NCBI RefSeq assembly: GCF_003367315.1
Contig: NZ_CP031415.1
Location: 3,160,001 to 3,224,000, forward strand
Direction: 5' to 3'
DNA: 64,000 bases
DNA from: Saccharospirillum mangrovi
Lineage (GTDB): Bacteria > Pseudomonadota > Gammaproteobacteria > Pseudomonadales > Natronospirillaceae
Positions 1 to 64,000 of this stretch are shown here, piece after piece. Below the pieces are notes generated by a model. The model was not told where the DNA came from. It was given only the letters and a program-made list of their open reading frames with translations, and ran no database searches. The position numbers were made by a program, and so were the translations under genes. Position 1 is the first letter of the stretch; the number at the start of each line of letters is the position of its first letter.

Positions 1-346
1 CATCAATTATTGCGATGCCGATGTGCCCTACACCCGCGTCACCGAACACAAACATTTCAGCCCGTGGGAATCTCACACCGGCACTGTTTGCTACCAGGAA
101 TTCAGCCGCGAATGCGGGCCGGATGACATTCCGTATTACCCCAAACGTATGGTTAACGACAAAGCGCTATTGGACGATTACGTGCACGCCGCCCAACAGG
201 AAACCGGCGTTACCTTTGTCGGCCGACTCGGCACCTACCGTTATCTGGACATGGATGTAACCGTGCGCGAAGCACTGGAAGTTTCCGATCAGGTACTGGC
301 TTCGCTGGCAAACAAACAATCGCTGCAAGCGTTCTACCACGCATGA
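1..346 (+). CDS. glf: UDP-galactopyranose mutase, C-terminal part
   Basis: Partial gene running in from the left edge (frame opens at base 2); about 114 C-terminal residues are present. The enzyme is a flavoprotein that interconverts UDP-galactopyranose and UDP-galactofuranose, supplying Galf for cell-surface polysaccharide. The segment carries the family's conserved end: YTRVTEHKHFSPWE near the window start and GRLGTYRYLDMDVTVREAL about 40 residues before the stop. The FAD-binding N-terminus is outside the window. The stop overlaps the next start (ATGA, 343-346), so it is translationally coupled to the first glycosyltransferase. Family assignment is from recognised motifs; the direct link of both transferases to Galf is inference from the operon. 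Confidence 0.9.
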   Translation, partial: INYCDADVPYTRVTEHKHFSPWESHTGTVCYQEFSRECGPDDIPYYPKRMVNDKALLDDYVHAAQQETGVTFVGRLGTYRYLDMDVTVREALEVSDQVLASLANKQSLQAFYHA

Positions 347-1260
347 ACATTCGCGTCGTCGCGGTGGTGGTGACCTTCAATCGCAAATGCGAGCTGATGA
401 ATTGCCTGCGGCATCTCGATCATCAAAGCCGGCCCGTGGATCGAATTATTGTGATCGACAACGCCAGTCGCGACGGCACCGAACAAGCGCTGCAACAACA
501 CGGCTGGCTGGAAAAGCCGCAACTGCGCTACCTGAAATTGCCGACCAATTCGGGCGGTGCCGGTGGCTTTCATCGCGGCATCAGCGAGGCAATGCGCGAG
601 GGTGCCGACGCCATCTGGTTGATGGACGACGACGGTTACCCGCCACAGGACTGCCTGGAAAAACTGCTGCAACACTACGACCGCTACGATTTTTACGGAC
701 CGATGGTCGTCGATGAACAACAACGTCTGAGTTTCCCGCTGCGTCTGACCGGCGAACGCCAACCGCTGCGCACCGTCCAACAAGTGCAGCAGCGCTTCGA
801 TAAAACCGATCTGCACGATGTGTTAATTCCGTTCAACGGCGTGGTGCTGAAGCGCAGTCTGGTGGAACGCATCGGCCTGCCGCGCCGCGATTATTTTATT
901 TGGGGCGACGACATTGAATATCGGTTGCGCGCCCACGCCGCCGGTGCCCGCATCGCCACGCTCAGCGACTGTCAGTTTTTTCACCCGCTGCAAGCCGGTA
1001 TTGGCCGGCCGATGTTGTTCGGCCAGTTGCATTTCAACCAGGGCAACAGTCCGATCAAAATTTACTGCCAGAGCCGCAATGGTTTTAGCAACGCCCGTCG
1101 TTATCAGGGCCGCTTATCCGCCGCTTTATTCGCCATCAAACAACTGTGGTTTTACAGCCTGACGCAACCTAACCGGCGCCATTTCGGCTTGGCGCTGCGC
1201 GGTTTATTCGACAGTTGGCGCGGCGATTTCACCCGCCACACCCGTTTACTGGAATCCTGA
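343..1260 (+). CDS. Family 2 glycosyltransferase, possible galactofuranosyltransferase
   Basis: 305-residue GT2 (GT-A fold) enzyme. It opens with the typical nucleotide-binding strand (RVVAVVVTFNRK, residues 3-14), has IDNASRDGT near residue 40, and the metal-binding aspartates in WLMDDDGYP (D95-D97). A second acidic motif, IWGDDIEYRLRAH, near residue 185 is the likely base/acceptor region. No signal peptide or membrane segment is evident, so it is a cytoplasmic or membrane-associated transferase. The start overlaps glf by 4 bp, and the next gene is a clear relative starting 4 bp downstream. Together with glf this points to addition of Galf (or a similar sugar) to O-antigen or exopolysaccharide. 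Donor and acceptor cannot be read from sequence; rhamnosyltransferases of GT2 look similar. Confidence 0.85.
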   Translation: MNIRVVAVVVTFNRKCELMNCLRHLDHQSRPVDRIIVIDNASRDGTEQALQQHGWLEKPQLRYLKLPTNSGGAGGFHRGISEAMREGADAIWLMDDDGYPPQDCLEKLLQHYDRYDFYGPMVVDEQQRLSFPLRLTGERQPLRTVQQVQQRFDKTDLHDVLIPFNGVVLKRSLVERIGLPRRDYFIWGDDIEYRLRAHAAGARIATLSDCQFFHPLQAGIGRPMLFGQLHFNQGNSPIKIYCQSRNGFSNARRYQGRLSAALFAIKQLWFYSLTQPNRRHFGLALRGLFDSWRGDFTRHTRLLES

Positions 1261-1264
1261 AACC

Positions 1265-2173
1265 GTGACTGAAGTTGCTGTTGTTCTCGTCACTTTTAAT
1301 CGTTTGTCGTTGTTGCAAAATTGCCTGGCGGCTTTAGCCAGTCAAAGCCGCCCGGTCGATCAGGTATATGTCATCAATAACGCCAGTACCGACGGCACCA
1401 CCGAATACCTCAATGGCTACGACGGCTCGTTAGCGCTGCACCATGTACCGATGATCGATAACCTCGGCGGCGCCGGTGGATTTTCCGTGGGTGTGGAAAT
1501 GGCCTATCTCGATGGCGCCGATTACATCTGGCTGATGGACGACGACGTCGCACCGCACGAACATTGCCTGCAACAATTGCTGCAACAGAACGATCCGGTA
1601 ATGGCTTGCCTGCGCGAAAATTCAGACGGCCAATTGGTCGAGCGCGCCAGCCAGCAATACGACTTAACCCGCTGGTGGATCGGCAATCCGCGCCGGGCAA
1701 GCATTGAAGATTGCTACGCCAAGGTTGCCGACGTGCCCGACCGCTTGTCGCTCGCCATCGCCACCTTTGAGGGTTTGTTTGTACAGCGCAAGGTCGTAAA
1801 GACTGTCGGTCTGCCTGACCCGAATTATTTTATTTTTCTCGACGACGTCGATTATTGCCTGCGCATTCGCCAGGCCGGTTTTGATATCCGACTGGCGAAC
1901 AAAGCCATCCTGAAACGCCAATTACCGATGGTGAACATCACGACGCTGAGCTGGAAAAGTGCTTACGTGTATCGCAATTTTTTCTACGTGCATTTTGTGT
2001 ATGGCGAGAATTGGGGCGTGCGTTGCAAGCCGTATCTCTTGGTGTTGGCGGCGACACTGGTAAAACCGTTTTCGCGCCAGGGTTGGAAGGAATTACCCAT
2101 TATCTGGCGCGCCCTGTTTGCCGCTCAGCGCATGTTAGGCCAGCGGCGTCGGCTGCCGTTGGTGGCTTCCTAG
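1265..2173 (+). CDS. Family 2 glycosyltransferase (second copy)
   Basis: 302-residue GT2 enzyme starting at GTG 1265, four bases after the previous stop. It shares the layout of its neighbour: VAVVLVTFNRLSLLQNCL at the N-terminus, INNASTDGT, LGGAGGFSVG, WLMDDDVAP with metal-binding D92-D94, and FLDDVDYCLRIRQAG near residue 190. The two genes look like diverged duplicates that act successively on the same chain. The C-terminal ~80 residues contain a basic/hydrophobic stretch (KPYLLVLAATLVKPF) that could sit on the membrane. The gene ends only 8 bp from the convergent polB stop, with no visible terminator between. Sugar specificity is unknown; galactofuranosyl transfer is inferred from glf. Confidence 0.85.
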   Translation: MTEVAVVLVTFNRLSLLQNCLAALASQSRPVDQVYVINNASTDGTTEYLNGYDGSLALHHVPMIDNLGGAGGFSVGVEMAYLDGADYIWLMDDDVAPHEHCLQQLLQQNDPVMACLRENSDGQLVERASQQYDLTRWWIGNPRRASIEDCYAKVADVPDRLSLAIATFEGLFVQRKVVKTVGLPDPNYFIFLDDVDYCLRIRQAGFDIRLANKAILKRQLPMVNITTLSWKSAYVYRNFFYVHFVYGENWGVRCKPYLLVLAATLVKPFSRQGWKELPIIWRALFAAQRMLGQRRRLPLVAS

Positions 2174-2181
2174 TGTAACGA

Positions 2182-4521
2182 CTAAAACAGGCTGAGTTGT
2201 TCGTCCACCAGTTCAGAAAAACTGGTGCCGACAAAATGCAAAATGCCATCGGCGACCGGCTCCAGCTGGCGCTCAATATAATGTTGATAGTCGATGGCTG
2301 AACGAATAAACGGATCCGGCTCGACACCGTTCAACGTCATCACGTAACGGATTTCACGACCGTGCCAACTTGGTTGTTCCGCTTTGCGTTTCAGGGCCGC
2401 CTGAACGTGCGGTGGTTTTTGTTTTTCGTAACTGCTCAGTGATCGGCGCAGACGCCGCCGATAAATCAGGCGGTCGTCGCGCTGGCCGGCTTTCAGCGCC
2501 GCCACTTCATCGCGCACAAAGCCGCGATAATCCTGATCCAGAAACACCCGCCGATAGAGCTCTTCCTGAAATTGTTTCGCCAACGGCGTCCAGTCGGTGC
2601 GTACAGCTTCCAGCCCTTTGAACACCAGTTTTTGTTCGCCTTCGAGTTCAATCAAACCGGCGTAGCGTTTTTTTGAGCCGGTATCCAGGCCGCGAATGGT
2701 GGGCATCAGGAAGCGTTGGTAATGGGTTTCAAATTCCATTTCCAGATGGCATTCGAGTTGGAAATCATCGCGCAATTGTTGCTGCCACCAGGCGTTTAAA
2801 TCGGCGGCGAGTTCTGCGCCCAAGGCCGGCGGGTTGGCGTGGCCTTCGGCCCAGACAAACACCGAGTCGGTGTCGCCATAAATAACGCGGTAGCCGCGCG
2901 CTTCAATAAAGTCGCGGCTGCGATTCAAAATCCAATGCCCGCGCCGGGTAATGGAACTGGCCAGACGCGGATCGAAAAACCGACACAGCGGACTGCCCAA
3001 AACGCCGTAAAAAGAGTTCATCAAAATCTTGATGGCCTGCGACATGGAAGCGTTTTTTTCCGCCTTGGCCTGATCGCGCGCGGCCCACAGATGGTCGATG
3101 ATGCCGGGCAATAAATGATCGGCGCGGTGGAAACGGGCGTCGAGAAAACCGGGCACGGTGTCGGCTTCGTCGCTTTCCAGGCCGCGATGCAAACCCAGCG
3201 GATCGATCAAAAAAGTACGGATGATGCTCGGGTACAGGCTTTTGAAATCGAGCACTAAGACGTCGTTGTACAAACCCGGTCGGCTGTCCATTACGAAGCC
3301 GCCAGGGCTGGCGTCGGTGAGTGACTGTTCACCGACGGACGGTGCAACGCGACCGGCGCGATGCAGACGCGGCAAATATACGTGGCTGAAGGCAGCCGCA
3401 CTGCCACCGATTTTGTCGAGCGTGAGGCCGGTTAAGTCAGCGCGTTCGATGAGGAAATGCCACAGCCCGGCGGTCTCGAAAATCTCCAACACCAGTTGCG
3501 CGTCTTCGCGGTTGTAGGTGTATAACTCGAGCGGCGATTCGCGATACAGCCGTTCGATTTCGCCGACGCGGTCGTCGCTGTCTTCGATGGCTTTGCCACG
3601 GCCGACCAAGGTTCGGGCCACAAATTCCAGCGAAAAACTTTCCAGATACCAGGCCGCCGAGCGCAAGGTGCCGGGGCCATCGACCACTTGCCGGCCTTCG
3701 ATTTCCAAGCGTTGCCGGTCGCCGCCGGTGCTGTACCAATGCAGTGGCGTTTGCTGGCGGCCGAGCGCCAACGGCACGCCCAGGCGGTCGGCGTGTTGCT
3801 GCAACACCATCAAGTCGAAATCGACCACGCTCCAGCCGACCAGCACGTCCGGATCGTAAGCCTGAATCCAGTCGATAAAGGCGCGCAGGCAATCGGCTTC
3901 GCTGGCGACCCAATGAAAATCGTCCGGCGTGGATTCTGGTTTTGTCTGGCCGCGGTCAACCACCCAGACGGCGCTGGCATCGTTGGCGACGACGGCGATG
4001 CTGTACAGATCGGGGCATTTGCCGGGCACGAACCAGGCGGTTTCGATGTCGAGCGAAACAACCGAGAGCTTGGGTTTCACCGTGGCCGGTCGCGCTTTAT
4101 CGCCGCGCCGTTCCAGACCGGCGGTGATCAGCCGTTCCATCAAAAAGCGGTCGGCCGGTTGGATGTCGTCTTCCCAGACGCGCAATTGCTGGTCGCGCCC
4201 GCGCCGCGCCCACTGGCGCTGGCCGGAATAGGTGGCGCTGTAGATTGGTCGCACCGGCACGCCGTCGAGCGAGGCCAAACGTTCGGCTTCGCCCAACCGA
4301 GGTTTTATATCGAGCTGTTGCCACAGCCGTTGCCAGGCGGCGAGTTCGGCTTCGGGCACGAAGCACACCGACTCGAAACCGTCCATGGTCCAGCAATCGA
4401 TGCCCGCGTCCGATTTCAGCCAATAGCGCAACTGCAACTTGCCATCGAACTCGCTCCAGTGGCGGCTCAACACAAAGGCCGTGCGGGTGTCGGTGTTTTG
4501 GGACGAATCGACTGGGGACAT
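2182..4521 (-). CDS. polB: DNA polymerase II (family B)
   Basis: Family B DNA polymerase with 3'-5' exonuclease, used in replication restart and lesion bypass. Seen: exonuclease motif I SLDIETAWF (D158, E160), polymerase motif A DFKSLYPSI (D425), motif B KILMNSFYGVLGSP, and motif C YGDTDSV (548-553), all in the normal order. I start at ATG 4521 (MSPVDSSQNTD), giving 779 residues, close to the usual length. An in-frame ATG at 4584 would add a basic 21-residue extension and lies upstream of a TACAAT -10-like hexamer on the minus strand (4556-4551). In E. coli polB is LexA-controlled; no canonical CTGT-N8-ACAG box is visible here, but a 20-bp palindrome lies at 4598-4617. Confidence 0.95.
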   Translation of the reverse strand: MSPVDSSQNTDTRTAFVLSRHWSEFDGKLQLRYWLKSDAGIDCWTMDGFESVCFVPEAELAAWQRLWQQLDIKPRLGEAERLASLDGVPVRPIYSATYSGQRQWARRGRDQQLRVWEDDIQPADRFLMERLITAGLERRGDKARPATVKPKLSVVSLDIETAWFVPGKCPDLYSIAVVANDASAVWVVDRGQTKPESTPDDFHWVASEADCLRAFIDWIQAYDPDVLVGWSVVDFDLMVLQQHADRLGVPLALGRQQTPLHWYSTGGDRQRLEIEGRQVVDGPGTLRSAAWYLESFSLEFVARTLVGRGKAIEDSDDRVGEIERLYRESPLELYTYNREDAQLVLEIFETAGLWHFLIERADLTGLTLDKIGGSAAAFSHVYLPRLHRAGRVAPSVGEQSLTDASPGGFVMDSRPGLYNDVLVLDFKSLYPSIIRTFLIDPLGLHRGLESDEADTVPGFLDARFHRADHLLPGIIDHLWAARDQAKAEKNASMSQAIKILMNSFYGVLGSPLCRFFDPRLASSITRRGHWILNRSRDFIEARGYRVIYGDTDSVFVWAEGHANPPALGAELAADLNAWWQQQLRDDFQLECHLEMEFETHYQRFLMPTIRGLDTGSKKRYAGLIELEGEQKLVFKGLEAVRTDWTPLAKQFQEELYRRVFLDQDYRGFVRDEVAALKAGQRDDRLIYRRRLRRSLSSYEKQKPPHVQAALKRKAEQPSWHGREIRYVMTLNGVEPDPFIRSAIDYQHYIERQLEPVADGILHFVGTSFSELVDEQLSLF

Positions 4522-4900
4522 GGGCGAAAAAACGGACAACAGGGAGCCGTTATTGTACCGGCTTTTGACGCGCAGGCGGCGCATCAGGCATTCGCTTTTG
4601 TAGGAAATATCTTACAAAGACTGGCGGTAAAATCGGCTATTGCTGACACCGCCGAACACCGATACTGAACCCAGTTCAAGACGAACCCGAGCGCCGGATT
4701 GCGCTGCACAGTGGATGTGCAACCACTTACACCCGGTTATCTGGACGACCGACGGATCACTCAGTGGGCAGCTGAGCCGGCCATGGTAGGCTTCTCCTTT
4801 CTACAAACCTTCCGCTATTCCCATTGAGTTTCCCCTGTTCCCATTGAGATCGCACCAGCCGCCACCCATGTTGGCAGCAACCTTTTGTTATGGTGCCGCC
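4522..4900. promoter_or_regulatory. Divergent polB/selO intergenic region with palindrome
   Basis: 379 bp between the chosen polB and selO starts. At 4598-4617 is an imperfect 20-bp palindrome, TTGTAGGAAATATCTTACAA, with matching outer arms TTGTA/TACAA. It lies about 77 bp upstream of the chosen polB start and could be an operator or a protein-binding site. TACAAT on the minus strand (4556-4551) is a possible polB -10. Towards selO there is TTGCTG near 4640 and GATACT near 4662, weakly promoter-like with suboptimal spacing. Nothing else coding was recognised in 4620-4900. Confidence 0.35.
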
Positions 4901-6328
4901 ATGTCTGCCAACGCCCCCGCTTTTGACCAACGCTACGTGCGCGAATTGCCCGGCACCTATGAGCACGTGCGGCCAACGCCGTTGGCAAACCCGCACTGGG
5001 TGTGTTGGAACGCTCAGCTGGCGCGTGAATTAAACGTGCCGTTCGATGCCGATGCCGAGGCCTTGCGTGCGCTCTCGGGCAATGGCCTGTTTGCCGGCAG
5101 CGAGCCTGTCGCAGAGAAATACGCCGGCCATCAGTTTGGTGTCTGGAATCCGGACCTTGGCGACGGCCGTGGTTTGTTGCTCGGTGAATGGGCCGATGCC
5201 AATGGCAAGGCCTGGGAATTTCATTTGAAAGGCGCGGGCAAGACGCCGTTCAGTCGCTTCGGCGACGGCCGGGCGGTATTGCGTTCGTCGATCCGTGAAA
5301 TGCTTGCCAGCGAAGCGCTGCACGCGCTCGGCATTCCAACAACGCGCGCGCTGGCGCTGGTCGGTTCTGACGAGCCAGTACGGCGCGAGCAAATCGAAAC
5401 CGCCGCCATGCTGACGCGGGTGACGCCCAGCCACATTCGCTTTGGTCACTTCGAATGGTTCGCCTACAGCAACCAGCCGGAACAGGTTGCCGCCTTGGTC
5501 GAGCATTGCCTGGTGCACCATTTTCCGAACAGTCGTTCGGCGGCGGAATTCTTCACCGAGGTAGTCGAACGCACGGCAAGGTTGATCGCACATTGGATGG
5601 CCTACGGTTTTTGCCACGGTGTGATGAACACCGACAACATGAGCATTCTCGGCGAAACGTTCGACTTCGGTCCCTACGCTTTTCTGGACGCCACCATTCC
5701 CGATTTCATCTGCAACCACACCGATGCTCAAGGCCGTTACGCCTTTCATCAGCAACCGGGAATCGCTTTCTGGAATTTGCAGTGCCTGGCACAGGCGTTG
5801 TCGTCTCAAGTGAGTTCGGACGATTTAAAAGCCGCCCTGAATCGTTACGCCGACACCTACAACGACCACTTCCTGAAGTTGATGGGCGAGCGTTTGGGTC
5901 TGGCAACGGTGCAGGAAAACGATCAGCAACTGATCAGCGATTGGATGCATCTGTTAGCCAGCGAACGACGGGATTTTCATCACAGCTTTCGCGCGCTGGC
6001 CGACCGCGCGCCCGACGATTGGGCGCAACTGGATGACGACGCCATCGACCGCCCGGCGTTCCAACGCTGGCGTTCGGCTTTGGCAGAACGACGCCAGAAT
6101 GAAACCGACCAGGGCATACCGTTGGCGCAGGCGCGCAACCCCATTTCGGTGTTACGCACGCATCTGGCGCAAGCGGTTATTGACGACGTAAAAAAGGGAA
6201 GCGTTGCTTCCCTGGAAGAGTATTTGCTGGCGTTGCAATCGCCGTTCGAGCGTCGTGAAGATTGGCAACGCTGGAGCGAAACGCCACCCATCGATTATCA
6301 GGCAGCGCCGCTCAGTTGCAGCAGTTGA
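4901..6328 (+). CDS. selO: Protein adenylyltransferase SelO (YdiU)
   Basis: Pseudokinase-fold enzyme that transfers AMP from ATP to Ser/Thr/Tyr of target proteins, linked to the oxidative stress response. Seen: FDQRYVRELPGTYE at the N-terminus, KYAGHQFGVWNPDLGDGRG with the glycine-rich ATP-binding region, FHLKGAGKTPFSRFGDGRAV, and the active-site segment GVMNTDNMSILGETFDFGPY, where the Asn/Asp residues bind metal. I start at ATG 4901 (MSANAPAFDQRY; 475 residues), which matches the usual family start. An in-frame ATG at 4844 would add 19 unrelated residues. The typical C-terminal selenocysteine/Cys signature of the family is represented by the CSS end, consistent with a Cys form. Convergent with the chemoreceptor gene 13 bp away; no terminator seen. 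Confidence 0.93.
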   Translation: MSANAPAFDQRYVRELPGTYEHVRPTPLANPHWVCWNAQLARELNVPFDADAEALRALSGNGLFAGSEPVAEKYAGHQFGVWNPDLGDGRGLLLGEWADANGKAWEFHLKGAGKTPFSRFGDGRAVLRSSIREMLASEALHALGIPTTRALALVGSDEPVRREQIETAAMLTRVTPSHIRFGHFEWFAYSNQPEQVAALVEHCLVHHFPNSRSAAEFFTEVVERTARLIAHWMAYGFCHGVMNTDNMSILGETFDFGPYAFLDATIPDFICNHTDAQGRYAFHQQPGIAFWNLQCLAQALSSQVSSDDLKAALNRYADTYNDHFLKLMGERLGLATVQENDQQLISDWMHLLASERRDFHHSFRALADRAPDDWAQLDDDAIDRPAFQRWRSALAERRQNETDQGIPLAQARNPISVLRTHLAQAVIDDVKKGSVASLEEYLLALQSPFERREDWQRWSETPPIDYQAAPLSCSS

Positions 6329-6341
6329 ACGCGCGTTCGGT

Positions 6342-7952
6342 TTAAACCCGGAAACTGCCGACGACTGAAGTCAGTTCGTCGGTGTGGCCTTTGAGTTTTT
6401 CCGCCAGATTGCTCAGGCTGCGCGATTGCTCGGTGCCTTCGCTGGAAAACTCGGAGATCAATTGCAGGTTCTTGTTGATCTCTTCCACCACGTGAGTTTG
6501 TTCTTCAGTAGCCGTAGCAATCTGCATCGACATATCGGTGATGCGGGTGATCGCGCCCTGAATGGTTTCGAACGATTCCGCCGCACTGGCGACGTCTTCC
6601 ACCGTGGCGTCGAGCATATCGATGCCGCTCTTCATCGCATCGACGGCTTCATCGACACCGCCTTGCAGGGTTTCGATGCGGCCTTGAATGTCTTCGGTCG
6701 ATTGCTGGGTTTTGCTTGCCAACGCCCGAACTTCATCGGCCACCACCGCAAAGCCACGGCCCTGTTCACCGGCACGCGCCGCTTCGATGGCTGCGTTCAA
6801 CGCCAGCAAGTTGGTCTGTTCGGCGATGCCGCGAATCACATCCAGAACAGCACCGATGTTCACCGCTTCGTCGGCCAAGCGACCCACGGCTTCGGAAGAA
6901 CGGTTCAAGCGCTCCGACAATTGCGCCACCCGAGTGTTGGATTCACGCGATACCCTGACGCCGCGTTCAACGGAATTGTTCGCTTCGGTCGCAGCGTCAG
7001 CACCGTTGTTTGAGTTGGCGGCAATCTCACGCGCAGCGCCGTGCATTTCTTCTACTGCGGTCACGACCTGATCGACCGTTTCGTGTTGTTGGTCGGCCAT
7101 GCGAATGTTGTTGGCAGCAGCTTCGCGCAACGATTCAGTGCTTTGTTCCAGGTGGAAATTCACCTGCTTCACCACGGTGATGGACTGCTGCAATTTCTCG
7201 ATCACCAGATTAAAAGCACCGGCCACCTGGCCCAGTTCGTCTTTGCTGTCGACGGTTAAACGCGCGGTCAAATCGCCTTCGCCCTGACCGATATCACGCA
7301 TGCGGTCGCGCAACACTTCAATAGGTTTCACCAGGAAGAACGGCGCCAACACACCGGCTGCGGCAAAGATGGCGACCAGAATCACCAACTGCACCAGTTG
7401 AGCAAGGGTTTGGCCTTCGGCAACCTCGGTGGCTTCGGTTGAAGCGGTGGCGGCCAGTTCGTCGACCCGCGCGCCCAGTTCATCCAGCAGACCGCGCGGC
7501 GCTTCGAACAGGTCCATGTTTTCAGTGCGGATGGTGCCATTAACCAGGCCGTCGGAATGTGCCTTCCAGGCGCCCATCAATTGTTGGAAGCGCGCCGCCA
7601 GTTGCGGGTCGACGTCTTTTTGCATCCGCTCGATGGCTTCCAGTCCGCGCGACAAGGCCTGGTTGTGGTTATCGACGCGATCCTGATTCAACGAATCTCT
7701 TTGACTGGCGCTGAGGTTGTCACCCCGGTCCATCATTTCGCGCTGCGCCACCAGGCTTTGGTACAGGTCCCGGTCGGCGTTGAGCACCAACGAAATAGAG
7801 GGCAAAAATTCCGATCTGAAGTCATGCACTTTGGCGCTGATCGCCGTCATCGCCTGATACGACGACCATGACATCCACAATAAAAACACGCCGACTAGAA
7901 TCAGCGGTACTCGAATCTTGTTTCGAATCGACCAGTTTTTAACAAACCTCAT
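6342..7952 (-). CDS. Methyl-accepting chemotaxis protein
   Basis: 536-residue transmembrane chemoreceptor. Basic N-terminus, then membrane helix 1 (about residues 12-32, VPLILVGVFLLWMSW). A periplasmic four-helix-type sensor of about 150 residues follows, then helix 2 (about 187-208, LVQLVILVAIFAAAGVLAPFF), HAMP (about 209-262), and a long coiled-coil cytoplasmic domain. The hairpin tip IRGIAEQTNLLALNAAIEA is the CheA/CheW-binding motif. No C-terminal NWETF-type pentapeptide is present, so no CheR/CheB tethering there. The ligand is not predictable. No chemotaxis genes adjoin it, and the only CheA-like gene in the window is chpA, about 40 kb away. Confidence 0.93.
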   Translation of the reverse strand: MRFVKNWSIRNKIRVPLILVGVFLLWMSWSSYQAMTAISAKVHDFRSEFLPSISLVLNADRDLYQSLVAQREMMDRGDNLSASQRDSLNQDRVDNHNQALSRGLEAIERMQKDVDPQLAARFQQLMGAWKAHSDGLVNGTIRTENMDLFEAPRGLLDELGARVDELAATASTEATEVAEGQTLAQLVQLVILVAIFAAAGVLAPFFLVKPIEVLRDRMRDIGQGEGDLTARLTVDSKDELGQVAGAFNLVIEKLQQSITVVKQVNFHLEQSTESLREAAANNIRMADQQHETVDQVVTAVEEMHGAAREIAANSNNGADAATEANNSVERGVRVSRESNTRVAQLSERLNRSSEAVGRLADEAVNIGAVLDVIRGIAEQTNLLALNAAIEAARAGEQGRGFAVVADEVRALASKTQQSTEDIQGRIETLQGGVDEAVDAMKSGIDMLDATVEDVASAAESFETIQGAITRITDMSMQIATATEEQTHVVEEINKNLQLISEFSSEGTEQSRSLSNLAEKLKGHTDELTSVVGSFRV

Positions 7953-8145
7953 AACACCATCCTCACACTGGAGCTTTCAAAAAAACGGTTCACATTTCCC
8001 GGATTACCTTCCTTGTCAGGCCGAATCATCCATCCCTATTTCGTTGAGCGGTGTTCGGAAAAACGAGCGACCGCTGACTTACATTAGTAAATATCTATAT
8101 TCAAAGAAGTTTAGCCAAGGATTGAGAATTCGCCGGAGAAATTGC

Positions 8146-8183
8146 AAAAAAAATCCGACGTTCTGGTCGTGAAACGTCGGATT
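8146..8183 (-). terminator. Rho-independent terminator after the acyl-CoA dehydrogenase gene
   Basis: Perfect 11-bp inverted repeat (8152-8162 with 8173-8183, AATCCGACGTT / AACGTCGGATT) around a 10-nt loop. On the minus strand it is followed by a run of T (A-run 8146-8153 on the plus strand). It lies about 35 bp beyond the minus-strand stop at 8218. Confidence 0.88.
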
Positions 8184-8217
8184 CAAATCAACTGCGTTGG
8201 TGGTTGAGAATCGTTAC

Positions 8218-9981
8218 TTAGAACAACTCCGCCGGTGCTGCCATCAGCGACTCACTGCCGGCTTTTACTTTGGCGTGATAGGCCGTGGTTTCAGGCAAAA
8301 GACGCTGCATGAAGAAGCTGGCCGTGGCGCGCTTGGCGCGGTGGAAGTCGTCGTCTTTACCCGCAGTGGCCTGAGCCATTTTGGCCCACATCATGGCGTA
8401 GGCGGTGAGGCCGAACAGGTTTAGATAATCGCAACTGGCGGCACCAACGGCGTTGGCATCGCCTGCCGCTGCGTCTAACAAAAACGCCGTGGCGTCGCTG
8501 AGTTTTTCCAACGCATCACGCAGCGGTTGCGCAAATTGTTCGTCGGTTAATTCGTCGATCACTGTTTGTATTTCGGTGCGGAATATTTCGAACCACTGAC
8601 CACCGTTCGCGGCGACTTTTCGTCCGGCGAGGTCCAACGCCTGAATGCCGTTGGTGCCTTCGTAAATTTGCGCAATGCGCGCATCGCGCACGAACTGCTC
8701 CATGCCCCATTCGCGAATGTAACCGTGGCCGCCGAATACTTGCTGGCCGAGAATGGTGGCGTCCAAACCGCGATCGGTGAAGTAGGCTTTGGCAACCGGC
8801 GTCAGCAAGGCGACCAGTCCTTCGGCTTTTTCACGCTCGGCGGCATCCGGGTGGCCTTTGGCGATGTCGAGCCACATGCCGACGTAGGCAGCAAAAGCAC
8901 GGCCGCCTTCGTTGTAGGCGCGCTGCGTTAATAACATACGGCGCACATCCGGGTGCACGATGATCGGGTCGGCCGCGGCGTCCGGTTGCACGGCACCACC
9001 CGGCGCGCGGCTTTGAATACGGTCTTTGGCGTAAGCGACGGCCGACTGATACGACACTTCGCCCAAACCCACGCCTTGCAAACCAATCGACAGCCGTTCG
9101 TAGTTCATCATGGTGAACATGGCGGCCAGGCCTTTGTTGGCGTCGCCGACCAGCCAGCCTTGAGCGCCGTCGAAATTCATCACGCAGGTCGCCGAGCCTT
9201 TAATGCCCATCTTGTGTTCGATGGAGCCGCAACTCAGCGCGTTGCGTTCGCCCACCGAGCCATCGTCATTGACCAGAAACTTGGGTACGACGAACAACGA
9301 AATGCCTTTGGAACCGGCCGGCGCATCGGGCAATTTGGCGAGCACCAGATGGATGATGTTGTCGGTTAAATCGTGTTCGCCACCGGTGATAAAAATCTTG
9401 GTGCCGCTGATGGCGTAACTGCCGTCATCGTTCGGCACGGCCTTGGTTTTCATAATGCCCAGATCGGTGCCGCAATGCGGTTCGGTCAGACACATGGAAC
9501 CGCTCCAGCGGCCTTCGTATAACGGCGGCAGGTAGGTCTGTTTCAATTCATCGCTGGCGTGGCGCAGCAAACATAAACTCGCACCGGCACTCAACACCGG
9601 GTACAGCGCGAACGAGGTGTTGGCGGCGTAGACCATTTCTTCGAACATGACGGTGAGCATTTTCGGCATGCCCTGACCGCCAAATTCCGCATCGCCACCC
9701 AGGCCAACCCAGCCGCTTTCGGCGTAGGTTTTGTAGGCGTCTTTGAAACCGGTTGGCGTGGTTACTGCGCCGTCTTTCCAGGTGCAACCTTCTTCATCGC
9801 CGCTGCGGTTGATCGGGAAGAGTTCGTTCTCGCACAGCCTGGCGCCCTCTTCGAGAATGGCCGACACCAGATCGGGGGTGACTTCTGCGGTGTGCGGCAT
9901 GCTGGCCCACAATTGGTCGGCCTTGAAGACGTCGTTCAGCACGAACTGCATGTCTTGAATGGGTGCTTTGTATTCCGCCAT
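8218..9981 (-). CDS. Acyl-CoA dehydrogenase, long C-terminal-extended type
   Basis: 587-residue FAD-dependent acyl-CoA dehydrogenase of the ~600-residue group that includes the DmdC/AcdA-like proteins, with the extra C-terminal domain after the usual fold. It oxidises an acyl-CoA to the trans-2-enoyl-CoA and passes electrons to ETF. Seen: MCLTEPHCGTDLG (FAD/substrate loop, about residue 167), ITGGEHDL, AQIYEGTNGIQALDLAGRK (conserved end of the classical domain) and a helical C-terminal domain from about residue 470. The start MAEYKAPIQDMQFVLND is typical for the group. A close paralog follows upstream on the same strand. Chain-length specificity is not visible; DmdC (3-methylmercaptopropionyl-CoA) activity is possible but unproven. 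Confidence 0.9.
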   Translation of the reverse strand: MAEYKAPIQDMQFVLNDVFKADQLWASMPHTAEVTPDLVSAILEEGARLCENELFPINRSGDEEGCTWKDGAVTTPTGFKDAYKTYAESGWVGLGGDAEFGGQGMPKMLTVMFEEMVYAANTSFALYPVLSAGASLCLLRHASDELKQTYLPPLYEGRWSGSMCLTEPHCGTDLGIMKTKAVPNDDGSYAISGTKIFITGGEHDLTDNIIHLVLAKLPDAPAGSKGISLFVVPKFLVNDDGSVGERNALSCGSIEHKMGIKGSATCVMNFDGAQGWLVGDANKGLAAMFTMMNYERLSIGLQGVGLGEVSYQSAVAYAKDRIQSRAPGGAVQPDAAADPIIVHPDVRRMLLTQRAYNEGGRAFAAYVGMWLDIAKGHPDAAEREKAEGLVALLTPVAKAYFTDRGLDATILGQQVFGGHGYIREWGMEQFVRDARIAQIYEGTNGIQALDLAGRKVAANGGQWFEIFRTEIQTVIDELTDEQFAQPLRDALEKLSDATAFLLDAAAGDANAVGAASCDYLNLFGLTAYAMMWAKMAQATAGKDDDFHRAKRATASFFMQRLLPETTAYHAKVKAGSESLMAAPAELF

Positions 9982-10034
9982 GTTTGTGAACCTTTGTTGT
10001 TCGGTTTTATCGGTTATTCGAGTGGCAGCACAAC

Positions 10035-10158
10035 GGGAGGTCCGGGCTGGCGGGTGGCCTTATCCGGGGAGTCGGCGGCCATGGACGGCCGCCGCCTGGC
10101 GGTCAGGGACGACGAACAGCGACCCCGGATAAGGCGGCCCGCTGGCACGGACCGGCCC
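10035..10158. repeat. Large REP-like palindrome between the two acyl-CoA dehydrogenase genes
   Basis: Two long arms, 10039-10069 and 10123-10153, pair over 31 positions with 26 Watson-Crick pairs, 3 G-T and 2 mismatches; the inner 13 bp (GCCTTATCCGGGG / CCCCGGATAAGGC) are perfect. Inside lies a second hairpin, GGCGGCC (10074-10080) with GGCCGCC (10087-10093). The arm core CCTTATCCGG resembles enterobacterial REP/BIME units. There is no T-run on either side, so it is not a normal intrinsic terminator. It sits between two co-directional genes, 13 bp below the upstream stop and 54 bp above the downstream ATG, where it could protect mRNA ends or decouple expression. Confidence 0.7.
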
Positions 10159-10170
10159 TTTGGCGAACGA

Positions 10171-11952
10171 TCAGAACGCGAAGTGCGCCTCGTCCAGATC
10201 CATCATGCTATCCACACCGGCCAGCATCGCGGTTTTATGACCTTCAATGCGCGGCAGAATGCGCTGGAAGTAGAAGGTCGCCGTTTTGATTTTGGCGTTG
10301 TAGAAATCCACTTCGCTGGCACCGGCGTCAATCGCCTGCTGAGCTTTATCGGCCATCAGCGCCCAGTAATAACCGAGCGTGATGTAACCGGAATACATCA
10401 GATAATCGACGGCGGCACCGCCCACTTCCTCGCGGTTTTTCATCGCTTTCATGCCCAGTTTCATGGTCATGTCGCCCCACTCTTTATTGACCTCGGCCAA
10501 ACGGCTGATGATCGGTTTCAGAGCGCCTTTGGCGTCGCTGGCTTTGCAGAACTTGTGCACGATCTTGGTGAATTTCTTCAGCATCTCGCCCTGGCTCATC
10601 AGCACTTTGCGGCCTAACAAGTCGAGCGCCTGAATGCCGGTGGTGCCTTCATAGAGTTGGGAAATGCGGTTGTCGCGCACAATCTGCTCCATGCCCCATT
10701 CCTGAATGTAACCGTGGCCGCCGAATACCTGCACGCCGTGGTTGGCGGCTTCGGTGCCGACTTCGGTCAGGAAGGCTTTGGCGATGGGCGTTAAGAAACT
10801 GAGCAAATCGTCGGCGTCTTTGCGCGTGTTTTCGTCTGCGCTGCGTTTAACCTGATCGACCAAAAAGCTGGCGTGCATCAGCATGGCGCGGCCGCCTTCG
10901 GCGAAGGCTTTTTGCGTCAGCAACATGCGGCGCACATCGGGGTGCACGATGATCGGGTCGGCCGGTTTTTCCGGCGCTTTCGGGCCGGTGAGGCTGCGCA
11001 TCGCCAGGCGATCTTTGGCGTAAGCCAGCGCGCCCTGGAACGACAGTTCCGCCGAGGCCACGCCCTGCATGGCAGTACCCAAACGGGCAAAGTTCATAAA
11101 GGTGAACATGCACTTCAAACCCTGGTTCGGCGGGCCGATCAAGAAGCCTTTGGCGGCGTCGAAGTTCATCACGCAGGTGGCGTTACCGTGAATGCCCATC
11201 TTGTGTTCGATGGAGCCACAGGCCACCGCATTCGGGGTACCGTCTGGCAACACTTTCGGCACGATAAACAGCGAAATGCCTTTGGTGCCTTCGGGCGCAT
11301 CGGGCAGGCGCGCCAGCACAATGTGGACGATGTTCTCGACCATATCGTGCTCGCCAGCGGAGATAAAAATCTTGGTGCCGGTCACCGCGTAACTGCCATC
11401 GGCCTGCGGTTCGGCTTTGGATTTCAGAATGCCCAGGTCGGAACCGCAATGCGGTTCGGTCAGACACATGGTGCCGGTCCATTCGCCGGACACCAGCTTG
11501 GTCAGATAGGTTTCTTTCTGCTCATCGGTGCCGTGCAGTTCCAGCGTGTTCATCGCACCGTGCGAGAGGCCCGGGTACATGCCCCAGGCCCAGTTGGCGG
11601 TGGAGACCAGTTCCGAAACCATGTTGCCGATGGATTCCGGCAAGCCCTGCCCGCCAAATTCTTCCGGGTTCGACAACGACGGCCAGCCGTTTTCAACCCA
11701 CTGGGCGTAGGCTTCTTTAAAGCCGGTCGGCGTGGTGACCACGCCGTCGTTCCAGGTACAGCCTTCTTGGTCGCCAACGCGGTTCAGCGGCGCCAGTACT
11801 TCTTCACAAAATTTGGCGGCTTCGCCCATGATGGCGTCGACCATGTCGCGGCTGGCGTCTTCCGCGCCGATGGACTGGTAGTGAGCTTCGCTGTCGAGCA
11901 CTTCGTGCAGCACGAATTGCATGTCGCGCAAGGGCGCTTTGTAGTCAGGCAT
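10171..11952 (-). CDS. Acyl-CoA dehydrogenase, paralog of the downstream gene
   Basis: 593-residue acyl-CoA dehydrogenase of the same long type. Seen: MPDYKAPLRDMQFVLHEVLD start, MCLTEPHCGSDLG, ISAGEHDM, VHPDVRRMLLTQKAF, SQLYEGTTGIQALDLLGRK and a helical C-terminal extension. It and the next gene are homologous along their whole length, so they arose by tandem duplication and probably differ in chain length. It is preceded by a strong promoter (TTGACA, 17 bp, TATGTT) with a CAAAC-GAGC-GTTTG palindrome over the start region, resembling the PsrA operator of pseudomonads. This implies fatty-acid-responsive control. The REP-like palindrome lies just after its stop. Confidence 0.9.
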   Translation of the reverse strand: MPDYKAPLRDMQFVLHEVLDSEAHYQSIGAEDASRDMVDAIMGEAAKFCEEVLAPLNRVGDQEGCTWNDGVVTTPTGFKEAYAQWVENGWPSLSNPEEFGGQGLPESIGNMVSELVSTANWAWGMYPGLSHGAMNTLELHGTDEQKETYLTKLVSGEWTGTMCLTEPHCGSDLGILKSKAEPQADGSYAVTGTKIFISAGEHDMVENIVHIVLARLPDAPEGTKGISLFIVPKVLPDGTPNAVACGSIEHKMGIHGNATCVMNFDAAKGFLIGPPNQGLKCMFTFMNFARLGTAMQGVASAELSFQGALAYAKDRLAMRSLTGPKAPEKPADPIIVHPDVRRMLLTQKAFAEGGRAMLMHASFLVDQVKRSADENTRKDADDLLSFLTPIAKAFLTEVGTEAANHGVQVFGGHGYIQEWGMEQIVRDNRISQLYEGTTGIQALDLLGRKVLMSQGEMLKKFTKIVHKFCKASDAKGALKPIISRLAEVNKEWGDMTMKLGMKAMKNREEVGGAAVDYLMYSGYITLGYYWALMADKAQQAIDAGASEVDFYNAKIKTATFYFQRILPRIEGHKTAMLAGVDSMMDLDEAHFAF

Positions 11953-12023
11953 GGTGTCACCTCTGATCGTGTAGCGGCCGGTTCCGGCCAGACCACCCGC
12001 GGCAGCCGGCGGTCGGAAAGGGG

Positions 12024-12069
12024 TTCAAACGAGCGTTTGAAACATACGTTCGGCTCTGGTACCTGTCAA
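12024..12069 (-). promoter_or_regulatory. Promoter with PsrA-like operator for the acyl-CoA dehydrogenase gene
   Basis: On the minus strand: -35 TTGACA (12069-12064), 17-bp spacer, -10 TATGTT (12046-12041). Directly adjoining is TTCAAACGAGCGTTTGAA (12024-12041), a palindrome broken only at its two centre bases. Its core CAAAC-N4-GTTTG matches the published PsrA pattern (G/C)AAAC-N2-4-GTTT(G/C). PsrA is a TetR-family repressor released by long-chain acyl-CoA. Bound protein would cover the -10 and the transcription start. No psrA gene is in the window. Confidence 0.7.
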
Positions 12070-12183
12070 GCACCGCCGCCAGCGCAGTCACAGGAAGCCT
12101 AGACCAAAACGGCATTGGTGCCTGATGGGAAAAATTAGCCGGGAAAATGGGCGATTAACACGCACCGCCGGGAGGAAATTCGC

Positions 12184-13107
12184 TCAGTATTCGCGCGACA
12201 GATCGACCGGAAACAGCGGCGCTTTGCCAGCGCGATGCCGGTTCAAATTCTCGATTGCCAAAGCGATGACTTCGGACGGCTCACTGGTCGAGGCAATGTG
12301 CGGCGTCACTCGCACCTGTGGATGCGACCAAAACGGATGCCCCGCCGGCAGCGGTTCGGTGTTGAACACATCGAGAATGGCACCGCCGATCTGGCCGGCG
12401 TCGATGGCGGCCAGCAAGTCCGCGTCAACCAGGCTGCCGCCGCGCCCGACGTTTATCACCACCGGCTGTGTGGCGCAGCGCTGCAAACGTTCGGCGTTGA
12501 GGAAATGGCGCGTGGCCTGCGTCAGCGGCAAGAGGTTAATCAGATAATCGCAGCGCGCCAGGCCTTCGTTTAAACCGGCCTCGCCAGTCAGCGCTCGCAC
12601 ACCATCAACCGAACGGCCGGAACGGCTCCAGCCCTCGACCTGATAACCTTGCGCCAATAACGCCGACGCCACGACCTGACCCAATTCGCCCATGCCCAAA
12701 ATCAGCACGCGTTCACCGTAAACGCCATCGTGCCAGGCCCAGTCGTGCGCCTGTTGCGCACGCACCAGACGCGGCATATCCAGTTGCCAATTATTGAGCT
12801 GCGCACAAACGTAACGCGCCATCCGGTCTTTCAGGCTCTGGCTCATAAACCGCGCCACCGGCCAGTCGGTCGGTAAACCCGCGCTGAGCAGATGATCAAC
12901 GCCCGCGCCAAAACTTTGCACCAGCGGTTTATTAAAAGTGGACCAGTCGAGAGCCTCGGGTTTCCAGGCCAGAATCAGTTCAACAGCGGCGGGATTGAAC
13001 GCATCGTTGAGCGTCCAAATCGGTTCGTTAAAACCCTGAGCGGAGAAATCGTTTTGGATGCGATCGAGCCGGCTTTCGGAGCCGCTCATCAGAACGAGGA
13101 CAGACAT
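12184..13107 (-). CDS. ghrA: D-2-hydroxyacid dehydrogenase, GhrA-like glyoxylate/hydroxypyruvate reductase
   Basis: 307-residue NAD(P)H-dependent D-isomer 2-hydroxyacid dehydrogenase. The Rossmann motif is ILGMGELGQVVASALLAQG (about residues 131-150), followed by SRSGRSVDGV, where the arginine suggests NADPH. The catalytic Arg lies in NVGRGGSLVD (about 231-240), and the catalytic His in VTPHIAST (about 276). Length and the short catalytic N-terminal domain fit GhrA, which reduces glyoxylate and hydroxypyruvate. It lies about 60 bp below nagB on the same strand but has no obvious role in amino-sugar catabolism. The exact substrate is uncertain. Confidence 0.8.
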   Translation of the reverse strand: MSVLVLMSGSESRLDRIQNDFSAQGFNEPIWTLNDAFNPAAVELILAWKPEALDWSTFNKPLVQSFGAGVDHLLSAGLPTDWPVARFMSQSLKDRMARYVCAQLNNWQLDMPRLVRAQQAHDWAWHDGVYGERVLILGMGELGQVVASALLAQGYQVEGWSRSGRSVDGVRALTGEAGLNEGLARCDYLINLLPLTQATRHFLNAERLQRCATQPVVINVGRGGSLVDADLLAAIDAGQIGGAILDVFNTEPLPAGHPFWSHPQVRVTPHIASTSEPSEVIALAIENLNRHRAGKAPLFPVDLSREY

Positions 13108-13165
13108 GAAAAACCTTTGGCGCGCTGCGGAACGAGGCGGTCACTCTATCACAGCCAGGGCCGAC

Positions 13166-13948
13166 TCAGCCGCCCAGCAGCCGCTGGTTTTCACGCTCAA
13201 TGTATTCGTAGAAATCGACGTCTTTTAACGCCTTGGCCGCAGCGCGATCCAGCACCAGGGTGGCGCGTGGATGCATTTGCAGAATCGACGCCGGGCAGCG
13301 TGCGGCCACCGGGCCTTCGACGGCTTCGCGCACCGCCTCGGCTTTGCCTTCGCCGGTCGCCAGCAACAAAATTTTGCGCGCTTCCATGATGGTGCCGATG
13401 CCCATGGTGATGGCGAGGTTGGGCTGAAATTCGTCGGCTTTGAAGAAACGTTTGTTGGCTTCAACGGTGTCAGGCGTCAATGTTTTTACCCGCGTGCGCG
13501 AGGCCAGGCTGGAGCTCGGTTCGTTAAAACCGATGTGGCCGTTGCGGCCGATGCCGAGCAATTGCAGGTCGATGCCGCCGGCGGTTTTGATCGCCGCTTC
13601 GTAGGCGTCGCAGGCGGCCAACGGATCTTTGGCGGCGCCGTTGGGCACTTGGGTGTTGGCCGGGTTTATGTCGATCTGGTCGAACAATTCGCGGTTCATA
13701 AAGTGGCGATAACTTTGCGGATGCTCGCCCGCCAAACCCAGATATTCGTCGAGATTAAACGACCGCGCTTGCGCAAAGCTGACTTCGCCAGCTTGAAAAC
13801 GACGAATCAATTCGCGGTACAACGCGATGGGCGTTGAGCCTGTTGCCAGCCCCAACACGGAATCGGGTTTGCGCTGCAATTGTTTGATGAATTGCGCGGC
13901 ACCGTATTCGGCTACGGCGTCGGGCGTGTCGAGAATCACAATCTGCAT
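13166..13948 (-). CDS. nagB: Glucosamine-6-phosphate deaminase
   Basis: 260-residue enzyme converting glucosamine-6-phosphate to fructose-6-phosphate and ammonia, the last step of GlcNAc catabolism. Seen: [16 protein letters not shown] (phosphate loop), FNLDEYLGL (active-site Asp/Glu) and [13 protein letters not shown] with the catalytic His. The residue before GH is Asn, as in Bacillus-type NagB, rather than the Asp of the E. coli hexamer. The C-terminal allosteric extension of E. coli NagB appears reduced. It follows nagA by 27 bp and belongs to the nagK-nagR-nagA-nagB operon. Confidence 0.95.
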
Positions 13949-13975
13949 AAACGAAAGACGTTCCTGAAAAATGGC

Positions 13976-15115
13976 TTAGAACAAGCGGGTTCCGGCGCGC
14001 CACAACCCTTTGACGTTGAGGTCGTCGTCGAACCAGCTGATGTCGGCAACGCGGCCTGGGCGCAGGCTGCCGAAACGATCATCAATGCCTAGATATTCCG
14101 CCGGGTAACGGCTCGCCATGGTGACGGCTTCGTTGAGCGAAACGCTCAATTCGCGCACGCAATAACGCACCGCATCGACCAGTGAAATAGCGCTACCGGC
14201 CAGGCGACCGGCAGCGTTCACCAGACGGCCGTTTTCTTCGTGAATCTGTTCGCCGTAGAGATCGAAATATTTGTCTTTGGCACCGAGCGTCGCCATCGCA
14301 TCCGACACCAGATACAGCTTGCCGCGTGGCTTGGCGTTGAGCGCCAATCGCACTGATGTCGGGTGCACGTGAATGCCGTCGGCGATGATGCCGCACCAGC
14401 TGTCGCGGTCGGCCAAAGCGGTGCCAACTACGCCGGGTTCGCGGCCAGTCATCGGGCGCATGGCGTTGTACAGATGGGTAAAACCGGAGAGGCCGGCATC
14501 GAGCGCACGTTGCACTTCATCGTGCAGCGCGTTGGTGTGGCCGGCGCTGACGCGAATGCCGAGCGCCACCATACGGGCGATGTCGGCGGCATCAATTTGT
14601 TCGGGCGCGACCGTCACAATGGCCGGCACCTTGGCCGCCTGTTCCAGCCAGTCCCAGTCGGCGTCGTCGAGGCGGCGCAGCCAGTTGGGGTTGTGCACGC
14701 CATTGCGTTCGAGGCTGAAAAACGGCCCTTCAACGTGCACGCCGAGAATGCCGGAATGAATGTCTTGCGCGGCTTCAACGGCCGCCGCGACACCGGCTTC
14801 GGTGACCGCCAGTCGGTCGCTGATCAAGGTGGCCAGAATGCGCGCCACACCGGCGCTGGCGTGGCCCTGCGCCATGGCAACGAGCGCTGCGGCATCGGGC
14901 TGATTGTTGAACAACACGCCGCCGCCGCCATTCACTTGCAGGTCGAGCAAGCCCGGCGTCAGTACGCCGCTGCTGAGTTCTTCGCGCTGATATTGAGACG
15001 GCACATCCGCCACCGACACCCGCCCGCGCACTGTTTCGCCGTCGATCAACAAGGCCGACGGGCCGTGGCGTTCAACGCCATCGAACAGGCTGGGGGCAAT
15101 CAACGCAGTGTGCAT
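13976..15115 (-). CDS. nagA: N-acetylglucosamine-6-phosphate deacetylase
   Basis: 379-residue amidohydrolase that removes acetate from GlcNAc-6-phosphate. Seen: LQVNGGGGVLFNN after the first strand, HVEGPFFSLERNGVHNP with the metal-binding Glu (about residue 125), SAGHTNAL and FTHLYNAMRPM with metal/substrate histidines, and the catalytic Asp in YLVSDAMATLG (about 275). The N-terminal HxH pair is replaced by LQVNG, as in many single-metal NagA enzymes. It lies between nagR (20 bp upstream) and nagB (27 bp downstream), in one transcription unit. Confidence 0.95.
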   Translation of the reverse strand: MHTALIAPSLFDGVERHGPSALLIDGETVRGRVSVADVPSQYQREELSSGVLTPGLLDLQVNGGGGVLFNNQPDAAALVAMAQGHASAGVARILATLISDRLAVTEAGVAAAVEAAQDIHSGILGVHVEGPFFSLERNGVHNPNWLRRLDDADWDWLEQAAKVPAIVTVAPEQIDAADIARMVALGIRVSAGHTNALHDEVQRALDAGLSGFTHLYNAMRPMTGREPGVVGTALADRDSWCGIIADGIHVHPTSVRLALNAKPRGKLYLVSDAMATLGAKDKYFDLYGEQIHEENGRLVNAAGRLAGSAISLVDAVRYCVRELSVSLNEAVTMASRYPAEYLGIDDRFGSLRPGRVADISWFDDDLNVKGLWRAGTRLF

Positions 15116-15134
15116 AGTGATTCCTTAGCGGTGC

Positions 15135-15914
15135 TTATTCGGTACTGACCGAGAGTTCGGTAACGAAGTCGTAGATGTCGCCGCGGTACCAGGAGCGGGT
15201 GAATTCCACGGGTCGGTTGTTGCTGTCGAAGCCCTGGCGCTCGATGTACAGCACGGCGTCGCCGGGGACGATTTTCAGATAGCGCGCCACTTCGGCATCG
15301 GCGTTGTGCGCGGTCATGGTTTGCAGCGCACGCACCGGCCTAGCGTTGACCGCGCCCAGCGCGGTGTAGAGCGAATCGCCCACCTTGTCTGCGTCGCCAA
15401 TGATGCTGGTCGGCACGGTAGCAATTTCGTAGGCCATGGGTGTTTCGCTGGCAAAACGCACCCGGGTGAAGCGACCGACGCGTGCGCCCGGCGACACATT
15501 CAGCGCCATGGCTTCACGCGGCGACGCCTGCAAGGTTTGCCGACTGACCCAACGCGACGACGGCCGCATGCCGCGCATCGCCATGTCTTCGGTAAAGCTG
15601 TTCAGCACCGACAAATTCTTGTGAATCGACTGCTTGCCGCCGGACGTCACCACGGTGCCGGCACCCTGACGCTGCTTGAGCAAGCCTTCGCTGACCAGGG
15701 TTTCAATCGCCTTGCGCACCGTCACGCGGGATACGCCCAGCGCCTCGGCCAGTTCGCGTTGTGGCAGCAGGTAATCGCCGTCTTTGAGCAAACCTTCGTG
15801 AATCGCCTGGCTCAGCGAACGCGCCAATTGGGTATAGAGCGAACCGGCTTTGTCCGGGTCGGGGGTCAGAAAGGCGATCAGTTCGCGATCGCCACGCACC
15901 GGTGTCGACATCAA
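15135..15914 (-). CDS. nagR: GntR/HutC-family regulator of the GlcNAc locus
   Basis: 259-residue repressor with an N-terminal winged helix-turn-helix (about residues 30-95; LPQRELAEALGVSRVTVRKA) and a C-terminal UTRA ligand domain (about 105-250; GARVGRFTRVRFASETPMAYE, YIERQGFDSNNRPVEF). Family members NagR/YvoA and DasR sense GlcN-6-P or GlcNAc-6-P and bind TGGTNTAGACCA-type sites. It overlaps nagK by 4 bp (ATGA) and precedes nagA by 20 bp. The likely targets are the GGTATT-box elements at 16901-16917 and 18899-18937. The symbol is by context; NagQ or DasR-like are alternative names. Confidence 0.85.
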   Translation of the reverse strand: MMSTPVRGDRELIAFLTPDPDKAGSLYTQLARSLSQAIHEGLLKDGDYLLPQRELAEALGVSRVTVRKAIETLVSEGLLKQRQGAGTVVTSGGKQSIHKNLSVLNSFTEDMAMRGMRPSSRWVSRQTLQASPREAMALNVSPGARVGRFTRVRFASETPMAYEIATVPTSIIGDADKVGDSLYTALGAVNARPVRALQTMTAHNADAEVARYLKIVPGDAVLYIERQGFDSNNRPVEFTRSWYRGDIYDFVTELSVSTE

Positions 15915-16795
15915 TGAGTACTCCCTTGGCGAGCCAGGCTCAACGCGCCATCCAGCGCGTCACCCTGCGGGTTTCTTAGCAACTGGCGGTGACGATCCGC
16001 CAACAGCGGACAAACAAAATCCGCCAGACCGCCCTGCACCACCAACGGCAACATCGGTTGCTGCAAGGCATCGAGTTGAGCGTTCAGAACGTTAATCTGC
16101 TCAGCAACGATGGCCTGAGCGTGAACATCGCCTTGCACATAGCCTTGAGTGACCAGCGGCGCAAACAGACCGTAATCGACCGACCGGGCCGATTGGGCCC
16201 AACCGATAAGACCACTGGCCGAGTCATCGAAGTGCGACCAGACAGCCTGCGTCAACGCCGTGCTATCGGCCAAACCATCGCGCTGCGCCAGCGCCTTGCG
16301 CACCGCCTGCAAACCCAGCCAGGCGCCACTGGCCGCGTCGTCCAACGGGAAACCCCAGCCAGACACACGCCGCCATTCGCCAGCACAAAAATTAAAACCA
16401 ATGATGCCGGTGCCGACGATCAACAGCGTGCCGTCGTCACCGCCGTGGGCACCCACGCAGGCAATCTGGCCGTCGTTGTATAAATCGAAACGGGCGAAGC
16501 CGTGCTCGCGCGCCAGAAAACGTTCGGATGCTGAATCGAATTCCGACCCCGCCAGACCGGCCGCCACCACCAGCGACTGCCGCGCCTGCGCCGGCAAATC
16601 CGCCTGTTGCAAGGCCAGCTCGGTGGCTTCGTTGATGGATTGCCAACTGATGTCGGCGCTTTGAAACACATTGGCGCTGCCCGAACGGGCCTCTGCCAGA
16701 ACCCGGCCCTGAGCGTCGGCCAGGCGCACCCGACAGGCCGTACCGCCGCCATCAATGCCCATATAGAGCGTCGGCAACTGGGTTCCAGTGGTCAT
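15911..16795 (-). CDS. N-acetylglucosamine kinase, BadF/BadG ATPase type
   Basis: Kinase of the ASKHA fold (GspK-like) that phosphorylates cytoplasmic GlcNAc. Seen: phosphate-1 loop MGIDGGGTACRVRLAD, NDGQIACVGAHGGDDGTLLIVGTG (split here by function: adenosine/phosphate-2 region) and GWGFPLDDAASGAWLG. I start at ATG 16795 (MTTGTQLPTLYMGIDGGG; 294 residues). An upstream in-frame ATG at 16861 would add 22 unconserved residues overlapping the promoter region. It is the first gene of the nagK-nagR-nagA-nagB operon. The presence of a kinase rather than a PTS component shows that GlcNAc reaches the cytoplasm unphosphorylated. Confidence 0.87.
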   Translation of the reverse strand: MTTGTQLPTLYMGIDGGGTACRVRLADAQGRVLAEARSGSANVFQSADISWQSINEATELALQQADLPAQARQSLVVAAGLAGSEFDSASERFLAREHGFARFDLYNDGQIACVGAHGGDDGTLLIVGTGIIGFNFCAGEWRRVSGWGFPLDDAASGAWLGLQAVRKALAQRDGLADSTALTQAVWSHFDDSASGLIGWAQSARSVDYGLFAPLVTQGYVQGDVHAQAIVAEQINVLNAQLDALQQPMLPLVVQGGLADFVCPLLADRHRQLLRNPQGDALDGALSLARQGSTH

Positions 16796-16900
16796 GGAAT
16801 CGAAGCATCCTGTGATTGCGTGTTTCTTATATTGACCCAAAAGGCAGACTCGCCGGGTCACTGATGAGGCGTTAGATTACAACCTTTCTCTACCCACAAC

Positions 16901-16917
16901 AATACCAATATAATACC
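16901..16917. promoter_or_regulatory. Candidate NagR operator in the divergent nagK / GH20 promoter
   Basis: AATACCAATATAATACC. On the minus strand this is two GGTATT boxes exactly 11 bp apart (one helical turn). The 13-mer CCAATATAATACC (16905-16917) recurs in reverse complement at 18921-18933, ahead of the ABC transporter operon. TATAAT (16909-16914) is a ready-made -10 for the GH20 gene, and TATTAT on the other strand serves nagK, so a bound repressor would block both directions. Confidence 0.65.
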
Positions 16918-16959
16918 TTTAGTTTTTGTCGCGACCGCAACCGAACACAGGACAGCCCA

Positions 16960-18825
16960 ATGACGCTCAACGCCTCCGCCGACATTCGCCCGACCGACCG
17001 GGGTTACCAACTCAGCCTGTACTGGCCGGCCCAACCGCTGAACTTCCGCGCCACCGAACTGTGCTTCAGCCTGCTTCACCCGCTCGACGCCGACAGCCTG
17101 GAAGGCGCGCAACTGACCGACCGCCAGGGCGACTGGCATCGGCTGACGCTGGATACCCCCTGGGATGGCCGCGAACCGTTGCGCGTGCGTTTTCAAGGCG
17201 CCGGCCAATTGCGCAAACTGACCGACCGGCCCAGCGGCCTGTACCTGCAAAACGGCAGCGAACGCCAAGCCGTGGTGCTGCCGGGCGAGCCGGAGCGACA
17301 AAGCCCAATCGCCCAACCGCTGCGCGCCGGCGAACTGTATTTTCTGCCACAGCCACAGCATCTGAATATTGCAACAACCGCGCTGGACTGCCCCGCCCAA
17401 CTGGCGTTTCACGGCAACCGCTGGAACCTGACCTGGCTGCAACGCCTGCTCGATCGGCTGCCGGACGCCGCGACCTTCGCCTTCAGCGACTCGGGTTTCA
17501 GTGTGCGCGAACAGCACGACACTGCGCTGAACCACGCCTTCCGACTCAACATTGGCCGCGACGGCATGGTGCTGACACACCGCGACAGCGCCGGCTTCCA
17601 GACCGGCCAGGCCTACCTGATGCAATATCTGTTGCAGTGGACGCTGGCCGGCACCTTGCCCGCATGCGAGCTGGCCGGCACGCCCCGTTTCGGCTACCGC
17701 GGCGTGCATCTGGACGTGGTGCGGCACTTCTTCGACATCAAACCGATTCAGGGCTGGCTCGACCTGTTCGCGCTGTTCCAGTTCAACCACTTCCATTGGC
17801 ATCTGACCGACGACGACGGCTGGCGCGTCGCCAGCAACGCCTACCCGCAACTGGCGCAAACCGCCGCCTGGCGCGGGCCAGACGAAGCGCTGCCGCCACA
17901 AATGGGCAGCGGCGCGCAACGCTACGGCGGCTGTTATTCCGCCGAGCAGATTCGCGCCACCGTCCAACGCGCCACCGAACTGGGCATCACCGTGGTGCCG
18001 GAAATGGACGTGCCCGGCCATTGCCGGGCGTTGCTCAAAGCGCTGCCGGAACTGGTCGAAGCGGACGATCAATCGGTCTACCGCAGCGTTCAGCACCACA
18101 ACGACAACGTCATCAACCCGGCGCTGCCCGCTACCCAGACGGTGATTCGCACGCTTATTAATGAATGGTGCGATCTGTTCAGCGGCCCGCTGTTTCACCT
18201 CGGTTCCGACGAAGTGCCCGAAGGCGCCTGGCTCGGTTCACCGGCCGCCCAAGCCTGGGCCGAACAACAGGGCCGCAGCCCGCACGACCTGCACGGCGTC
18301 TTTATGGCCGAACTGGAACAAGCGGTGCAGGCACGCGGCAAAACCGCCATGGGTTGGGAGGAAATTCGCACCGGCAACGCCGTCAGCACCGACACCTGGG
18401 TGCTGTCCTGGCAGGGCGTCAGCGCCGGTCAAAAAGCCGCCGAAGCCGGCCACCCGGTGGTGATGACACCGGCCCAACACTGCTATTTCGATCTGGCCGT
18501 CAGCGACCGGCCCGAAGACCCCGGCTACTACTGGGCCGGCACGGTCGATCTCGCCACAGCCTGGCATTACCAACCGACAGACGGATTGTCGGACGCCGCC
18601 GCATCCAACGTGAAAGGCGTGCAAGCCTGCCTGTGGACCGAAGTGGTGACCACGCCCAGCGAAGCCGAATTCATGTGGTTCCCGCGTTTGCTGGCGACCG
18701 CCGAAGTGGCCTGGGGCAGCCATCAATATGACGACTTCGAGGCGTTCAACGAGCGCGCCGTTGCCTGGATGAATCGGCTGGCGCACCTGGGTGTGCACGG
18801 TCGCGATGCGGCACTGGGTTGGTAA
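16960..18825 (+). CDS. Cytoplasmic beta-N-acetylhexosaminidase (GH20)
   Basis: 621-residue GH20 enzyme that releases terminal GlcNAc from chitobiose and longer chitin oligosaccharides by substrate-assisted catalysis. A GH20b-type N-terminal domain occupies about residues 60-240. The catalytic barrel begins at GYRGVHLDVVRHFFDIKPI (about 246) and includes HWHLTDDDGWR. The catalytic Asp-Glu pair D417-E418 lies in FHLGSDEVPEGAW. The C-terminus has WFPRLLATAEVAWG, which closes the active site. There is no signal peptide, so hydrolysis occurs after uptake. It is divergent from nagK across the shared operator and runs toward the ABC importer genes. Confidence 0.93.
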   Translation: MTLNASADIRPTDRGYQLSLYWPAQPLNFRATELCFSLLHPLDADSLEGAQLTDRQGDWHRLTLDTPWDGREPLRVRFQGAGQLRKLTDRPSGLYLQNGSERQAVVLPGEPERQSPIAQPLRAGELYFLPQPQHLNIATTALDCPAQLAFHGNRWNLTWLQRLLDRLPDAATFAFSDSGFSVREQHDTALNHAFRLNIGRDGMVLTHRDSAGFQTGQAYLMQYLLQWTLAGTLPACELAGTPRFGYRGVHLDVVRHFFDIKPIQGWLDLFALFQFNHFHWHLTDDDGWRVASNAYPQLAQTAAWRGPDEALPPQMGSGAQRYGGCYSAEQIRATVQRATELGITVVPEMDVPGHCRALLKALPELVEADDQSVYRSVQHHNDNVINPALPATQTVIRTLINEWCDLFSGPLFHLGSDEVPEGAWLGSPAAQAWAEQQGRSPHDLHGVFMAELEQAVQARGKTAMGWEEIRTGNAVSTDTWVLSWQGVSAGQKAAEAGHPVVMTPAQHCYFDLAVSDRPEDPGYYWAGTVDLATAWHYQPTDGLSDAAASNVKGVQACLWTEVVTTPSEAEFMWFPRLLATAEVAWGSHQYDDFEAFNERAVAWMNRLAHLGVHGRDAALGW

Positions 18826-18898
18826 TCGGGCGAGAAAAAGTCAGTAAAAACAGCCAGTTAACCGCCATCTGCGGCGAACAAGCCAAGTTGGTTTCTTT

Positions 18899-18937
18899 GG
18901 TATTGCCTGGGCCTATTATTGGTATTATATTGGGCTT
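18899..18937 (+). promoter_or_regulatory. Promoter and candidate NagR operator of the sugar ABC transporter
   Basis: -35 TTGCCT (18903-18908), 17-bp spacer, -10 TATATT (18926-18931). GGTATT boxes start at 18899 and 18921, exactly two helical turns apart, with weaker GGxxxT matches at 18910 and 18932. GGTATTATATTGG (18921-18933) is the exact reverse complement of the element before the GH20 gene. Repressor bound here would cover the -10. Confidence 0.65.
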
Positions 18938-18982
18938 GCCCTTTCGCTTGACCCTTTCGACATAACAACAAACGAGGTTCGT

Positions 18983-20257
18983 ATGAAACTCTTCAATAAA
19001 ACCCTGCCGCTGGTTAAGAAATCGCTGGTAATGGCTACTGCTGCGGCCACCCTGGCAACCGGCCAAGCCGCCTTCGCCGAAAACACCGTGGTCGAACTCT
19101 ACACCTGGCGCGTTCAGGACGAGGCCCTTTTCAACTACATCAACGAGAAGAACCTCATTCCTGGCGTGCAGGTCCACCTGAACGTTTACACCGAAGACAT
19201 CGAATCCAAACTGCGCATCGACATGCAGACCAACCGCCCGGACCTGTACCACGCCAAGGCCGGTTCCGCCTGGATGCAACCTTGGATCGACGCGGGCGTC
19301 GCAGCGCCGGTTTCGGATTTGGGCATTGATCTGTCCGCCTTCGGCGAAGCCGCTCTGGCCGGTGCTACCGGCAGCGATGGCAAAGTCTACGGCGTACCGT
19401 TCGTGATGCAGATGGAATCCATCCTGTACAACAAAGCCGTCTTCGATGGCGCCCCGACCAACCTGGACGAACTGGAAGCCGCCTTCGCCGAGCTGAAAGA
19501 CCAGGGCATCGTACCGATGCACGTCGACGGCCGTGACGGCTGGTACCTGAACCAGGTACTGCACGAAACCATTCTCGCCGGTATGACAAGCGACCAATGG
19601 GCGCAAGACGTCGTTGCCGGCGAAGCCTGCTTCACCGACGACATCTACGTCGATGCCATGGCGCGTTTCAAATCCTGGCAGGACGAAGGCTACCTCAACC
19701 CCAACCCGCTGGCCGATGACTACGGCGCCATGCGCACCGGCGTTGCACTGGGCACATCGGCCATGATGATCGACGGCATCTGGTCTGCCACACCGGCCTC
19801 GCCGATGTATCAGATCGACCCGAGTCTGGAACTGGGCTTTATGGCCATACCGGGCAGCGCCAACAAGGTGTACGGCTTCACCGACGCCCACCTGGCCTAC
19901 AACCCGAACTCAGACGACATCGATGCCGTTAAGAAAGTGCTGGAGTTCTACACCACCCCGATGTTCGCCCAACTGTTCGCCGACATGGTGGAAGCCGTAC
20001 CGGCGTCCAACCACCCGGTGGATGTGAACAACGCCCGCGTCCAGGCCGCAGCGGAAATGATTTCCAACGACTCCCTGGCCGCTCAGCCGTTCTTCCACGA
20101 CGCGCTGATCAGTGTCGATCCGGGCTATCGTCCGTTGGTCTCCGAAGGCATGCAGGAACTGCTGGCCGGCGAAATCACCCCGCGTGAACTCGCCGAGCAC
20201 ATTCAGAAAGGCTTGAACGACGCCGGCTACATCGGCGCCAGCCACTGCGCGCTCTAA
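18983..20257 (+). CDS. Sugar ABC transporter substrate-binding protein
   Basis: 424-residue family 1 extracellular solute-binding protein. A Sec signal peptide covers about residues 1-32 (basic start, MATAAATLATGQAAFA before the predicted cut). The mature part opens with VVELYTWRVQDEALFNYI and has the typical two-lobe pattern (VPFVMQMESILYNKAVFDG near 150, RTGVALGTSAMMIDGIW near 265). It is probably specific for GlcNAc or chitobiose, judging from the shared operator with the GH20/nag genes. It is followed after a 9-bp-stem hairpin by two permease genes. A conserved Cys pair (ACFTDD about 216; the end SHCAL) may form a disulfide. Confidence 0.9.
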   Translation: MKLFNKTLPLVKKSLVMATAAATLATGQAAFAENTVVELYTWRVQDEALFNYINEKNLIPGVQVHLNVYTEDIESKLRIDMQTNRPDLYHAKAGSAWMQPWIDAGVAAPVSDLGIDLSAFGEAALAGATGSDGKVYGVPFVMQMESILYNKAVFDGAPTNLDELEAAFAELKDQGIVPMHVDGRDGWYLNQVLHETILAGMTSDQWAQDVVAGEACFTDDIYVDAMARFKSWQDEGYLNPNPLADDYGAMRTGVALGTSAMMIDGIWSATPASPMYQIDPSLELGFMAIPGSANKVYGFTDAHLAYNPNSDDIDAVKKVLEFYTTPMFAQLFADMVEAVPASNHPVDVNNARVQAAAEMISNDSLAAQPFFHDALISVDPGYRPLVSEGMQELLAGEITPRELAEHIQKGLNDAGYIGASHCAL

Positions 20258-20309
20258 GCACGACCGTCTGACCGGCAGACTCGTTCGTTCATTAAAAAAT
20301 GCCGGTCCA

Positions 20310-20333
20310 GGACAGGCCCCACCGGGCCTGTCC
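20310..20333 (+). terminator. Intercistronic hairpin between binding-protein and permease genes
   Basis: Perfect 9-bp stem GGACAGGCC (20310-20318) / GGCCTGTCC (20325-20333) with a 6-nt loop and no T-run. Such hairpins after the binding-protein gene stabilise its mRNA or partly stop transcription, lowering permease output. Full termination is unlikely, since the permease genes show no promoter of their own. Confidence 0.55.
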
Positions 20334-20360
20334 GTCTCCTTCCCAAGACCTTCAGCCCGT

Positions 20361-21338
20361 GTGACCATCATGACCCCACAAGCCGACTCCGACGCCCTGG
20401 CGACCATGACACCGACCGAATCACGCCGCTGGCTCAGCTACACCGCACTGGAAAAAATTCAGCGCACCTTATTGCTCACGCCCGGTGTACTGCTCTACGG
20501 CATTTTCAACTTCATTCCGCTGATGGCGCTGTTTTCACTGAGTCTGGTGAAATGGCCCGGCATCGGCCCCAAAGAATTCGTCGGCCTCGACAACTTTGCC
20601 AAGGTGCTGACGCAAGAGTATTACCGCGACCAGATGCTCAATGCGCTGGTGCAAAACGTGATTTTTTTCATCGTTATTATTGGCTCGTTTTTAATCATCG
20701 GTACCGGCCTGGCGTTGCTGCTCAGCTTCAAAACCTGGGGCCGCAAGACCTACCAGATTCTGTTCTTTTTGCCCTACCCGATGGCCGGCGCGGCCGTGGC
20801 CTATCTGCTCGACTTATTCGTGCATCCGCGCGGTCCGCTGAATGCGTTTTTAATGCAAACCGGCCTGGTCGATAACGCCATTCCATTTCTGGGCGACCCG
20901 GACACAGCATTAATCACCATGGCGATGTTCTACACCTGGCACCGCATGGGTTTTGCCATCATGTTGATCTTGTCGGGCATTCTGGCGGTGCGCACCGACT
21001 TGCTCGAAGCCTCCATGCTCGACGGCGCCAACCGCTGGCAATCCATCCGCAATGTCGTCTTGCCCGTGCTCGGCCCGGCCTTTGTGTTGATCACCGTTAT
21101 CGTGCTGGTCGATGTATTCAACAACGCCGACTACGTGTTGCTGATCATGGGGCCGGAAGCCGGCCCGCTGCGCTCGACCGACATCATGGGCACCTTCCTG
21201 TTCCGCACCGCCTTTGGTGGCAACGCCGACACCACCGACACCAACTTTGGTCTCGCCGCCGCCATCGGTTTGCTGACCGCCCTGATGATTCTGCCAGCGG
21301 CCATTTTCCTGGCGCTGAAAAACCTGCGCAGCAGCTAA
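20361..21338 (+). CDS. Sugar ABC transporter permease, MalF type
   Basis: 325-residue inner-membrane permease of the CUT1 family. About six membrane segments are seen, beginning with LLLTPGVLLYGIFNFIPLMA, then FFIVIIGSFLIIGTGLALLL, and AFVLITVIVLVDVFN. The EAA loop that docks the ATPase is EASMLDGANRWQSIRN (about residues 217-232). The start is uncertain: GTG 20361 or ATG 20370, neither with a strong ribosome site. It lies downstream of the binding-protein gene and 14 bp upstream of the second permease gene, forming a heterodimer with it. Confidence 0.9.
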   Translation: MTIMTPQADSDALATMTPTESRRWLSYTALEKIQRTLLLTPGVLLYGIFNFIPLMALFSLSLVKWPGIGPKEFVGLDNFAKVLTQEYYRDQMLNALVQNVIFFIVIIGSFLIIGTGLALLLSFKTWGRKTYQILFFLPYPMAGAAVAYLLDLFVHPRGPLNAFLMQTGLVDNAIPFLGDPDTALITMAMFYTWHRMGFAIMLILSGILAVRTDLLEASMLDGANRWQSIRNVVLPVLGPAFVLITVIVLVDVFNNADYVLLIMGPEAGPLRSTDIMGTFLFRTAFGGNADTTDTNFGLAAAIGLLTALMILPAAIFLALKNLRSS

Positions 21339-21351
21339 GGACGGATAACGC

Positions 21352-22194
21352 ATGGACAAGATTTTCAAACTCAACAAACGCGAACAACTGGTCGTCCAAC
21401 TGATCATGCTCGCCTGGGTTGTGGTGGTGTTGGTGCCGTTTGGCGCGGCGGTGCTGAACTCACTGAAACCCAACGTCGGGCAAGTATTTCGCGAACCGTT
21501 CGGCCTGCCCGACCCGGTAACCTGGAGCAACTTTGCCAAGGCCTGGGTGAACGCCAACTTCGCGCAGTATTTCCTCAACTCTGCCATCATTTCCGTCAGC
21601 TCAGTAATTCTGGTCACCTTCTGCGCCAGCACCACCGCCTTTGTGTTGGCACGCATGCCATTTCGCGGCAGCACGCTGATCTTTTTGCTGTTTCTGGTCG
21701 GCGTGATTATTCCCATTCGGCTGGCACTCGCGCCCCTGTTCGACATCGTGCGCGGGCTCGGTCTGCTCGATACTTTGCTGGGTGTGATTCTGGTACAAAG
21801 CGCCAGCATGATGCCGGTGGCAGTGTTTATTCTGGTCAGTTTTATGAAGAACATTTCCACCGAACTGGAAGAAGCCGCCAAGATGGACGGCGCACTGCCG
21901 TTCACCATTTACGCGCGCATTATTTTCCCGCTGATGCGCCCGGCCATTGCCACCATCGCACTGCTCACCTTCGTGCAAGCCTGGAACGAATACTTCCTGC
22001 CGCTGATCTTTTTGCAAAGCGAAAGTCATTACCCGTTAACGCTCGGCCTGCAACGTTTTAATCAGCAATTCGCCATTCAATGGCACATGATGTTCGCCGG
22101 TATTCTGATCATGATGGGCCCCACCATCATCGCCTTTATGCTGGCGTCGAAGCAGTTTATCGCCGGCCTGACTCAGGGCGGGGTGAAAGAGTAA
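21352..22194 (+). CDS. Sugar ABC transporter permease, MalG type
   Basis: 280-residue CUT1 permease partner. Six predicted membrane segments include VVQLIMLAWVVVVLVPFGAA at the N-terminus and TLIFLLFLVGVIIPIRLAL. The EAA loop is EEAAKMDGALPFTIYARI (about residues 180-197). The usual long periplasmic segment of MalG-like proteins follows helix 1. An intrinsic terminator lies 73 bp beyond the stop. No ATP-binding subunit gene occurs in this operon or elsewhere in the GlcNAc locus, so a shared MsmX/MalK-like ATPase encoded elsewhere must power the importer. Confidence 0.9.
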   Translation: MDKIFKLNKREQLVVQLIMLAWVVVVLVPFGAAVLNSLKPNVGQVFREPFGLPDPVTWSNFAKAWVNANFAQYFLNSAIISVSSVILVTFCASTTAFVLARMPFRGSTLIFLLFLVGVIIPIRLALAPLFDIVRGLGLLDTLLGVILVQSASMMPVAVFILVSFMKNISTELEEAAKMDGALPFTIYARIIFPLMRPAIATIALLTFVQAWNEYFLPLIFLQSESHYPLTLGLQRFNQQFAIQWHMMFAGILIMMGPTIIAFMLASKQFIAGLTQGGVKE

Positions 22195-22266
22195 GCACGG
22201 AAACGAACCCGCACTCCTGCATGGCGTTGGCTGCAAACCCAACTTGCGCAACGCCAACTTCGTGAT

Positions 22267-22291
22267 AGCCCTCCTTGCGAGGGCTTTTTTT
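22267..22291 (+). terminator. Rho-independent terminator of the GlcNAc transporter operon
   Basis: Stem AGCCCTC (22267-22273) / GAGGGCT (22279-22285), 5-nt loop, then TTTTTT (to 22291). It lies 73 bp past the MalG-type stop. Confidence 0.9.
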
Positions 22292-22597
22292 GGTTTATCG
22301 CAGGCAAACAGGAACGGCATAAACCCAGCATTTGAAGCGCCCTCAAACGTTCCTGACAACTAAATGCACGATCTTCAAACGAACACGCTGAAATAACACG
22401 ATCGGTAAAACGATGCCTCAAATGGCCCTCTCGTAGACTCGGCGAACGCGCTGGATAAGCGCGCTATCGCTCATTCATTGGCACCAATAGCACTTTAAAT
22501 CCCGGCACTTTTAACACGCGCCTAAAACGCGCCCGGCTAAAAGAAACGCCCTGAAAAGCGCCCTGAAAAAAAAGTGCCCTACTGAGAGGCTCTCACC
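22292..22597. other. Non-coding spacer before the kelch-like lipoprotein gene
   Basis: 306 bp without a convincing gene. The first half has two ACGATC-containing stretches (near 22370 and 22398). The last 90 bp (about 22505-22580) contain loose A-rich units of roughly 12 bp, such as CGCCTAAAAC, CGCCCTGAAAA twice in succession, and AAAAGTGCCC. These probably form the leader or promoter-distal UTR. GAGAGG (about 22582-22587) is a good ribosome site for the ATG at 22598. No clear -35/-10 pair was found. Confidence 0.4.
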
Positions 22598-24931
22598 ATG
22601 AACAAATGTTCCCTTTGGCAACGCATCGCCTTGCCATGTCTGGCCGTGCTGGCACTGGCCGGTTGTTCCGGCGGCAGCGGTAATGCCCCGCAAATCGTTG
22701 CACCACCCGCCGAAAAAGCGCCGCTGCAACTGGAGGCCTGGGTCGGCGAGGATTCCTCGCAACTGCGCTTATCCCGCCCCATCCCCGGCCTTGAAATTCA
22801 CGCCAGCAGCGACCCGGTTTGCGAGTTCGATACCGACAACACCATGGGCTGCACCGACCCCAACATCTACACCCTCAATAACACCACCGAAGCCTTTACC
22901 GACACAGCCCTCACCCTTAACCACCCCGGCTACTACCAACTGCGCCAGGGCGAACAACGCCTCAACACCCTGCTCAGCCCCAGCCGGTTTTCACCGCGAG
23001 CGGTGCACCAGGCGGTGTTTTTTAACGGGGAGTTTTGGTTGATTGGGGGTGATCTTCCTGGTGGGAACGGGAGCAGCGCTGAAATCTGGTCGTCACCCGA
23101 TGGGGTGCAGTGGGTGTTGCGCGATGCCGAAGCAGAATTCGGGCCTCTTGCCTATCACCAAGTGGTGGTTTACCAGAACAAACTCTGGGTGATCGGCGGT
23201 TGGAAGGATGACGGCATTAACGCTGGGACTCAACAGGCCGTCTGGGCCTCGGAGGACGGGCTGAACTGGGAGTCAAAAACCAGCCTGCCGATAGCCCTTA
23301 ATAGGCACCAGGTCGTAGTGTTCGAGAACATCGCCGCGACTGAGCCGGGCGACCCCGAGAACACACTCTGGGTGATGGGTGGGTTAAGCAGTTCCGACGT
23401 GGACAGTGCCACCAACGATGTCTATCTGCTCCACAATGGCGACTGGATTACCCCGCAAATAGCCCTGGGTGAAACCGGGACCTCCGGCAAGCCCTTGCCG
23501 AAACTCTTTGGTCATCAAGTGGTGGCATTCAACGCGGGCGATGGCGAGGGTGAACAACTCTGGGTGATCGGTGGCATGAATGAATCGTTCCAACGCAACA
23601 ACGACATCTGGCGGTCCAGCGACGGCTACACCTGGAACAAGGTTGAACTCGACCCCGAAGAGGAACGCTTTTCGGCGCGTTTTGCGCACCAGGCAGTGGT
23701 GTTCGACGACCAACTCTGGGTGATTGGGGGGCACGACGGCACTTATAAAAACGATATCTGGTCATCCCCGGACGGCGAAGTCTGGACAGAACAGGATCCG
23801 CCAGCGGATTTTCCGCCTCGTACGTTGCACCAAGTGGTCGTCGCCAACGATGGGGCCGATGAATCGCTTTGGCTGATCGGTGGTGATAGCTGTGGTGGTT
23901 GTTTTCTCAATGACACCTGGTCGTCCAGCGACGGCGAGCACTGGCAGCACCGCAGCGCCCAAGCCGAGTTTTTTGCGCGCTACGGCCACCAGGTGGTGAG
24001 CTTTGACGACGGCACCGGCGAACAGCTCTGGTTAATCGGTGGCTATGATGGACAAAGATACCTCAACGACCTCTGGACCTCACCCGACGGCCTGAACTGG
24101 ACACCGGTGGACGTAGACCGGGCGGCCTTGTTCACACCTCGCGATTCGCACGGTGCAGTGGTGTTCAACGACCAGCTTTGGGTGATTGGCGGCGCGGATG
24201 GAAATTCCCAAAACGACGTCTGGTCATCACCCAATGGCATCACCTGGACGGAGCATACCCAACCAGCCGGTGCCGAGCGATTCAGCCCTCGCCAATCGCC
24301 CCAGGCTGTGGTCTTCGACGACGGCGACGGCGACGGCGATAAGCTTTGGTTGATTGGGGGTTATGGTTTTGGTTTGGATGACAACAAGTTCAAACCCTTG
24401 TCTGATGTCTGGTCCTCGGTCGATGGTGATACCTGGACGAAACACAGCAGCGATCTGAATGTGGGGCAATATGACCATCAGGTGGTGGTGTTTAATAACG
24501 GTGCTGGCAATGGCGAAGCCCTCTGGCTGCTGGGCCGTGATGGCAATGGCGCCGCTGCTATCTGGTCTTCCACCAACGGTGAAAACTGGAGCCCGGTCGA
24601 AATCAAATTAACAGATGGCACCCCAATTCTTCCGCGTGCTGGTTATCAAGCCGTGGCCTTCAATCAACAACTCTGGGTGATTGGGGGTCAGAACCCTGTT
24701 TCCAACAACGTCTGGGTCTCATCCAACGGCAGCGACTGGGCACTGACCCCGAGTGGCGACAACCCCTTCGCCGCTCGCCAATATCACCAGGCCGTCGTCT
24801 TCAACAACGCGCTTTTTGTGATCGGCGGGGCGGATGAAGAGTACGCTCCCTTCAACGACGTCTGGAAATCCACCGATGGCCTGAACTGGCAGTTGGGCCT
24901 GAAAACCAACATTCAGGCGTTGGAACGCTAA
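22598..24931 (+). CDS. Lipoprotein with twelve kelch-like repeats
   Basis: 777 residues. Lipoprotein signal with lipobox LAGC (Cys23), preceded by a basic start and a hydrophobic core. A Gly/Ser/Pro linker and about 100 unassigned residues follow. From about residue 125 to the end there are twelve repeats of the pattern HQVVVF-(D/N)-x-LWVIGG-x-(D/N)DVWSSxDGxxWT, counted by the IGG strands (first near residue 147, last near 738). Kelch blades usually close as six- or seven-bladed propellers, so two six-bladed rings are a reasonable model. Several blades carry acidic loops (DDGDGDGDK, NDGADES) that may bind calcium. Function is unknown; a surface- or periplasm-anchored binding protein is likely. 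It stands alone between two hairpin terminators. Confidence 0.8.
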   Translation: MNKCSLWQRIALPCLAVLALAGCSGGSGNAPQIVAPPAEKAPLQLEAWVGEDSSQLRLSRPIPGLEIHASSDPVCEFDTDNTMGCTDPNIYTLNNTTEAFTDTALTLNHPGYYQLRQGEQRLNTLLSPSRFSPRAVHQAVFFNGEFWLIGGDLPGGNGSSAEIWSSPDGVQWVLRDAEAEFGPLAYHQVVVYQNKLWVIGGWKDDGINAGTQQAVWASEDGLNWESKTSLPIALNRHQVVVFENIAATEPGDPENTLWVMGGLSSSDVDSATNDVYLLHNGDWITPQIALGETGTSGKPLPKLFGHQVVAFNAGDGEGEQLWVIGGMNESFQRNNDIWRSSDGYTWNKVELDPEEERFSARFAHQAVVFDDQLWVIGGHDGTYKNDIWSSPDGEVWTEQDPPADFPPRTLHQVVVANDGADESLWLIGGDSCGGCFLNDTWSSSDGEHWQHRSAQAEFFARYGHQVVSFDDGTGEQLWLIGGYDGQRYLNDLWTSPDGLNWTPVDVDRAALFTPRDSHGAVVFNDQLWVIGGADGNSQNDVWSSPNGITWTEHTQPAGAERFSPRQSPQAVVFDDGDGDGDKLWLIGGYGFGLDDNKFKPLSDVWSSVDGDTWTKHSSDLNVGQYDHQVVVFNNGAGNGEALWLLGRDGNGAAAIWSSTNGENWSPVEIKLTDGTPILPRAGYQAVAFNQQLWVIGGQNPVSNNVWVSSNGSDWALTPSGDNPFAARQYHQAVVFNNALFVIGGADEEYAPFNDVWKSTDGLNWQLGLKTNIQALER

Positions 24932-24940
24932 GGGTTACAC

Positions 24941-25038
24941 CGCGGTGCCTGGCGCACCGCCATACGCCGGCCGGGTTGGTGCCCGCCGGCGTTGCTATTG
25001 AAGCGGGTTTTTGAGGCGGGCTGGAGCCCGCTTTTTTA
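24941..25038 (+). terminator. Hairpin cluster and terminator after the kelch-like gene
   Basis: The strongest element is GCGGGCT (25016-25022) / AGCCCGC (25025-25031), with a GG loop and TTTTTT following. Upstream are two further GC-rich hairpins: GCGGTGC/GCACCGC near 24942-24960 and CGCCGG/CCGGCG near 24966-24992. The inverted GNAT gene ends at 25095, so the region lies between convergent genes and may serve both. Confidence 0.8.
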
Positions 25039-25094
25039 TTGCCCAACTGTTTTATTGCCCAGGTTTTTAAGCTCCCCTTTACGCCACTGCCTGA

Positions 25095-25556
25095 TCAGCC
25101 GCGCTGCAACGGTTCGGTGTAAGCACCGGCCAGGCCCTCGGGCACTGGCACAGCGCCCACCGCTTGGCGATAAAACTCGACCGGGCCGGCGTCGCCAATA
25201 AAGCCGTACACGTAGCCGCGTTGTTTCAGGCGGTGCAACGATTCAATCAACAACGCCTTGCCCAAACCCAAACCACGGGCGTTTTCGCTGACGCCGGTGG
25301 GGCCGAAAAAGGCGGGAAAGGTGACGTCGAAACAGGCGAAGCCGAGCAGTTCGTTACCGCGCCGTACCACCAACACCCGCGCCGGGTGTGAGCCTAAACC
25401 ATTGCCCACTTCGCTGGCCCAGCCGTCGCCGAATTCGCGCCGCACCCAGTCGACTATCGCATCGCGATCCCAGGCTTGCGCCGGCTGCAATGCGCAGCCT
25501 TCCGGCACGGCGGGCGTGGCCGGCAATTGTTGCAGCGAGACAATCATATCGGGCAT
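25095..25556 (-). CDS. GNAT-family N-acetyltransferase
   Basis: 153 residues with a GNAT fold. The acetyl-CoA loop is the R/Q-x-x-G-x-G/A pattern in NARGLGLGKALL (about residues 93-104), preceded by the strand GFACFDVTFPAFFGPTGV. FIGDAGPVEFYRQAVGA near residue 125 fits the C-terminal helix-strand. The acceptor substrate is not predictable. It is the last gene on the strand after the LacI regulator (95-bp gap), so co-transcription with the beta-glucan locus is possible but not needed for its function. Confidence 0.82.
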   Translation of the reverse strand: MPDMIVSLQQLPATPAVPEGCALQPAQAWDRDAIVDWVRREFGDGWASEVGNGLGSHPARVLVVRRGNELLGFACFDVTFPAFFGPTGVSENARGLGLGKALLIESLHRLKQRGYVYGFIGDAGPVEFYRQAVGAVPVPEGLAGAYTEPLQRG

Positions 25557-25651
25557 GGCGGTTTCCTTTTTTTTTCGGCGGTGCGCTCGGTTGGGTGGCG
25601 GGCCGGGCGCTACTGTATCAACGTCTGGGTTGGGCTGGAAAAGCGGGCCAA

Positions 25652-26644
25652 TTACAGCTGGCGTACGGTCTGGCGTTCGACCAGCGTTGGTTCGTACACC
25701 ACTTCCTGAATCGGCCGTTTCTGGTACACCGCTGCCAGTGCATTTTCGGCAGACGAGCGCGCCATTTCATACATCGGAAAATTCATCGTGGTCAGCTTGG
25801 GTTTAACGTAATTAGCGGTGTAGATGTTGTCGAAACCGATGACCGACAGTTGGTCCGGCACGGCAACGTTGTGGTTGTCGGCGGCTTCGAGAATGCCGAA
25901 CGCCATTTCGTCGTTGCTGGCAAAAATGGCGGTGCAGTCGAGCTTGCGTTGTTGCAGGGTTTCGAACGCCTGATAGCCGCCTTCGAATTCGAAAAAGCTG
26001 TGAATCACCCAGTCGTCGTCAATCGGTAAACCGGCTTCCTGCATGGCCCGCCGATAGCCCTGATAACGTTCCTGCGCATCCTGTTTCCACATCTGGCCGG
26101 TGACGCAGGCGATGCGTTGGTGGCCGTGTTCGATCAGATAACGGGTGGCGCGATAACCGCCGAGTTCGTTGTTCAGCCAGGTGGTGCGCTGGTGCAATTG
26201 GGTAACGTGATGGTTGATCAAAAACACCGGCACGCGCTCATTCAGGCGCAGCAGTTCGGCGTCGTCGATGCGTTCGACCAGCAGAATTAAGCCATCGACC
26301 TGACGGTTGATCAGAAATTCGATGGCGTCGCGTTCGCGTTCTTCCTCGCCGTGGCCGGAGGCGATGATCAGGTGTTTGCGCGCCCGGCGCAGCACGTCTT
26401 CCACGCCGGCCATCATCGGGCCGTAGAACGGCCCTTGCAGTTCCGACACCACCATGCCGATGGCGTTGGTGCGGTTAGAGGCCAACGACTGCGCCGCCGA
26501 ATTGGGCCGGTAACCCAAACGTTGCATGGCCGCTTCGACCCGTTTGCGGGTGGCATCGGTGACGCGATCGCTGCCGTTCATCACGCGCGACACCGTTGCC
26601 TGGGAAACGCCAGCCAGTTCGGAGACTTCTTTGATGGTGGGCAT
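25652..26644 (-). CDS. LacI-family repressor of the beta-glucan locus
   Basis: Regulator with an N-terminal helix-turn-helix (residues 1-25; PTIKEVSELAGVSQATVSRVMNG), a hinge helix near residue 50, and a periplasmic-binding-protein-like sugar domain (IGMVVSELQGPFYGPMMAGVE; SNDEMAFGILEAA; LSVIGFDN). I start at ATG 26644 (330 residues), since the family always begins just before this helix; the ATG at 26701 would add 19 residues. It lies directly downstream of the GH16 gene, and the two LacI-type palindromes between the binding-protein and GH30 genes are its likely operators. The inducer is probably a beta-glucan oligosaccharide or glucose disaccharide. Confidence 0.9.
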   Translation of the reverse strand: MPTIKEVSELAGVSQATVSRVMNGSDRVTDATRKRVEAAMQRLGYRPNSAAQSLASNRTNAIGMVVSELQGPFYGPMMAGVEDVLRRARKHLIIASGHGEEERERDAIEFLINRQVDGLILLVERIDDAELLRLNERVPVFLINHHVTQLHQRTTWLNNELGGYRATRYLIEHGHQRIACVTGQMWKQDAQERYQGYRRAMQEAGLPIDDDWVIHSFFEFEGGYQAFETLQQRKLDCTAIFASNDEMAFGILEAADNHNVAVPDQLSVIGFDNIYTANYVKPKLTTMNFPMYEMARSSAENALAAVYQKRPIQEVVYEPTLVERQTVRQL

Positions 26645-26719
26645 GTTGCGCCCTTGTGGTATGGGGTCGACTGCTTTTACCACTCTCGCTCCATCAGTCA
26701 AGCTCGGCGCTGGCTGCGC

Positions 26720-28249
26720 TCAGTCGTCGCTTTGCTGGTAGCGGATGTCGTCGATGTCGACATCCATCGCGCCGCTGGGTTCAAAGACGATCGGGTTCAG
26801 GATGTCGGCCAAATCGGCCTGGCCCGTCACAATGCTGTTGCCGGCAGCCACCAGCTGCGCAATGTTCAGGCGCACCGTTTGCCATTGCCCCAACGGCGGC
26901 AGTTCAACCGGCAGGTCACTGACATTGGGCCAGCCGCTGTCGAGTTTGACGCGCAATTGCGCGTCGCTCGCACGGCTGTTAACGCGCAGTTCAAACAATA
27001 AATCGCCATCGTCCGCCCAGTGGCTGAGATCGGCGCGCGGTGCGTACGTCGCGTAGAAATTGCCGTTGGCTCCGGCTTTGTTGATGTTGAGGTAGGCGTC
27101 GCCGTTTTCACTGCGGGCGGTTGCGGTAATAACGCCGTCCGGGTCGTAAGCGTTCCAGACCAGGCCGGGCGACAGCTCGCCATCGAACAACAGAAACAGC
27201 GGGCCGGCGCCGAAGTCATCGACCGGCGGAATAATTTCCGGCGGCTCGTTACCCACAACGTCTTCGGCATCGGGCGAACGGGTGGCGCAGCCGAGGCCGG
27301 TTAACGGATCGACATCGCACTGATAGACGCGCACAAAATCGACCACCATTTCCTGCGGGAAGACGCTTTCATCGATGCCGGTTTCGTTCACGGTACCGGC
27401 CCAGTTGCCACCGACGGCGAGGTTCAGCAGCAAATGAAAATCGCGGTTGAAGGGTGCGGCGGCTTCACCGTTCACCATCTCGCCCTCGGCGTTGATGTAT
27501 TGGGTGTACCAGTCGTCCTGAGTTTGGGTGGCGTAGTGCACGCCATCGACGTACCAGCGGATTTCACCTTCTTCCCATTCCAAGGCGTAGTGGTGGAAAT
27601 CGTCCGCGGGGTTGTCGCCCGCCATGTCATAAGCGGTGCCGGAATAGACGTTTTCCGGCCAGGCGCGGCCGTAATGCAAGGTGCCGTGCACGCGGCTTTC
27701 CGGCTGGCCGGGTTCGGCACCTTCGGCGTCGCTCTGTGCTTTCAGGTTGACCGCTTCCATGATGTCGATTTCGCCGGAGGCCGCCCAACCGCCGTATTCA
27801 TAGTCGCTCGGCAACATCCAGATGGCCGGCCAGGTGCCTTGGCCTTGCGGCAGTTTGGCGCGTACTTCGATGCGGCCGTAGGTCCAGTCGCCTTTGTGCA
27901 GACTGCGTAACCGCGCTGAGGTGTAGGGCAACGTTCGGGTGACGTTCGGATCGTAGGCGGCCGAGTCTTCGGTTTCCGCCGAGCCGGTAAAGTCTTCACG
28001 CTGGGCGCGGATGTGCAACGCGCCGTCTTTAACGTAGGCGTTAACCGGCCGGTCGGTGTAACACTGCTGTTCGTTGTTGCCGCCGCCCCAGCAGTTTTGT
28101 TCAAAACCCCACTTGGCCGGATCGATACTGGCGCCGATAAATTCGTCGTCCCAAACCAGACGCCAGTCTTTGTCGATGGGGTGATAAGGCGATGGTTTGC
28201 ACGCGCTCAGCGCGACCGCCGCTGTCACCAAAAGCAGTTGTTTTTGCAT
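26720..28249 (-). CDS. GH16 beta-glucanase (laminarinase-like) lipoprotein
   Basis: 509 residues. Lipoprotein signal with lipobox LSAC (Cys17), so membrane anchored. The GH16 domain (about residues 25-290) includes WAIWMLPSDY-type substrate strands (WPAIWMLPSDYEYGG) and the catalytic motif G-E160-I-D162-I-M-E165, with nucleophile E160 and acid/base E165. The bulge Met between D and E marks the laminarinase/lichenase-like branch. After a PDAEDVVGNEPPEIIPP linker, a C-terminal beta-rich domain (about 325-505; ARSENGDAYLNINKAG, LRVNSRASDAQLRVKLDSGW) resembles the galactose-binding-like module found at the end of marine exo-glucanases and may bind glucan. It cleaves beta-1,3 (or mixed) glucan outside the inner membrane for uptake by the adjacent transporter. 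Confidence 0.9.
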   Translation of the reverse strand: MQKQLLLVTAAVALSACKPSPYHPIDKDWRLVWDDEFIGASIDPAKWGFEQNCWGGGNNEQQCYTDRPVNAYVKDGALHIRAQREDFTGSAETEDSAAYDPNVTRTLPYTSARLRSLHKGDWTYGRIEVRAKLPQGQGTWPAIWMLPSDYEYGGWAASGEIDIMEAVNLKAQSDAEGAEPGQPESRVHGTLHYGRAWPENVYSGTAYDMAGDNPADDFHHYALEWEEGEIRWYVDGVHYATQTQDDWYTQYINAEGEMVNGEAAAPFNRDFHLLLNLAVGGNWAGTVNETGIDESVFPQEMVVDFVRVYQCDVDPLTGLGCATRSPDAEDVVGNEPPEIIPPVDDFGAGPLFLLFDGELSPGLVWNAYDPDGVITATARSENGDAYLNINKAGANGNFYATYAPRADLSHWADDGDLLFELRVNSRASDAQLRVKLDSGWPNVSDLPVELPPLGQWQTVRLNIAQLVAAGNSIVTGQADLADILNPIVFEPSGAMDVDIDDIRYQQSDD

Positions 28250-28330
28250 TACCGTTCCCTCTTGTTGTTATTTCCTCGGGGCTTTTATTTTTTGCAACTT
28301 TTTGATCCACGTCGGCCCCGGACTGCCGGT

Positions 28331-29329
28331 TCAGCGCTCCTCGAACAGATGGCAGCGCACGAAATGCCCGGGCGCGACTTCGCGCGCCGCTGGCAAACTT
28401 TGCCGACACTCCGCCAACGCATGCGGGCAACGTTCGGCAAACGGGCAGCCGCGACTGTCCGGTTGCCATTGCGGAATGTCGGCTTTGTGCTGGTAACGAC
28501 TCAAATCACGGTCTTTGTGTTCGCCCGGTTCCGGCACCGCTGCGATCAACAATTGGGTGTACGGGTGTTGCGGGTTTTGGGTGACTGAATCGCTGTCGCC
28601 CCACTCCACCATGTGGCCGACGTACATCACCGCCGTGCGTTCGGCAAAGTAACGCGCCGTGGCGATGTCGTGCGTGATGTACAGAAAACCGATGCCGTGT
28701 TGCTCTTTCAGATCGAGCATTAAATTCAGAATGCCCAAACGGATTGACACATCGAGCATGGAGATGGGTTCGTCGGCGAGAATCAACGCCGGTTCCACCG
28801 CCAGGGCGCGTGCGATGGCGACGCGTTGGCGTTGACCGCCGCTGAGTTCGTGCGGGTATTTTTCGGCGGTTTCGGCGGCGGGTGTCAGCCCAACTTGCTC
28901 CAGCAATTCCAGAATGCGTTTTTCCAGCGCCGCGCCTTTGAGTTTGCGGTGCAAGCGCAACGGCCGCGCCAGTTGGTAGCGAATGCGGTGCACCGGGTTC
29001 AGGCTGCCGAACGGGTCTTGAAAAATCATCTGCACGTCGCTGGCAAAACGTCGCTTGCCACGCTCGCGCACGTAGTCGGCCAACGGCTGGCCGTTAAAGC
29101 GAATGTCGCCGGCGGTGGCCGGATAAATCTGCGATAAAATGCGCGCGCTGGTGCTTTTGCCGCTGCCCGATTCGCCGACAATCGCCAGCGCCTGACCGGC
29201 GTATAAATCGAATGAGACTTCAGTCAAAGCGCGCAAGGTTGTGCTTTGTCCGAAGCCGCCGCCCAACTTGAATTCCTTGTTCAGATTGCGGATCGAGACC
29301 AGCGGTATTGCGTCAGTAGCTGTGGTCAT
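28331..29329 (-). CDS. Dpp-type ABC transporter ATPase (second subunit)
   Basis: 332 residues when started at ATG 29329, which overlaps the preceding stop by 4 bp (ATGA). An upstream ATG (29359) is less likely. Walker A GESGSGKST (52-60), signature LSGGQRQRV, Walker B LILADEPIS, H-loop FLYITHDIA. The C-terminus has the oligopeptide/dipeptide ATPase extension with Cys-rich CPFAERCPHALAEC, which in family members binds an Fe-S cluster or metal. Together with the first ATPase it powers import. The family is named for peptides, but relatives next to glycosidases carry beta-glucosides and cello- or laminari-oligosaccharides, which is the likely role here. Confidence 0.92.
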   Translation of the reverse strand: MTTATDAIPLVSIRNLNKEFKLGGGFGQSTTLRALTEVSFDLYAGQALAIVGESGSGKSTSARILSQIYPATAGDIRFNGQPLADYVRERGKRRFASDVQMIFQDPFGSLNPVHRIRYQLARPLRLHRKLKGAALEKRILELLEQVGLTPAAETAEKYPHELSGGQRQRVAIARALAVEPALILADEPISMLDVSIRLGILNLMLDLKEQHGIGFLYITHDIATARYFAERTAVMYVGHMVEWGDSDSVTQNPQHPYTQLLIAAVPEPGEHKDRDLSRYQHKADIPQWQPDSRGCPFAERCPHALAECRQSLPAAREVAPGHFVRCHLFEER

Positions 29330-30321
29330 TTGTCGACTCCCGGCGTCAGTTCGTGGCACGCCGCCTGATGGTGTTCACTGACGGCAATCAATTCCGGCGC
29401 CTGTTGACGACACAACGGAAAGGCGCGCCAGCAGCGATCCTGGAAATAACAACCGCGCGGCGCTTCGAGCAGATTGAGCGGGTTGCCGGGAATGCCGTGC
29501 AGGCGATCTTTCGGGCCTTTGATGGTCGGGAAGGAATTGATCAAGCCTTGGGTGTACGGCTGGCGCGGCCGATAAAATACGTCTTCGGCCTTGCCCAATT
29601 CGACCAGTTGCCCGGCGTACATCACGCCGATGCGGTCGGCGATTTCGCCCATCAAACTGAGGTCGTGGCTGATGAACAAAATGGAAAAGCCGAAGCGGTC
29701 TTTCAGTTGATACAACTCATCGAGAATTTCCCGTTCCACGACCACATCCAACGCTGTGGTCGGTTCATCCATGATGATCAGTTTCGGTTGCAAGGCGAGC
29801 GCAATGGCAATGACCACGCGCTGGCGCATGCCGCCGCTTAACTGATGCGGAAAACTCGCCATGCGGCTGGCGTGAATGCCGACGGTTTTCAGCAGGGCCT
29901 CGCCTTGAGAATGAGCTTCGTCTTTGCTGACGGCGCGATGGGCGCGGATCACATCAATCAACTGTTCGCCGATGGTGATCACCGGGTTCAGAGAATTCAT
30001 CGCGCTTTGAAACACCAGGCTGATTTCCTGCCAGCGGAATTTGCGCAATTGGCGCGGCGTCATGCGCAATAAATCCCGATCCTGATAATGAATCGAGCCG
30101 CTGCGAATCAACGCCGGCGCTTTCAGCAAACGTGCGATGGCAAACGCCAGCGTCGATTTACCGCAACCGGATTCACCGGCCAGCCCTAACGTCTCACCCG
30201 GCATAATGCTGAGACTGACGTCGTTAACGGCGCGCACGTCGCCTTTGGGCGTCAGATAATCCACGCACAGGTTTTGAATATCGAGCAGCGGCACTGGCTG
30301 ACTTTTTAACTGAGCGGTCAT
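29326..30321 (-). CDS. Dpp-type ABC transporter ATPase (first subunit)
   Basis: 331 residues. Walker A GESGCGKST (49-57), signature LSGGMRQRV, Walker B LIIMDEPTT, H-loop ILFISHDLS. The C-terminal oligopeptide-ATPase domain includes IPGNPLNLLEAPRGCYFQDRC (written here only as its landmarks: IPGNP and GCYFQDRC). The start overlaps the permease stop by 4 bp (30318-30321), and the stop overlaps the next ATPase start by 4 bp, so the permease and ATPase genes are translationally chained. Confidence 0.92.
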   Translation of the reverse strand: MTAQLKSQPVPLLDIQNLCVDYLTPKGDVRAVNDVSLSIMPGETLGLAGESGCGKSTLAFAIARLLKAPALIRSGSIHYQDRDLLRMTPRQLRKFRWQEISLVFQSAMNSLNPVITIGEQLIDVIRAHRAVSKDEAHSQGEALLKTVGIHASRMASFPHQLSGGMRQRVVIAIALALQPKLIIMDEPTTALDVVVEREILDELYQLKDRFGFSILFISHDLSLMGEIADRIGVMYAGQLVELGKAEDVFYRPRQPYTQGLINSFPTIKGPKDRLHGIPGNPLNLLEAPRGCYFQDRCWRAFPLCRQQAPELIAVSEHHQAACHELTPGVDK

Positions 30322-31283
30322 GCGTCACCTCGCTCACGCGCACGCTGCAATTGCCGTTGCAGCTTGTGCCAACGGCGCAGATGCGGCCCGGTTTTTAACT
30401 TCGGATTGGCGACCTGATCAATCGCCATGTTCAGCAACGCCATGGCACCGCCGACTAAGGCGATCATCACCGCCGGCACAATCATTTCCCACCAGCCGCC
30501 GGTGTACAGCGCTGCGGCCGATTGCGCCCAATACAGCATGGTGCCCCAGGTCACGACGGTCGGGTCGCCCAGGCCAAGAAATTCCAGACCGGCTTCGTTG
30601 ATCAACGCGTACATCACCACGCCGACAAAACCACCGGCGACGATGGCGGTCAGGTTGGGCAGAATTTCCACCAGCAAAATGCGCCAAGTGCTTTCACCCA
30701 TGCATTCGGCGGCGAGTACAAATTCCTTTTGCCGCAGCGCTAACGTTTGCGAGCGAATCACCCGCGCACCCCAGGGCCAGGCGGTGATGCCGATCAGTAA
30801 CGCAATCACCGTTGGCCCGACCTGCCCTAAAAACGCGGCCAGCACGATCAACAACGGCAACTGCGGAAACACCAGCACCACGTTCATGGCGAAGTTCAGC
30901 CATTGGTCGATGCGGCCGCCGAAATAACCGGCAGCAATACCGACGGTGACCGAAATCGCGGTGGCGACAGCGCCGGCAATAAACGCCACCGCCAACGACG
31001 TTCGGCCGCCATGCAGCAACTGGCTGTACACATCGCGGCCCTGTCGTGTGGTGCCCAAAATGTGTTCGGCATTAGGCGCAACGTGCGGCCGGGCGACGCG
31101 TTTGTTCGGATCAAAATCCGTCAGCCAGGGCGCGGCTAAACACGCCACGACCACCAACGACAGCAAACCGCCGCCAATCAAACCGGTCGGATTGCTCTGA
31201 AAAAAACGCAACGCGCCGCTGATGCGCAGGCGTCGCCAACTCGGCCAAACCCACTGGCGGCGAGCGAGAGAATACTCAGACAT
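30318..31283 (-). CDS. Dpp-type ABC transporter permease (DppC-like)
   Basis: 321 residues from ATG 31283 (MSEYSLARRQWVW); an in-frame ATG five codons upstream overlaps the previous gene. Membrane helix near residues 38-58 (IGGGLLSLVVVACLAAPWL), then a periplasmic loop with GTTRQGRDVYSQLLHGGR, typical of DppC, then five more helices. The EAA-type loop AAECMGESTWRILLVEILP contacts the ATPase. Partner of the DppB-like permease. Confidence 0.9.
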   Translation of the reverse strand: MSEYSLARRQWVWPSWRRLRISGALRFFQSNPTGLIGGGLLSLVVVACLAAPWLTDFDPNKRVARPHVAPNAEHILGTTRQGRDVYSQLLHGGRTSLAVAFIAGAVATAISVTVGIAAGYFGGRIDQWLNFAMNVVLVFPQLPLLIVLAAFLGQVGPTVIALLIGITAWPWGARVIRSQTLALRQKEFVLAAECMGESTWRILLVEILPNLTAIVAGGFVGVVMYALINEAGLEFLGLGDPTVVTWGTMLYWAQSAAALYTGGWWEMIVPAVMIALVGGAMALLNMAIDQVANPKLKTGPHLRRWHKLQRQLQRARERGDA

Positions 31284-31294
31284 GGACTTACCTT

Positions 31295-32272
31295 TCATGA
31301 TTTACGCAGCCGCGGGTCGAGCCACAAATAAGTCAGATCGGCGATGAAATTACCGATCAATACAAACAACACGATGAGCAACAACAGCGCCTGCACCAGC
31401 GGATAATCGCGTGCGTTGATCGCCTTGAGCAGGGTGTTGCCGACGCCGGGATAGTTGAAAACAATTTCGATAAAAATCTGCCCGGCCACGGCAAAACCCA
31501 AACCCATGGCAACCGAGGTCACCACCGGCAGCACGGCATTGCGCGCCGCGTATCGCAGCATGATGCGGCTGGTGCTGAGCCCTTTGGCTTCGGCCATGGT
31601 GACCATGTCTTCGCCAAGCACGTTGATCATCGAATTGCGCATCACCATCACCCACTGCGACAGACTGACCATGATGATGACGAACAACGGCAACACGGCG
31701 TGGTAGGCCACGCTCTTTAAATAAGCGCCGTGCCAGCCCGGTTCCATGGCTGGATCGGCGGCGTACGATAGCGGAAACCATTCCAGTTTGAGGCCGAAGA
31801 AATAGAACAGCAGCAAGGCGGTAACCACCGCTGGCATCGACGAAATAACCGCCGTCACTGGCGGCACGATGGAGGCAAACCAACCGCCGCGCCGATAGGC
31901 CGCAATGATGCCGAACACCAACCCCAAAACGATGGCTGAAATCACACCGATGCCGACCAGAAACAACGTCCAGGGAAAGGTGAAGCCCAGCACGCGGGTG
32001 ACTTCGGTCGGGTACATCAGAATTGATGGACCCAGATCGCCGCTGAACACGCTGACCACATAGCGGCCGTACTGTTCCAGCAGGGTGCCTTCGGAGAAGC
32101 CGTACATGGCGCGCACGGCGTCCATTTGCGATGGGTCCATGCGGCCGGCGGCGCCGGCAAACAGCGCGTCCACAGGGTCGCCCGGCATTAAGCGCGGCAG
32201 TAAAAAATTAAAGGAAATGGCGATGAAAAAGGCTACGAAATAAAACAGCAGCCGACTGAAAAGATAGCGCAT
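31295..32272 (-). CDS. Dpp-type ABC transporter permease (DppB-like)
   Basis: 325 residues. N-terminal helix with FFIAISFNFLLPRLMPGDPV, the DppB hallmark, followed by a roughly 75-residue periplasmic part and five further helices. The ATPase-docking loop is MAEAKGLSTSRIMLRYA (about residues 226-242). It follows the binding-protein gene after a hairpin and precedes the DppC-like gene by about 11 bp (to its chosen start). Confidence 0.9.
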   Translation of the reverse strand: MRYLFSRLLFYFVAFFIAISFNFLLPRLMPGDPVDALFAGAAGRMDPSQMDAVRAMYGFSEGTLLEQYGRYVVSVFSGDLGPSILMYPTEVTRVLGFTFPWTLFLVGIGVISAIVLGLVFGIIAAYRRGGWFASIVPPVTAVISSMPAVVTALLLFYFFGLKLEWFPLSYAADPAMEPGWHGAYLKSVAYHAVLPLFVIIMVSLSQWVMVMRNSMINVLGEDMVTMAEAKGLSTSRIMLRYAARNAVLPVVTSVAMGLGFAVAGQIFIEIVFNYPGVGNTLLKAINARDYPLVQALLLLIVLFVLIGNFIADLTYLWLDPRLRKS

Positions 32273-32294
32273 CTTGGGTGTCCAATTGCTCGGT

Positions 32295-32330
32295 AAAAAA
32301 TACCGGAGCGTTCCCCCGGAACGCCCCGGT
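32295..32330 (-). terminator. Hairpin with T-run between binding-protein and permease genes
   Basis: Stem ACCGG-a-GCGTTCC / GGAACGC-c-CCGGT (32302-32314 with 32318-32330, one mismatch) and a 3-nt loop. On the minus strand it is followed by A and TTTTTT (32300-32295). It lies just after the binding-protein stop (32336). It looks like an intrinsic terminator that must be leaky, because the permeases have no visible promoter. The outcome would be far more binding protein than permease. Confidence 0.7.
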
Positions 32331-32335
32331 CAACC

Positions 32336-33976
32336 TTATTTCTGGTACAGGTTATTGAAGATCAACGTCTTCTTACCGACGGTGTAAAACACCGGATGCA
32401 CGTAAGGATTTTCAGGCGTCGGCCAACCCTCAACCCGGGAGGTGGAATACTGGAACCAGGTCGGGTTGGAGAACACCGGAATGAACGGCATGTTTTCTGC
32501 GGTAAAGCGTTGCAGTTCACTGAGGGTGGCAGCGCGATCGGCATCGTTGGTTAAGGTGCCGAAGTTATCGATCAATTCGTCGATGTGTGCCGAATGAACG
32601 CCGTGGCTGGCGTGCCAGATCTGCCCGATGCGGCTGGTGTGGTAATACTCTTTGTAGGTCTGAATCGGATGCGTGGACAGCAGTGACCAGTTGATCGCCG
32701 CGTCGTAATCGCCTTCTTTCAGCGAGGTATCGTAGACGCCCCACTCGACCGCATTGACGTGCGCTTCGATGCCGATTTCCGCCAGATATTCGGTGACCAT
32801 TTGCACTGTTTGCACCCAGTCTGTCCAGCCGTTTACTACGCGAATATCGAAGCTCAATTCCGAGCCGTCTGGCATGTCGCGCATGCCGTCGCCGTTGGCA
32901 TCGACGTAGCCGTTGGCGTCGAGCAATTCACGGGCGCGGTCCGGGTCGTATTGGCCCAGCCAGCCGTATTGATCGTAAATCGCCGGGTCCATATAAGCTT
33001 CGAAATGGTGGCCGATGCCGCCGGGGAAATCGTTGACGGTCGGGTAACCGTAGGCGGCCAGTTCGACAATCATGTCACGGTCAATCGCTACCGACAGTGC
33101 CTGACGGAACGCCAGATCATTGAACGGCGCGCGCTTGGTATTGAGGTAGATGTTGATCGCGTCGTTGGCCGGGTACCAGTAGTGATGATGTTCCGGGTCG
33201 GCTGCGACGTATGTCTTGTCGATGTCGGCAATGAAGTTGGAACCCCAGTCGATTTCATCGCGCATCAACGCCGGCTGAATCTGGCCGTTGTCGTTAAAGG
33301 CGCGGTATTTGATGCAATCGAGATAGGGTCGGTCTTCGAGGAAATAATGCGGGTTGCGGCAGATTTCCATCTGCTGGGCGCGCACGTAGGCAACCTCGGT
33401 CACCGGGCCGGAACCAATGGCTTGCGGGTTGGTGAAGGTGGCCGGGTCTGCCGCCTGAGACCAGATGTGTTCCGGCAGCGGCATGTAGGTGTTCAGGTCC
33501 CAGTGAATGGTGGTGTCCGGACGCGCCAGATCGAAACGCACGGCGCGGTCGTTGACCTTGACGACGTTGGTTACGCGGCCGCTCGCCAGTACACCGGCCA
33601 GATCGTAAATCGCGACCTCTTTCGCCAGCTTGAAGGTGTACATCAGATCGTCGGCGTCGAGCGTTTCGCCATCGGACCACTGCAAACCGTCGCGCAGCCA
33701 GTAGGTGATGCTGCGCTGGTCGTCGCCGTATTCGTAGCGCTCGGCCAGGCGGTAATGGGTGCGATCCTGCATCGGGTTAATAAACGCCAGTGGCTCGAAC
33801 ACGATGCCGGCGATGGTGTTGGTCGGGTCGACGTAGGGGTTAAAGCTTTCGGTGAAGGCGGTGGTGATGATGGGAACAGTCAAGCTACCACCGTGCGGAT
33901 GTTCAGATTCAGCCAACACCGTGGTGGATGCAGCAGCCAGGCTTACGCCGAGCGCCGCAGCGGTCAGAAGTTTCAT
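32336..33976 (-). CDS. ABC transporter substrate-binding protein, family 5 (beta-glucan oligosaccharide candidate)
   Basis: 546 residues. Sec signal peptide about 1-22 (MKLLTAAALGVSLAAASTTVLA). The mature protein shows family 5 landmarks: PLAFINPMQDRTHYRLAE, YWLRDGLQWSDGETLDADDLMYTFK, NDLAFRQALSVAIDRDMIVE. It delivers substrate to the DppBC-like permeases. The annotation 'peptide' would be the default, but the genes around it (GH16, GH30, LacI) indicate an oligosaccharide, as established for related family 5 proteins of cellobiose/laminaribiose transporters. It is the first gene of the minus-strand operon. The LacI-type operator at 34010-34025 is 34 bp above its ATG. Confidence 0.9.
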   Translation of the reverse strand: MKLLTAAALGVSLAAASTTVLAESEHPHGGSLTVPIITTAFTESFNPYVDPTNTIAGIVFEPLAFINPMQDRTHYRLAERYEYGDDQRSITYWLRDGLQWSDGETLDADDLMYTFKLAKEVAIYDLAGVLASGRVTNVVKVNDRAVRFDLARPDTTIHWDLNTYMPLPEHIWSQAADPATFTNPQAIGSGPVTEVAYVRAQQMEICRNPHYFLEDRPYLDCIKYRAFNDNGQIQPALMRDEIDWGSNFIADIDKTYVAADPEHHHYWYPANDAINIYLNTKRAPFNDLAFRQALSVAIDRDMIVELAAYGYPTVNDFPGGIGHHFEAYMDPAIYDQYGWLGQYDPDRARELLDANGYVDANGDGMRDMPDGSELSFDIRVVNGWTDWVQTVQMVTEYLAEIGIEAHVNAVEWGVYDTSLKEGDYDAAINWSLLSTHPIQTYKEYYHTSRIGQIWHASHGVHSAHIDELIDNFGTLTNDADRAATLSELQRFTAENMPFIPVFSNPTWFQYSTSRVEGWPTPENPYVHPVFYTVGKKTLIFNNLYQK

Positions 33977-34009
33977 TGTTGTGCTCCGTCTTGTTGTTTT
34001 TAGAGGCGG

Positions 34010-34025
34010 ATGAAAGCGCTTTCAT
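34010..34025. promoter_or_regulatory. LacI-type operator, binding-protein side
   Basis: ATGAAAGCGCTTTCAT, a perfect 16-bp palindrome with the central CG typical of LacI/CelR-family sites. It is 34 bp upstream of the binding-protein ATG, in the core promoter zone of the minus-strand operon. Confidence 0.85.
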
Positions 34026-34068
34026 TTAGTCCTTTTAATAAGCGCCTAGCTGTGGAAAACTGCCACCA

Positions 34069-34082
34069 TGTAAGCGCTTTCA
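34069..34082. promoter_or_regulatory. LacI-type operator, GH30 side
   Basis: TGTAAGCGCTTTCA, one base different from the perfect site at 34010-34025 and centred 58 bp away from it. It lies 60 bp upstream of the GH30 ATG. Two sites in one divergent region would let one repressor shut both directions, possibly by looping. Confidence 0.8.
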
Positions 34083-34142
34083 TCAAACACTAAACTACAA
34101 GAAAGCACAGCGTCAACGCCTTTTTAAGAAGGACTCATCGGA

Positions 34143-35456
34143 ATGATTCGTGGATTTCAAAGCCAGCTCTCTCAGCCGGAACGTACCGCCCTGGACAACC
34201 CAAAACGCCTGGATTCCAGCGCACCTCAGCGCCCGCGCCTCGACCTGAACCGGCAAGTGCGTTACCAGACTCACCTGGGTTTTGGCGGCGCTTTTACCGA
34301 AGCGGCGGCGGTTAATTACGCCGCGCTGTCGGCCGCTGAAAAACGTCGGTTTATGGACGGTTATTTCTCGCCCGATCAACACGCCTATTCGCTGTGCCGG
34401 GTGCACCTGAACAGTTGCGATTTCGCACTCGGCAATTGGGCCTGCCAGCCCAGCGAAGACGCCGAGTTTTCGTTGCAGCATTACCAGGAAGCCATCTTCC
34501 CGATGATCCGCGATGCGCAGGCTACCTTGGGTCGGCCCATCGATTTACTGGTGTCGCCCTGGAGCCCGCCGGCCTGGATGAAAACCAACGGCCAGATGAA
34601 CCAGGGCGGCCAGTTGAAAGCCGAATACCGCGACGCCTGGGCGCAGCAATACGTGCAGTTTATTCAGGGGCTGAAAGCCGAGGGGTTCAGCGTTTGGGGC
34701 GTATCGGTGCAGAACGAACCCGATGCCACCCAAAGCTGGGATTCGTGCCGCTACAACGCCGTTGAAGAACGCGATTTCATTCGCGATCACTTAGGCCCGG
34801 CGTTACACCAGGCCGATCTGGCCGACGTGCGTCTGCTGTGCTGGGACCACAACCGCGACGACTTGTACCACCGCGCCGCCACCATTCTTGGCGATGCCGA
34901 CACCGCCCCGTACGTCTGGGGCTGCGGTTTTCACTGGTACATGAGCGACAGCTTCGACAACGTTCAGGCGGTGCACGACGCCTTTCCCGACAAGGGTTTG
35001 ATCTTCACCGAAGGCTGCCAGGAAGGCGGACCGCACCCGGATAGCTGGGCGGTAGCAGAGCGCTACGCGCGTTCGGTCATCAACGATTTACGCCGCTGGA
35101 CGCAGGGCTGGATCGACTGGAACCTGGCGCTCGATCTGCAAGGCGGCCCCAATCACGTCGGCAATTTCTGTTCGGCACCGGCTTTGGTCGATACCCAAAA
35201 TGGCCGCTTTAGCTGGCAACCGTCTTATCACGTACTGGGGCATTTTGCCGCAGCGGTGCCGCCGGGTTCGGTGCGCATTCTGTCGGCAGCCGGGCTGGAT
35301 GAACTCGATCACGTCGCCTTTGAACGGCCGGACGGCCAGCTCGTTCTGCTGGTACTCAACGACAGCGACCACGCCGTTGACTGGCGTCTGGGCGATGCCG
35401 ACGGCGACTGGGCCATCACCACACCGGCGCACGCGGTGCAAAGCTGGCTGTTGTAA
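34143..35456 (+). CDS. Cytoplasmic GH30 beta-glucosidase/beta-1,6-glucanase
   Basis: 437 residues of glycoside hydrolase family 30. FGGAFTEAAAVNY opens the barrel. SPWSPPAWMKTNGQMNQGG is a family landmark. The acid/base is E192 in VSVQNEPDATQ, and the nucleophile is E290 in LIFTEGCQEGG. The C-terminal beta-sandwich (about 365-437) has the usual side-domain pattern. There is no signal peptide, so it acts on imported oligosaccharides. Divergent from the transporter operon, with its own LacI-type operator. GH30 members of this kind act on beta-1,6-glucan or gentio-oligosaccharides, or as beta-glucosidases. With a laminarinase-type GH16 nearby, branched laminarin (beta-1,3/1,6) is the most likely nutrient. 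Confidence 0.9.
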   Translation: MIRGFQSQLSQPERTALDNPKRLDSSAPQRPRLDLNRQVRYQTHLGFGGAFTEAAAVNYAALSAAEKRRFMDGYFSPDQHAYSLCRVHLNSCDFALGNWACQPSEDAEFSLQHYQEAIFPMIRDAQATLGRPIDLLVSPWSPPAWMKTNGQMNQGGQLKAEYRDAWAQQYVQFIQGLKAEGFSVWGVSVQNEPDATQSWDSCRYNAVEERDFIRDHLGPALHQADLADVRLLCWDHNRDDLYHRAATILGDADTAPYVWGCGFHWYMSDSFDNVQAVHDAFPDKGLIFTEGCQEGGPHPDSWAVAERYARSVINDLRRWTQGWIDWNLALDLQGGPNHVGNFCSAPALVDTQNGRFSWQPSYHVLGHFAAAVPPGSVRILSAAGLDELDHVAFERPDGQLVLLVLNDSDHAVDWRLGDADGDWAITTPAHAVQSWLL

Positions 35457-35552
35457 GGCCACCTAACAAAGATGACCACCAGCACTGTTTCTCGTTAGGG
35501 CACTGTTATTATGGTGCGGACATTGAGCATCCGAACCCAACGAGGACAGTGC

Positions 35553-36695
35553 ATGCGCTCGCTTTTCATTGCGCTTTCAGCCGTGGTCATCAGCCCCGGG
35601 TTGATGGCTGAAGAAGGCCCGTTCAACGCCAGCGCTACGGCACGCGCGGCGACCGTCGCGCAGGCTTGTGACATTGCCTTCGAACAGGCCGAAGCCCAGG
35701 CACTGGCCGATTTTGAAGCAGCGTTTATTGCGGAACAGCACCCGACGGCAAAACGCATCGAACTGCGCGAACGTAACGACGAGCGCCTGCCCGCCGACGC
35801 CAACAATCAGGTTGGCTGCCGGGTTGAGGCGCGCTTTGCCGCCGTCGCCGTTAGCGATGACGACACGAATGCACACCCCAATCTCGATGGCCGCATCGAA
35901 ACCATCGACGGCGTGTACCACGCCGAATGCAGCAATGCCGACCAGGGCGCGGCCTGCAAACGTCGCATCGAAACACAGGCCGCCAGCGATTTGCGCGCCC
36001 AACTGCAACGTGACAATCCGCAATTGCTCAACGGCTATCGACTGGAATTCGATGGCTTCGAAGGCGAACAGTCCTTCACCTATCAGAACAGCCGCGTCAG
36101 TCTGTCGATGGACGGTCGCTTCTATTACAAACTCAACAAAACTGGTTTCGGCCCGACCACACCGCCGCCAAGCACCCAAGGCGATTTGCGCATTGAACGC
36201 AAACACAAAGACAGCGGTTTCGATAACCTCGACTTCACGCTGTTCTACACCTGGGATGGCAACGACGCGGCCGACCCGGGCGACCTGGCGCTGAGCACCA
36301 ATCGTTGGGGTTTGGGTTTGTGGGTGAACAATCGCATTGGGGTGTCGTCGTTCTGGGGTGAAGAACGCCCGGGGTTTGCCAACAGCAATCACCACGTGCG
36401 CCGCGACAACAGCTATTACGACGTCTTCGGTGTCGGCATCGGTTATCGCCTGTTCGACAGCCGCGATCTGAACATCGAAAACAGCCTGTATTACGTCGAT
36501 GCCGAACCGTTCAGCACCACGCTCGATAATGGCCGCGACTACGAAGCCGAAGACTATGTTCAGGCCAACATCAACATTAAAACCAACGCCGACTCCGGGC
36601 CGAACGTCGGCTGGATGTTCACCTGGAAATTGCGTTCCGATCTGAGCGATTACAACTCGCTCTCCGGCGGTTGGTATGTGGAATGGCAATTCTAA
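35553..36695 (+). CDS. Exported protein of unknown function, possible outer-membrane barrel
   Basis: 380 residues from ATG 35553 (MRSLFIALSAVVISPGLMA), chosen because AGGA lies just upstream and a signal peptide follows at once; an in-frame ATG at 35511 would hide the signal. The mature N-terminal half has two Cys-containing Ala-rich helices (ATARAATVAQACDIAFEQAE and NADQGAACKRRIETQAASDL), similar to each other like a repeat. From about residue 205 alternating aromatic strands dominate (FDNLDFTLFYTWDG, VFGVGIGYRLFDS), and the chain ends in ...WYVEWQF with terminal Phe, the usual signature of an outer-membrane beta-barrel. I recognise no family. It stands alone between GH30 and an EamA transporter. 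Confidence 0.7.
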   Translation: MRSLFIALSAVVISPGLMAEEGPFNASATARAATVAQACDIAFEQAEAQALADFEAAFIAEQHPTAKRIELRERNDERLPADANNQVGCRVEARFAAVAVSDDDTNAHPNLDGRIETIDGVYHAECSNADQGAACKRRIETQAASDLRAQLQRDNPQLLNGYRLEFDGFEGEQSFTYQNSRVSLSMDGRFYYKLNKTGFGPTTPPPSTQGDLRIERKHKDSGFDNLDFTLFYTWDGNDAADPGDLALSTNRWGLGLWVNNRIGVSSFWGEERPGFANSNHHVRRDNSYYDVFGVGIGYRLFDSRDLNIENSLYYVDAEPFSTTLDNGRDYEAEDYVQANINIKTNADSGPNVGWMFTWKLRSDLSDYNSLSGGWYVEWQF

Positions 36696-36721
36696 GCAGC
36701 GCTATCTAAACAGTTCCGCTT

Positions 36722-36768
36722 AACGGCGTTGCAGCCAGCGAGGTTCGCCCTTAGTCTGGCTCGCCGTT
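36722..36768. other. Stem-loop between the barrel-like gene and the EamA gene
   Basis: AACGGCG plus AGCCAG (36722-36728, 36733-36738) pair with CTGGCT plus CGCCGTT (36756-36768), leaving a 4-nt bulge. The T-content after it is weak (TGTCTTT). It may act as a terminator of the upstream gene. Confidence 0.4.
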
Positions 36769-36789
36769 GTCTTTGATTGAGTACTGCGC

Positions 36790-37677
36790 ATGTCGTCTGA
36801 ACGTCGCGCCATCGGCTACGCGCTGATGGCGGTGTTGCTTTGGTCCACCGTCGCCACAGCGTTCAAAGTCGCGTTAAGCCAGGTCAGCGTCAGCCAGTTA
36901 ATGGCCGGCGCTGCGGTGTTTTCCATTCTCGCCCTGATGGCGACGTTAGCGATTCGCGGTGAATTAAACATGGCTGTAGCGCGGCTCTGGGCCGATCGCA
37001 AAGCCGCCTTTCAATTGGGGTTGATCAACCCCGTCATTTATTACGCCGTTTTATTCGAAGCCTACGACCGCTTGCCTGCGCAAGTCGCCCAGCCGGTGAA
37101 TTACACCTGGGCGATTACGCTCGGTTTGTTGTCGGTGCCGTTGCTCGGCCACAAGCTGACGCGTTGGGATTTGTTCGGCATGGTGTTGGGCTATTCCGGT
37201 GTGGTGTTTATTTCGTTGGCCGGACAAAACGTCAGCGGCTCGCTCGATTATTTCGGTCTGTTTCTGGCGTTGTTTTCGACGTTGTTGTGGGCCGGCTATT
37301 GGCTGTTGAACACCCGCGATGAACGACCGCCGATCATCGCCCTGTTTCAGAATTTTGTGTACGCCCTGCCGCTGTTGATTGTCTGGATGCTGTGGCGCGA
37401 CGGCCTGCCGGATATGAACTCTGGCTCAGTGTGGGCGAGCCTGGCTTACGTTGGCGTGTTTGAAATGGGCGTTACTTTTGTGTTCTGGCAACTGGCGATG
37501 CACCACACCAATAACGCCAGCCGCATCGGCACACTGATTTTTCTGTCGCCTTTTATCAGTCTGTTTTTAATTCACTTCGTGCTCGGCGAACCGCTGCAAT
37601 GGCTGACGTTTGGTGGCTTGGGTATGATCGTGGCGGGGTTATGGATTCAGCAAAGCAAGGCGCGGACAGACCAATAA
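36790..37677 (+). CDS. EamA-type drug/metabolite exporter
   Basis: 295 residues with about ten hydrophobic segments in two tandem EamA halves. The first half starts AIGYALMAVLLWSTVATAFKVAL, and the second begins near residue 155 (YFGLFLALFSTLLWAGYWLLN). Family members export amino acids, purines or other small metabolites from the inner membrane; the substrate here is unknown. The stop (37677) is 10 bp from the convergent GNAT stop, without a terminator. Confidence 0.9.
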   Translation: MSSERRAIGYALMAVLLWSTVATAFKVALSQVSVSQLMAGAAVFSILALMATLAIRGELNMAVARLWADRKAAFQLGLINPVIYYAVLFEAYDRLPAQVAQPVNYTWAITLGLLSVPLLGHKLTRWDLFGMVLGYSGVVFISLAGQNVSGSLDYFGLFLALFSTLLWAGYWLLNTRDERPPIIALFQNFVYALPLLIVWMLWRDGLPDMNSGSVWASLAYVGVFEMGVTFVFWQLAMHHTNNASRIGTLIFLSPFISLFLIHFVLGEPLQWLTFGGLGMIVAGLWIQQSKARTDQ

Positions 37678-37686
37678 TTATCCGCC

Positions 37687-38193
37687 TTATTCAATCTCCG
37701 TTTTGAATAATTCAAAGCCGCGCGCTTCATAATTTGCGCGCGCATTGGGGTGATCATCGCTACAGGTAGTTAACCAGATTCGCGTTGGAATTCGGCCATT
37801 GTCATCGGTCCAGGCAAAAGCGACTTTGACCGCTTCACTTAATAAAGCGCTGCCCAAACCCTGGCCCAAAAACGGTGGCGTCAGTCCGAAGGAAATGAAT
37901 TCCACGCTGCCGTCGGGCTGGCGTTCCATCTCGACATAACCGGCCGGGCTGCCGGAAATCCATAAAATCCACAGCCGTAATTCGGGTCGCTCGGTGTGGG
38001 TTTGCCAACGCGATAACGGCCAGTCGTCGGCGTCCTGCCATTGCCAGGCGCGGCCGACGCTTTCGTAGAAATACCGATTCAGTTCGCCGGTTTTTAATTC
38101 CGCTTCGGCGAAGCGTACAGCCACGTTCGCCGGCCAGTTTTTGGCGCGTAATTGATCGGGCGATTGCAACGCCAGGTACCAGACAGTCGTCAC
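37687..38193 (-). CDS. GNAT-family acetyltransferase, tandem copy 2
   Basis: 168 residues from GTG 38193 (VTTVWYLALQSPDQLRAKNWP), 5 bp after the upstream stop. The frame is open further upstream, but that part overlaps the neighbouring gene and has no family features. The GNAT loop is FLGQGLGSALLSEAVK (about residues 106-121), with EFISFGLTPPF before it and CSDDHPNARANYEARGFELF at the end. It is a clear paralog of the gene next to it (same PAGYVEMERQ, LSEA, CSDDHPNARANYEARGF). The acceptor is unknown. Confidence 0.85.
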   Translation of the reverse strand: MTTVWYLALQSPDQLRAKNWPANVAVRFAEAELKTGELNRYFYESVGRAWQWQDADDWPLSRWQTHTERPELRLWILWISGSPAGYVEMERQPDGSVEFISFGLTPPFLGQGLGSALLSEAVKVAFAWTDDNGRIPTRIWLTTCSDDHPNARANYEARGFELFKTEIE

Positions 38194-38197
38194 GCGC

Positions 38198-38719
38198 TTA
38201 GTGTTCCGGGTCCGGGAATTCTTCGGTTTTGAACAGTTTGAAACCGCGCGCTTCGTAATTGGCGCGGGCGTTTGGGTGGTCGTCGCTGCACGTGTGCAGC
38301 CAGACGCGTTGCGGGCGCCGGCCATCGGCATCGGTCCACTCGAACGCACGCTTTAAGGCTTCCGATAACAAAGCGCCGCCCAAACCCATACCGATAAATG
38401 GCTTGCCCAGACCGACGGAAATAAATTCGATCTGATTGCCATCCTGGCGTTCCATTTCCACGTAACCGGCCGGTGTGCCGCGTACGCTGAGCAACCAGAT
38501 GCGGTGCTCGGGACGTTCGGTGTGTTCTCGCCAGCGCTCCAGCGACCAGTCGCGTCTCATAAACCAATTCCAGTGCTGACCGACCCAGAGATACAGAAAG
38601 CGATTGAATTCGCCCTGCTGAATTTCGACCTGCTCAAAGCGCAGCGGCACATCCGCCGGCCAGGGTTTGGCATTGATCGCATCCGGCGAGGTGAGTTCGT
38701 ACGACCACTCCAACACCAT
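38198..38719 (-). CDS. GNAT-family acetyltransferase, tandem copy 1
   Basis: 173 residues from ATG 38719, whose A is the last base of the rraA stop (TGATG), so translation is coupled. The much longer open frame upstream (to 39079) is an antisense-like shadow of rraA, rich in Arg. Core motifs: PAGYVEMERQ, EFISVGLGKPFIGMGLGGALL with the acetyl-CoA loop, and CSDDHPNARANYEARGFKLF. It is paralogous to the following gene. Tandem acetyltransferases beside RraA have no known functional link. Confidence 0.87.
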   Translation of the reverse strand: MVLEWSYELTSPDAINAKPWPADVPLRFEQVEIQQGEFNRFLYLWVGQHWNWFMRRDWSLERWREHTERPEHRIWLLSVRGTPAGYVEMERQDGNQIEFISVGLGKPFIGMGLGGALLSEALKRAFEWTDADGRRPQRVWLHTCSDDHPNARANYEARGFKLFKTEEFPDPEH

Positions 38720-39195
38720 CAGAACAATTTGTCCTGGCTGACGACGATGCCGGTTTCGTCGGCGTAGAGCCACATGCCCGGTTCGATGGTGACGCCGGCA
38801 AATTCGACCGGCACATCGACATCGCCGAGGCCTTTTTTCTCGGTGCGTACCGGAATGCTGGCCAGCGCCCGGACGCCAATCGGCATGCGGCGCAACTCGT
38901 GAATATCGCGCGCGCAACCGTGAATCACCACGCCTTGCCAGCCGTGATTGACGGCATCGAGCGCGATCTGGTCGCCGATCAAAGCGCGGCGCAATGAACC
39001 GCCGCCATCGATCACCATGACTTTGCCGTCGCCATCGGTGCCGGCCAGTTCTTTCACCCGGGAGTTGTCTTCGTAGCAATGCACAGTGACGACCTGACCA
39101 AAGAACGCCGGCTTACCGCCGAAATCCTGGAACACGGGTTCAAGTACCCGAACCGCTTCGGGATGGTCGTCACACAGATCAGGTGTACTCCACAT
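38719..39195 (-). CDS. rraA: RraA family protein (RNase E inhibitor / HMG-type aldolase fold)
   Basis: 158 residues. RraA of E. coli binds RNase E and inhibits it. The same fold includes 4-hydroxy-4-methyl-2-oxoglutarate aldolases. Seen: TPDLCDDHPEAVRVLEP at the N-terminus, FGGKPAFFGQVVTVHCYEDNS, VMVIDGGGSLRRALIGDQIA, GVVIHGCARDIHEL, and ETGIVVSQDKLF at the C-terminus. All are typical of proteobacterial RraA, and the length is usual. First gene of an operon with the two GNAT genes. Confidence 0.92.
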   Translation of the reverse strand: MWSTPDLCDDHPEAVRVLEPVFQDFGGKPAFFGQVVTVHCYEDNSRVKELAGTDGDGKVMVIDGGGSLRRALIGDQIALDAVNHGWQGVVIHGCARDIHELRRMPIGVRALASIPVRTEKKGLGDVDVPVEFAGVTIEPGMWLYADETGIVVSQDKLF

Positions 39196-39305
39196 ACAGT
39201 AGACTCACTTTTTTAATGGGTTAAAGATGTGCGCAGGTTCGACGCTTATGCAGCAGCGACGAACCGGACATTCGCCATCGACATTGTTCAACCTGAGAGA
39301 GCCCG

Positions 39306-39839
39306 ATGACCGTCAAGCTGACCACACCTCGATTAACAATCACCGGACCGCAAGGCATTCGCGGCCGCAAACTGCATCACTATTTGACTGAAAACGCTGA
39401 TCATTTTGCCCAAGGCGGCGGCGATACACCAGCCAGTATATGGGCAACGCGCCAGCGTCTGGCGGCGCAAAAGCGACTGTGGCAACAGGGCCGGGGCTAT
39501 CGTTTTTACGGCTTTATCGACGGCAACATTGTGCTCGATCTGGGGCTATCGAATGTGGTGCGCGGCGTCTTCCAGGCGGCGCATCTGGGTTACCGAACCG
39601 TTAAGACTTATGAAGGCCAAGGGTTGATGACAGAGGCTCTCGGCGCTGTCGTCGATTACAGTTTCAACACGCTGAAATTGCATCGACTGATGGCGAACTA
39701 CCAGCCCTGGAATGTTGGCAGTGGCCGTGTATTAGAAAAGCTCGGTTTTAATCGCGAAGGCCTGGCCAAAGATTACCTGTTCATTGACGGGCAATGGCGC
39801 GACCACATTCTCACGGCGCTGACCAACAAACATTGGTAA
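39306..39839 (+). CDS. RimJ/RimL-type GNAT acetyltransferase
   Basis: 177 residues of the Acetyltransf_3 type. Seen: LTTPRLTITGPQ, YRFYGFIDGNIVLDLGLSNVVRG, the CoA loop YRTVKTYEGQGLMTEALGAV (about residues 97-116), LHRLMANYQPWNVGSGRVLEKLGF and KDYLFIDGQWRDHILTAL. This arrangement is that of RimJ-like N-terminal protein acetyltransferases. Only the A (E/G-G-x-x) variation of the CoA loop differs. The start ATG 39306 follows GAGAG (39295-39299). Convergent with glpX; an 8-bp stem-loop (39847-39867) lies between the stops. Confidence 0.87.
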   Translation: MTVKLTTPRLTITGPQGIRGRKLHHYLTENADHFAQGGGDTPASIWATRQRLAAQKRLWQQGRGYRFYGFIDGNIVLDLGLSNVVRGVFQAAHLGYRTVKTYEGQGLMTEALGAVVDYSFNTLKLHRLMANYQPWNVGSGRVLEKLGFNREGLAKDYLFIDGQWRDHILTALTNKHW

Positions 39840-39855
39840 CAACACGGCGGCGAAA

Positions 39856-40878
39856 TTACTTCGCCGCTATGTCCACCATCGCCTGGAAGCTCTGCTTCGA
39901 CGGCCGGCCGAATTCGATGGAGCGCTTCAGTCGGTGAATGCCTTTGATAAAACGCAACGAACCGGACTCGGCGCGGATCACAATTGAGTGCGTGGTAATG
40001 CCGCCGTCGCGGTCGTAATGCACGCCGTCCAGAAACGGACCGCCAGTGATGCCGGTGGCGGCGAAAAAGGCGTCGTCGGCGGCAATCAAATCGTCGAGCC
40101 GGACTACCTGATCCAGATCGAGATTCAAATCCATCAACTTGCGCCGCTCGCTTTCCAGTTGCGGTGCGCGGATGCCTTGCATGCCGCCGTTCAAGGCTTT
40201 CACGGCGGCAGCGGAAATGACCCCTTCGGGCGTGCCGCCAATGCCCATCAGCACATCGACCCCAGTGCCAGGAATGGCCGCCATCAGCGCACCCATCACA
40301 TCGCCGTCGGTGTGCAGTTGCACCCGGGCACCGGCAGCGCGGATTTCTTCAATCAGGGTTTTGTGGCGCGGCCGGTCGAGCACGAAGACGGTGACTTCGT
40401 TGACCTTGCGCTCCAGCGCTTCGGCAATGGAATAGAGGTTGCGGGCCACCGATTGGGTGATGTCGATGGCGTCGCGGGCTTCTTCGCCGACGACGATTTT
40501 GTTCATGTAGAACGACGGGCCGGGGTCCCACATGGCGCCGCGCTCGGTGGCGGCAACAACGGCAATGGAGTTGGGTCGGCCAGTCGCCAACAGGCGGGTG
40601 CCTTCGACCGGATCGACTGCGATGTCGAGTTTGGGTTCCGCGCCGGTGCCGACACTTTCCCCGTTATAGAGCATGGGCGCTTCGTCTTTCTCGCCCTCGC
40701 CGATGACCACGACGCCATCCATGCTGACGGTTTGCAGTACAGCTCGCATGGCGTCCACGGCGGCGGCATCGCCGGCTTCTTTGTCGCCCGCGCCCATAAA
40801 ACGCGATGCGGAAAGAGCCGCTGCCTCGGTCACTCGAACCAGCTCCATGCCCAGGTTTCGATCGGGCTGTTGCTTCAT
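39856..40878 (-). CDS. glpX: Class II fructose-1,6-bisphosphatase
   Basis: 340 residues. GlpX hydrolyses fructose-1,6-bisphosphate in gluconeogenesis. Seen: LVRVTEAAALSASRFMGAGD, the metal-binding segment VVIGEGEKDEAPMLYNGE, DPVEGTRLLATGRPNS, and GIGGTPEGVISAAAVKAL. All are at their usual places. A gluconeogenic enzyme fits growth on GlcNAc-derived acetate and fatty acids but is a general housekeeping gene. The ribosome site AAGGAG is visible in the reverse strand near 40890. An inverted repeat (40910-40918 / 40964-40972, ACCGGTCGG / CCGACCGGT) lies in its leader. Confidence 0.96.
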   Translation of the reverse strand: MKQQPDRNLGMELVRVTEAAALSASRFMGAGDKEAGDAAAVDAMRAVLQTVSMDGVVVIGEGEKDEAPMLYNGESVGTGAEPKLDIAVDPVEGTRLLATGRPNSIAVVAATERGAMWDPGPSFYMNKIVVGEEARDAIDITQSVARNLYSIAEALERKVNEVTVFVLDRPRHKTLIEEIRAAGARVQLHTDGDVMGALMAAIPGTGVDVLMGIGGTPEGVISAAAVKALNGGMQGIRAPQLESERRKLMDLNLDLDQVVRLDDLIAADDAFFAATGITGGPFLDGVHYDRDGGITTHSIVIRAESGSLRFIKGIHRLKRSIEFGRPSKQSFQAMVDIAAK

Positions 40879-41046
40879 GATGTTTCCTAAGGAGAGTTAG
40901 ATGATAGGCACCGGTCGGGCGCTCCTTGGCCAGTGAGCTGGCTCTTTTCGAGGGGGAATCGTACCGACCGGTAGCAGCGACTATACCGGCGCAAAGACCC
41001 CGCACAAGCTTGGAAAACGGTTTCAGTCGGAAAAGAAATTTAATAA

Positions 41047-41075
41047 CGAAAAAGGCCCGGCAAAGCGCCGGGCCT
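41047..41075 (-). terminator. Rho-independent terminator of the deoD-cdd operon
   Basis: Perfect 9-bp stem AGGCCCGGC / GCCGGGCCT (41053-41061 with 41067-41075), 5-nt loop, followed on the minus strand by a T-run (A-run 41049-41053 on the plus strand). It is 45 bp past the cdd stop. Confidence 0.88.
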
Positions 41076-41119
41076 AAACGTTTAAGATGTTGTTTTATTC
41101 CTGCTTTCTGACCGGATGG

Positions 41120-41524
41120 TCAACTCAAACCGTCGAAGCTGAAGCCGTCCGGCAGCAGTTCGGTGGCGCTCCATTCGCGCAAACCATCGCCGTCGTTGGT
41201 CGCCCAGATTTTGCCATTGGCCGGCATGAATTCGGCGATCACCTGACGGCAGCCACCGCAGGGCGAAAACAATTGATTGCCCGGCATAAACACCACCAGT
41301 TCGACAATCTCTCCCGGCCGCACACCGGCCGACGCCGCCGTGCCGATGGCGGTGCGTTCGCCGCACATGCCCAGCGGGTAGGAGCGGTTTTCCACGTTGC
41401 AGCCGCTGAAAATACGGCCATCGACGCAACGCAACGCAGCGCCAACCGGGAACTCGCTGTAGGGCACGTAGGCGTTGCCGGCGGCCAGCTTCGCCGCGGC
41501 TTTCAAATCCGCAGGGGCCGCCAT
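41120..41524 (-). CDS. cdd: Cytidine deaminase
   Basis: 134-residue homotetrameric type. It converts (deoxy)cytidine to (deoxy)uridine for pyrimidine salvage. Zinc ligands are C54 in GMCGERTA (with catalytic E56) and C89/C92 in SPCGGCRQV. YVPYSEFPVGAAL and FSGCNVENRSY form the substrate pocket. It follows deoD by 2 bp on the same strand, so salvage of purine and pyrimidine nucleosides is co-expressed. Confidence 0.95.
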   Translation of the reverse strand: MAAPADLKAAAKLAAGNAYVPYSEFPVGAALRCVDGRIFSGCNVENRSYPLGMCGERTAIGTAASAGVRPGEIVELVVFMPGNQLFSPCGGCRQVIAEFMPANGKIWATNDGDGLREWSATELLPDGFSFDGLS

Positions 41525-41526
41525 GG

Positions 41527-42237
41527 TTACAGACTCACGGCGGCGTTGAGTGCGATCTGAATCATCTCGTTGAAGGTGGTCTGGCGTTCGTCGGAACTGG
41601 TCGCTTCGCCGCGCACAATGTGGTCGCTGACGGTCATGATGCCCAGCGCCTTGGCGCCGTATTCAGCGGCCACGCCGTACAGACCGGCCACTTCCATTTC
41701 CACCGCCAGAATGCCCATCTTGCGCAGCGCCGGGATTAAGGCTTCTTCCGGCGAATAAAACAAATCGGAGGTGAACACATTGCCGACCCGGGCTTCGACA
41801 CCGGCATTGCGCGCACTGGTCACGGCGGCGGCGAGCAGTGAATAGTCGGCGGTGGCGGCAAAGTCGTAACCGAGCAGGCGGGTGCGGTTAACGCCCGAAT
41901 CGGTGCTGGCGCCGCTGGCGATGATGACGTCACGCAGTTTGATGTCGTCACCAATGCCGCCGCAGGTGCCGACACGAATCAGATGCTTCACGCCGTATTC
42001 GGTGATCAGTTCCTTGGCGTAAATTGACATCGACGGCACGCCCATGCCCGACCCCATGATCGACACCGGCTTGCCATTAAAGGTACCGGTGTAGCCAAAC
42101 ATGGAACGCACGTCGGTAACGCGCTTGGCGTTATCGAGGAAGTTTTCGGCGATGTATTGCGCGCGCAGCGGGTCGCCGGGCATCAGAACGGTGTCGGCGA
42201 AATCGCCGGCGTTGGCATTGATGTGGGGAGTGGGCAT
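41527..42237 (-). CDS. deoD: Purine nucleoside phosphorylase, DeoD type
   Basis: 236-residue hexameric PNP. It cleaves purine (deoxy)nucleosides with phosphate. Seen: [24 protein letters not shown] (phosphate site), [23 protein letters not shown], and [19 protein letters not shown] with the ribose-binding Glu. The catalytic Asp region [10 protein letters not shown] is present. First gene of the deoD-cdd operon. Confidence 0.95.
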
Positions 42238-42321
42238 AAAGACCTCGTGAATTTTCTGACCAAATGTTCAACTTGCAGCACTATAACGGCTTGCTGGGAA
42301 CGCGACCAGTGACGCAGCGAT

Positions 42322-43764
42322 TCAGCGTCGCGGCAACAACACCGCCGCTTCCAGACCCGCGCTGATGCGATTGCGCAACTTCAACTGACCGCCGTGCGCA
42401 TGCGCAATGTTGCGGGCAATGCTCAGGCCGAGCCCGGCACCGCCGGTGTTGCGATTGCGCGAGGTTTCCAGCCGCACGTATGGCTCGAATACCTTGTCGA
42501 TTTCCGCCTCGGGAATGCCAGGGCCGTTATCGACCACGTAGATTTTCAGCTCCTGACGACTGTCGACGATGTCGAGCCGCACCTGAGTGCCGTAGAACGC
42601 CGCGTTGTGCACCAGATTCGACAGGCAACGCTTCAGCGCCAGCGGCTTGCCGTAAAACGGCCAGCGCGCCATGCCGCGAATTTCCAACGGGTAGCCGAGC
42701 AACGCCAGATCGTCTTTCAGCGTCTGCACCATCTGGTTGATGTCGATCGGGTGAGTGTTTTCGTGCACATCGGTGCTGCGGCCTAAATCGAGCGCACCTT
42801 TGACCATGGCCTCGAGTTCTTCCAGATCCTTGATCATGCTCGATTTGACGCCGCTTTCGTCCATCATTTCGGCGCGCAGCCGCAAGCGGGTGATCGGCGT
42901 TTTCAGGTCGTGCGAAATCGCCGAGAACAGTCGTTCGCGGTCGTCAACGAAACGCAGCACCCGTTCCTGCATCAGGTTGAAGGCACGCGCCGTTTCTTTC
43001 ACTTCGCGAGTGCCTTTTTCTTCCAGCGGTGCCAGGTGAATGTCGGTGCCGAGTTGCCGCGCCGCCGTTGCCAGATTCGACAGCGGCCGCGTCATCCAGC
43101 GCACCACGAACCAGGCGATGGTGACCAGCACCACCAGCAAGATGGTCAGAAACAGCAATTGACCCTGATCGAGGTATTCGTTTTCCGACAGGAAATACGG
43201 GTCGGGCAACAGGCCCGCCAGATACAGCCATTCGCCTTCGCCAACCGGCACCTGGGCAACCAGCACCGGCGGCGGGTCGGGTTCCAGAATCAGGGTGTTT
43301 TGCGCCCAACGCGGCGGCAGATCGACCAGCCGGATGTCCGGTTCGTAGACGTGCAGAAAACGCGGGTCGGCGAATTCGATGTTCAGGTCCGCCAGCCGCT
43401 GGCCGAGTTTTTCTTCGATCGATTGCTGAAACTGGTCGAGAAACTGCTGCTTGGCGAGGCTGTCGCGAATCGGTTCGACCGGAATGAAGTTGTCGTTCAC
43501 CGACACCAGAAAGCGCGAACCGCCCATGTCGCGCAGTTGGTTGATGATCAGATGGCGGTAATCGCGCGGGTAGGCGCGGATAAATTCCATCGTCGAGCCG
43601 ACCGAAAACGCCATGTCGCGCGCCATCGATTCACCCTGCTGTTCGCGCTGGCCTTCGAGAAAATACAGCCAGACGTAGTTGCTGAAGCTGAAGGCGCTGA
43701 TCAGACCCAGCACCATCAGCGCCAGCAGACGGCTGTACAGCGAGGTGAAACTGAAGCGCGGCAT
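42322..43764 (-). CDS. EnvZ-like sensor histidine kinase
   Basis: 480 residues. Membrane helix 1 about 10-32 (LLALMVLGLISAFSFSNYVWLYF), a periplasmic sensor of about 170 residues, helix 2 about 197-217 (LLFLTILLVVLVTIAWFVV), HAMP, then the dimerisation/phosphoacceptor helix with H285 in FSAISHDLKTPITRLR. HATPase motifs: VHNAAFYGTQV (N box), VVDNGPGIPEAEID (G1) and GAGLGLSIARNIA (G2). Its ATG overlaps the response-regulator stop by one base (TAATG). The signal is unknown. EnvZ/AmgS- or RstB-like sensors share the layout. Confidence 0.92.
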   Translation of the reverse strand: MPRFSFTSLYSRLLALMVLGLISAFSFSNYVWLYFLEGQREQQGESMARDMAFSVGSTMEFIRAYPRDYRHLIINQLRDMGGSRFLVSVNDNFIPVEPIRDSLAKQQFLDQFQQSIEEKLGQRLADLNIEFADPRFLHVYEPDIRLVDLPPRWAQNTLILEPDPPPVLVAQVPVGEGEWLYLAGLLPDPYFLSENEYLDQGQLLFLTILLVVLVTIAWFVVRWMTRPLSNLATAARQLGTDIHLAPLEEKGTREVKETARAFNLMQERVLRFVDDRERLFSAISHDLKTPITRLRLRAEMMDESGVKSSMIKDLEELEAMVKGALDLGRSTDVHENTHPIDINQMVQTLKDDLALLGYPLEIRGMARWPFYGKPLALKRCLSNLVHNAAFYGTQVRLDIVDSRQELKIYVVDNGPGIPEAEIDKVFEPYVRLETSRNRNTGGAGLGLSIARNIAHAHGGQLKLRNRISAGLEAAVLLPRR

Positions 43765-44489
43765 TATTCGGGGCTGACCGGAACCGTCAGGATGTAGCCG
43801 GCGCCGCGCACCGTTTTAATCACTTGCGGCGATTTGCCGTCGTCGTTCAGACGCGACCGCAAACGGCTGATCTGCACATCGATGGAACGATCAAACGGCG
43901 ACGAATCGCGGCCGCGCAGCTCGTTGCTCAAGTCATCGCGACTGAGCACTTCGCCGGGTCGGCTGACAAACAGACGCAGCAAATTGAAGTCGGCACCGTT
44001 GAGCGAATGCTGGCCGCCGCTGGGGTCGGTCAGTTCGCGGTTGGTTAAATCGAGCAACCATTCGCCAAAACGCAGCCGTTGGCGGGCGTCGAGCGGCGAG
44101 CTGTCGGGGCCTTCGTCGTAACGGCGCAGCACCGCTTTGATGCGGGCCAGCAATTCACGGGGGTTGAACGGCTTGCCGACGTAATCGTCAGCGCCCAGTT
44201 CCAGGCCAATGATGCGGTCGGTTTCGTCGGAACCGGCGGTGAGCATGATGATCGGGATGCGTGAGCGGGCGCGCACTTCTTTGCACAGCGTGAAGCCGTC
44301 GTCGCCGGGCATCATGATGTCGAGGACGATCAGGTCAAAGCGTTCGTGCGGCCAAAGGTCGCGCATGTGCTGGCCATCGGCAGCGGTGGTGACCAGAAAT
44401 CCGTTTTTCTCAAGGTATTCCTTGAGCAGATTGCGGATGTCCTCGTCGTCGTCCACCACCAGGATGCGCTTTTGTTGTTCTGGGTGCAT
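43764..44489 (-). CDS. OmpR-family response regulator
   Basis: 241 residues from ATG 44489 (MHPEQQKRILVVDDDEDIR); the frame is open upstream to 44768, but that part has no family features and overlaps the cyaA promoter side. Receiver domain 1-125: acidic pocket DDD13-15, phosphoacceptor D57 in LIVLDIMMPG, T/S and K in LTAG and VGKPFNPREL. The C-terminal winged helix (about 140-238) has LLRLFVSRPGEVLSRDDL and SPFDRSIDVQISRLRSRL. Paired with the kinase that follows it. Confidence 0.94.
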   Translation of the reverse strand: MHPEQQKRILVVDDDEDIRNLLKEYLEKNGFLVTTAADGQHMRDLWPHERFDLIVLDIMMPGDDGFTLCKEVRARSRIPIIMLTAGSDETDRIIGLELGADDYVGKPFNPRELLARIKAVLRRYDEGPDSSPLDARQRLRFGEWLLDLTNRELTDPSGGQHSLNGADFNLLRLFVSRPGEVLSRDDLSNELRGRDSSPFDRSIDVQISRLRSRLNDDGKSPQVIKTVRGAGYILTVPVSPE

Positions 44490-44727
44490 CGGAGTTCCAC
44501 TGCTGGTTGGGGCAGATGTTGGGCAAACAGTGCCGGAAATACCCGCACCTGACCGGCTGAATACACCAGCAATCAGGTTCGGACCGGCGCGAAAGTCTAA
44601 CGGTGCTCGCCGCCCACTTGGGTAACAAAGTATATCATCGTCGTCGGAACTGAGACGACGACCACGTTTCAGGCCAAAACTTTGCATTACACTGACTTGA
44701 ATTTTGCTGCCAAATCCGAGAAGAGCA
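44490..44727. promoter_or_regulatory. Divergent region between the response-regulator and cyaA genes
   Basis: 238 bp. Contains an inverted repeat CGTCGTC (44639-44645) / GACGACG (44654-44660) with an 8-nt loop, a TATATC hexamer near 44631, and TTGCAT near 44688. No complete promoter pair is convincing. No CRP-type TGTGA-N6-TCACA site was seen, so autoregulation of cyaA by cAMP is not supported here. Confidence 0.35.
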
Positions 44728-47616
44728 GTGACCAAACACCAACAGGCGCCCCAGGAGGCATTACGCACCTACCGTGATCGGTTTCTGGCGATCAATGACG
44801 GTCGTTTAACGCGCCTGCGTGAAAGTCTGCAAACCAAGCAGAAACAGTGTCTGGATCTGCTGCCGCTGCTGTTCCACACCCATTTGCGCGGCTCGCCGGG
44901 CTACTTTGTCGAGCCGGATGTACCGGTTGGTCTGGTGCAATATCAGCCCAACCAGGGCACGTTGAGCCTGCTGCAACAGGTGAATTTCTCCGCCCGTCCA
45001 GGCACCGCTCGCGCCATGTATCCGCAAATTGCCGGTCTGTATCTGATGGGTTCTTCCGGATCGGTGGCGCAATCGACCAGTTCCGACCTCGATATCTGGC
45101 TGTGCTACAAGCCGGGCCTGACCCAGCATCAGATCGACCTGCTGGAAACCAAGGCCGAGATGATCAGCCATTGGGCGGAAGGTTTTAACCTGGAAGTGCA
45201 CTTTTTCCTGATGAACTCGCAACAGTTCGAGGCGGGCGATCAACGCTCGCTGACCGGCGAAAACTGCGGCTCCACTCAGCACTTCCTGTTGCTCGACGAG
45301 TTCTACCGCACCGGCCAGTTACTCGCCGGCGCGCCGCCGGCCTGGTGGTTTGTACCAGCGCAGCAGGAAAACCGCTACGACGATCTGGTGCGCGAATTCC
45401 GCGGCCGTGGCGTTGCTCGACTGGAAGAGTCGATCGACTTCGGCGCTCTGCCGAATTTGCCCGCGGGTGAGTTCATCGGTGCCGGTATGTGGCAGCTGTA
45501 CAAAGGCATCGATTCGCCGCACAAATCGGTGCTGAAACTGCTGTTGCTGGAAGTCTACGCGCGCGATTTTCCCAACGTCACCAGCCTGGCGCACCAGTAC
45601 AAAAACGCGGTTCATGATGGCGTGACCGAGCTGAACGAACTCGACCCTTACGTCATGCTGTACCGGCGCATCGAGAGTTATCTCAGTGGTCGCAGTGAAC
45701 ACAGCCGGCTGGAACTGATTCGCCGCTGCTTCTATTTCAAGGCCGGCATTCAGTTGTCGCGCCCTGTCAAAGTCAGCACCTGGCGGCGTCAGTTGATGGC
45801 TGAACTGACCAAAGAATGGGGCTGGCAAAGCGACTATCTGGCCTATCTGGACGGCCACGCCAGCTGGCCGGTGCAAGACATCATGGCCGAGCGCAAATTG
45901 CTGATTAACGAACTGACGCGCTCGTACCGATTCCTGACGCAGTTCGCCGCCGAACACGAAAGCAATCACCTGATGAGTCAGCAGGATTTGCTGATTTTAA
46001 GTCGCAAACTGCACGCTGCCTTCGACCGCCGGCGCGGCAAAATCGACTTCATCAGCTTCGGCCATCAGGTCGATCTCAGCCACGAAAAAATCCGCATCAA
46101 GGAAGTCGGCCCGCGCAAAGGCCAGCCGTCGCATTGGGTCGCACACAGCCAGTTACCCAACGGCCAGATTGGCAGCACGCTGAAAAAATCCAGCGGCTTG
46201 CTGGAAACCATGTTGTGGTGCCACCTCAACGGTTTACTGGCGGCGCACCTGCACATCCCGGTGTTCACCCAGTTCAGTTCAATCACCAATTTCGAAGTGC
46301 GCAAAACGCTGGCCGATTTGCGCCAATCGTTGCCACTGAACATGCCGCCGGTCCCTGCGTCGAACTTCTACAAGCCGGCACAGGTTGAGCGCGTATTGCT
46401 GTTCAGCAACCTCGGTTGCGATCCGTTACAGCATTTGACCCGGCGCGGTTTGCAGAAAATTTCCGCGCGCTCAAACAGCCTCGATTTCAGTTCGCTGCGT
46501 GAAAATCTGGTCGCCAGTATCGACATGGTGGTGATCAATTCCTGGGGCGAAGTGGTGGTCGAACATTTCGATCAGCAAGACGCCCTGCCACAGGCGATTC
46601 ACTTTTTGCTGTCGCTGCTGGCGCGCCAGAAATATGTGCATCGGCCGATGCTCGAATCGTTCTGCCACAACCAGACGCGGCCGCAAGCCATCGCCAAACG
46701 CATTCAGGATTTGTTCGAAGACGCGGTAACTGCGCTGTACGACTACGCGCGCAAACAGCCGGTGCGCTTCCTCTACAACCTGGGCCAGCAATATCAGGCA
46801 CTGACCATCAACAAACGCCAGCTCAACAGCCTGAGTTTTGATACCGAAGCCGAACTGGTGGACTGGCTCGGCCAGGAACAGGCCCAACGCAACCGCATCC
46901 TGCCGGACCGGCATTTTGAGAGCGACAAGAACCGGCTGCGCGCGGTGATTGACCAGCAGGAAGAACAAGGCCTGACGCTGATCTACCAACTGGCCAAGCG
47001 CGTCGCGACGGTCTACTTAATCGACGAAAACGGTTCACTGTTGAGCTTCCGCCAGGCGTGCCGCACCAAGACCAGCCTGCTGGCCTCGCTGCTGCGTTTT
47101 GTGAAAATCACCGAACACCGGCGTCAGGCGCTCGACAGCGAACTGTCGACACCCTCGCTGCCGATCCAGTGCTATGAAATGACGCTGCTGCCGAGCGGTA
47201 TTCCGACGATGAAACGCGTCGGTACCGCCGGTTTGCTGGACGACAAGCAAACCAGCAACGTTCAAGTAATGATGGAGCTGGGGCCGGACGGCCAACAGGA
47301 ATTCGTGTTGCTGTGCCACGATCGCGAATTTTCCAGCCAGGAATTGGGCGACGATTTCTTCCCGCAGGTTGCAGCCTGCATTCTTGCGGCCCGCCCGGAC
47401 AACGAACCTTACCCGATGTACATCACCGACTTGTCATTGTCGGATCGCATCACCGCCGGTCTGCCCAACGGCCAGGCGCAAACGATTCATTACCTGCGTT
47501 ACAAACTGCGCCTGGAACAGCGCATCAACGAAGCGCTGCTGGTGCAGGCGCGACTGCTTCAGTCCGCCCGTTCGGCCGAGGTAATACCGATCGACGCCGC
47601 CAACGATTCCAAATAA
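44728..47616 (+). CDS. cyaA: Class I adenylate cyclase
   Basis: 962 residues from GTG 44728 (GAGAAGAG just upstream); a TTG at 44704 is the alternative. It makes cAMP from ATP. The catalytic N-terminal half contains the nucleotidyltransferase signature LMGSSGSVAQSTSSDLDIW (about residues 108-126) with the metal aspartates in SDLD, as in enterobacterial CyaA. The C-terminal half is the regulatory part (HVFTQFSSI-type region, RLEQRINEALLVQ near the end). The 3' end overlaps the convergent cheW-like gene by 58 bp. In pseudomonads the Chp system raises cAMP through CyaB; here a class I cyclase lies directly beside the chp cluster, which may be coincidence. Confidence 0.93.
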   Translation: MTKHQQAPQEALRTYRDRFLAINDGRLTRLRESLQTKQKQCLDLLPLLFHTHLRGSPGYFVEPDVPVGLVQYQPNQGTLSLLQQVNFSARPGTARAMYPQIAGLYLMGSSGSVAQSTSSDLDIWLCYKPGLTQHQIDLLETKAEMISHWAEGFNLEVHFFLMNSQQFEAGDQRSLTGENCGSTQHFLLLDEFYRTGQLLAGAPPAWWFVPAQQENRYDDLVREFRGRGVARLEESIDFGALPNLPAGEFIGAGMWQLYKGIDSPHKSVLKLLLLEVYARDFPNVTSLAHQYKNAVHDGVTELNELDPYVMLYRRIESYLSGRSEHSRLELIRRCFYFKAGIQLSRPVKVSTWRRQLMAELTKEWGWQSDYLAYLDGHASWPVQDIMAERKLLINELTRSYRFLTQFAAEHESNHLMSQQDLLILSRKLHAAFDRRRGKIDFISFGHQVDLSHEKIRIKEVGPRKGQPSHWVAHSQLPNGQIGSTLKKSSGLLETMLWCHLNGLLAAHLHIPVFTQFSSITNFEVRKTLADLRQSLPLNMPPVPASNFYKPAQVERVLLFSNLGCDPLQHLTRRGLQKISARSNSLDFSSLRENLVASIDMVVINSWGEVVVEHFDQQDALPQAIHFLLSLLARQKYVHRPMLESFCHNQTRPQAIAKRIQDLFEDAVTALYDYARKQPVRFLYNLGQQYQALTINKRQLNSLSFDTEAELVDWLGQEQAQRNRILPDRHFESDKNRLRAVIDQQEEQGLTLIYQLAKRVATVYLIDENGSLLSFRQACRTKTSLLASLLRFVKITEHRRQALDSELSTPSLPIQCYEMTLLPSGIPTMKRVGTAGLLDDKQTSNVQVMMELGPDGQQEFVLLCHDREFSSQELGDDFFPQVAACILAARPDNEPYPMYITDLSLSDRITAGLPNGQAQTIHYLRYKLRLEQRINEALLVQARLLQSARSAEVIPIDAANDSK

Positions 47617-48057
47617 TCCAGATCCGGAATACTCGCCTTACCCAGTTGGGTAATCACCGCCAACCGTTCGGCGCGGGTGCAGCGCGCCAGGCTGTCTTCG
47701 CGCACTTCGGCGTCGCTCAGGCGCAACAGCCGAGGAATGCCCTGAATGCGCAGCGCCCAGAATGGCAATGCGGCACCGTCGCTGAGTGTGTTGAAAATCG
47801 CCAGACGCACGCCGGGCGAATCCGGCGCCTGGGTCTGGCCGTTGGCCGCTTCGTAACTGAGCACCGGCAGCGACTGCCCGCGCCAGTCCAGCCGACCCAG
47901 CAGCCAGACGGGGGCATCGGGCACGGCTTGCAAGGTGGCTTTGGCGACCACTTCGGCAATGGCAACTTGCGGCACCAGCAGGCTTTTTTGCTGCATCGGA
48001 ACCCAGAATGTTGCCAGGCGCTCATCGCCCGTTCCGGCTGTCGCTGTAGCTTCCGAC

Positions 48058-48068
<11 letters not shown>
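47559..48068 (-). CDS. chpC: CheW-like coupling protein (ChpC position)
   Basis: 169 residues from GTG 48068, preceded by GGGAG, overlapping the chpA end by 11 bp. A CheW domain is seen: FWVPMQQKSLLVPQVAIAEVV, WLLGRLDWRGQSLPVLSYE, RLAIFNTL, IPRLLRLSDAEVRED. In Pseudomonas chpC lies after chpA and couples an alternative receptor to the kinase. The reading frame stays open to 48188, but that part is shadowed by chpA. The C-terminal 19 codons overlap the convergent cyaA end, an unusually long tail-to-tail overlap. Symbol by position. Confidence 0.85.
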
Positions 48069-55287
<7,219 letters not shown>

Positions 55288-55457
55288 GCCGTTACCCCTT
55301 GTGTTGCGTATCGGTCAGCCGCCGCGGTCGGCCACTGGCGGCACAGCTTAGCTGCCCGTTGGTATTCTGACTCAAGTTCGCTTCCCTTGCCTGTCTGACG
55401 GCACGACACCGTTATTGTATCGGCCTGTCGCGGCCAGTCTGTAATGTCGGTCGTGCA
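55288..55457 (-). promoter_or_regulatory. Spacer with a possible chpA promoter
   Basis: 170 bp between the pilJ stop and the chpA ATG. On the minus strand TTACAG (55444-55439) and TACAAT (55419-55414) form a -35/-10 pair with a rather long 19-bp spacer. It may give chpA expression separate from pilH-pilI-pilJ. Confidence 0.4.
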
Positions 55458-57548
55458 TTAACGAATGGTGCCGTTGTCATCCAGCGCTGGCAAAAACGGC
55501 ACGATGGCCTCGTCCGGCGGCAATTTGAAGCCAGCCACCGAGGAGCGCAGGTCGTTCGCCAGTTGCGCCAGATTGCCAATCGAGCGCGCGGTGGCGTTGG
55601 TGCCAGCCGATGTCTGCGATGTGATTTCCTGAATGACGTTCATGGTGTTGGAAATGTGCCCGGCCGACGACGCCTGTTTGCGCGCGGCATTGGAAATGGC
55701 CTGGATCAGATTGGCCAGCGTGCGTGACACCGCTTCGATTTCCTCCAGCGCAACGCCAGCGTCTTGCGCTAAATGAGCGCCGCGTACCACTTCGGCGACG
55801 GTCTGCTCCATCGACAACACCGCTTCGTTGGTGTCGTTCTGAATGGTGTTGACCAAGGCTTCAATCTGCCGCGTTGCGGCCGACGACCGTTCGGCCAGTC
55901 GCTGCACTTCGTCGGCAACAACGGCGAAACCACGGCCGGTGTCGCCGGCCATTGACGCCTGGATGGCCGCGTTCAGCGCCAAAATGTTGGTCTGGTCGGC
56001 GATGTCATTAATCAGCGAGACGATATCGCCGATTTCCTGCGACGACTCGCCGAGCCGCTTGATGCGCTTGGAGGTGTCCTGAATCTGTTCGCGGATGTTG
56101 TCCATGCCGCTGATCGTCGCCTGCACGCCGTCGGCGCCTTTCTTGGCGATATCGACCGAACGCTCGGCCACACCGGCCGATTCCAAGGCGTTGGTCGATA
56201 CCTGATCAATCGACATCGCCATTTCGTTCACCGCCGCCGACGCACCGCTGATTTCCTGCGCCTGATGGTCGGACGCTTCGGCCAGGTGCATGGCCGTCGC
56301 CTGCGTCTGTTGGGCGGCGGCGGAGACTTCGACAGCGGTAGAGTTGATCGACGACACCAACTGCCGCATCTGATCAATGGCGAAGTTAATCGAATCAGCA
56401 ATGGCGCCGGTGAAATCTTCGGTGACGGTGGCCTGAGCGGTCAGGTCGCCATCGGCGAGGTCAGCCAGTTCATCGAGCAGGCGCAGAATGGCGTTCTGGT
56501 TTTGTTCGTTGGCCGCAGCGGTAGCGCGCAAATCGCGCTGGGTGTCGCGCACGATGATGAACACCGCCAGCATCACCAGCACCAACGCCAGCGCGCCCAG
56601 GCCATACAAAATCCAGTCGCTGCCGAGCGGCCGCTGGTTGGCTTCCTGCTGAATGCGCGCCGCCAGCGCTGAGGTTTCTTCCAGCAAATACTGCGATTCG
56701 GCAAAGATGGCGCCGGCCGATTCACGCACCGCCAGCAATTCCGGCGAGGTGTCGATGATGGCGCGCACCGAGGCCGACACCCGCTCGAACAGCCGGTCGA
56801 TTTCATCCAGCGTTTCGCGCGCCGCCAAATCCTGAACCTGCTCGATGCTGTCGTCGGCGCTGCCCTGGCGCATGCCGTTCAACACGCGCTGAAACTGAAT
56901 GGCGTCGCGCTCGAAATTATCGGCCGCGACCACCGCGCCTTCGCCGCCAACACGCACTCGGTTGATCGAGCGCATGATGCGTTCAGCCAGCCAGATTTGC
57001 CGCGTCGCCAGGGCAACCTGTGCCGGTTCGGCGTCGCCACGCAACATGATTTCGACCACTTCGTCGTATTCGACCTGCATCTCCGGCACGCGCGCCGCCA
57101 GCACTTCAGCGATGGCGTGCAGATTGAGAATGATGTCGCGCGATTCGACGATGCGTTCGGCGTTGCGGCTGACCGACGCCCAGACGTGCGCCAGTTGTTC
57201 GGTATCGATATTGGCAGCGTGTTCCGCCAGCGGTGGCGTGCCGTTTTGATCGTTGCCATCGAGCACGTAGTCGTAGCGCGCCTGGAAGGCATCACGGGCG
57301 CGTTGCAGCGAGGCGAAGGCATCGCTCTGGCCGGCCGAGGCTTCCGAGGCGTTCTTGGCGATTTCCTGCGACAGCACGCGCAACTCGCCCACCTGATCGA
57401 GCAAATCCTGGTCGATGCCGTTCAGGCGGAAGTTCTGATACACCAACACCACCAGCGCCAGAATCACCACCAGCAAGGCGCCCAGCAACAAACCGAGTTG
57501 TCGGTTGGTTCCGAGCAGGGTCAGCACCTTGCCGCTGTTGTGCTTCAT
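55458..57548 (-). CDS. pilJ: Type IV pilus chemoreceptor PilJ
   Basis: 696 residues. Membrane helix 1 about 15-38 (LGLLLGALLVVILALVVLVYQ), then two PilJ-type periplasmic modules with the repeated pattern GELRVLSQEIAKNASEAS and FARDAFQARYDYVLDG-like helices. Membrane helix 2 is about 310-330 (WILYGLGALALVLVMLAVFII), followed by HAMP and the signalling hairpin with INDIADQTNILALNAAIQA. It senses pilin or surface contact and drives ChpA through PilI. It lies between pilI (22 bp) and chpA. pilK (methyltransferase), which follows pilJ in Pseudomonas, is absent. Confidence 0.94.
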   Translation of the reverse strand: MKHNSGKVLTLLGTNRQLGLLLGALLVVILALVVLVYQNFRLNGIDQDLLDQVGELRVLSQEIAKNASEASAGQSDAFASLQRARDAFQARYDYVLDGNDQNGTPPLAEHAANIDTEQLAHVWASVSRNAERIVESRDIILNLHAIAEVLAARVPEMQVEYDEVVEIMLRGDAEPAQVALATRQIWLAERIMRSINRVRVGGEGAVVAADNFERDAIQFQRVLNGMRQGSADDSIEQVQDLAARETLDEIDRLFERVSASVRAIIDTSPELLAVRESAGAIFAESQYLLEETSALAARIQQEANQRPLGSDWILYGLGALALVLVMLAVFIIVRDTQRDLRATAAANEQNQNAILRLLDELADLADGDLTAQATVTEDFTGAIADSINFAIDQMRQLVSSINSTAVEVSAAAQQTQATAMHLAEASDHQAQEISGASAAVNEMAMSIDQVSTNALESAGVAERSVDIAKKGADGVQATISGMDNIREQIQDTSKRIKRLGESSQEIGDIVSLINDIADQTNILALNAAIQASMAGDTGRGFAVVADEVQRLAERSSAATRQIEALVNTIQNDTNEAVLSMEQTVAEVVRGAHLAQDAGVALEEIEAVSRTLANLIQAISNAARKQASSAGHISNTMNVIQEITSQTSAGTNATARSIGNLAQLANDLRSSVAGFKLPPDEAIVPFLPALDDNGTIR

Positions 57549-57570
57549 GCAAACACCTCGGACACAGGCA

Positions 57571-58116
57571 TCACGACAGCGCTACCTGCTGAAATTGGGG
57601 ATGGGCCACCAGCGCCGTCAGGCTGATCAGCGCCCACTGGCGTTGATCGCGCCGGTACTGGCCGCGAATAAAGGGTTGCAGGCTGGCGGCGATGTCGGGC
57701 ATTTCGGTGGAAAAATCCTCGTCGGCAAAATGCTGCATGCCTTCAAGCGCATCGACCACCAGACCGTCGCTTTGCTCGCCCTGCTCGACCACCAGCACCG
57801 GCCGGCCGCGATGTGGACGGCCGCTGCTGTCGCCCAAATCAAAAAAGCGCGGCAAGTCGAGCAATGGCAACAACCGGCCGCGCACATTGGCAACGCCCAA
57901 TACCCAAGCCTGCACATTGGGCAATCGCGTTACCTTGGGCGCCTGCAGAATTTCACTTACCTCAGACATCGCCACCACCAGCGCGTGTGGCCCGAGCCGG
58001 AAACCGATGCCGCTCCAGGCGGCGTCGAGGTCGGGTGCATCGGGCAAATCCGTCGCCTGCACGCGGTAACGCTGGGCGAGATCGCGCAACAGGGCCAGAG
58101 GCGTCAGCACCGCCAT
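57571..58116 (-). CDS. pilI: CheW-like coupling protein PilI
   Basis: 181 residues. An N-terminal ~35 residues (LALLRDLAQRYRVQATDLP) precede a CheW domain: GIGFRLGPHALVVAMSEVSEIL, VLGVANVRGRLLPLLDLPRFF and RVLVVEQGEQSDGLVVDAL-like strands (GRPVLVVEQGEQ). PilI links PilJ to ChpA. It starts 9 bp after the pilH stop. Confidence 0.92.
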   Translation of the reverse strand: MAVLTPLALLRDLAQRYRVQATDLPDAPDLDAAWSGIGFRLGPHALVVAMSEVSEILQAPKVTRLPNVQAWVLGVANVRGRLLPLLDLPRFFDLGDSSGRPHRGRPVLVVEQGEQSDGLVVDALEGMQHFADEDFSTEMPDIAASLQPFIRGQYRRDQRQWALISLTALVAHPQFQQVALS

Positions 58117-58125
58117 AACGGGAAA

Positions 58126-58503
58126 TCAGTCCGCAACCTTGCCGGCCAGCGCCGCGTTGATCACGTCGGCCAACTGGTCATCGGTGACCGGCTTGACCAG
58201 ATAACCGCTGGCGCCCTGGCGCTTGCCCCAGACGCGGTCGGTTTCCTGATCTTTGGTGGTCACGATGATGACCGGGATGTGCGCGGTGTCGGCGCCTTTG
58301 GTCAGTTGGCGCGTCGCCTGAAAACCGTTCAGGCCGGGCATAACAATGTCCATCAACACCACATCGGGCAGTTCCTGGCGCGCCAGTGCCACGCCATCGG
58401 CGCCGTTATCGGCAGTCAGGACGTCATGGCCGTGCTTTTCCAGCATGCCCTGAAAGGCGTAAGTCTCAGTCGGGGAGTCATCAACAATCAGCACGCGAGC
58501 CAT
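58126..58503 (-). CDS. pilH: CheY-like response regulator PilH
   Basis: 125-residue single receiver domain. Acidic pocket D8-D9, phosphoacceptor D52 in VVLMDIVMPGLNGFQATRQL, Thr/Lys in IIVTTKDQETDRVWGKRQGA and LVKPV. The N-terminus MARVLIVDDSPTETYAFQGM and the VWGKRQGA segment identify PilH rather than PilG. PilH favours pilus retraction or acts as a phosphate sink in the Chp system. It is the first gene of the cluster here; PilG, which normally precedes it, is missing. Confidence 0.93.
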   Translation of the reverse strand: MARVLIVDDSPTETYAFQGMLEKHGHDVLTADNGADGVALARQELPDVVLMDIVMPGLNGFQATRQLTKGADTAHIPVIIVTTKDQETDRVWGKRQGASGYLVKPVTDDQLADVINAALAGKVAD

Positions 58504-58866
58504 CTTGATTCCACTGTTCCGGTCGTTGCGGGCACGGTGCCCGGTCTGGGTTGGTGTGAGTCTGGCAATGCGGTCGATCGCGAATCGACGTCAAGCCATT
58601 GGGATGGTGCTGTGAGTGCGGGTCAACCGAAGCACAGTGTCGGCCATGAAATCGCCGTCAAAGCCCCGACAAATCGCCCGTCGCCCGCCTCGAAAACCGT
58701 CAAAACTTTTACCACAGAACGGGGTTATCCGCCATAACCGGGTCGCTCGCGGCGCGGCTCACAGGCGGCCGTTCCAGTGCACAAACCCAAGCGTTCGACA
58801 CGGTTGTTTTTGCGACCGGCGGCATCCATTACCATAGCCCTCATTTTCCAGCGAAGGCGAACACAC
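58504..58866. promoter_or_regulatory. Divergent pilH/gshB intergenic region without pilG
   Basis: 363 bp. In Pseudomonas the pilG gene lies at this place; here no receiver-domain coding sequence or remnant can be read in any frame. A short hairpin GGTTAT (58723-58728) / ATAACC (58734-58739) is present, as is a T-rich stretch near 58803-58811. GCGAAGGCGA just before 58867 holds the gshB ribosome site. No clear -35/-10 pair was found for either direction. Confidence 0.45.
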
Positions 58867-59820
58867 ATGAGTCTGCACATCGGCGTCGTCATGGACCCCA
58901 TCGAAGCGGTCACCTATAAAAAAGACAGCACTCTGGCGATGCTTTGGGCCGCCCAGGATCGGGGCTGGACGCTGCACTACATGACCATGACCGATCTGTT
59001 CCTCGACAACGGCCAGCCGATGGCAACCACCCGGCCGCTGCAAGTGCATCGCGACCCGGCGCATTTCTACGATTTAGGCGACGCCACCACCACGGCACTG
59101 GCCGATCTCGACGTCGTTTTGATGCGCAAAGACCCGCCGTTCGACAACGAATACATCTACGCCACTTATATGCTCGAACGCGCCGAAGAGGCCGGCGTCC
59201 TGATCGTCAACAAGCCGCAATCGCTGCGCGACTGCAACGAGAAGTTCTACGCCACCGCCTTTGTTGATGTCGCCCCGCCGCATCTGATTACTCGCGACGC
59301 GGCCCGCCTGAAAGCCTTTCACCAGGAACACGGCGACGTCATTTTCAAACCGCTCGACGGCATGGGCGGCAGTTCCATCTTCCGTTTAAAAGCCGACGAC
59401 CCGAACGTCTCGGTGATCATCGAAACGCTCACCGAACACGGCCAGCAACAAACGATGGCGCAGAAATACCTGCCGGAAATCAAAGACGGCGACAAACGCA
59501 TCCTGATGATCGACGGCGAACCGATTGACTACTGCCTGGCGCGCTTGCCCGCCAAAGGCGAAACCCGGGGCAACCTGGCCGCCGGCGGCACTGGCCGGGC
59601 GCAACCGTTAAGCGATCGCGACCGTGAAATCGCCGCACGCGTCGGACCGGAACTGAAAAAACGCGGCCTGATTTTCGTCGGCCTGGACGTGATCGGCGAT
59701 TACTTAACCGAAATCAACGTCACCAGCCCGACCTGCATCCGCGAAATCGACGCCGCTTATGACACCGACATCGCCGGCAAACTGATGGACGTTATCGCCG
59801 CCAAGCGGGGTCTGAGCTGA
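58867..59820 (+). CDS. gshB: Glutathione synthetase
   Basis: 317 residues from ATG 58867 (MSLHIGVVMDPIEAVTYKKD), the conserved family start; an ATG at 58777 would add 30 unrelated residues. It joins gamma-glutamylcysteine and glycine using ATP. Seen: MTMTDLFLDNGQPMA, VLMRKDPPFDNEYIYATYMLE, VIFKPLDGMGGSSIFRL (ATP grasp), RILMIDGEPIDYCLARLPAKGE, RGNLAAGGTGRAQPLSDRD (glycine loop), FVGLDVIGDYLTEINVTSPT. The stop overlaps the next ATG by one base (TGATG). Confidence 0.97.
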   Translation: MSLHIGVVMDPIEAVTYKKDSTLAMLWAAQDRGWTLHYMTMTDLFLDNGQPMATTRPLQVHRDPAHFYDLGDATTTALADLDVVLMRKDPPFDNEYIYATYMLERAEEAGVLIVNKPQSLRDCNEKFYATAFVDVAPPHLITRDAARLKAFHQEHGDVIFKPLDGMGGSSIFRLKADDPNVSVIIETLTEHGQQQTMAQKYLPEIKDGDKRILMIDGEPIDYCLARLPAKGETRGNLAAGGTGRAQPLSDRDREIAARVGPELKKRGLIFVGLDVIGDYLTEINVTSPTCIREIDAAYDTDIAGKLMDVIAAKRGLS

Positions 59821-60698
59821 TGGCGGTCAGCGTCGGCGCGGTCGACCGGCTCAGCTTCACGCTGTTTGTCGCCGTGGGCCTGCACGCCCTGGTGATTTTC
59901 GGCGTCGGCTTCGAGCCGCCCAAATCCGGCCAGTTACCGCCGACGCTCGACGTGACGCTGGCACAACACGCCAGCCCGACCACCACGCCACTCGACGAAG
60001 CCGATTTCCTCGCCGACGCCAACCAGCAAGGCAGCGGCACGCTGGAAGACAAAGCCCAATTGACCTCGACCGAACAAGCCGAGATCGAAGACAACCAGAT
60101 ATTCCGCACCGTGCCGGAAATACAGCAAATCCGCTTCGCCGAGCAATCGCCGCAACGCGCGTTGGTGACCACCACCGGCGACGCCGAACGCAGCGCTAAT
60201 GCGCAACCGAGCGAAGACGCCCTCACCGACCCGAGCCAGGCCAGCGACGAAGCGCTGCTGCTGAGCCAGGTCAACGACATCGCCACACTGCGCGCCATGC
60301 TCGATGAAAGCCGCCAGAATCTGGCACGCGCACCGCGCACCCGCACGCTGACGGCGGTGTCAGCGCGGCAATCGCTGGATGCGGCTTATGTGTATGGCTG
60401 GCTGGAAGAAATCGAACGCATTGGTAACCAGAACTATCCGCAGGCGGCGCGTCAGCAACGGCTGACCGGCGATGTGCGTTTGGCGGTCACCATTCGCTCC
60501 GACGGCACACTCGCCAACGTCGCCGTAACCCGCAGTTCCGGCCATGCCGTACTCGACCAGGCGGCGCAACGCATTGTGCATTTAGCTGCGCCGTTCGAAC
60601 CGTTCACGCTGGACATGCGCCAGGAATACGACCAGCTCGAAATCATCCGCACCTGGCAGTTCCGCACCGACAACCGCTTCGGCCGGGAGACGCCATGA
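59820..60698 (+). CDS. tonB: TonB-family energy transducer (TonB3 position)
   Basis: 292 residues. A single N-terminal membrane anchor (about residues 12-32, FTLFVAVGLHALVIFGVGF), a periplasmic middle part rich in Gln, Ala and acidic residues, a helix around residues 150-175, and the C-terminal TonB fold (about 190-292; NYPQAARQQRLTGDVRLAVTI, SGHAVLDQAAQRIVHLAAPFEPF). There is no long Pro-rich stretch. TonB couples the ExbBD proton force to outer-membrane receptors. Pseudomonas aeruginosa has tonB3 after gshB, reported to matter for twitching. It is flanked by coupled starts (1 bp upstream, 4 bp downstream). Confidence 0.9.
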   Translation: MAVSVGAVDRLSFTLFVAVGLHALVIFGVGFEPPKSGQLPPTLDVTLAQHASPTTTPLDEADFLADANQQGSGTLEDKAQLTSTEQAEIEDNQIFRTVPEIQQIRFAEQSPQRALVTTTGDAERSANAQPSEDALTDPSQASDEALLLSQVNDIATLRAMLDESRQNLARAPRTRTLTAVSARQSLDAAYVYGWLEEIERIGNQNYPQAARQQRLTGDVRLAVTIRSDGTLANVAVTRSSGHAVLDQAAQRIVHLAAPFEPFTLDMRQEYDQLEIIRTWQFRTDNRFGRETP

Positions 60699-61129
60699 GC
60701 GCCGACGGCCATTGGTTAGGCTTCGATTTCGGCCTGGCCTGGATCGGTGTCGCCGCCGGCCAACGCCTGACCCAGACCGCCAGCCCCTTGCCACCGCTGC
60801 GCGCCCGCGACGGCATTCCCAACTGGGACGCCATCGACGCCTTGGTGAACGAATGGAAACCGGCCGGTTTCGTCGTCGGCATCCCGTACAACATGGACGG
60901 CAGCGACAGCGAAATGGGCGCCCGCGCCAACAAATTCCGCAAGCGCCTGCACGGCCGTTACGGCTTACCGGCCGAAGCCATCGACGAACGTTTGTCGAGC
61001 CGCGAAGCGCGCAGCCAGTTGGGCGAACGCGGCAAAAGTTTGAGCAAGGCACGGCAGGCGCAGGTTGATAGCATCGCGGCCCAGTTGATTCTGGAAACCT
61101 TCCTGCTGCAAACCACGCCTCAGGCCTAG
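60695..61129 (+). CDS. ruvX: Putative pre-16S rRNA nuclease / RuvX (YqgF)
   Basis: 144-residue RNase H-like fold enzyme. Motifs: GFDFGLAWIGVAAGQ (first catalytic Asp), FVVGIPYNMDGSDSEMG, AIDERLSSREA (catalytic Asp-Glu) and QVDSIAAQLILETFL (last Asp). It processes the 5' end of 16S rRNA. Its ATG overlaps the tonB stop by 4 bp. In Pseudomonas yqgE lies between tonB3 and yqgF; it is missing here. The stop overlaps the convergent reductase stop. Confidence 0.94.
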   Translation: MSADGHWLGFDFGLAWIGVAAGQRLTQTASPLPPLRARDGIPNWDAIDALVNEWKPAGFVVGIPYNMDGSDSEMGARANKFRKRLHGRYGLPAEAIDERLSSREARSQLGERGKSLSKARQAQVDSIAAQLILETFLLQTTPQA

Positions 61130-62178
61130 CGGCCTTTGACCAGACCGTCCTGCAACAGTTGAGCGGCGTGGTCGTTCATCGTTTGCGCCAGCGAATGGTA
61201 TTGGATGCCCAGTTCATCACGGCTGGGTTGATTATCGAATTCCAGTGGGTAACCCATATTCCCGGCCACATCGCGACGCGACATGCCAATCAAGGGAGCC
61301 AGCAACCACAGCAGCCATTTGGGCAGTTCGCGGCTGGGTAATTTGTCGGCAATGTTGAAGCGTTCGCCGTCGAGGCAATGCGCCAGATCCAGCAAACGAA
61401 TCCCCTGGGCGACCAGAATATAGCGCTGCTGGTCTTTACCCTGTTCGGCGGCGCGCAGATGCGCCAGCGCTACATCACGCACATCGACCACACCCAGCCA
61501 CATTCTCGGCACGCCCTGACGAAAGCTGCCATCGACGAACTGCTGCATCATCTTCGCACTGGTGCCGTCGATGCGGCGCGACAGCGATGGGCCAAAGATG
61601 CCGCCCGGGTGCAGCGTCACCAGGCTCCAGCGTTGTTGTTGCCGCTGCCGTTGCCAGGCCAGTTGTTCCGCCTGGGTTTTGGAAAACGCGTAGGGATTGC
61701 TGTCGAGCCGGGAGCCGGTATTGACGTCAGCCGCCGTCACCAATGGGCTGCCCTTGGCATTCACCGAACGCGCCGTGTCGTACAGGCTGACCACACTGCT
61801 GGTCAACACCAGCCGGCGCACCGATTCACAGCGTTCGATACTGTCGATCACATTCGCCGTGCCGTTGAGCGCCGGGCGTAACAGGGTCTGTTCCGGGTTT
61901 TTGGTCTTTTCCAGAAAATAAGGTGAAGCGGTGTGGAAGACGATGGTGCATCCGGCCATCGCCGCATCAAAACTGCCCGGCGTCAGCAGATCAGCCTCGA
62001 ACAGAAACAACTGATCGGGGTATTGCGTTTTCATCTGTTCCAGATGTGCCAGCTTGGCCGAATCAGCCAGACTGCGAACGGTGCCATGCACGCGATAACC
62101 GGCGCGCAACAGGCTGTCCACAACCCAGGAACCGAGATAGCCTGAAGCACCACTGACCATGACTTGCTGTGTCATCAC
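61126..62178 (-). CDS. NAD(P)-dependent epimerase / dihydroflavonol-4-reductase-like enzyme
   Basis: 350 residues of the extended short-chain dehydrogenase group. The Rossmann motif is VMVSGASGYLGSWVVDSLL (about residues 7-25), with R near TVRSLADSAK suggesting NADP. CTIVFHTASPYFLEK lies at the active-site wall. The catalytic YxxxK occurs as NPYAFSKTQAEQ (Tyr about 173, Lys about 177). It resembles dihydroflavonol reductase and cinnamoyl-CoA reductase-like bacterial enzymes that reduce aldehydes or ketones; the substrate is unknown. Convergent with ruvX by a 4-bp overlap (CTAG). Confidence 0.88.
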   Translation of the reverse strand: MMTQQVMVSGASGYLGSWVVDSLLRAGYRVHGTVRSLADSAKLAHLEQMKTQYPDQLFLFEADLLTPGSFDAAMAGCTIVFHTASPYFLEKTKNPEQTLLRPALNGTANVIDSIERCESVRRLVLTSSVVSLYDTARSVNAKGSPLVTAADVNTGSRLDSNPYAFSKTQAEQLAWQRQRQQQRWSLVTLHPGGIFGPSLSRRIDGTSAKMMQQFVDGSFRQGVPRMWLGVVDVRDVALAHLRAAEQGKDQQRYILVAQGIRLLDLAHCLDGERFNIADKLPSRELPKWLLWLLAPLIGMSRRDVAGNMGYPLEFDNQPSRDELGIQYHSLAQTMNDHAAQLLQDGLVKGR

Positions 62179-62360
62179 TGAATTCCTCTTGACGCGGCGG
62201 ACCGCAAAAGTGGTGGTGACTAATATGATCGCGCCCGGCCCAGCTTAAATCCGCCAGAAGTCACAGCCGGCCATCGGCACCAGGCGCACTGGCAATGGGT
62301 TGTTTATCCGCCCCCACTTCCCCTAGCATTCGCTGCACCCACACGCCGAGGTAGCTGTTT

Positions 62361-63974
62361 ATTACCACCCAACCCGACCTGCCCACCGGCTACTACAAAG
62401 ACAATTTCGACCGTCTGCTCGCCACCGTCGTTGAACGCTACGACGATCTGCTGACGGATGCCGACCGCGCCTTTGTGACCGGCTATCAGCAACTCAGTTT
62501 GCCCGCCGCCCGTTTGCTGGTGCGGCTGTACACGCGCAAAGGCCCGACCTTCCGCCTTGGCAAACTCAACTACGCAGAAATCCCTGATCTCGCCGCGGCC
62601 GTCGCTGAATTAGCCGACATCAAGTTGCTCGACACCAACCCCGAACTCAGCGCCGGCGAAGTGGCGCAATTACTCACGCTCGCCGACTTACGCCAGCTTG
62701 ATTGGGTGCCAAATCCAAAACGCCCAAAAACCGAAATACAAACCGAATTGGACGACTGGGATGACATCCGCTGCGCCAGCGACTGGGGCCTGAACGAGCC
62801 ACTGATTCAACCGCAACACTGGCTGACATTGCGCCGGTTGCAACTGCTGTATTTCGGCAACGAACACCAAAGCCTGACCGACTTTGTACTGTCCGATTTG
62901 GGTCTATTTCAGTACGAAAATTATCCGCTCGGCAAAGCCAACCGCTGGTTCGAACATGGCGAAGAACTCGACCAGCATTTACTGATCGGCGAATTAAAAA
63001 GCGCCGTTTTTGAAGCGCGCGAAAACAGCGATGTCGAAGCGTTAATTGCACTCGCCGAACCGCTGTTGCAAACCGTCTGGATCGGCAGCGCCAAAGACCG
63101 CGCCGCACGGCTCGCCAACCGGCTCGGTTTCCGTCTGGAACAATGGGGCGAACCGGAACTGGCGTTGCAACTCTTTCAAACCAACGACCAACCACCAGCG
63201 CGCGAACGGCGTTGCCGCATTCATTTCAAAGCCGAACGTTTTGTCGCTGCGAACGAAGAACTCGACGCCATCCGTAGTGAACCCAAAGACGCCACCGAAG
63301 CGCGTTTTCTCACCCGCTTTGCACCCAAGCTGGCGAAGAAACTCAAGCTCGATATTGAACCGATAACCGTGCCGGTTTTGATCGAACAAACGCACTGCTG
63401 GCCGCAAGGCGACGGCAGCGTCGAACAGTTGGTGTGTTCGCGTTTAACCGATGCCTATTGGCTGGAAAATTTATTGCCACTCGGTGTATTCGGGTTGATT
63501 CACTGGCGCTGGATTTTCCAGCCGGTTGCCGGCGCGTTTCACCATCCGTTTCAGCAAGCGCCAGCCGACTTGTATGAACCGGATTTTCTCGCCCGACGCG
63601 GGCTCAGCCGCAGCCAGTTGTATCGCGAATTAAGCACCGAAACCGCACGCGAATATCTGCTGGAAAACTGGGATGCCAAGTTCGGTCGGCAGAATCCGTT
63701 CGTGCATTGGGGCGCGCTCGAAAAAGACTTGGTGTTGCGTGCTTTCGACGCCCTAGCCTGGGAACAGTGGCTGGCGATTTTCAAACATCTCTGGCTCGAC
63801 TTAAAACGCCACCGCGCCGGCTTCCCCGACCTGTTTCAGTTCACCGAAACCGGCGGCCGCTTTATCGAAGTCAAAGGCCCCGGCGACCGTTTGCAAGACA
63901 ACCAACGCGACTGGCTGGCGGTGTTCGAGCAAGCCGGTATCGCCGCCGAAGTCTGGTACATCCGTTATGAATAA
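62361..63974 (+). CDS. FAN1-type VRR-NUC nuclease
   Basis: Structure-specific nuclease of the FAN1 family, which cuts branched DNA near crosslinks. About 537 residues if translation begins at ATT 62361 (9 bases after GAGG at 62348-62351). The segment before the first common start codon (GTG 62475) contains the conserved family N-terminus PTGYYKDNFDRLLATVVERY, so the gene must begin upstream of it. The only in-frame candidates after the stop at 62352 are CTG 62355 and ATT 62361. Later parts: LVRLYTRKGPTFRLGKLNYAE (helical/HTH region) and the VRR-NUC domain at the end, with catalytic D490 in GFPDLF and E503/K505 in FIEVKGPGDRLQDNQ. TPR-like helices lie in the middle. Confidence 0.88.
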   Translation: MTTQPDLPTGYYKDNFDRLLATVVERYDDLLTDADRAFVTGYQQLSLPAARLLVRLYTRKGPTFRLGKLNYAEIPDLAAAVAELADIKLLDTNPELSAGEVAQLLTLADLRQLDWVPNPKRPKTEIQTELDDWDDIRCASDWGLNEPLIQPQHWLTLRRLQLLYFGNEHQSLTDFVLSDLGLFQYENYPLGKANRWFEHGEELDQHLLIGELKSAVFEARENSDVEALIALAEPLLQTVWIGSAKDRAARLANRLGFRLEQWGEPELALQLFQTNDQPPARERRCRIHFKAERFVAANEELDAIRSEPKDATEARFLTRFAPKLAKKLKLDIEPITVPVLIEQTHCWPQGDGSVEQLVCSRLTDAYWLENLLPLGVFGLIHWRWIFQPVAGAFHHPFQQAPADLYEPDFLARRGLSRSQLYRELSTETAREYLLENWDAKFGRQNPFVHWGALEKDLVLRAFDALAWEQWLAIFKHLWLDLKRHRAGFPDLFQFTETGGRFIEVKGPGDRLQDNQRDWLAVFEQAGIAAEVWYIRYE

Positions 63975-64000
63975 TGCGGTGCGGTTTCGCGTCTCGGTGC

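Follow-up and report, generated by a model that had tools for sequence, protein, structure and literature searches.

An Apparent ATT Start in a FAN1-Type Nuclease Gene of Saccharospirillum mangrovi, Probably Following Loss of the Native Start

The FAN1 Gene and Its Surroundings

The window analyzed here is a stretch of 64,000 nucleotides from the genome of the marine bacterium Saccharospirillum mangrovi, and its last gene encodes a DNA-repair nuclease of the FAN1 type (Table 1; positions are those of the window, and residues of the protein are counted from ATT 62361). The reading frame is open from just past the TAG at 62352 to the stop at 63972, and no in-frame stop interrupts its 537 codons. 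The protein carries a Pfam VRR_NUC domain (PF08774) at its C-terminus (residues 428-532, E-value 2.2e-26, 92.6 bits for a cut-off of 23.8) and a FAN1_HTH domain (PF21315) near its N-terminus (residues 11-90, 7.5e-24, 83.9 bits for a cut-off of 27); a search against NCBIfam gave no match. Furthermore, it is collinear over residues 4-536, and hence over nearly its full length, with the solved FAN1 homolog 4r89 (E-value about 4e-70), and in this alignment the catalytic region is intact, FPDLFQF ... RFIEVKGPGD standing opposite LPDLIQF ... RMVEVKGPGD of 4r89; these segments we take to hold the PD-(D/E)XK-type catalytic residues. Judged by all the sequence characters checked (VRR-NUC, FAN1 HTH and catalytic motif), each of them present, this is a FAN1-type nuclease gene. 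The bacterial homologs of known structure (PDB 4r89/4r8a and 5y7g), those of Pseudomonas aeruginosa, resemble it in their near full-length match and in both domains, and the window gene is odd in comparison only in its start codon and in its upstream gene context. FAN1 orthologs occur in all six genomes of the genus that were compared, the window included.

Table 1. Features of the region from ruvX to FAN1 in the window
Feature	Position	Strand	Evidence
ruvX	60695..61129	+	PF03652, 7.6e-39; next gene upstream of FAN1 in five congeners
SDR (NAD-dependent epimerase/dehydratase-like) gene, separating ruvX from FAN1	61126..62178	-	PF01370, 8.8e-24; synteny
19-codon ATG frame, possible leader ORF	62295..62354	+	In the FAN1 frame, ends at TAG 62352-62354; weak Shine-Dalgarno, -2.5 kcal/mol
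Shine-Dalgarno GAGGT	62348..62352	+	Can pair with ACCTC in the 16S tail
In-frame TAG closing the FAN1 frame upstream	62352..62354	+	Sequence reading
CTG, rival initiation codon	62355..62357	+	2 nt between GAGGT and this codon
ATT, most likely initiation codon	62361..62363	+	Congener start positions; Shine-Dalgarno -7.2 kcal/mol, 8 nt spacing
FAN1-type nuclease gene	62361..63974	+	537 codons from ATT 62361; stop 63972-63974; last gene of the window
First in-frame GTG	62475..62477	+	Start here drops residues 1-38, 28 of them within the FAN1_HTH match

The Start Region

The TAG that closes the FAN1 frame upstream is followed by CTG, TTT and ATT, in this order, and no ATG, GTG or TTG is found in the frame between this stop and the GTG at 62475. 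An earlier note on this DNA, made from its letters alone, had held that only CTG 62355 and ATT 62361 remain after the TAG; the absence of an ordinary start stands, but the near-cognate codons are more numerous, since CTG also occurs at 62379, 62415, 62448 and 62451, where the Shine-Dalgarno pairing is no better than -0.9 kcal/mol. The GAGG at 62348-62351, which the note considered ideally placed for the ATT, belongs to a GAGGT that holds up well in this respect: its pairing energy was reached at 14 of 1500 random positions of the window and exceeds that found at the FAN1 starts of five congeners (0 to -6.1 kcal/mol). With the best pairing at an allowed spacing, CTG 62355 attains -5.3 kcal/mol as compared with -7.2 kcal/mol for the ATT, and GTG 62475 attains -3.3 kcal/mol at 11 nt. 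The 16S-type tail GGTTGGATCACCTCCTT, which includes ACCTCC, is present in three copies in the genome. It can also be read directly in the sequence, as the note had it, that the in-frame reading from ATG 62295 terminates at the same TAG; Shine-Dalgarno, stop codon and ATT all lie within 16 nt.

In the predicted fold of positions 62334-62400 (-10.9 kcal/mol), four of the five Shine-Dalgarno bases are paired with codons 6-10, which could offset the strength of the signal ahead of the ATT; this fold is not unusually stable (z -0.71, with 45 of 200 shuffles equally stable). No sigma-70-like promoter from which FAN1 might be transcribed was seen in 61050-62480, where 0.5 would be expected by chance. 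Nor was any Rfam element detected in 61000-62600 at an E-value of 0.1.

Conservation and Selection at the N-Terminus

The sister species, Saccharospirillum sp. MSK14-1 (L002), has a FAN1 protein 82% identical to that of the window. Between the two, the 35 codons of residues 4-38 show 7.5 synonymous and 2.5 nonsynonymous changes, i.e., a dN/dS of 0.09; over the same number of codons the values are 0.19, 0.66 and 0.35 against L003, L004 and L006, respectively, and L005 is saturated. For codons 4-537, dN/dS is 0.13 against L002, 0.19 against L003 and 0.22 against L004, both L005 and L006 being saturated. With the FAN1_HTH match opening at residue 11 and the alignment to 4r89 at residue 4, these figures agree with the earlier claim of a conserved N-terminal sequence ahead of the first GTG. 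Residues 4-38, conserved and reaching into FAN1_HTH, are on these grounds to be regarded as genuine protein, and initiation at GTG 62475 (residue 39) would cost 28 residues of a domain whose match begins well before it.

Counts of unique residues on the window and sister branches were 22 and 22, 19 and 17, 21 and 14, and 15 and 18 with four different outgroups, so the window branch shows no acceleration; equal branch rates would also be expected if the start had been lost very recently. Moreover, codons 4-26 are narrowly the most conserved 23-codon window at synonymous sites in the comparison with the sister (20 of 23, as against 242 of 399 elsewhere, p 0.013), with p values of 0.22, 0.045, 0.075 and 0.80 in four other pairs. 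As this stretch was picked after looking at the data, its conservation lends mild support to an initiation region close by. At the level of DNA, positions 62370-62429 are identical to the sister in 59 of 60 bases, though the whole gene is only about 80% identical.

FAN1 Starts in Relatives

All five congeners compared start FAN1 with ATG. Counted from their first ATG, the G of a conserved GYY is residue 11, 12, 12, 12 or 14, and counted from the ATT it is residue 10; the comparison of ortholog start regions that had been proposed in the earlier note thus places the congeners' starts close to the ATT. At its exact position L004 has GTG ACC and L006 has ATG ACT. CTG 62355, in turn, coincides with the first ATG of both (CTG. 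ATT facing ATG. GTG and ATG. ATG, respectively), which is the reason for counting it as a rival start.

A wider survey, in which any ATG, GTG or TTG lying past the upstream stop and ahead of a named residue was leniently accepted as a start, covered 103 FAN1 orthologs across the order: 27, among them the window (L028, being the second part of a single gene, is not counted), 60 more, and 16 from a search that matched 164 of 390 genomes, these 16 being among the matches listed, with weaker ones outside the count. A common start was missing before residue 12 in two of the 103 (the window and L081), among the matches listed. Read in the same way, one of 30 control ruvX genes (L160) had none before residue 9; ruvX was matched in 55 of 57 genomes, and the 30 with loci make up the control count. 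A special tendency of the FAN1 family to odd starts was considered and discarded, since two in 103 is no enrichment over one in 30. The ATT is seen in one of the six genomes of the genus and in none of the five congeners, and the one other ortholog of the 103 without a common start has different surroundings. Within the genus, as far as the compared sequences tell, the start of the window's FAN1 is a single-lineage change.

Two side observations come from this survey. In L081 (the same as L137:1465) a CTG overlaps the stop of the upstream frame as CTGA and may be a coupled CTG start. In L160, a genome in 250 contigs, ruvX has no ATG, GTG or TTG ahead of its conserved N-terminus, and a CTG stands there.

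Rearrangement Upstream of FAN1

The SDR gene, whose stop overlaps that of ruvX, is absent from the position between ruvX and FAN1 in all five congeners compared. The gap from the ruvX stop to the FAN1 ATG, as read from the sequences, is 4, 7, 5 and 7 nt in four of them; in the sister it measures 160 nt. The sister's DNA is similar to that of the window up to 61101, within ruvX, and again from 62370, which is FAN1 codon 4; with L031 the similarity ends at 61106 and returns at 62364, codon 2. Between these limits, positions 62179-62369 resemble the sister's gap no better than shuffled sequence does (109 of 200 shuffles score as high). In these comparisons, then, the window differs from the relatives in the DNA ahead of FAN1 codon 2-4, and this includes the native start.

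Among 24 genomes searched, the SDR gene has its nearest relative at 47% identity; the congeners' relatives are 40-42% identical and located in other places, and no relative was found in the sister at an E-value of 1e-20. A remnant of the gene in the sister's 160-nt gap was sought and rejected (matched in score by 163 of 200 shuffles). Repeats of a mobile element around the block, looked for in 60900-62500, gave nothing convincing, although a 17-nt inverted pair, 82% identical, flanks most of it.

The native start of FAN1 was probably lost with the rearrangement that put the SDR gene before it, and we infer a single event behind both the placement of this gene and the change of upstream DNA. 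The sister's gap, too, exceeds those of the other four congeners in length, so that more than one order of events may be envisaged.

Weighing the Explanations

The earlier note had offered a premature stop as an alternative, in which the TAG would truncate a longer protein begun at ATG 62295. This is disfavored by the same comparisons: the DNA that would encode the extension is unlike the sister's, and the congeners start later, near the conserved GYY. It had also offered a sequencing error, an idea that fares differently according to the type of error. A frameshift would not rescue the start, because no frame has a start that stays open to 62361 (in the two other frames no ATG, GTG or TTG follows TAG 62324 or TAA 62221 before that point) and any earlier shift into the FAN1 frame runs into TAG 62352; this argument applies to existing upstream starts and does not extend to a one-base change that creates a start codon. 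Since CTG 62355 and ATT 62361 are each a single base from a standard start, one assembly error or culture mutation at or beside them would suffice to mask a normal codon. We give this only a small chance, given that the genome is in one contig and rated 100% complete, that the neighboring genes are open frames with their domains, and that one-base errors are rare in assemblies of this type.

Were the loss of the start very recent, FAN1 might instead be a young pseudogene, its protein unmade or made only in truncated form from GTG 62475. The replaced start region, the lack of a recognizable promoter and a Shine-Dalgarno mostly paired in the predicted fold would all suit such a state, and the gene looks dispensable, since 30 of the 57 relatives searched have no FAN1 match. 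We nevertheless regard it as unlikely: 537 codons persist with neither an internal stop nor a relaxed rate, the catalytic region aligns intact with 4r89, and a strong Shine-Dalgarno precedes the ATT, while a truncated product would depend on the poor signal at GTG 62475 and would lack part of the HTH domain.

Two further possibilities concern the manner of initiation. Ribosomes that had translated the 19-codon ATG frame might restart at the ATT, 6 nt past the TAG, and so raise the yield of a weak codon; the crowding of Shine-Dalgarno, stop and ATT would favor such coupling, but the signal at ATG 62295 is weak and the sister has no detectable counterpart of the leader DNA, and we hold this to be highly improbable. 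Less credible still is initiation at CTG 62355, which has on its side the agreement with the first ATG of L004 and L006 and the CTG candidate of L081, the last two bases of which open the upstream frame's stop, but which GAGGT approaches to within 2 nt and which pairs less well than the ATT even at its best allowed spacing.

Initiation at the ATT

Protein conservation, the start positions of the congeners, and the strength and spacing of the Shine-Dalgarno together make ATT 62361 the best-supported start; it is most likely the best replacement for the native one, within a few codons of the place where the congeners begin. The reading that we favor, and consider rather probable, is that the native start was lost by replacement of the upstream DNA, and that FAN1 is most likely initiated at the ATT and yields a full-length protein under selection. 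In the relatives, FAN1 stands behind ruvX with an ATG start. In this lineage the two genes are separated by an SDR segment on the opposite strand, and the DNA before FAN1 codon 2-4 is a different one, with a GAGGT 8 nt ahead of an ATT sited where the congeners start. Ribosomes would most likely initiate there with fMet at AUU, presumably at reduced efficiency; the frame codes for a protein of full length and has been under selection. Any sensitivity to IF3 would then be a by-product of the AUU rather than an evolved circuit.

A bolder version, which we put forward only as a doubtful possibility, would have FAN1 kept in use over evolutionary time through the newly recruited AUU and its compensating Shine-Dalgarno, perhaps with reinitiation after the 19-codon leader, the level of nuclease being dependent on IF3. 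The earlier note had likewise suggested that an ATT start keeps expression low or autoregulated; as an evolved feature this is not supported by the sequences compared, because the non-canonical start is not conserved (one of six genomes in the genus; two of 103 orthologs compared with one of 30 ruvX genes), and it would have arisen where the upstream DNA was replaced and all five congeners have ATG.

Comparison With Known Non-Canonical Starts

Genes initiated at AUU or AUA offer a natural standard of comparison. The infC and pcnB genes of Escherichia coli are initiated at AUU (PMC9410913), and in Staphylococcus aureus cvfC1 starts at AUU and ccpN, citZ and infC at AUA, with a strong Shine-Dalgarno beside the starts of cvfC1, ccpN and infC (PMC13009471). 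In the latter study, the reporter output of cvfC1, ccpN and citZ in poor medium amounted to about 10% of that with AUG, and ccpN reached up to 30% in rich medium (PMC13009471). Judged from its sequence, the window's FAN1 fits this company, having no ATG, GTG or TTG that would keep the conserved N-terminus and a strong Shine-Dalgarno at proper spacing. It shares the AUU with E. coli infC and pcnB, its ATT being the most plausible start and well provided with a Shine-Dalgarno, and it shares with S. aureus cvfC1, ccpN and infC a non-canonical start beside a strong signal. It differs from E. coli infC, whose AUU serves the self-regulation of IF3, in that its ATT is confined to one species, and from cvfC1 and ccpN in that their starts are conserved in relatives. 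Conservation of the non-canonical start, by which a regulatory AUU or AUA would be recognized, was found in none of the five congeners. The window's FAN1 would be a new, lineage-specific case among the known AUU-started genes, and a literature search, not aimed at the start of the gene by name, returned no report of it.

If this is right, the gene provides a clean natural case of outliving the loss of a start codon by taking up an AUU and a strong Shine-Dalgarno, and annotation restricted to ATG, GTG and TTG would leave off 38 residues of FAN1 and so cut into a conserved domain; no new mechanism is opened by it. Two of the classical examples were also followed within the genus. In all six genomes pcnB (L053-L058) carries an ATG in frame and close to its start, where E. 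coli has AUU as the start. In infC (L047-L052), on the other hand, none of the six has an ATG, GTG or TTG after the upstream stop and ahead of the conserved IF3 part, and all six carry ATA AAA CGC AAC GCG after GGAG, so that AUA may be the start of infC in this genus, unlike the AUU of E. coli.
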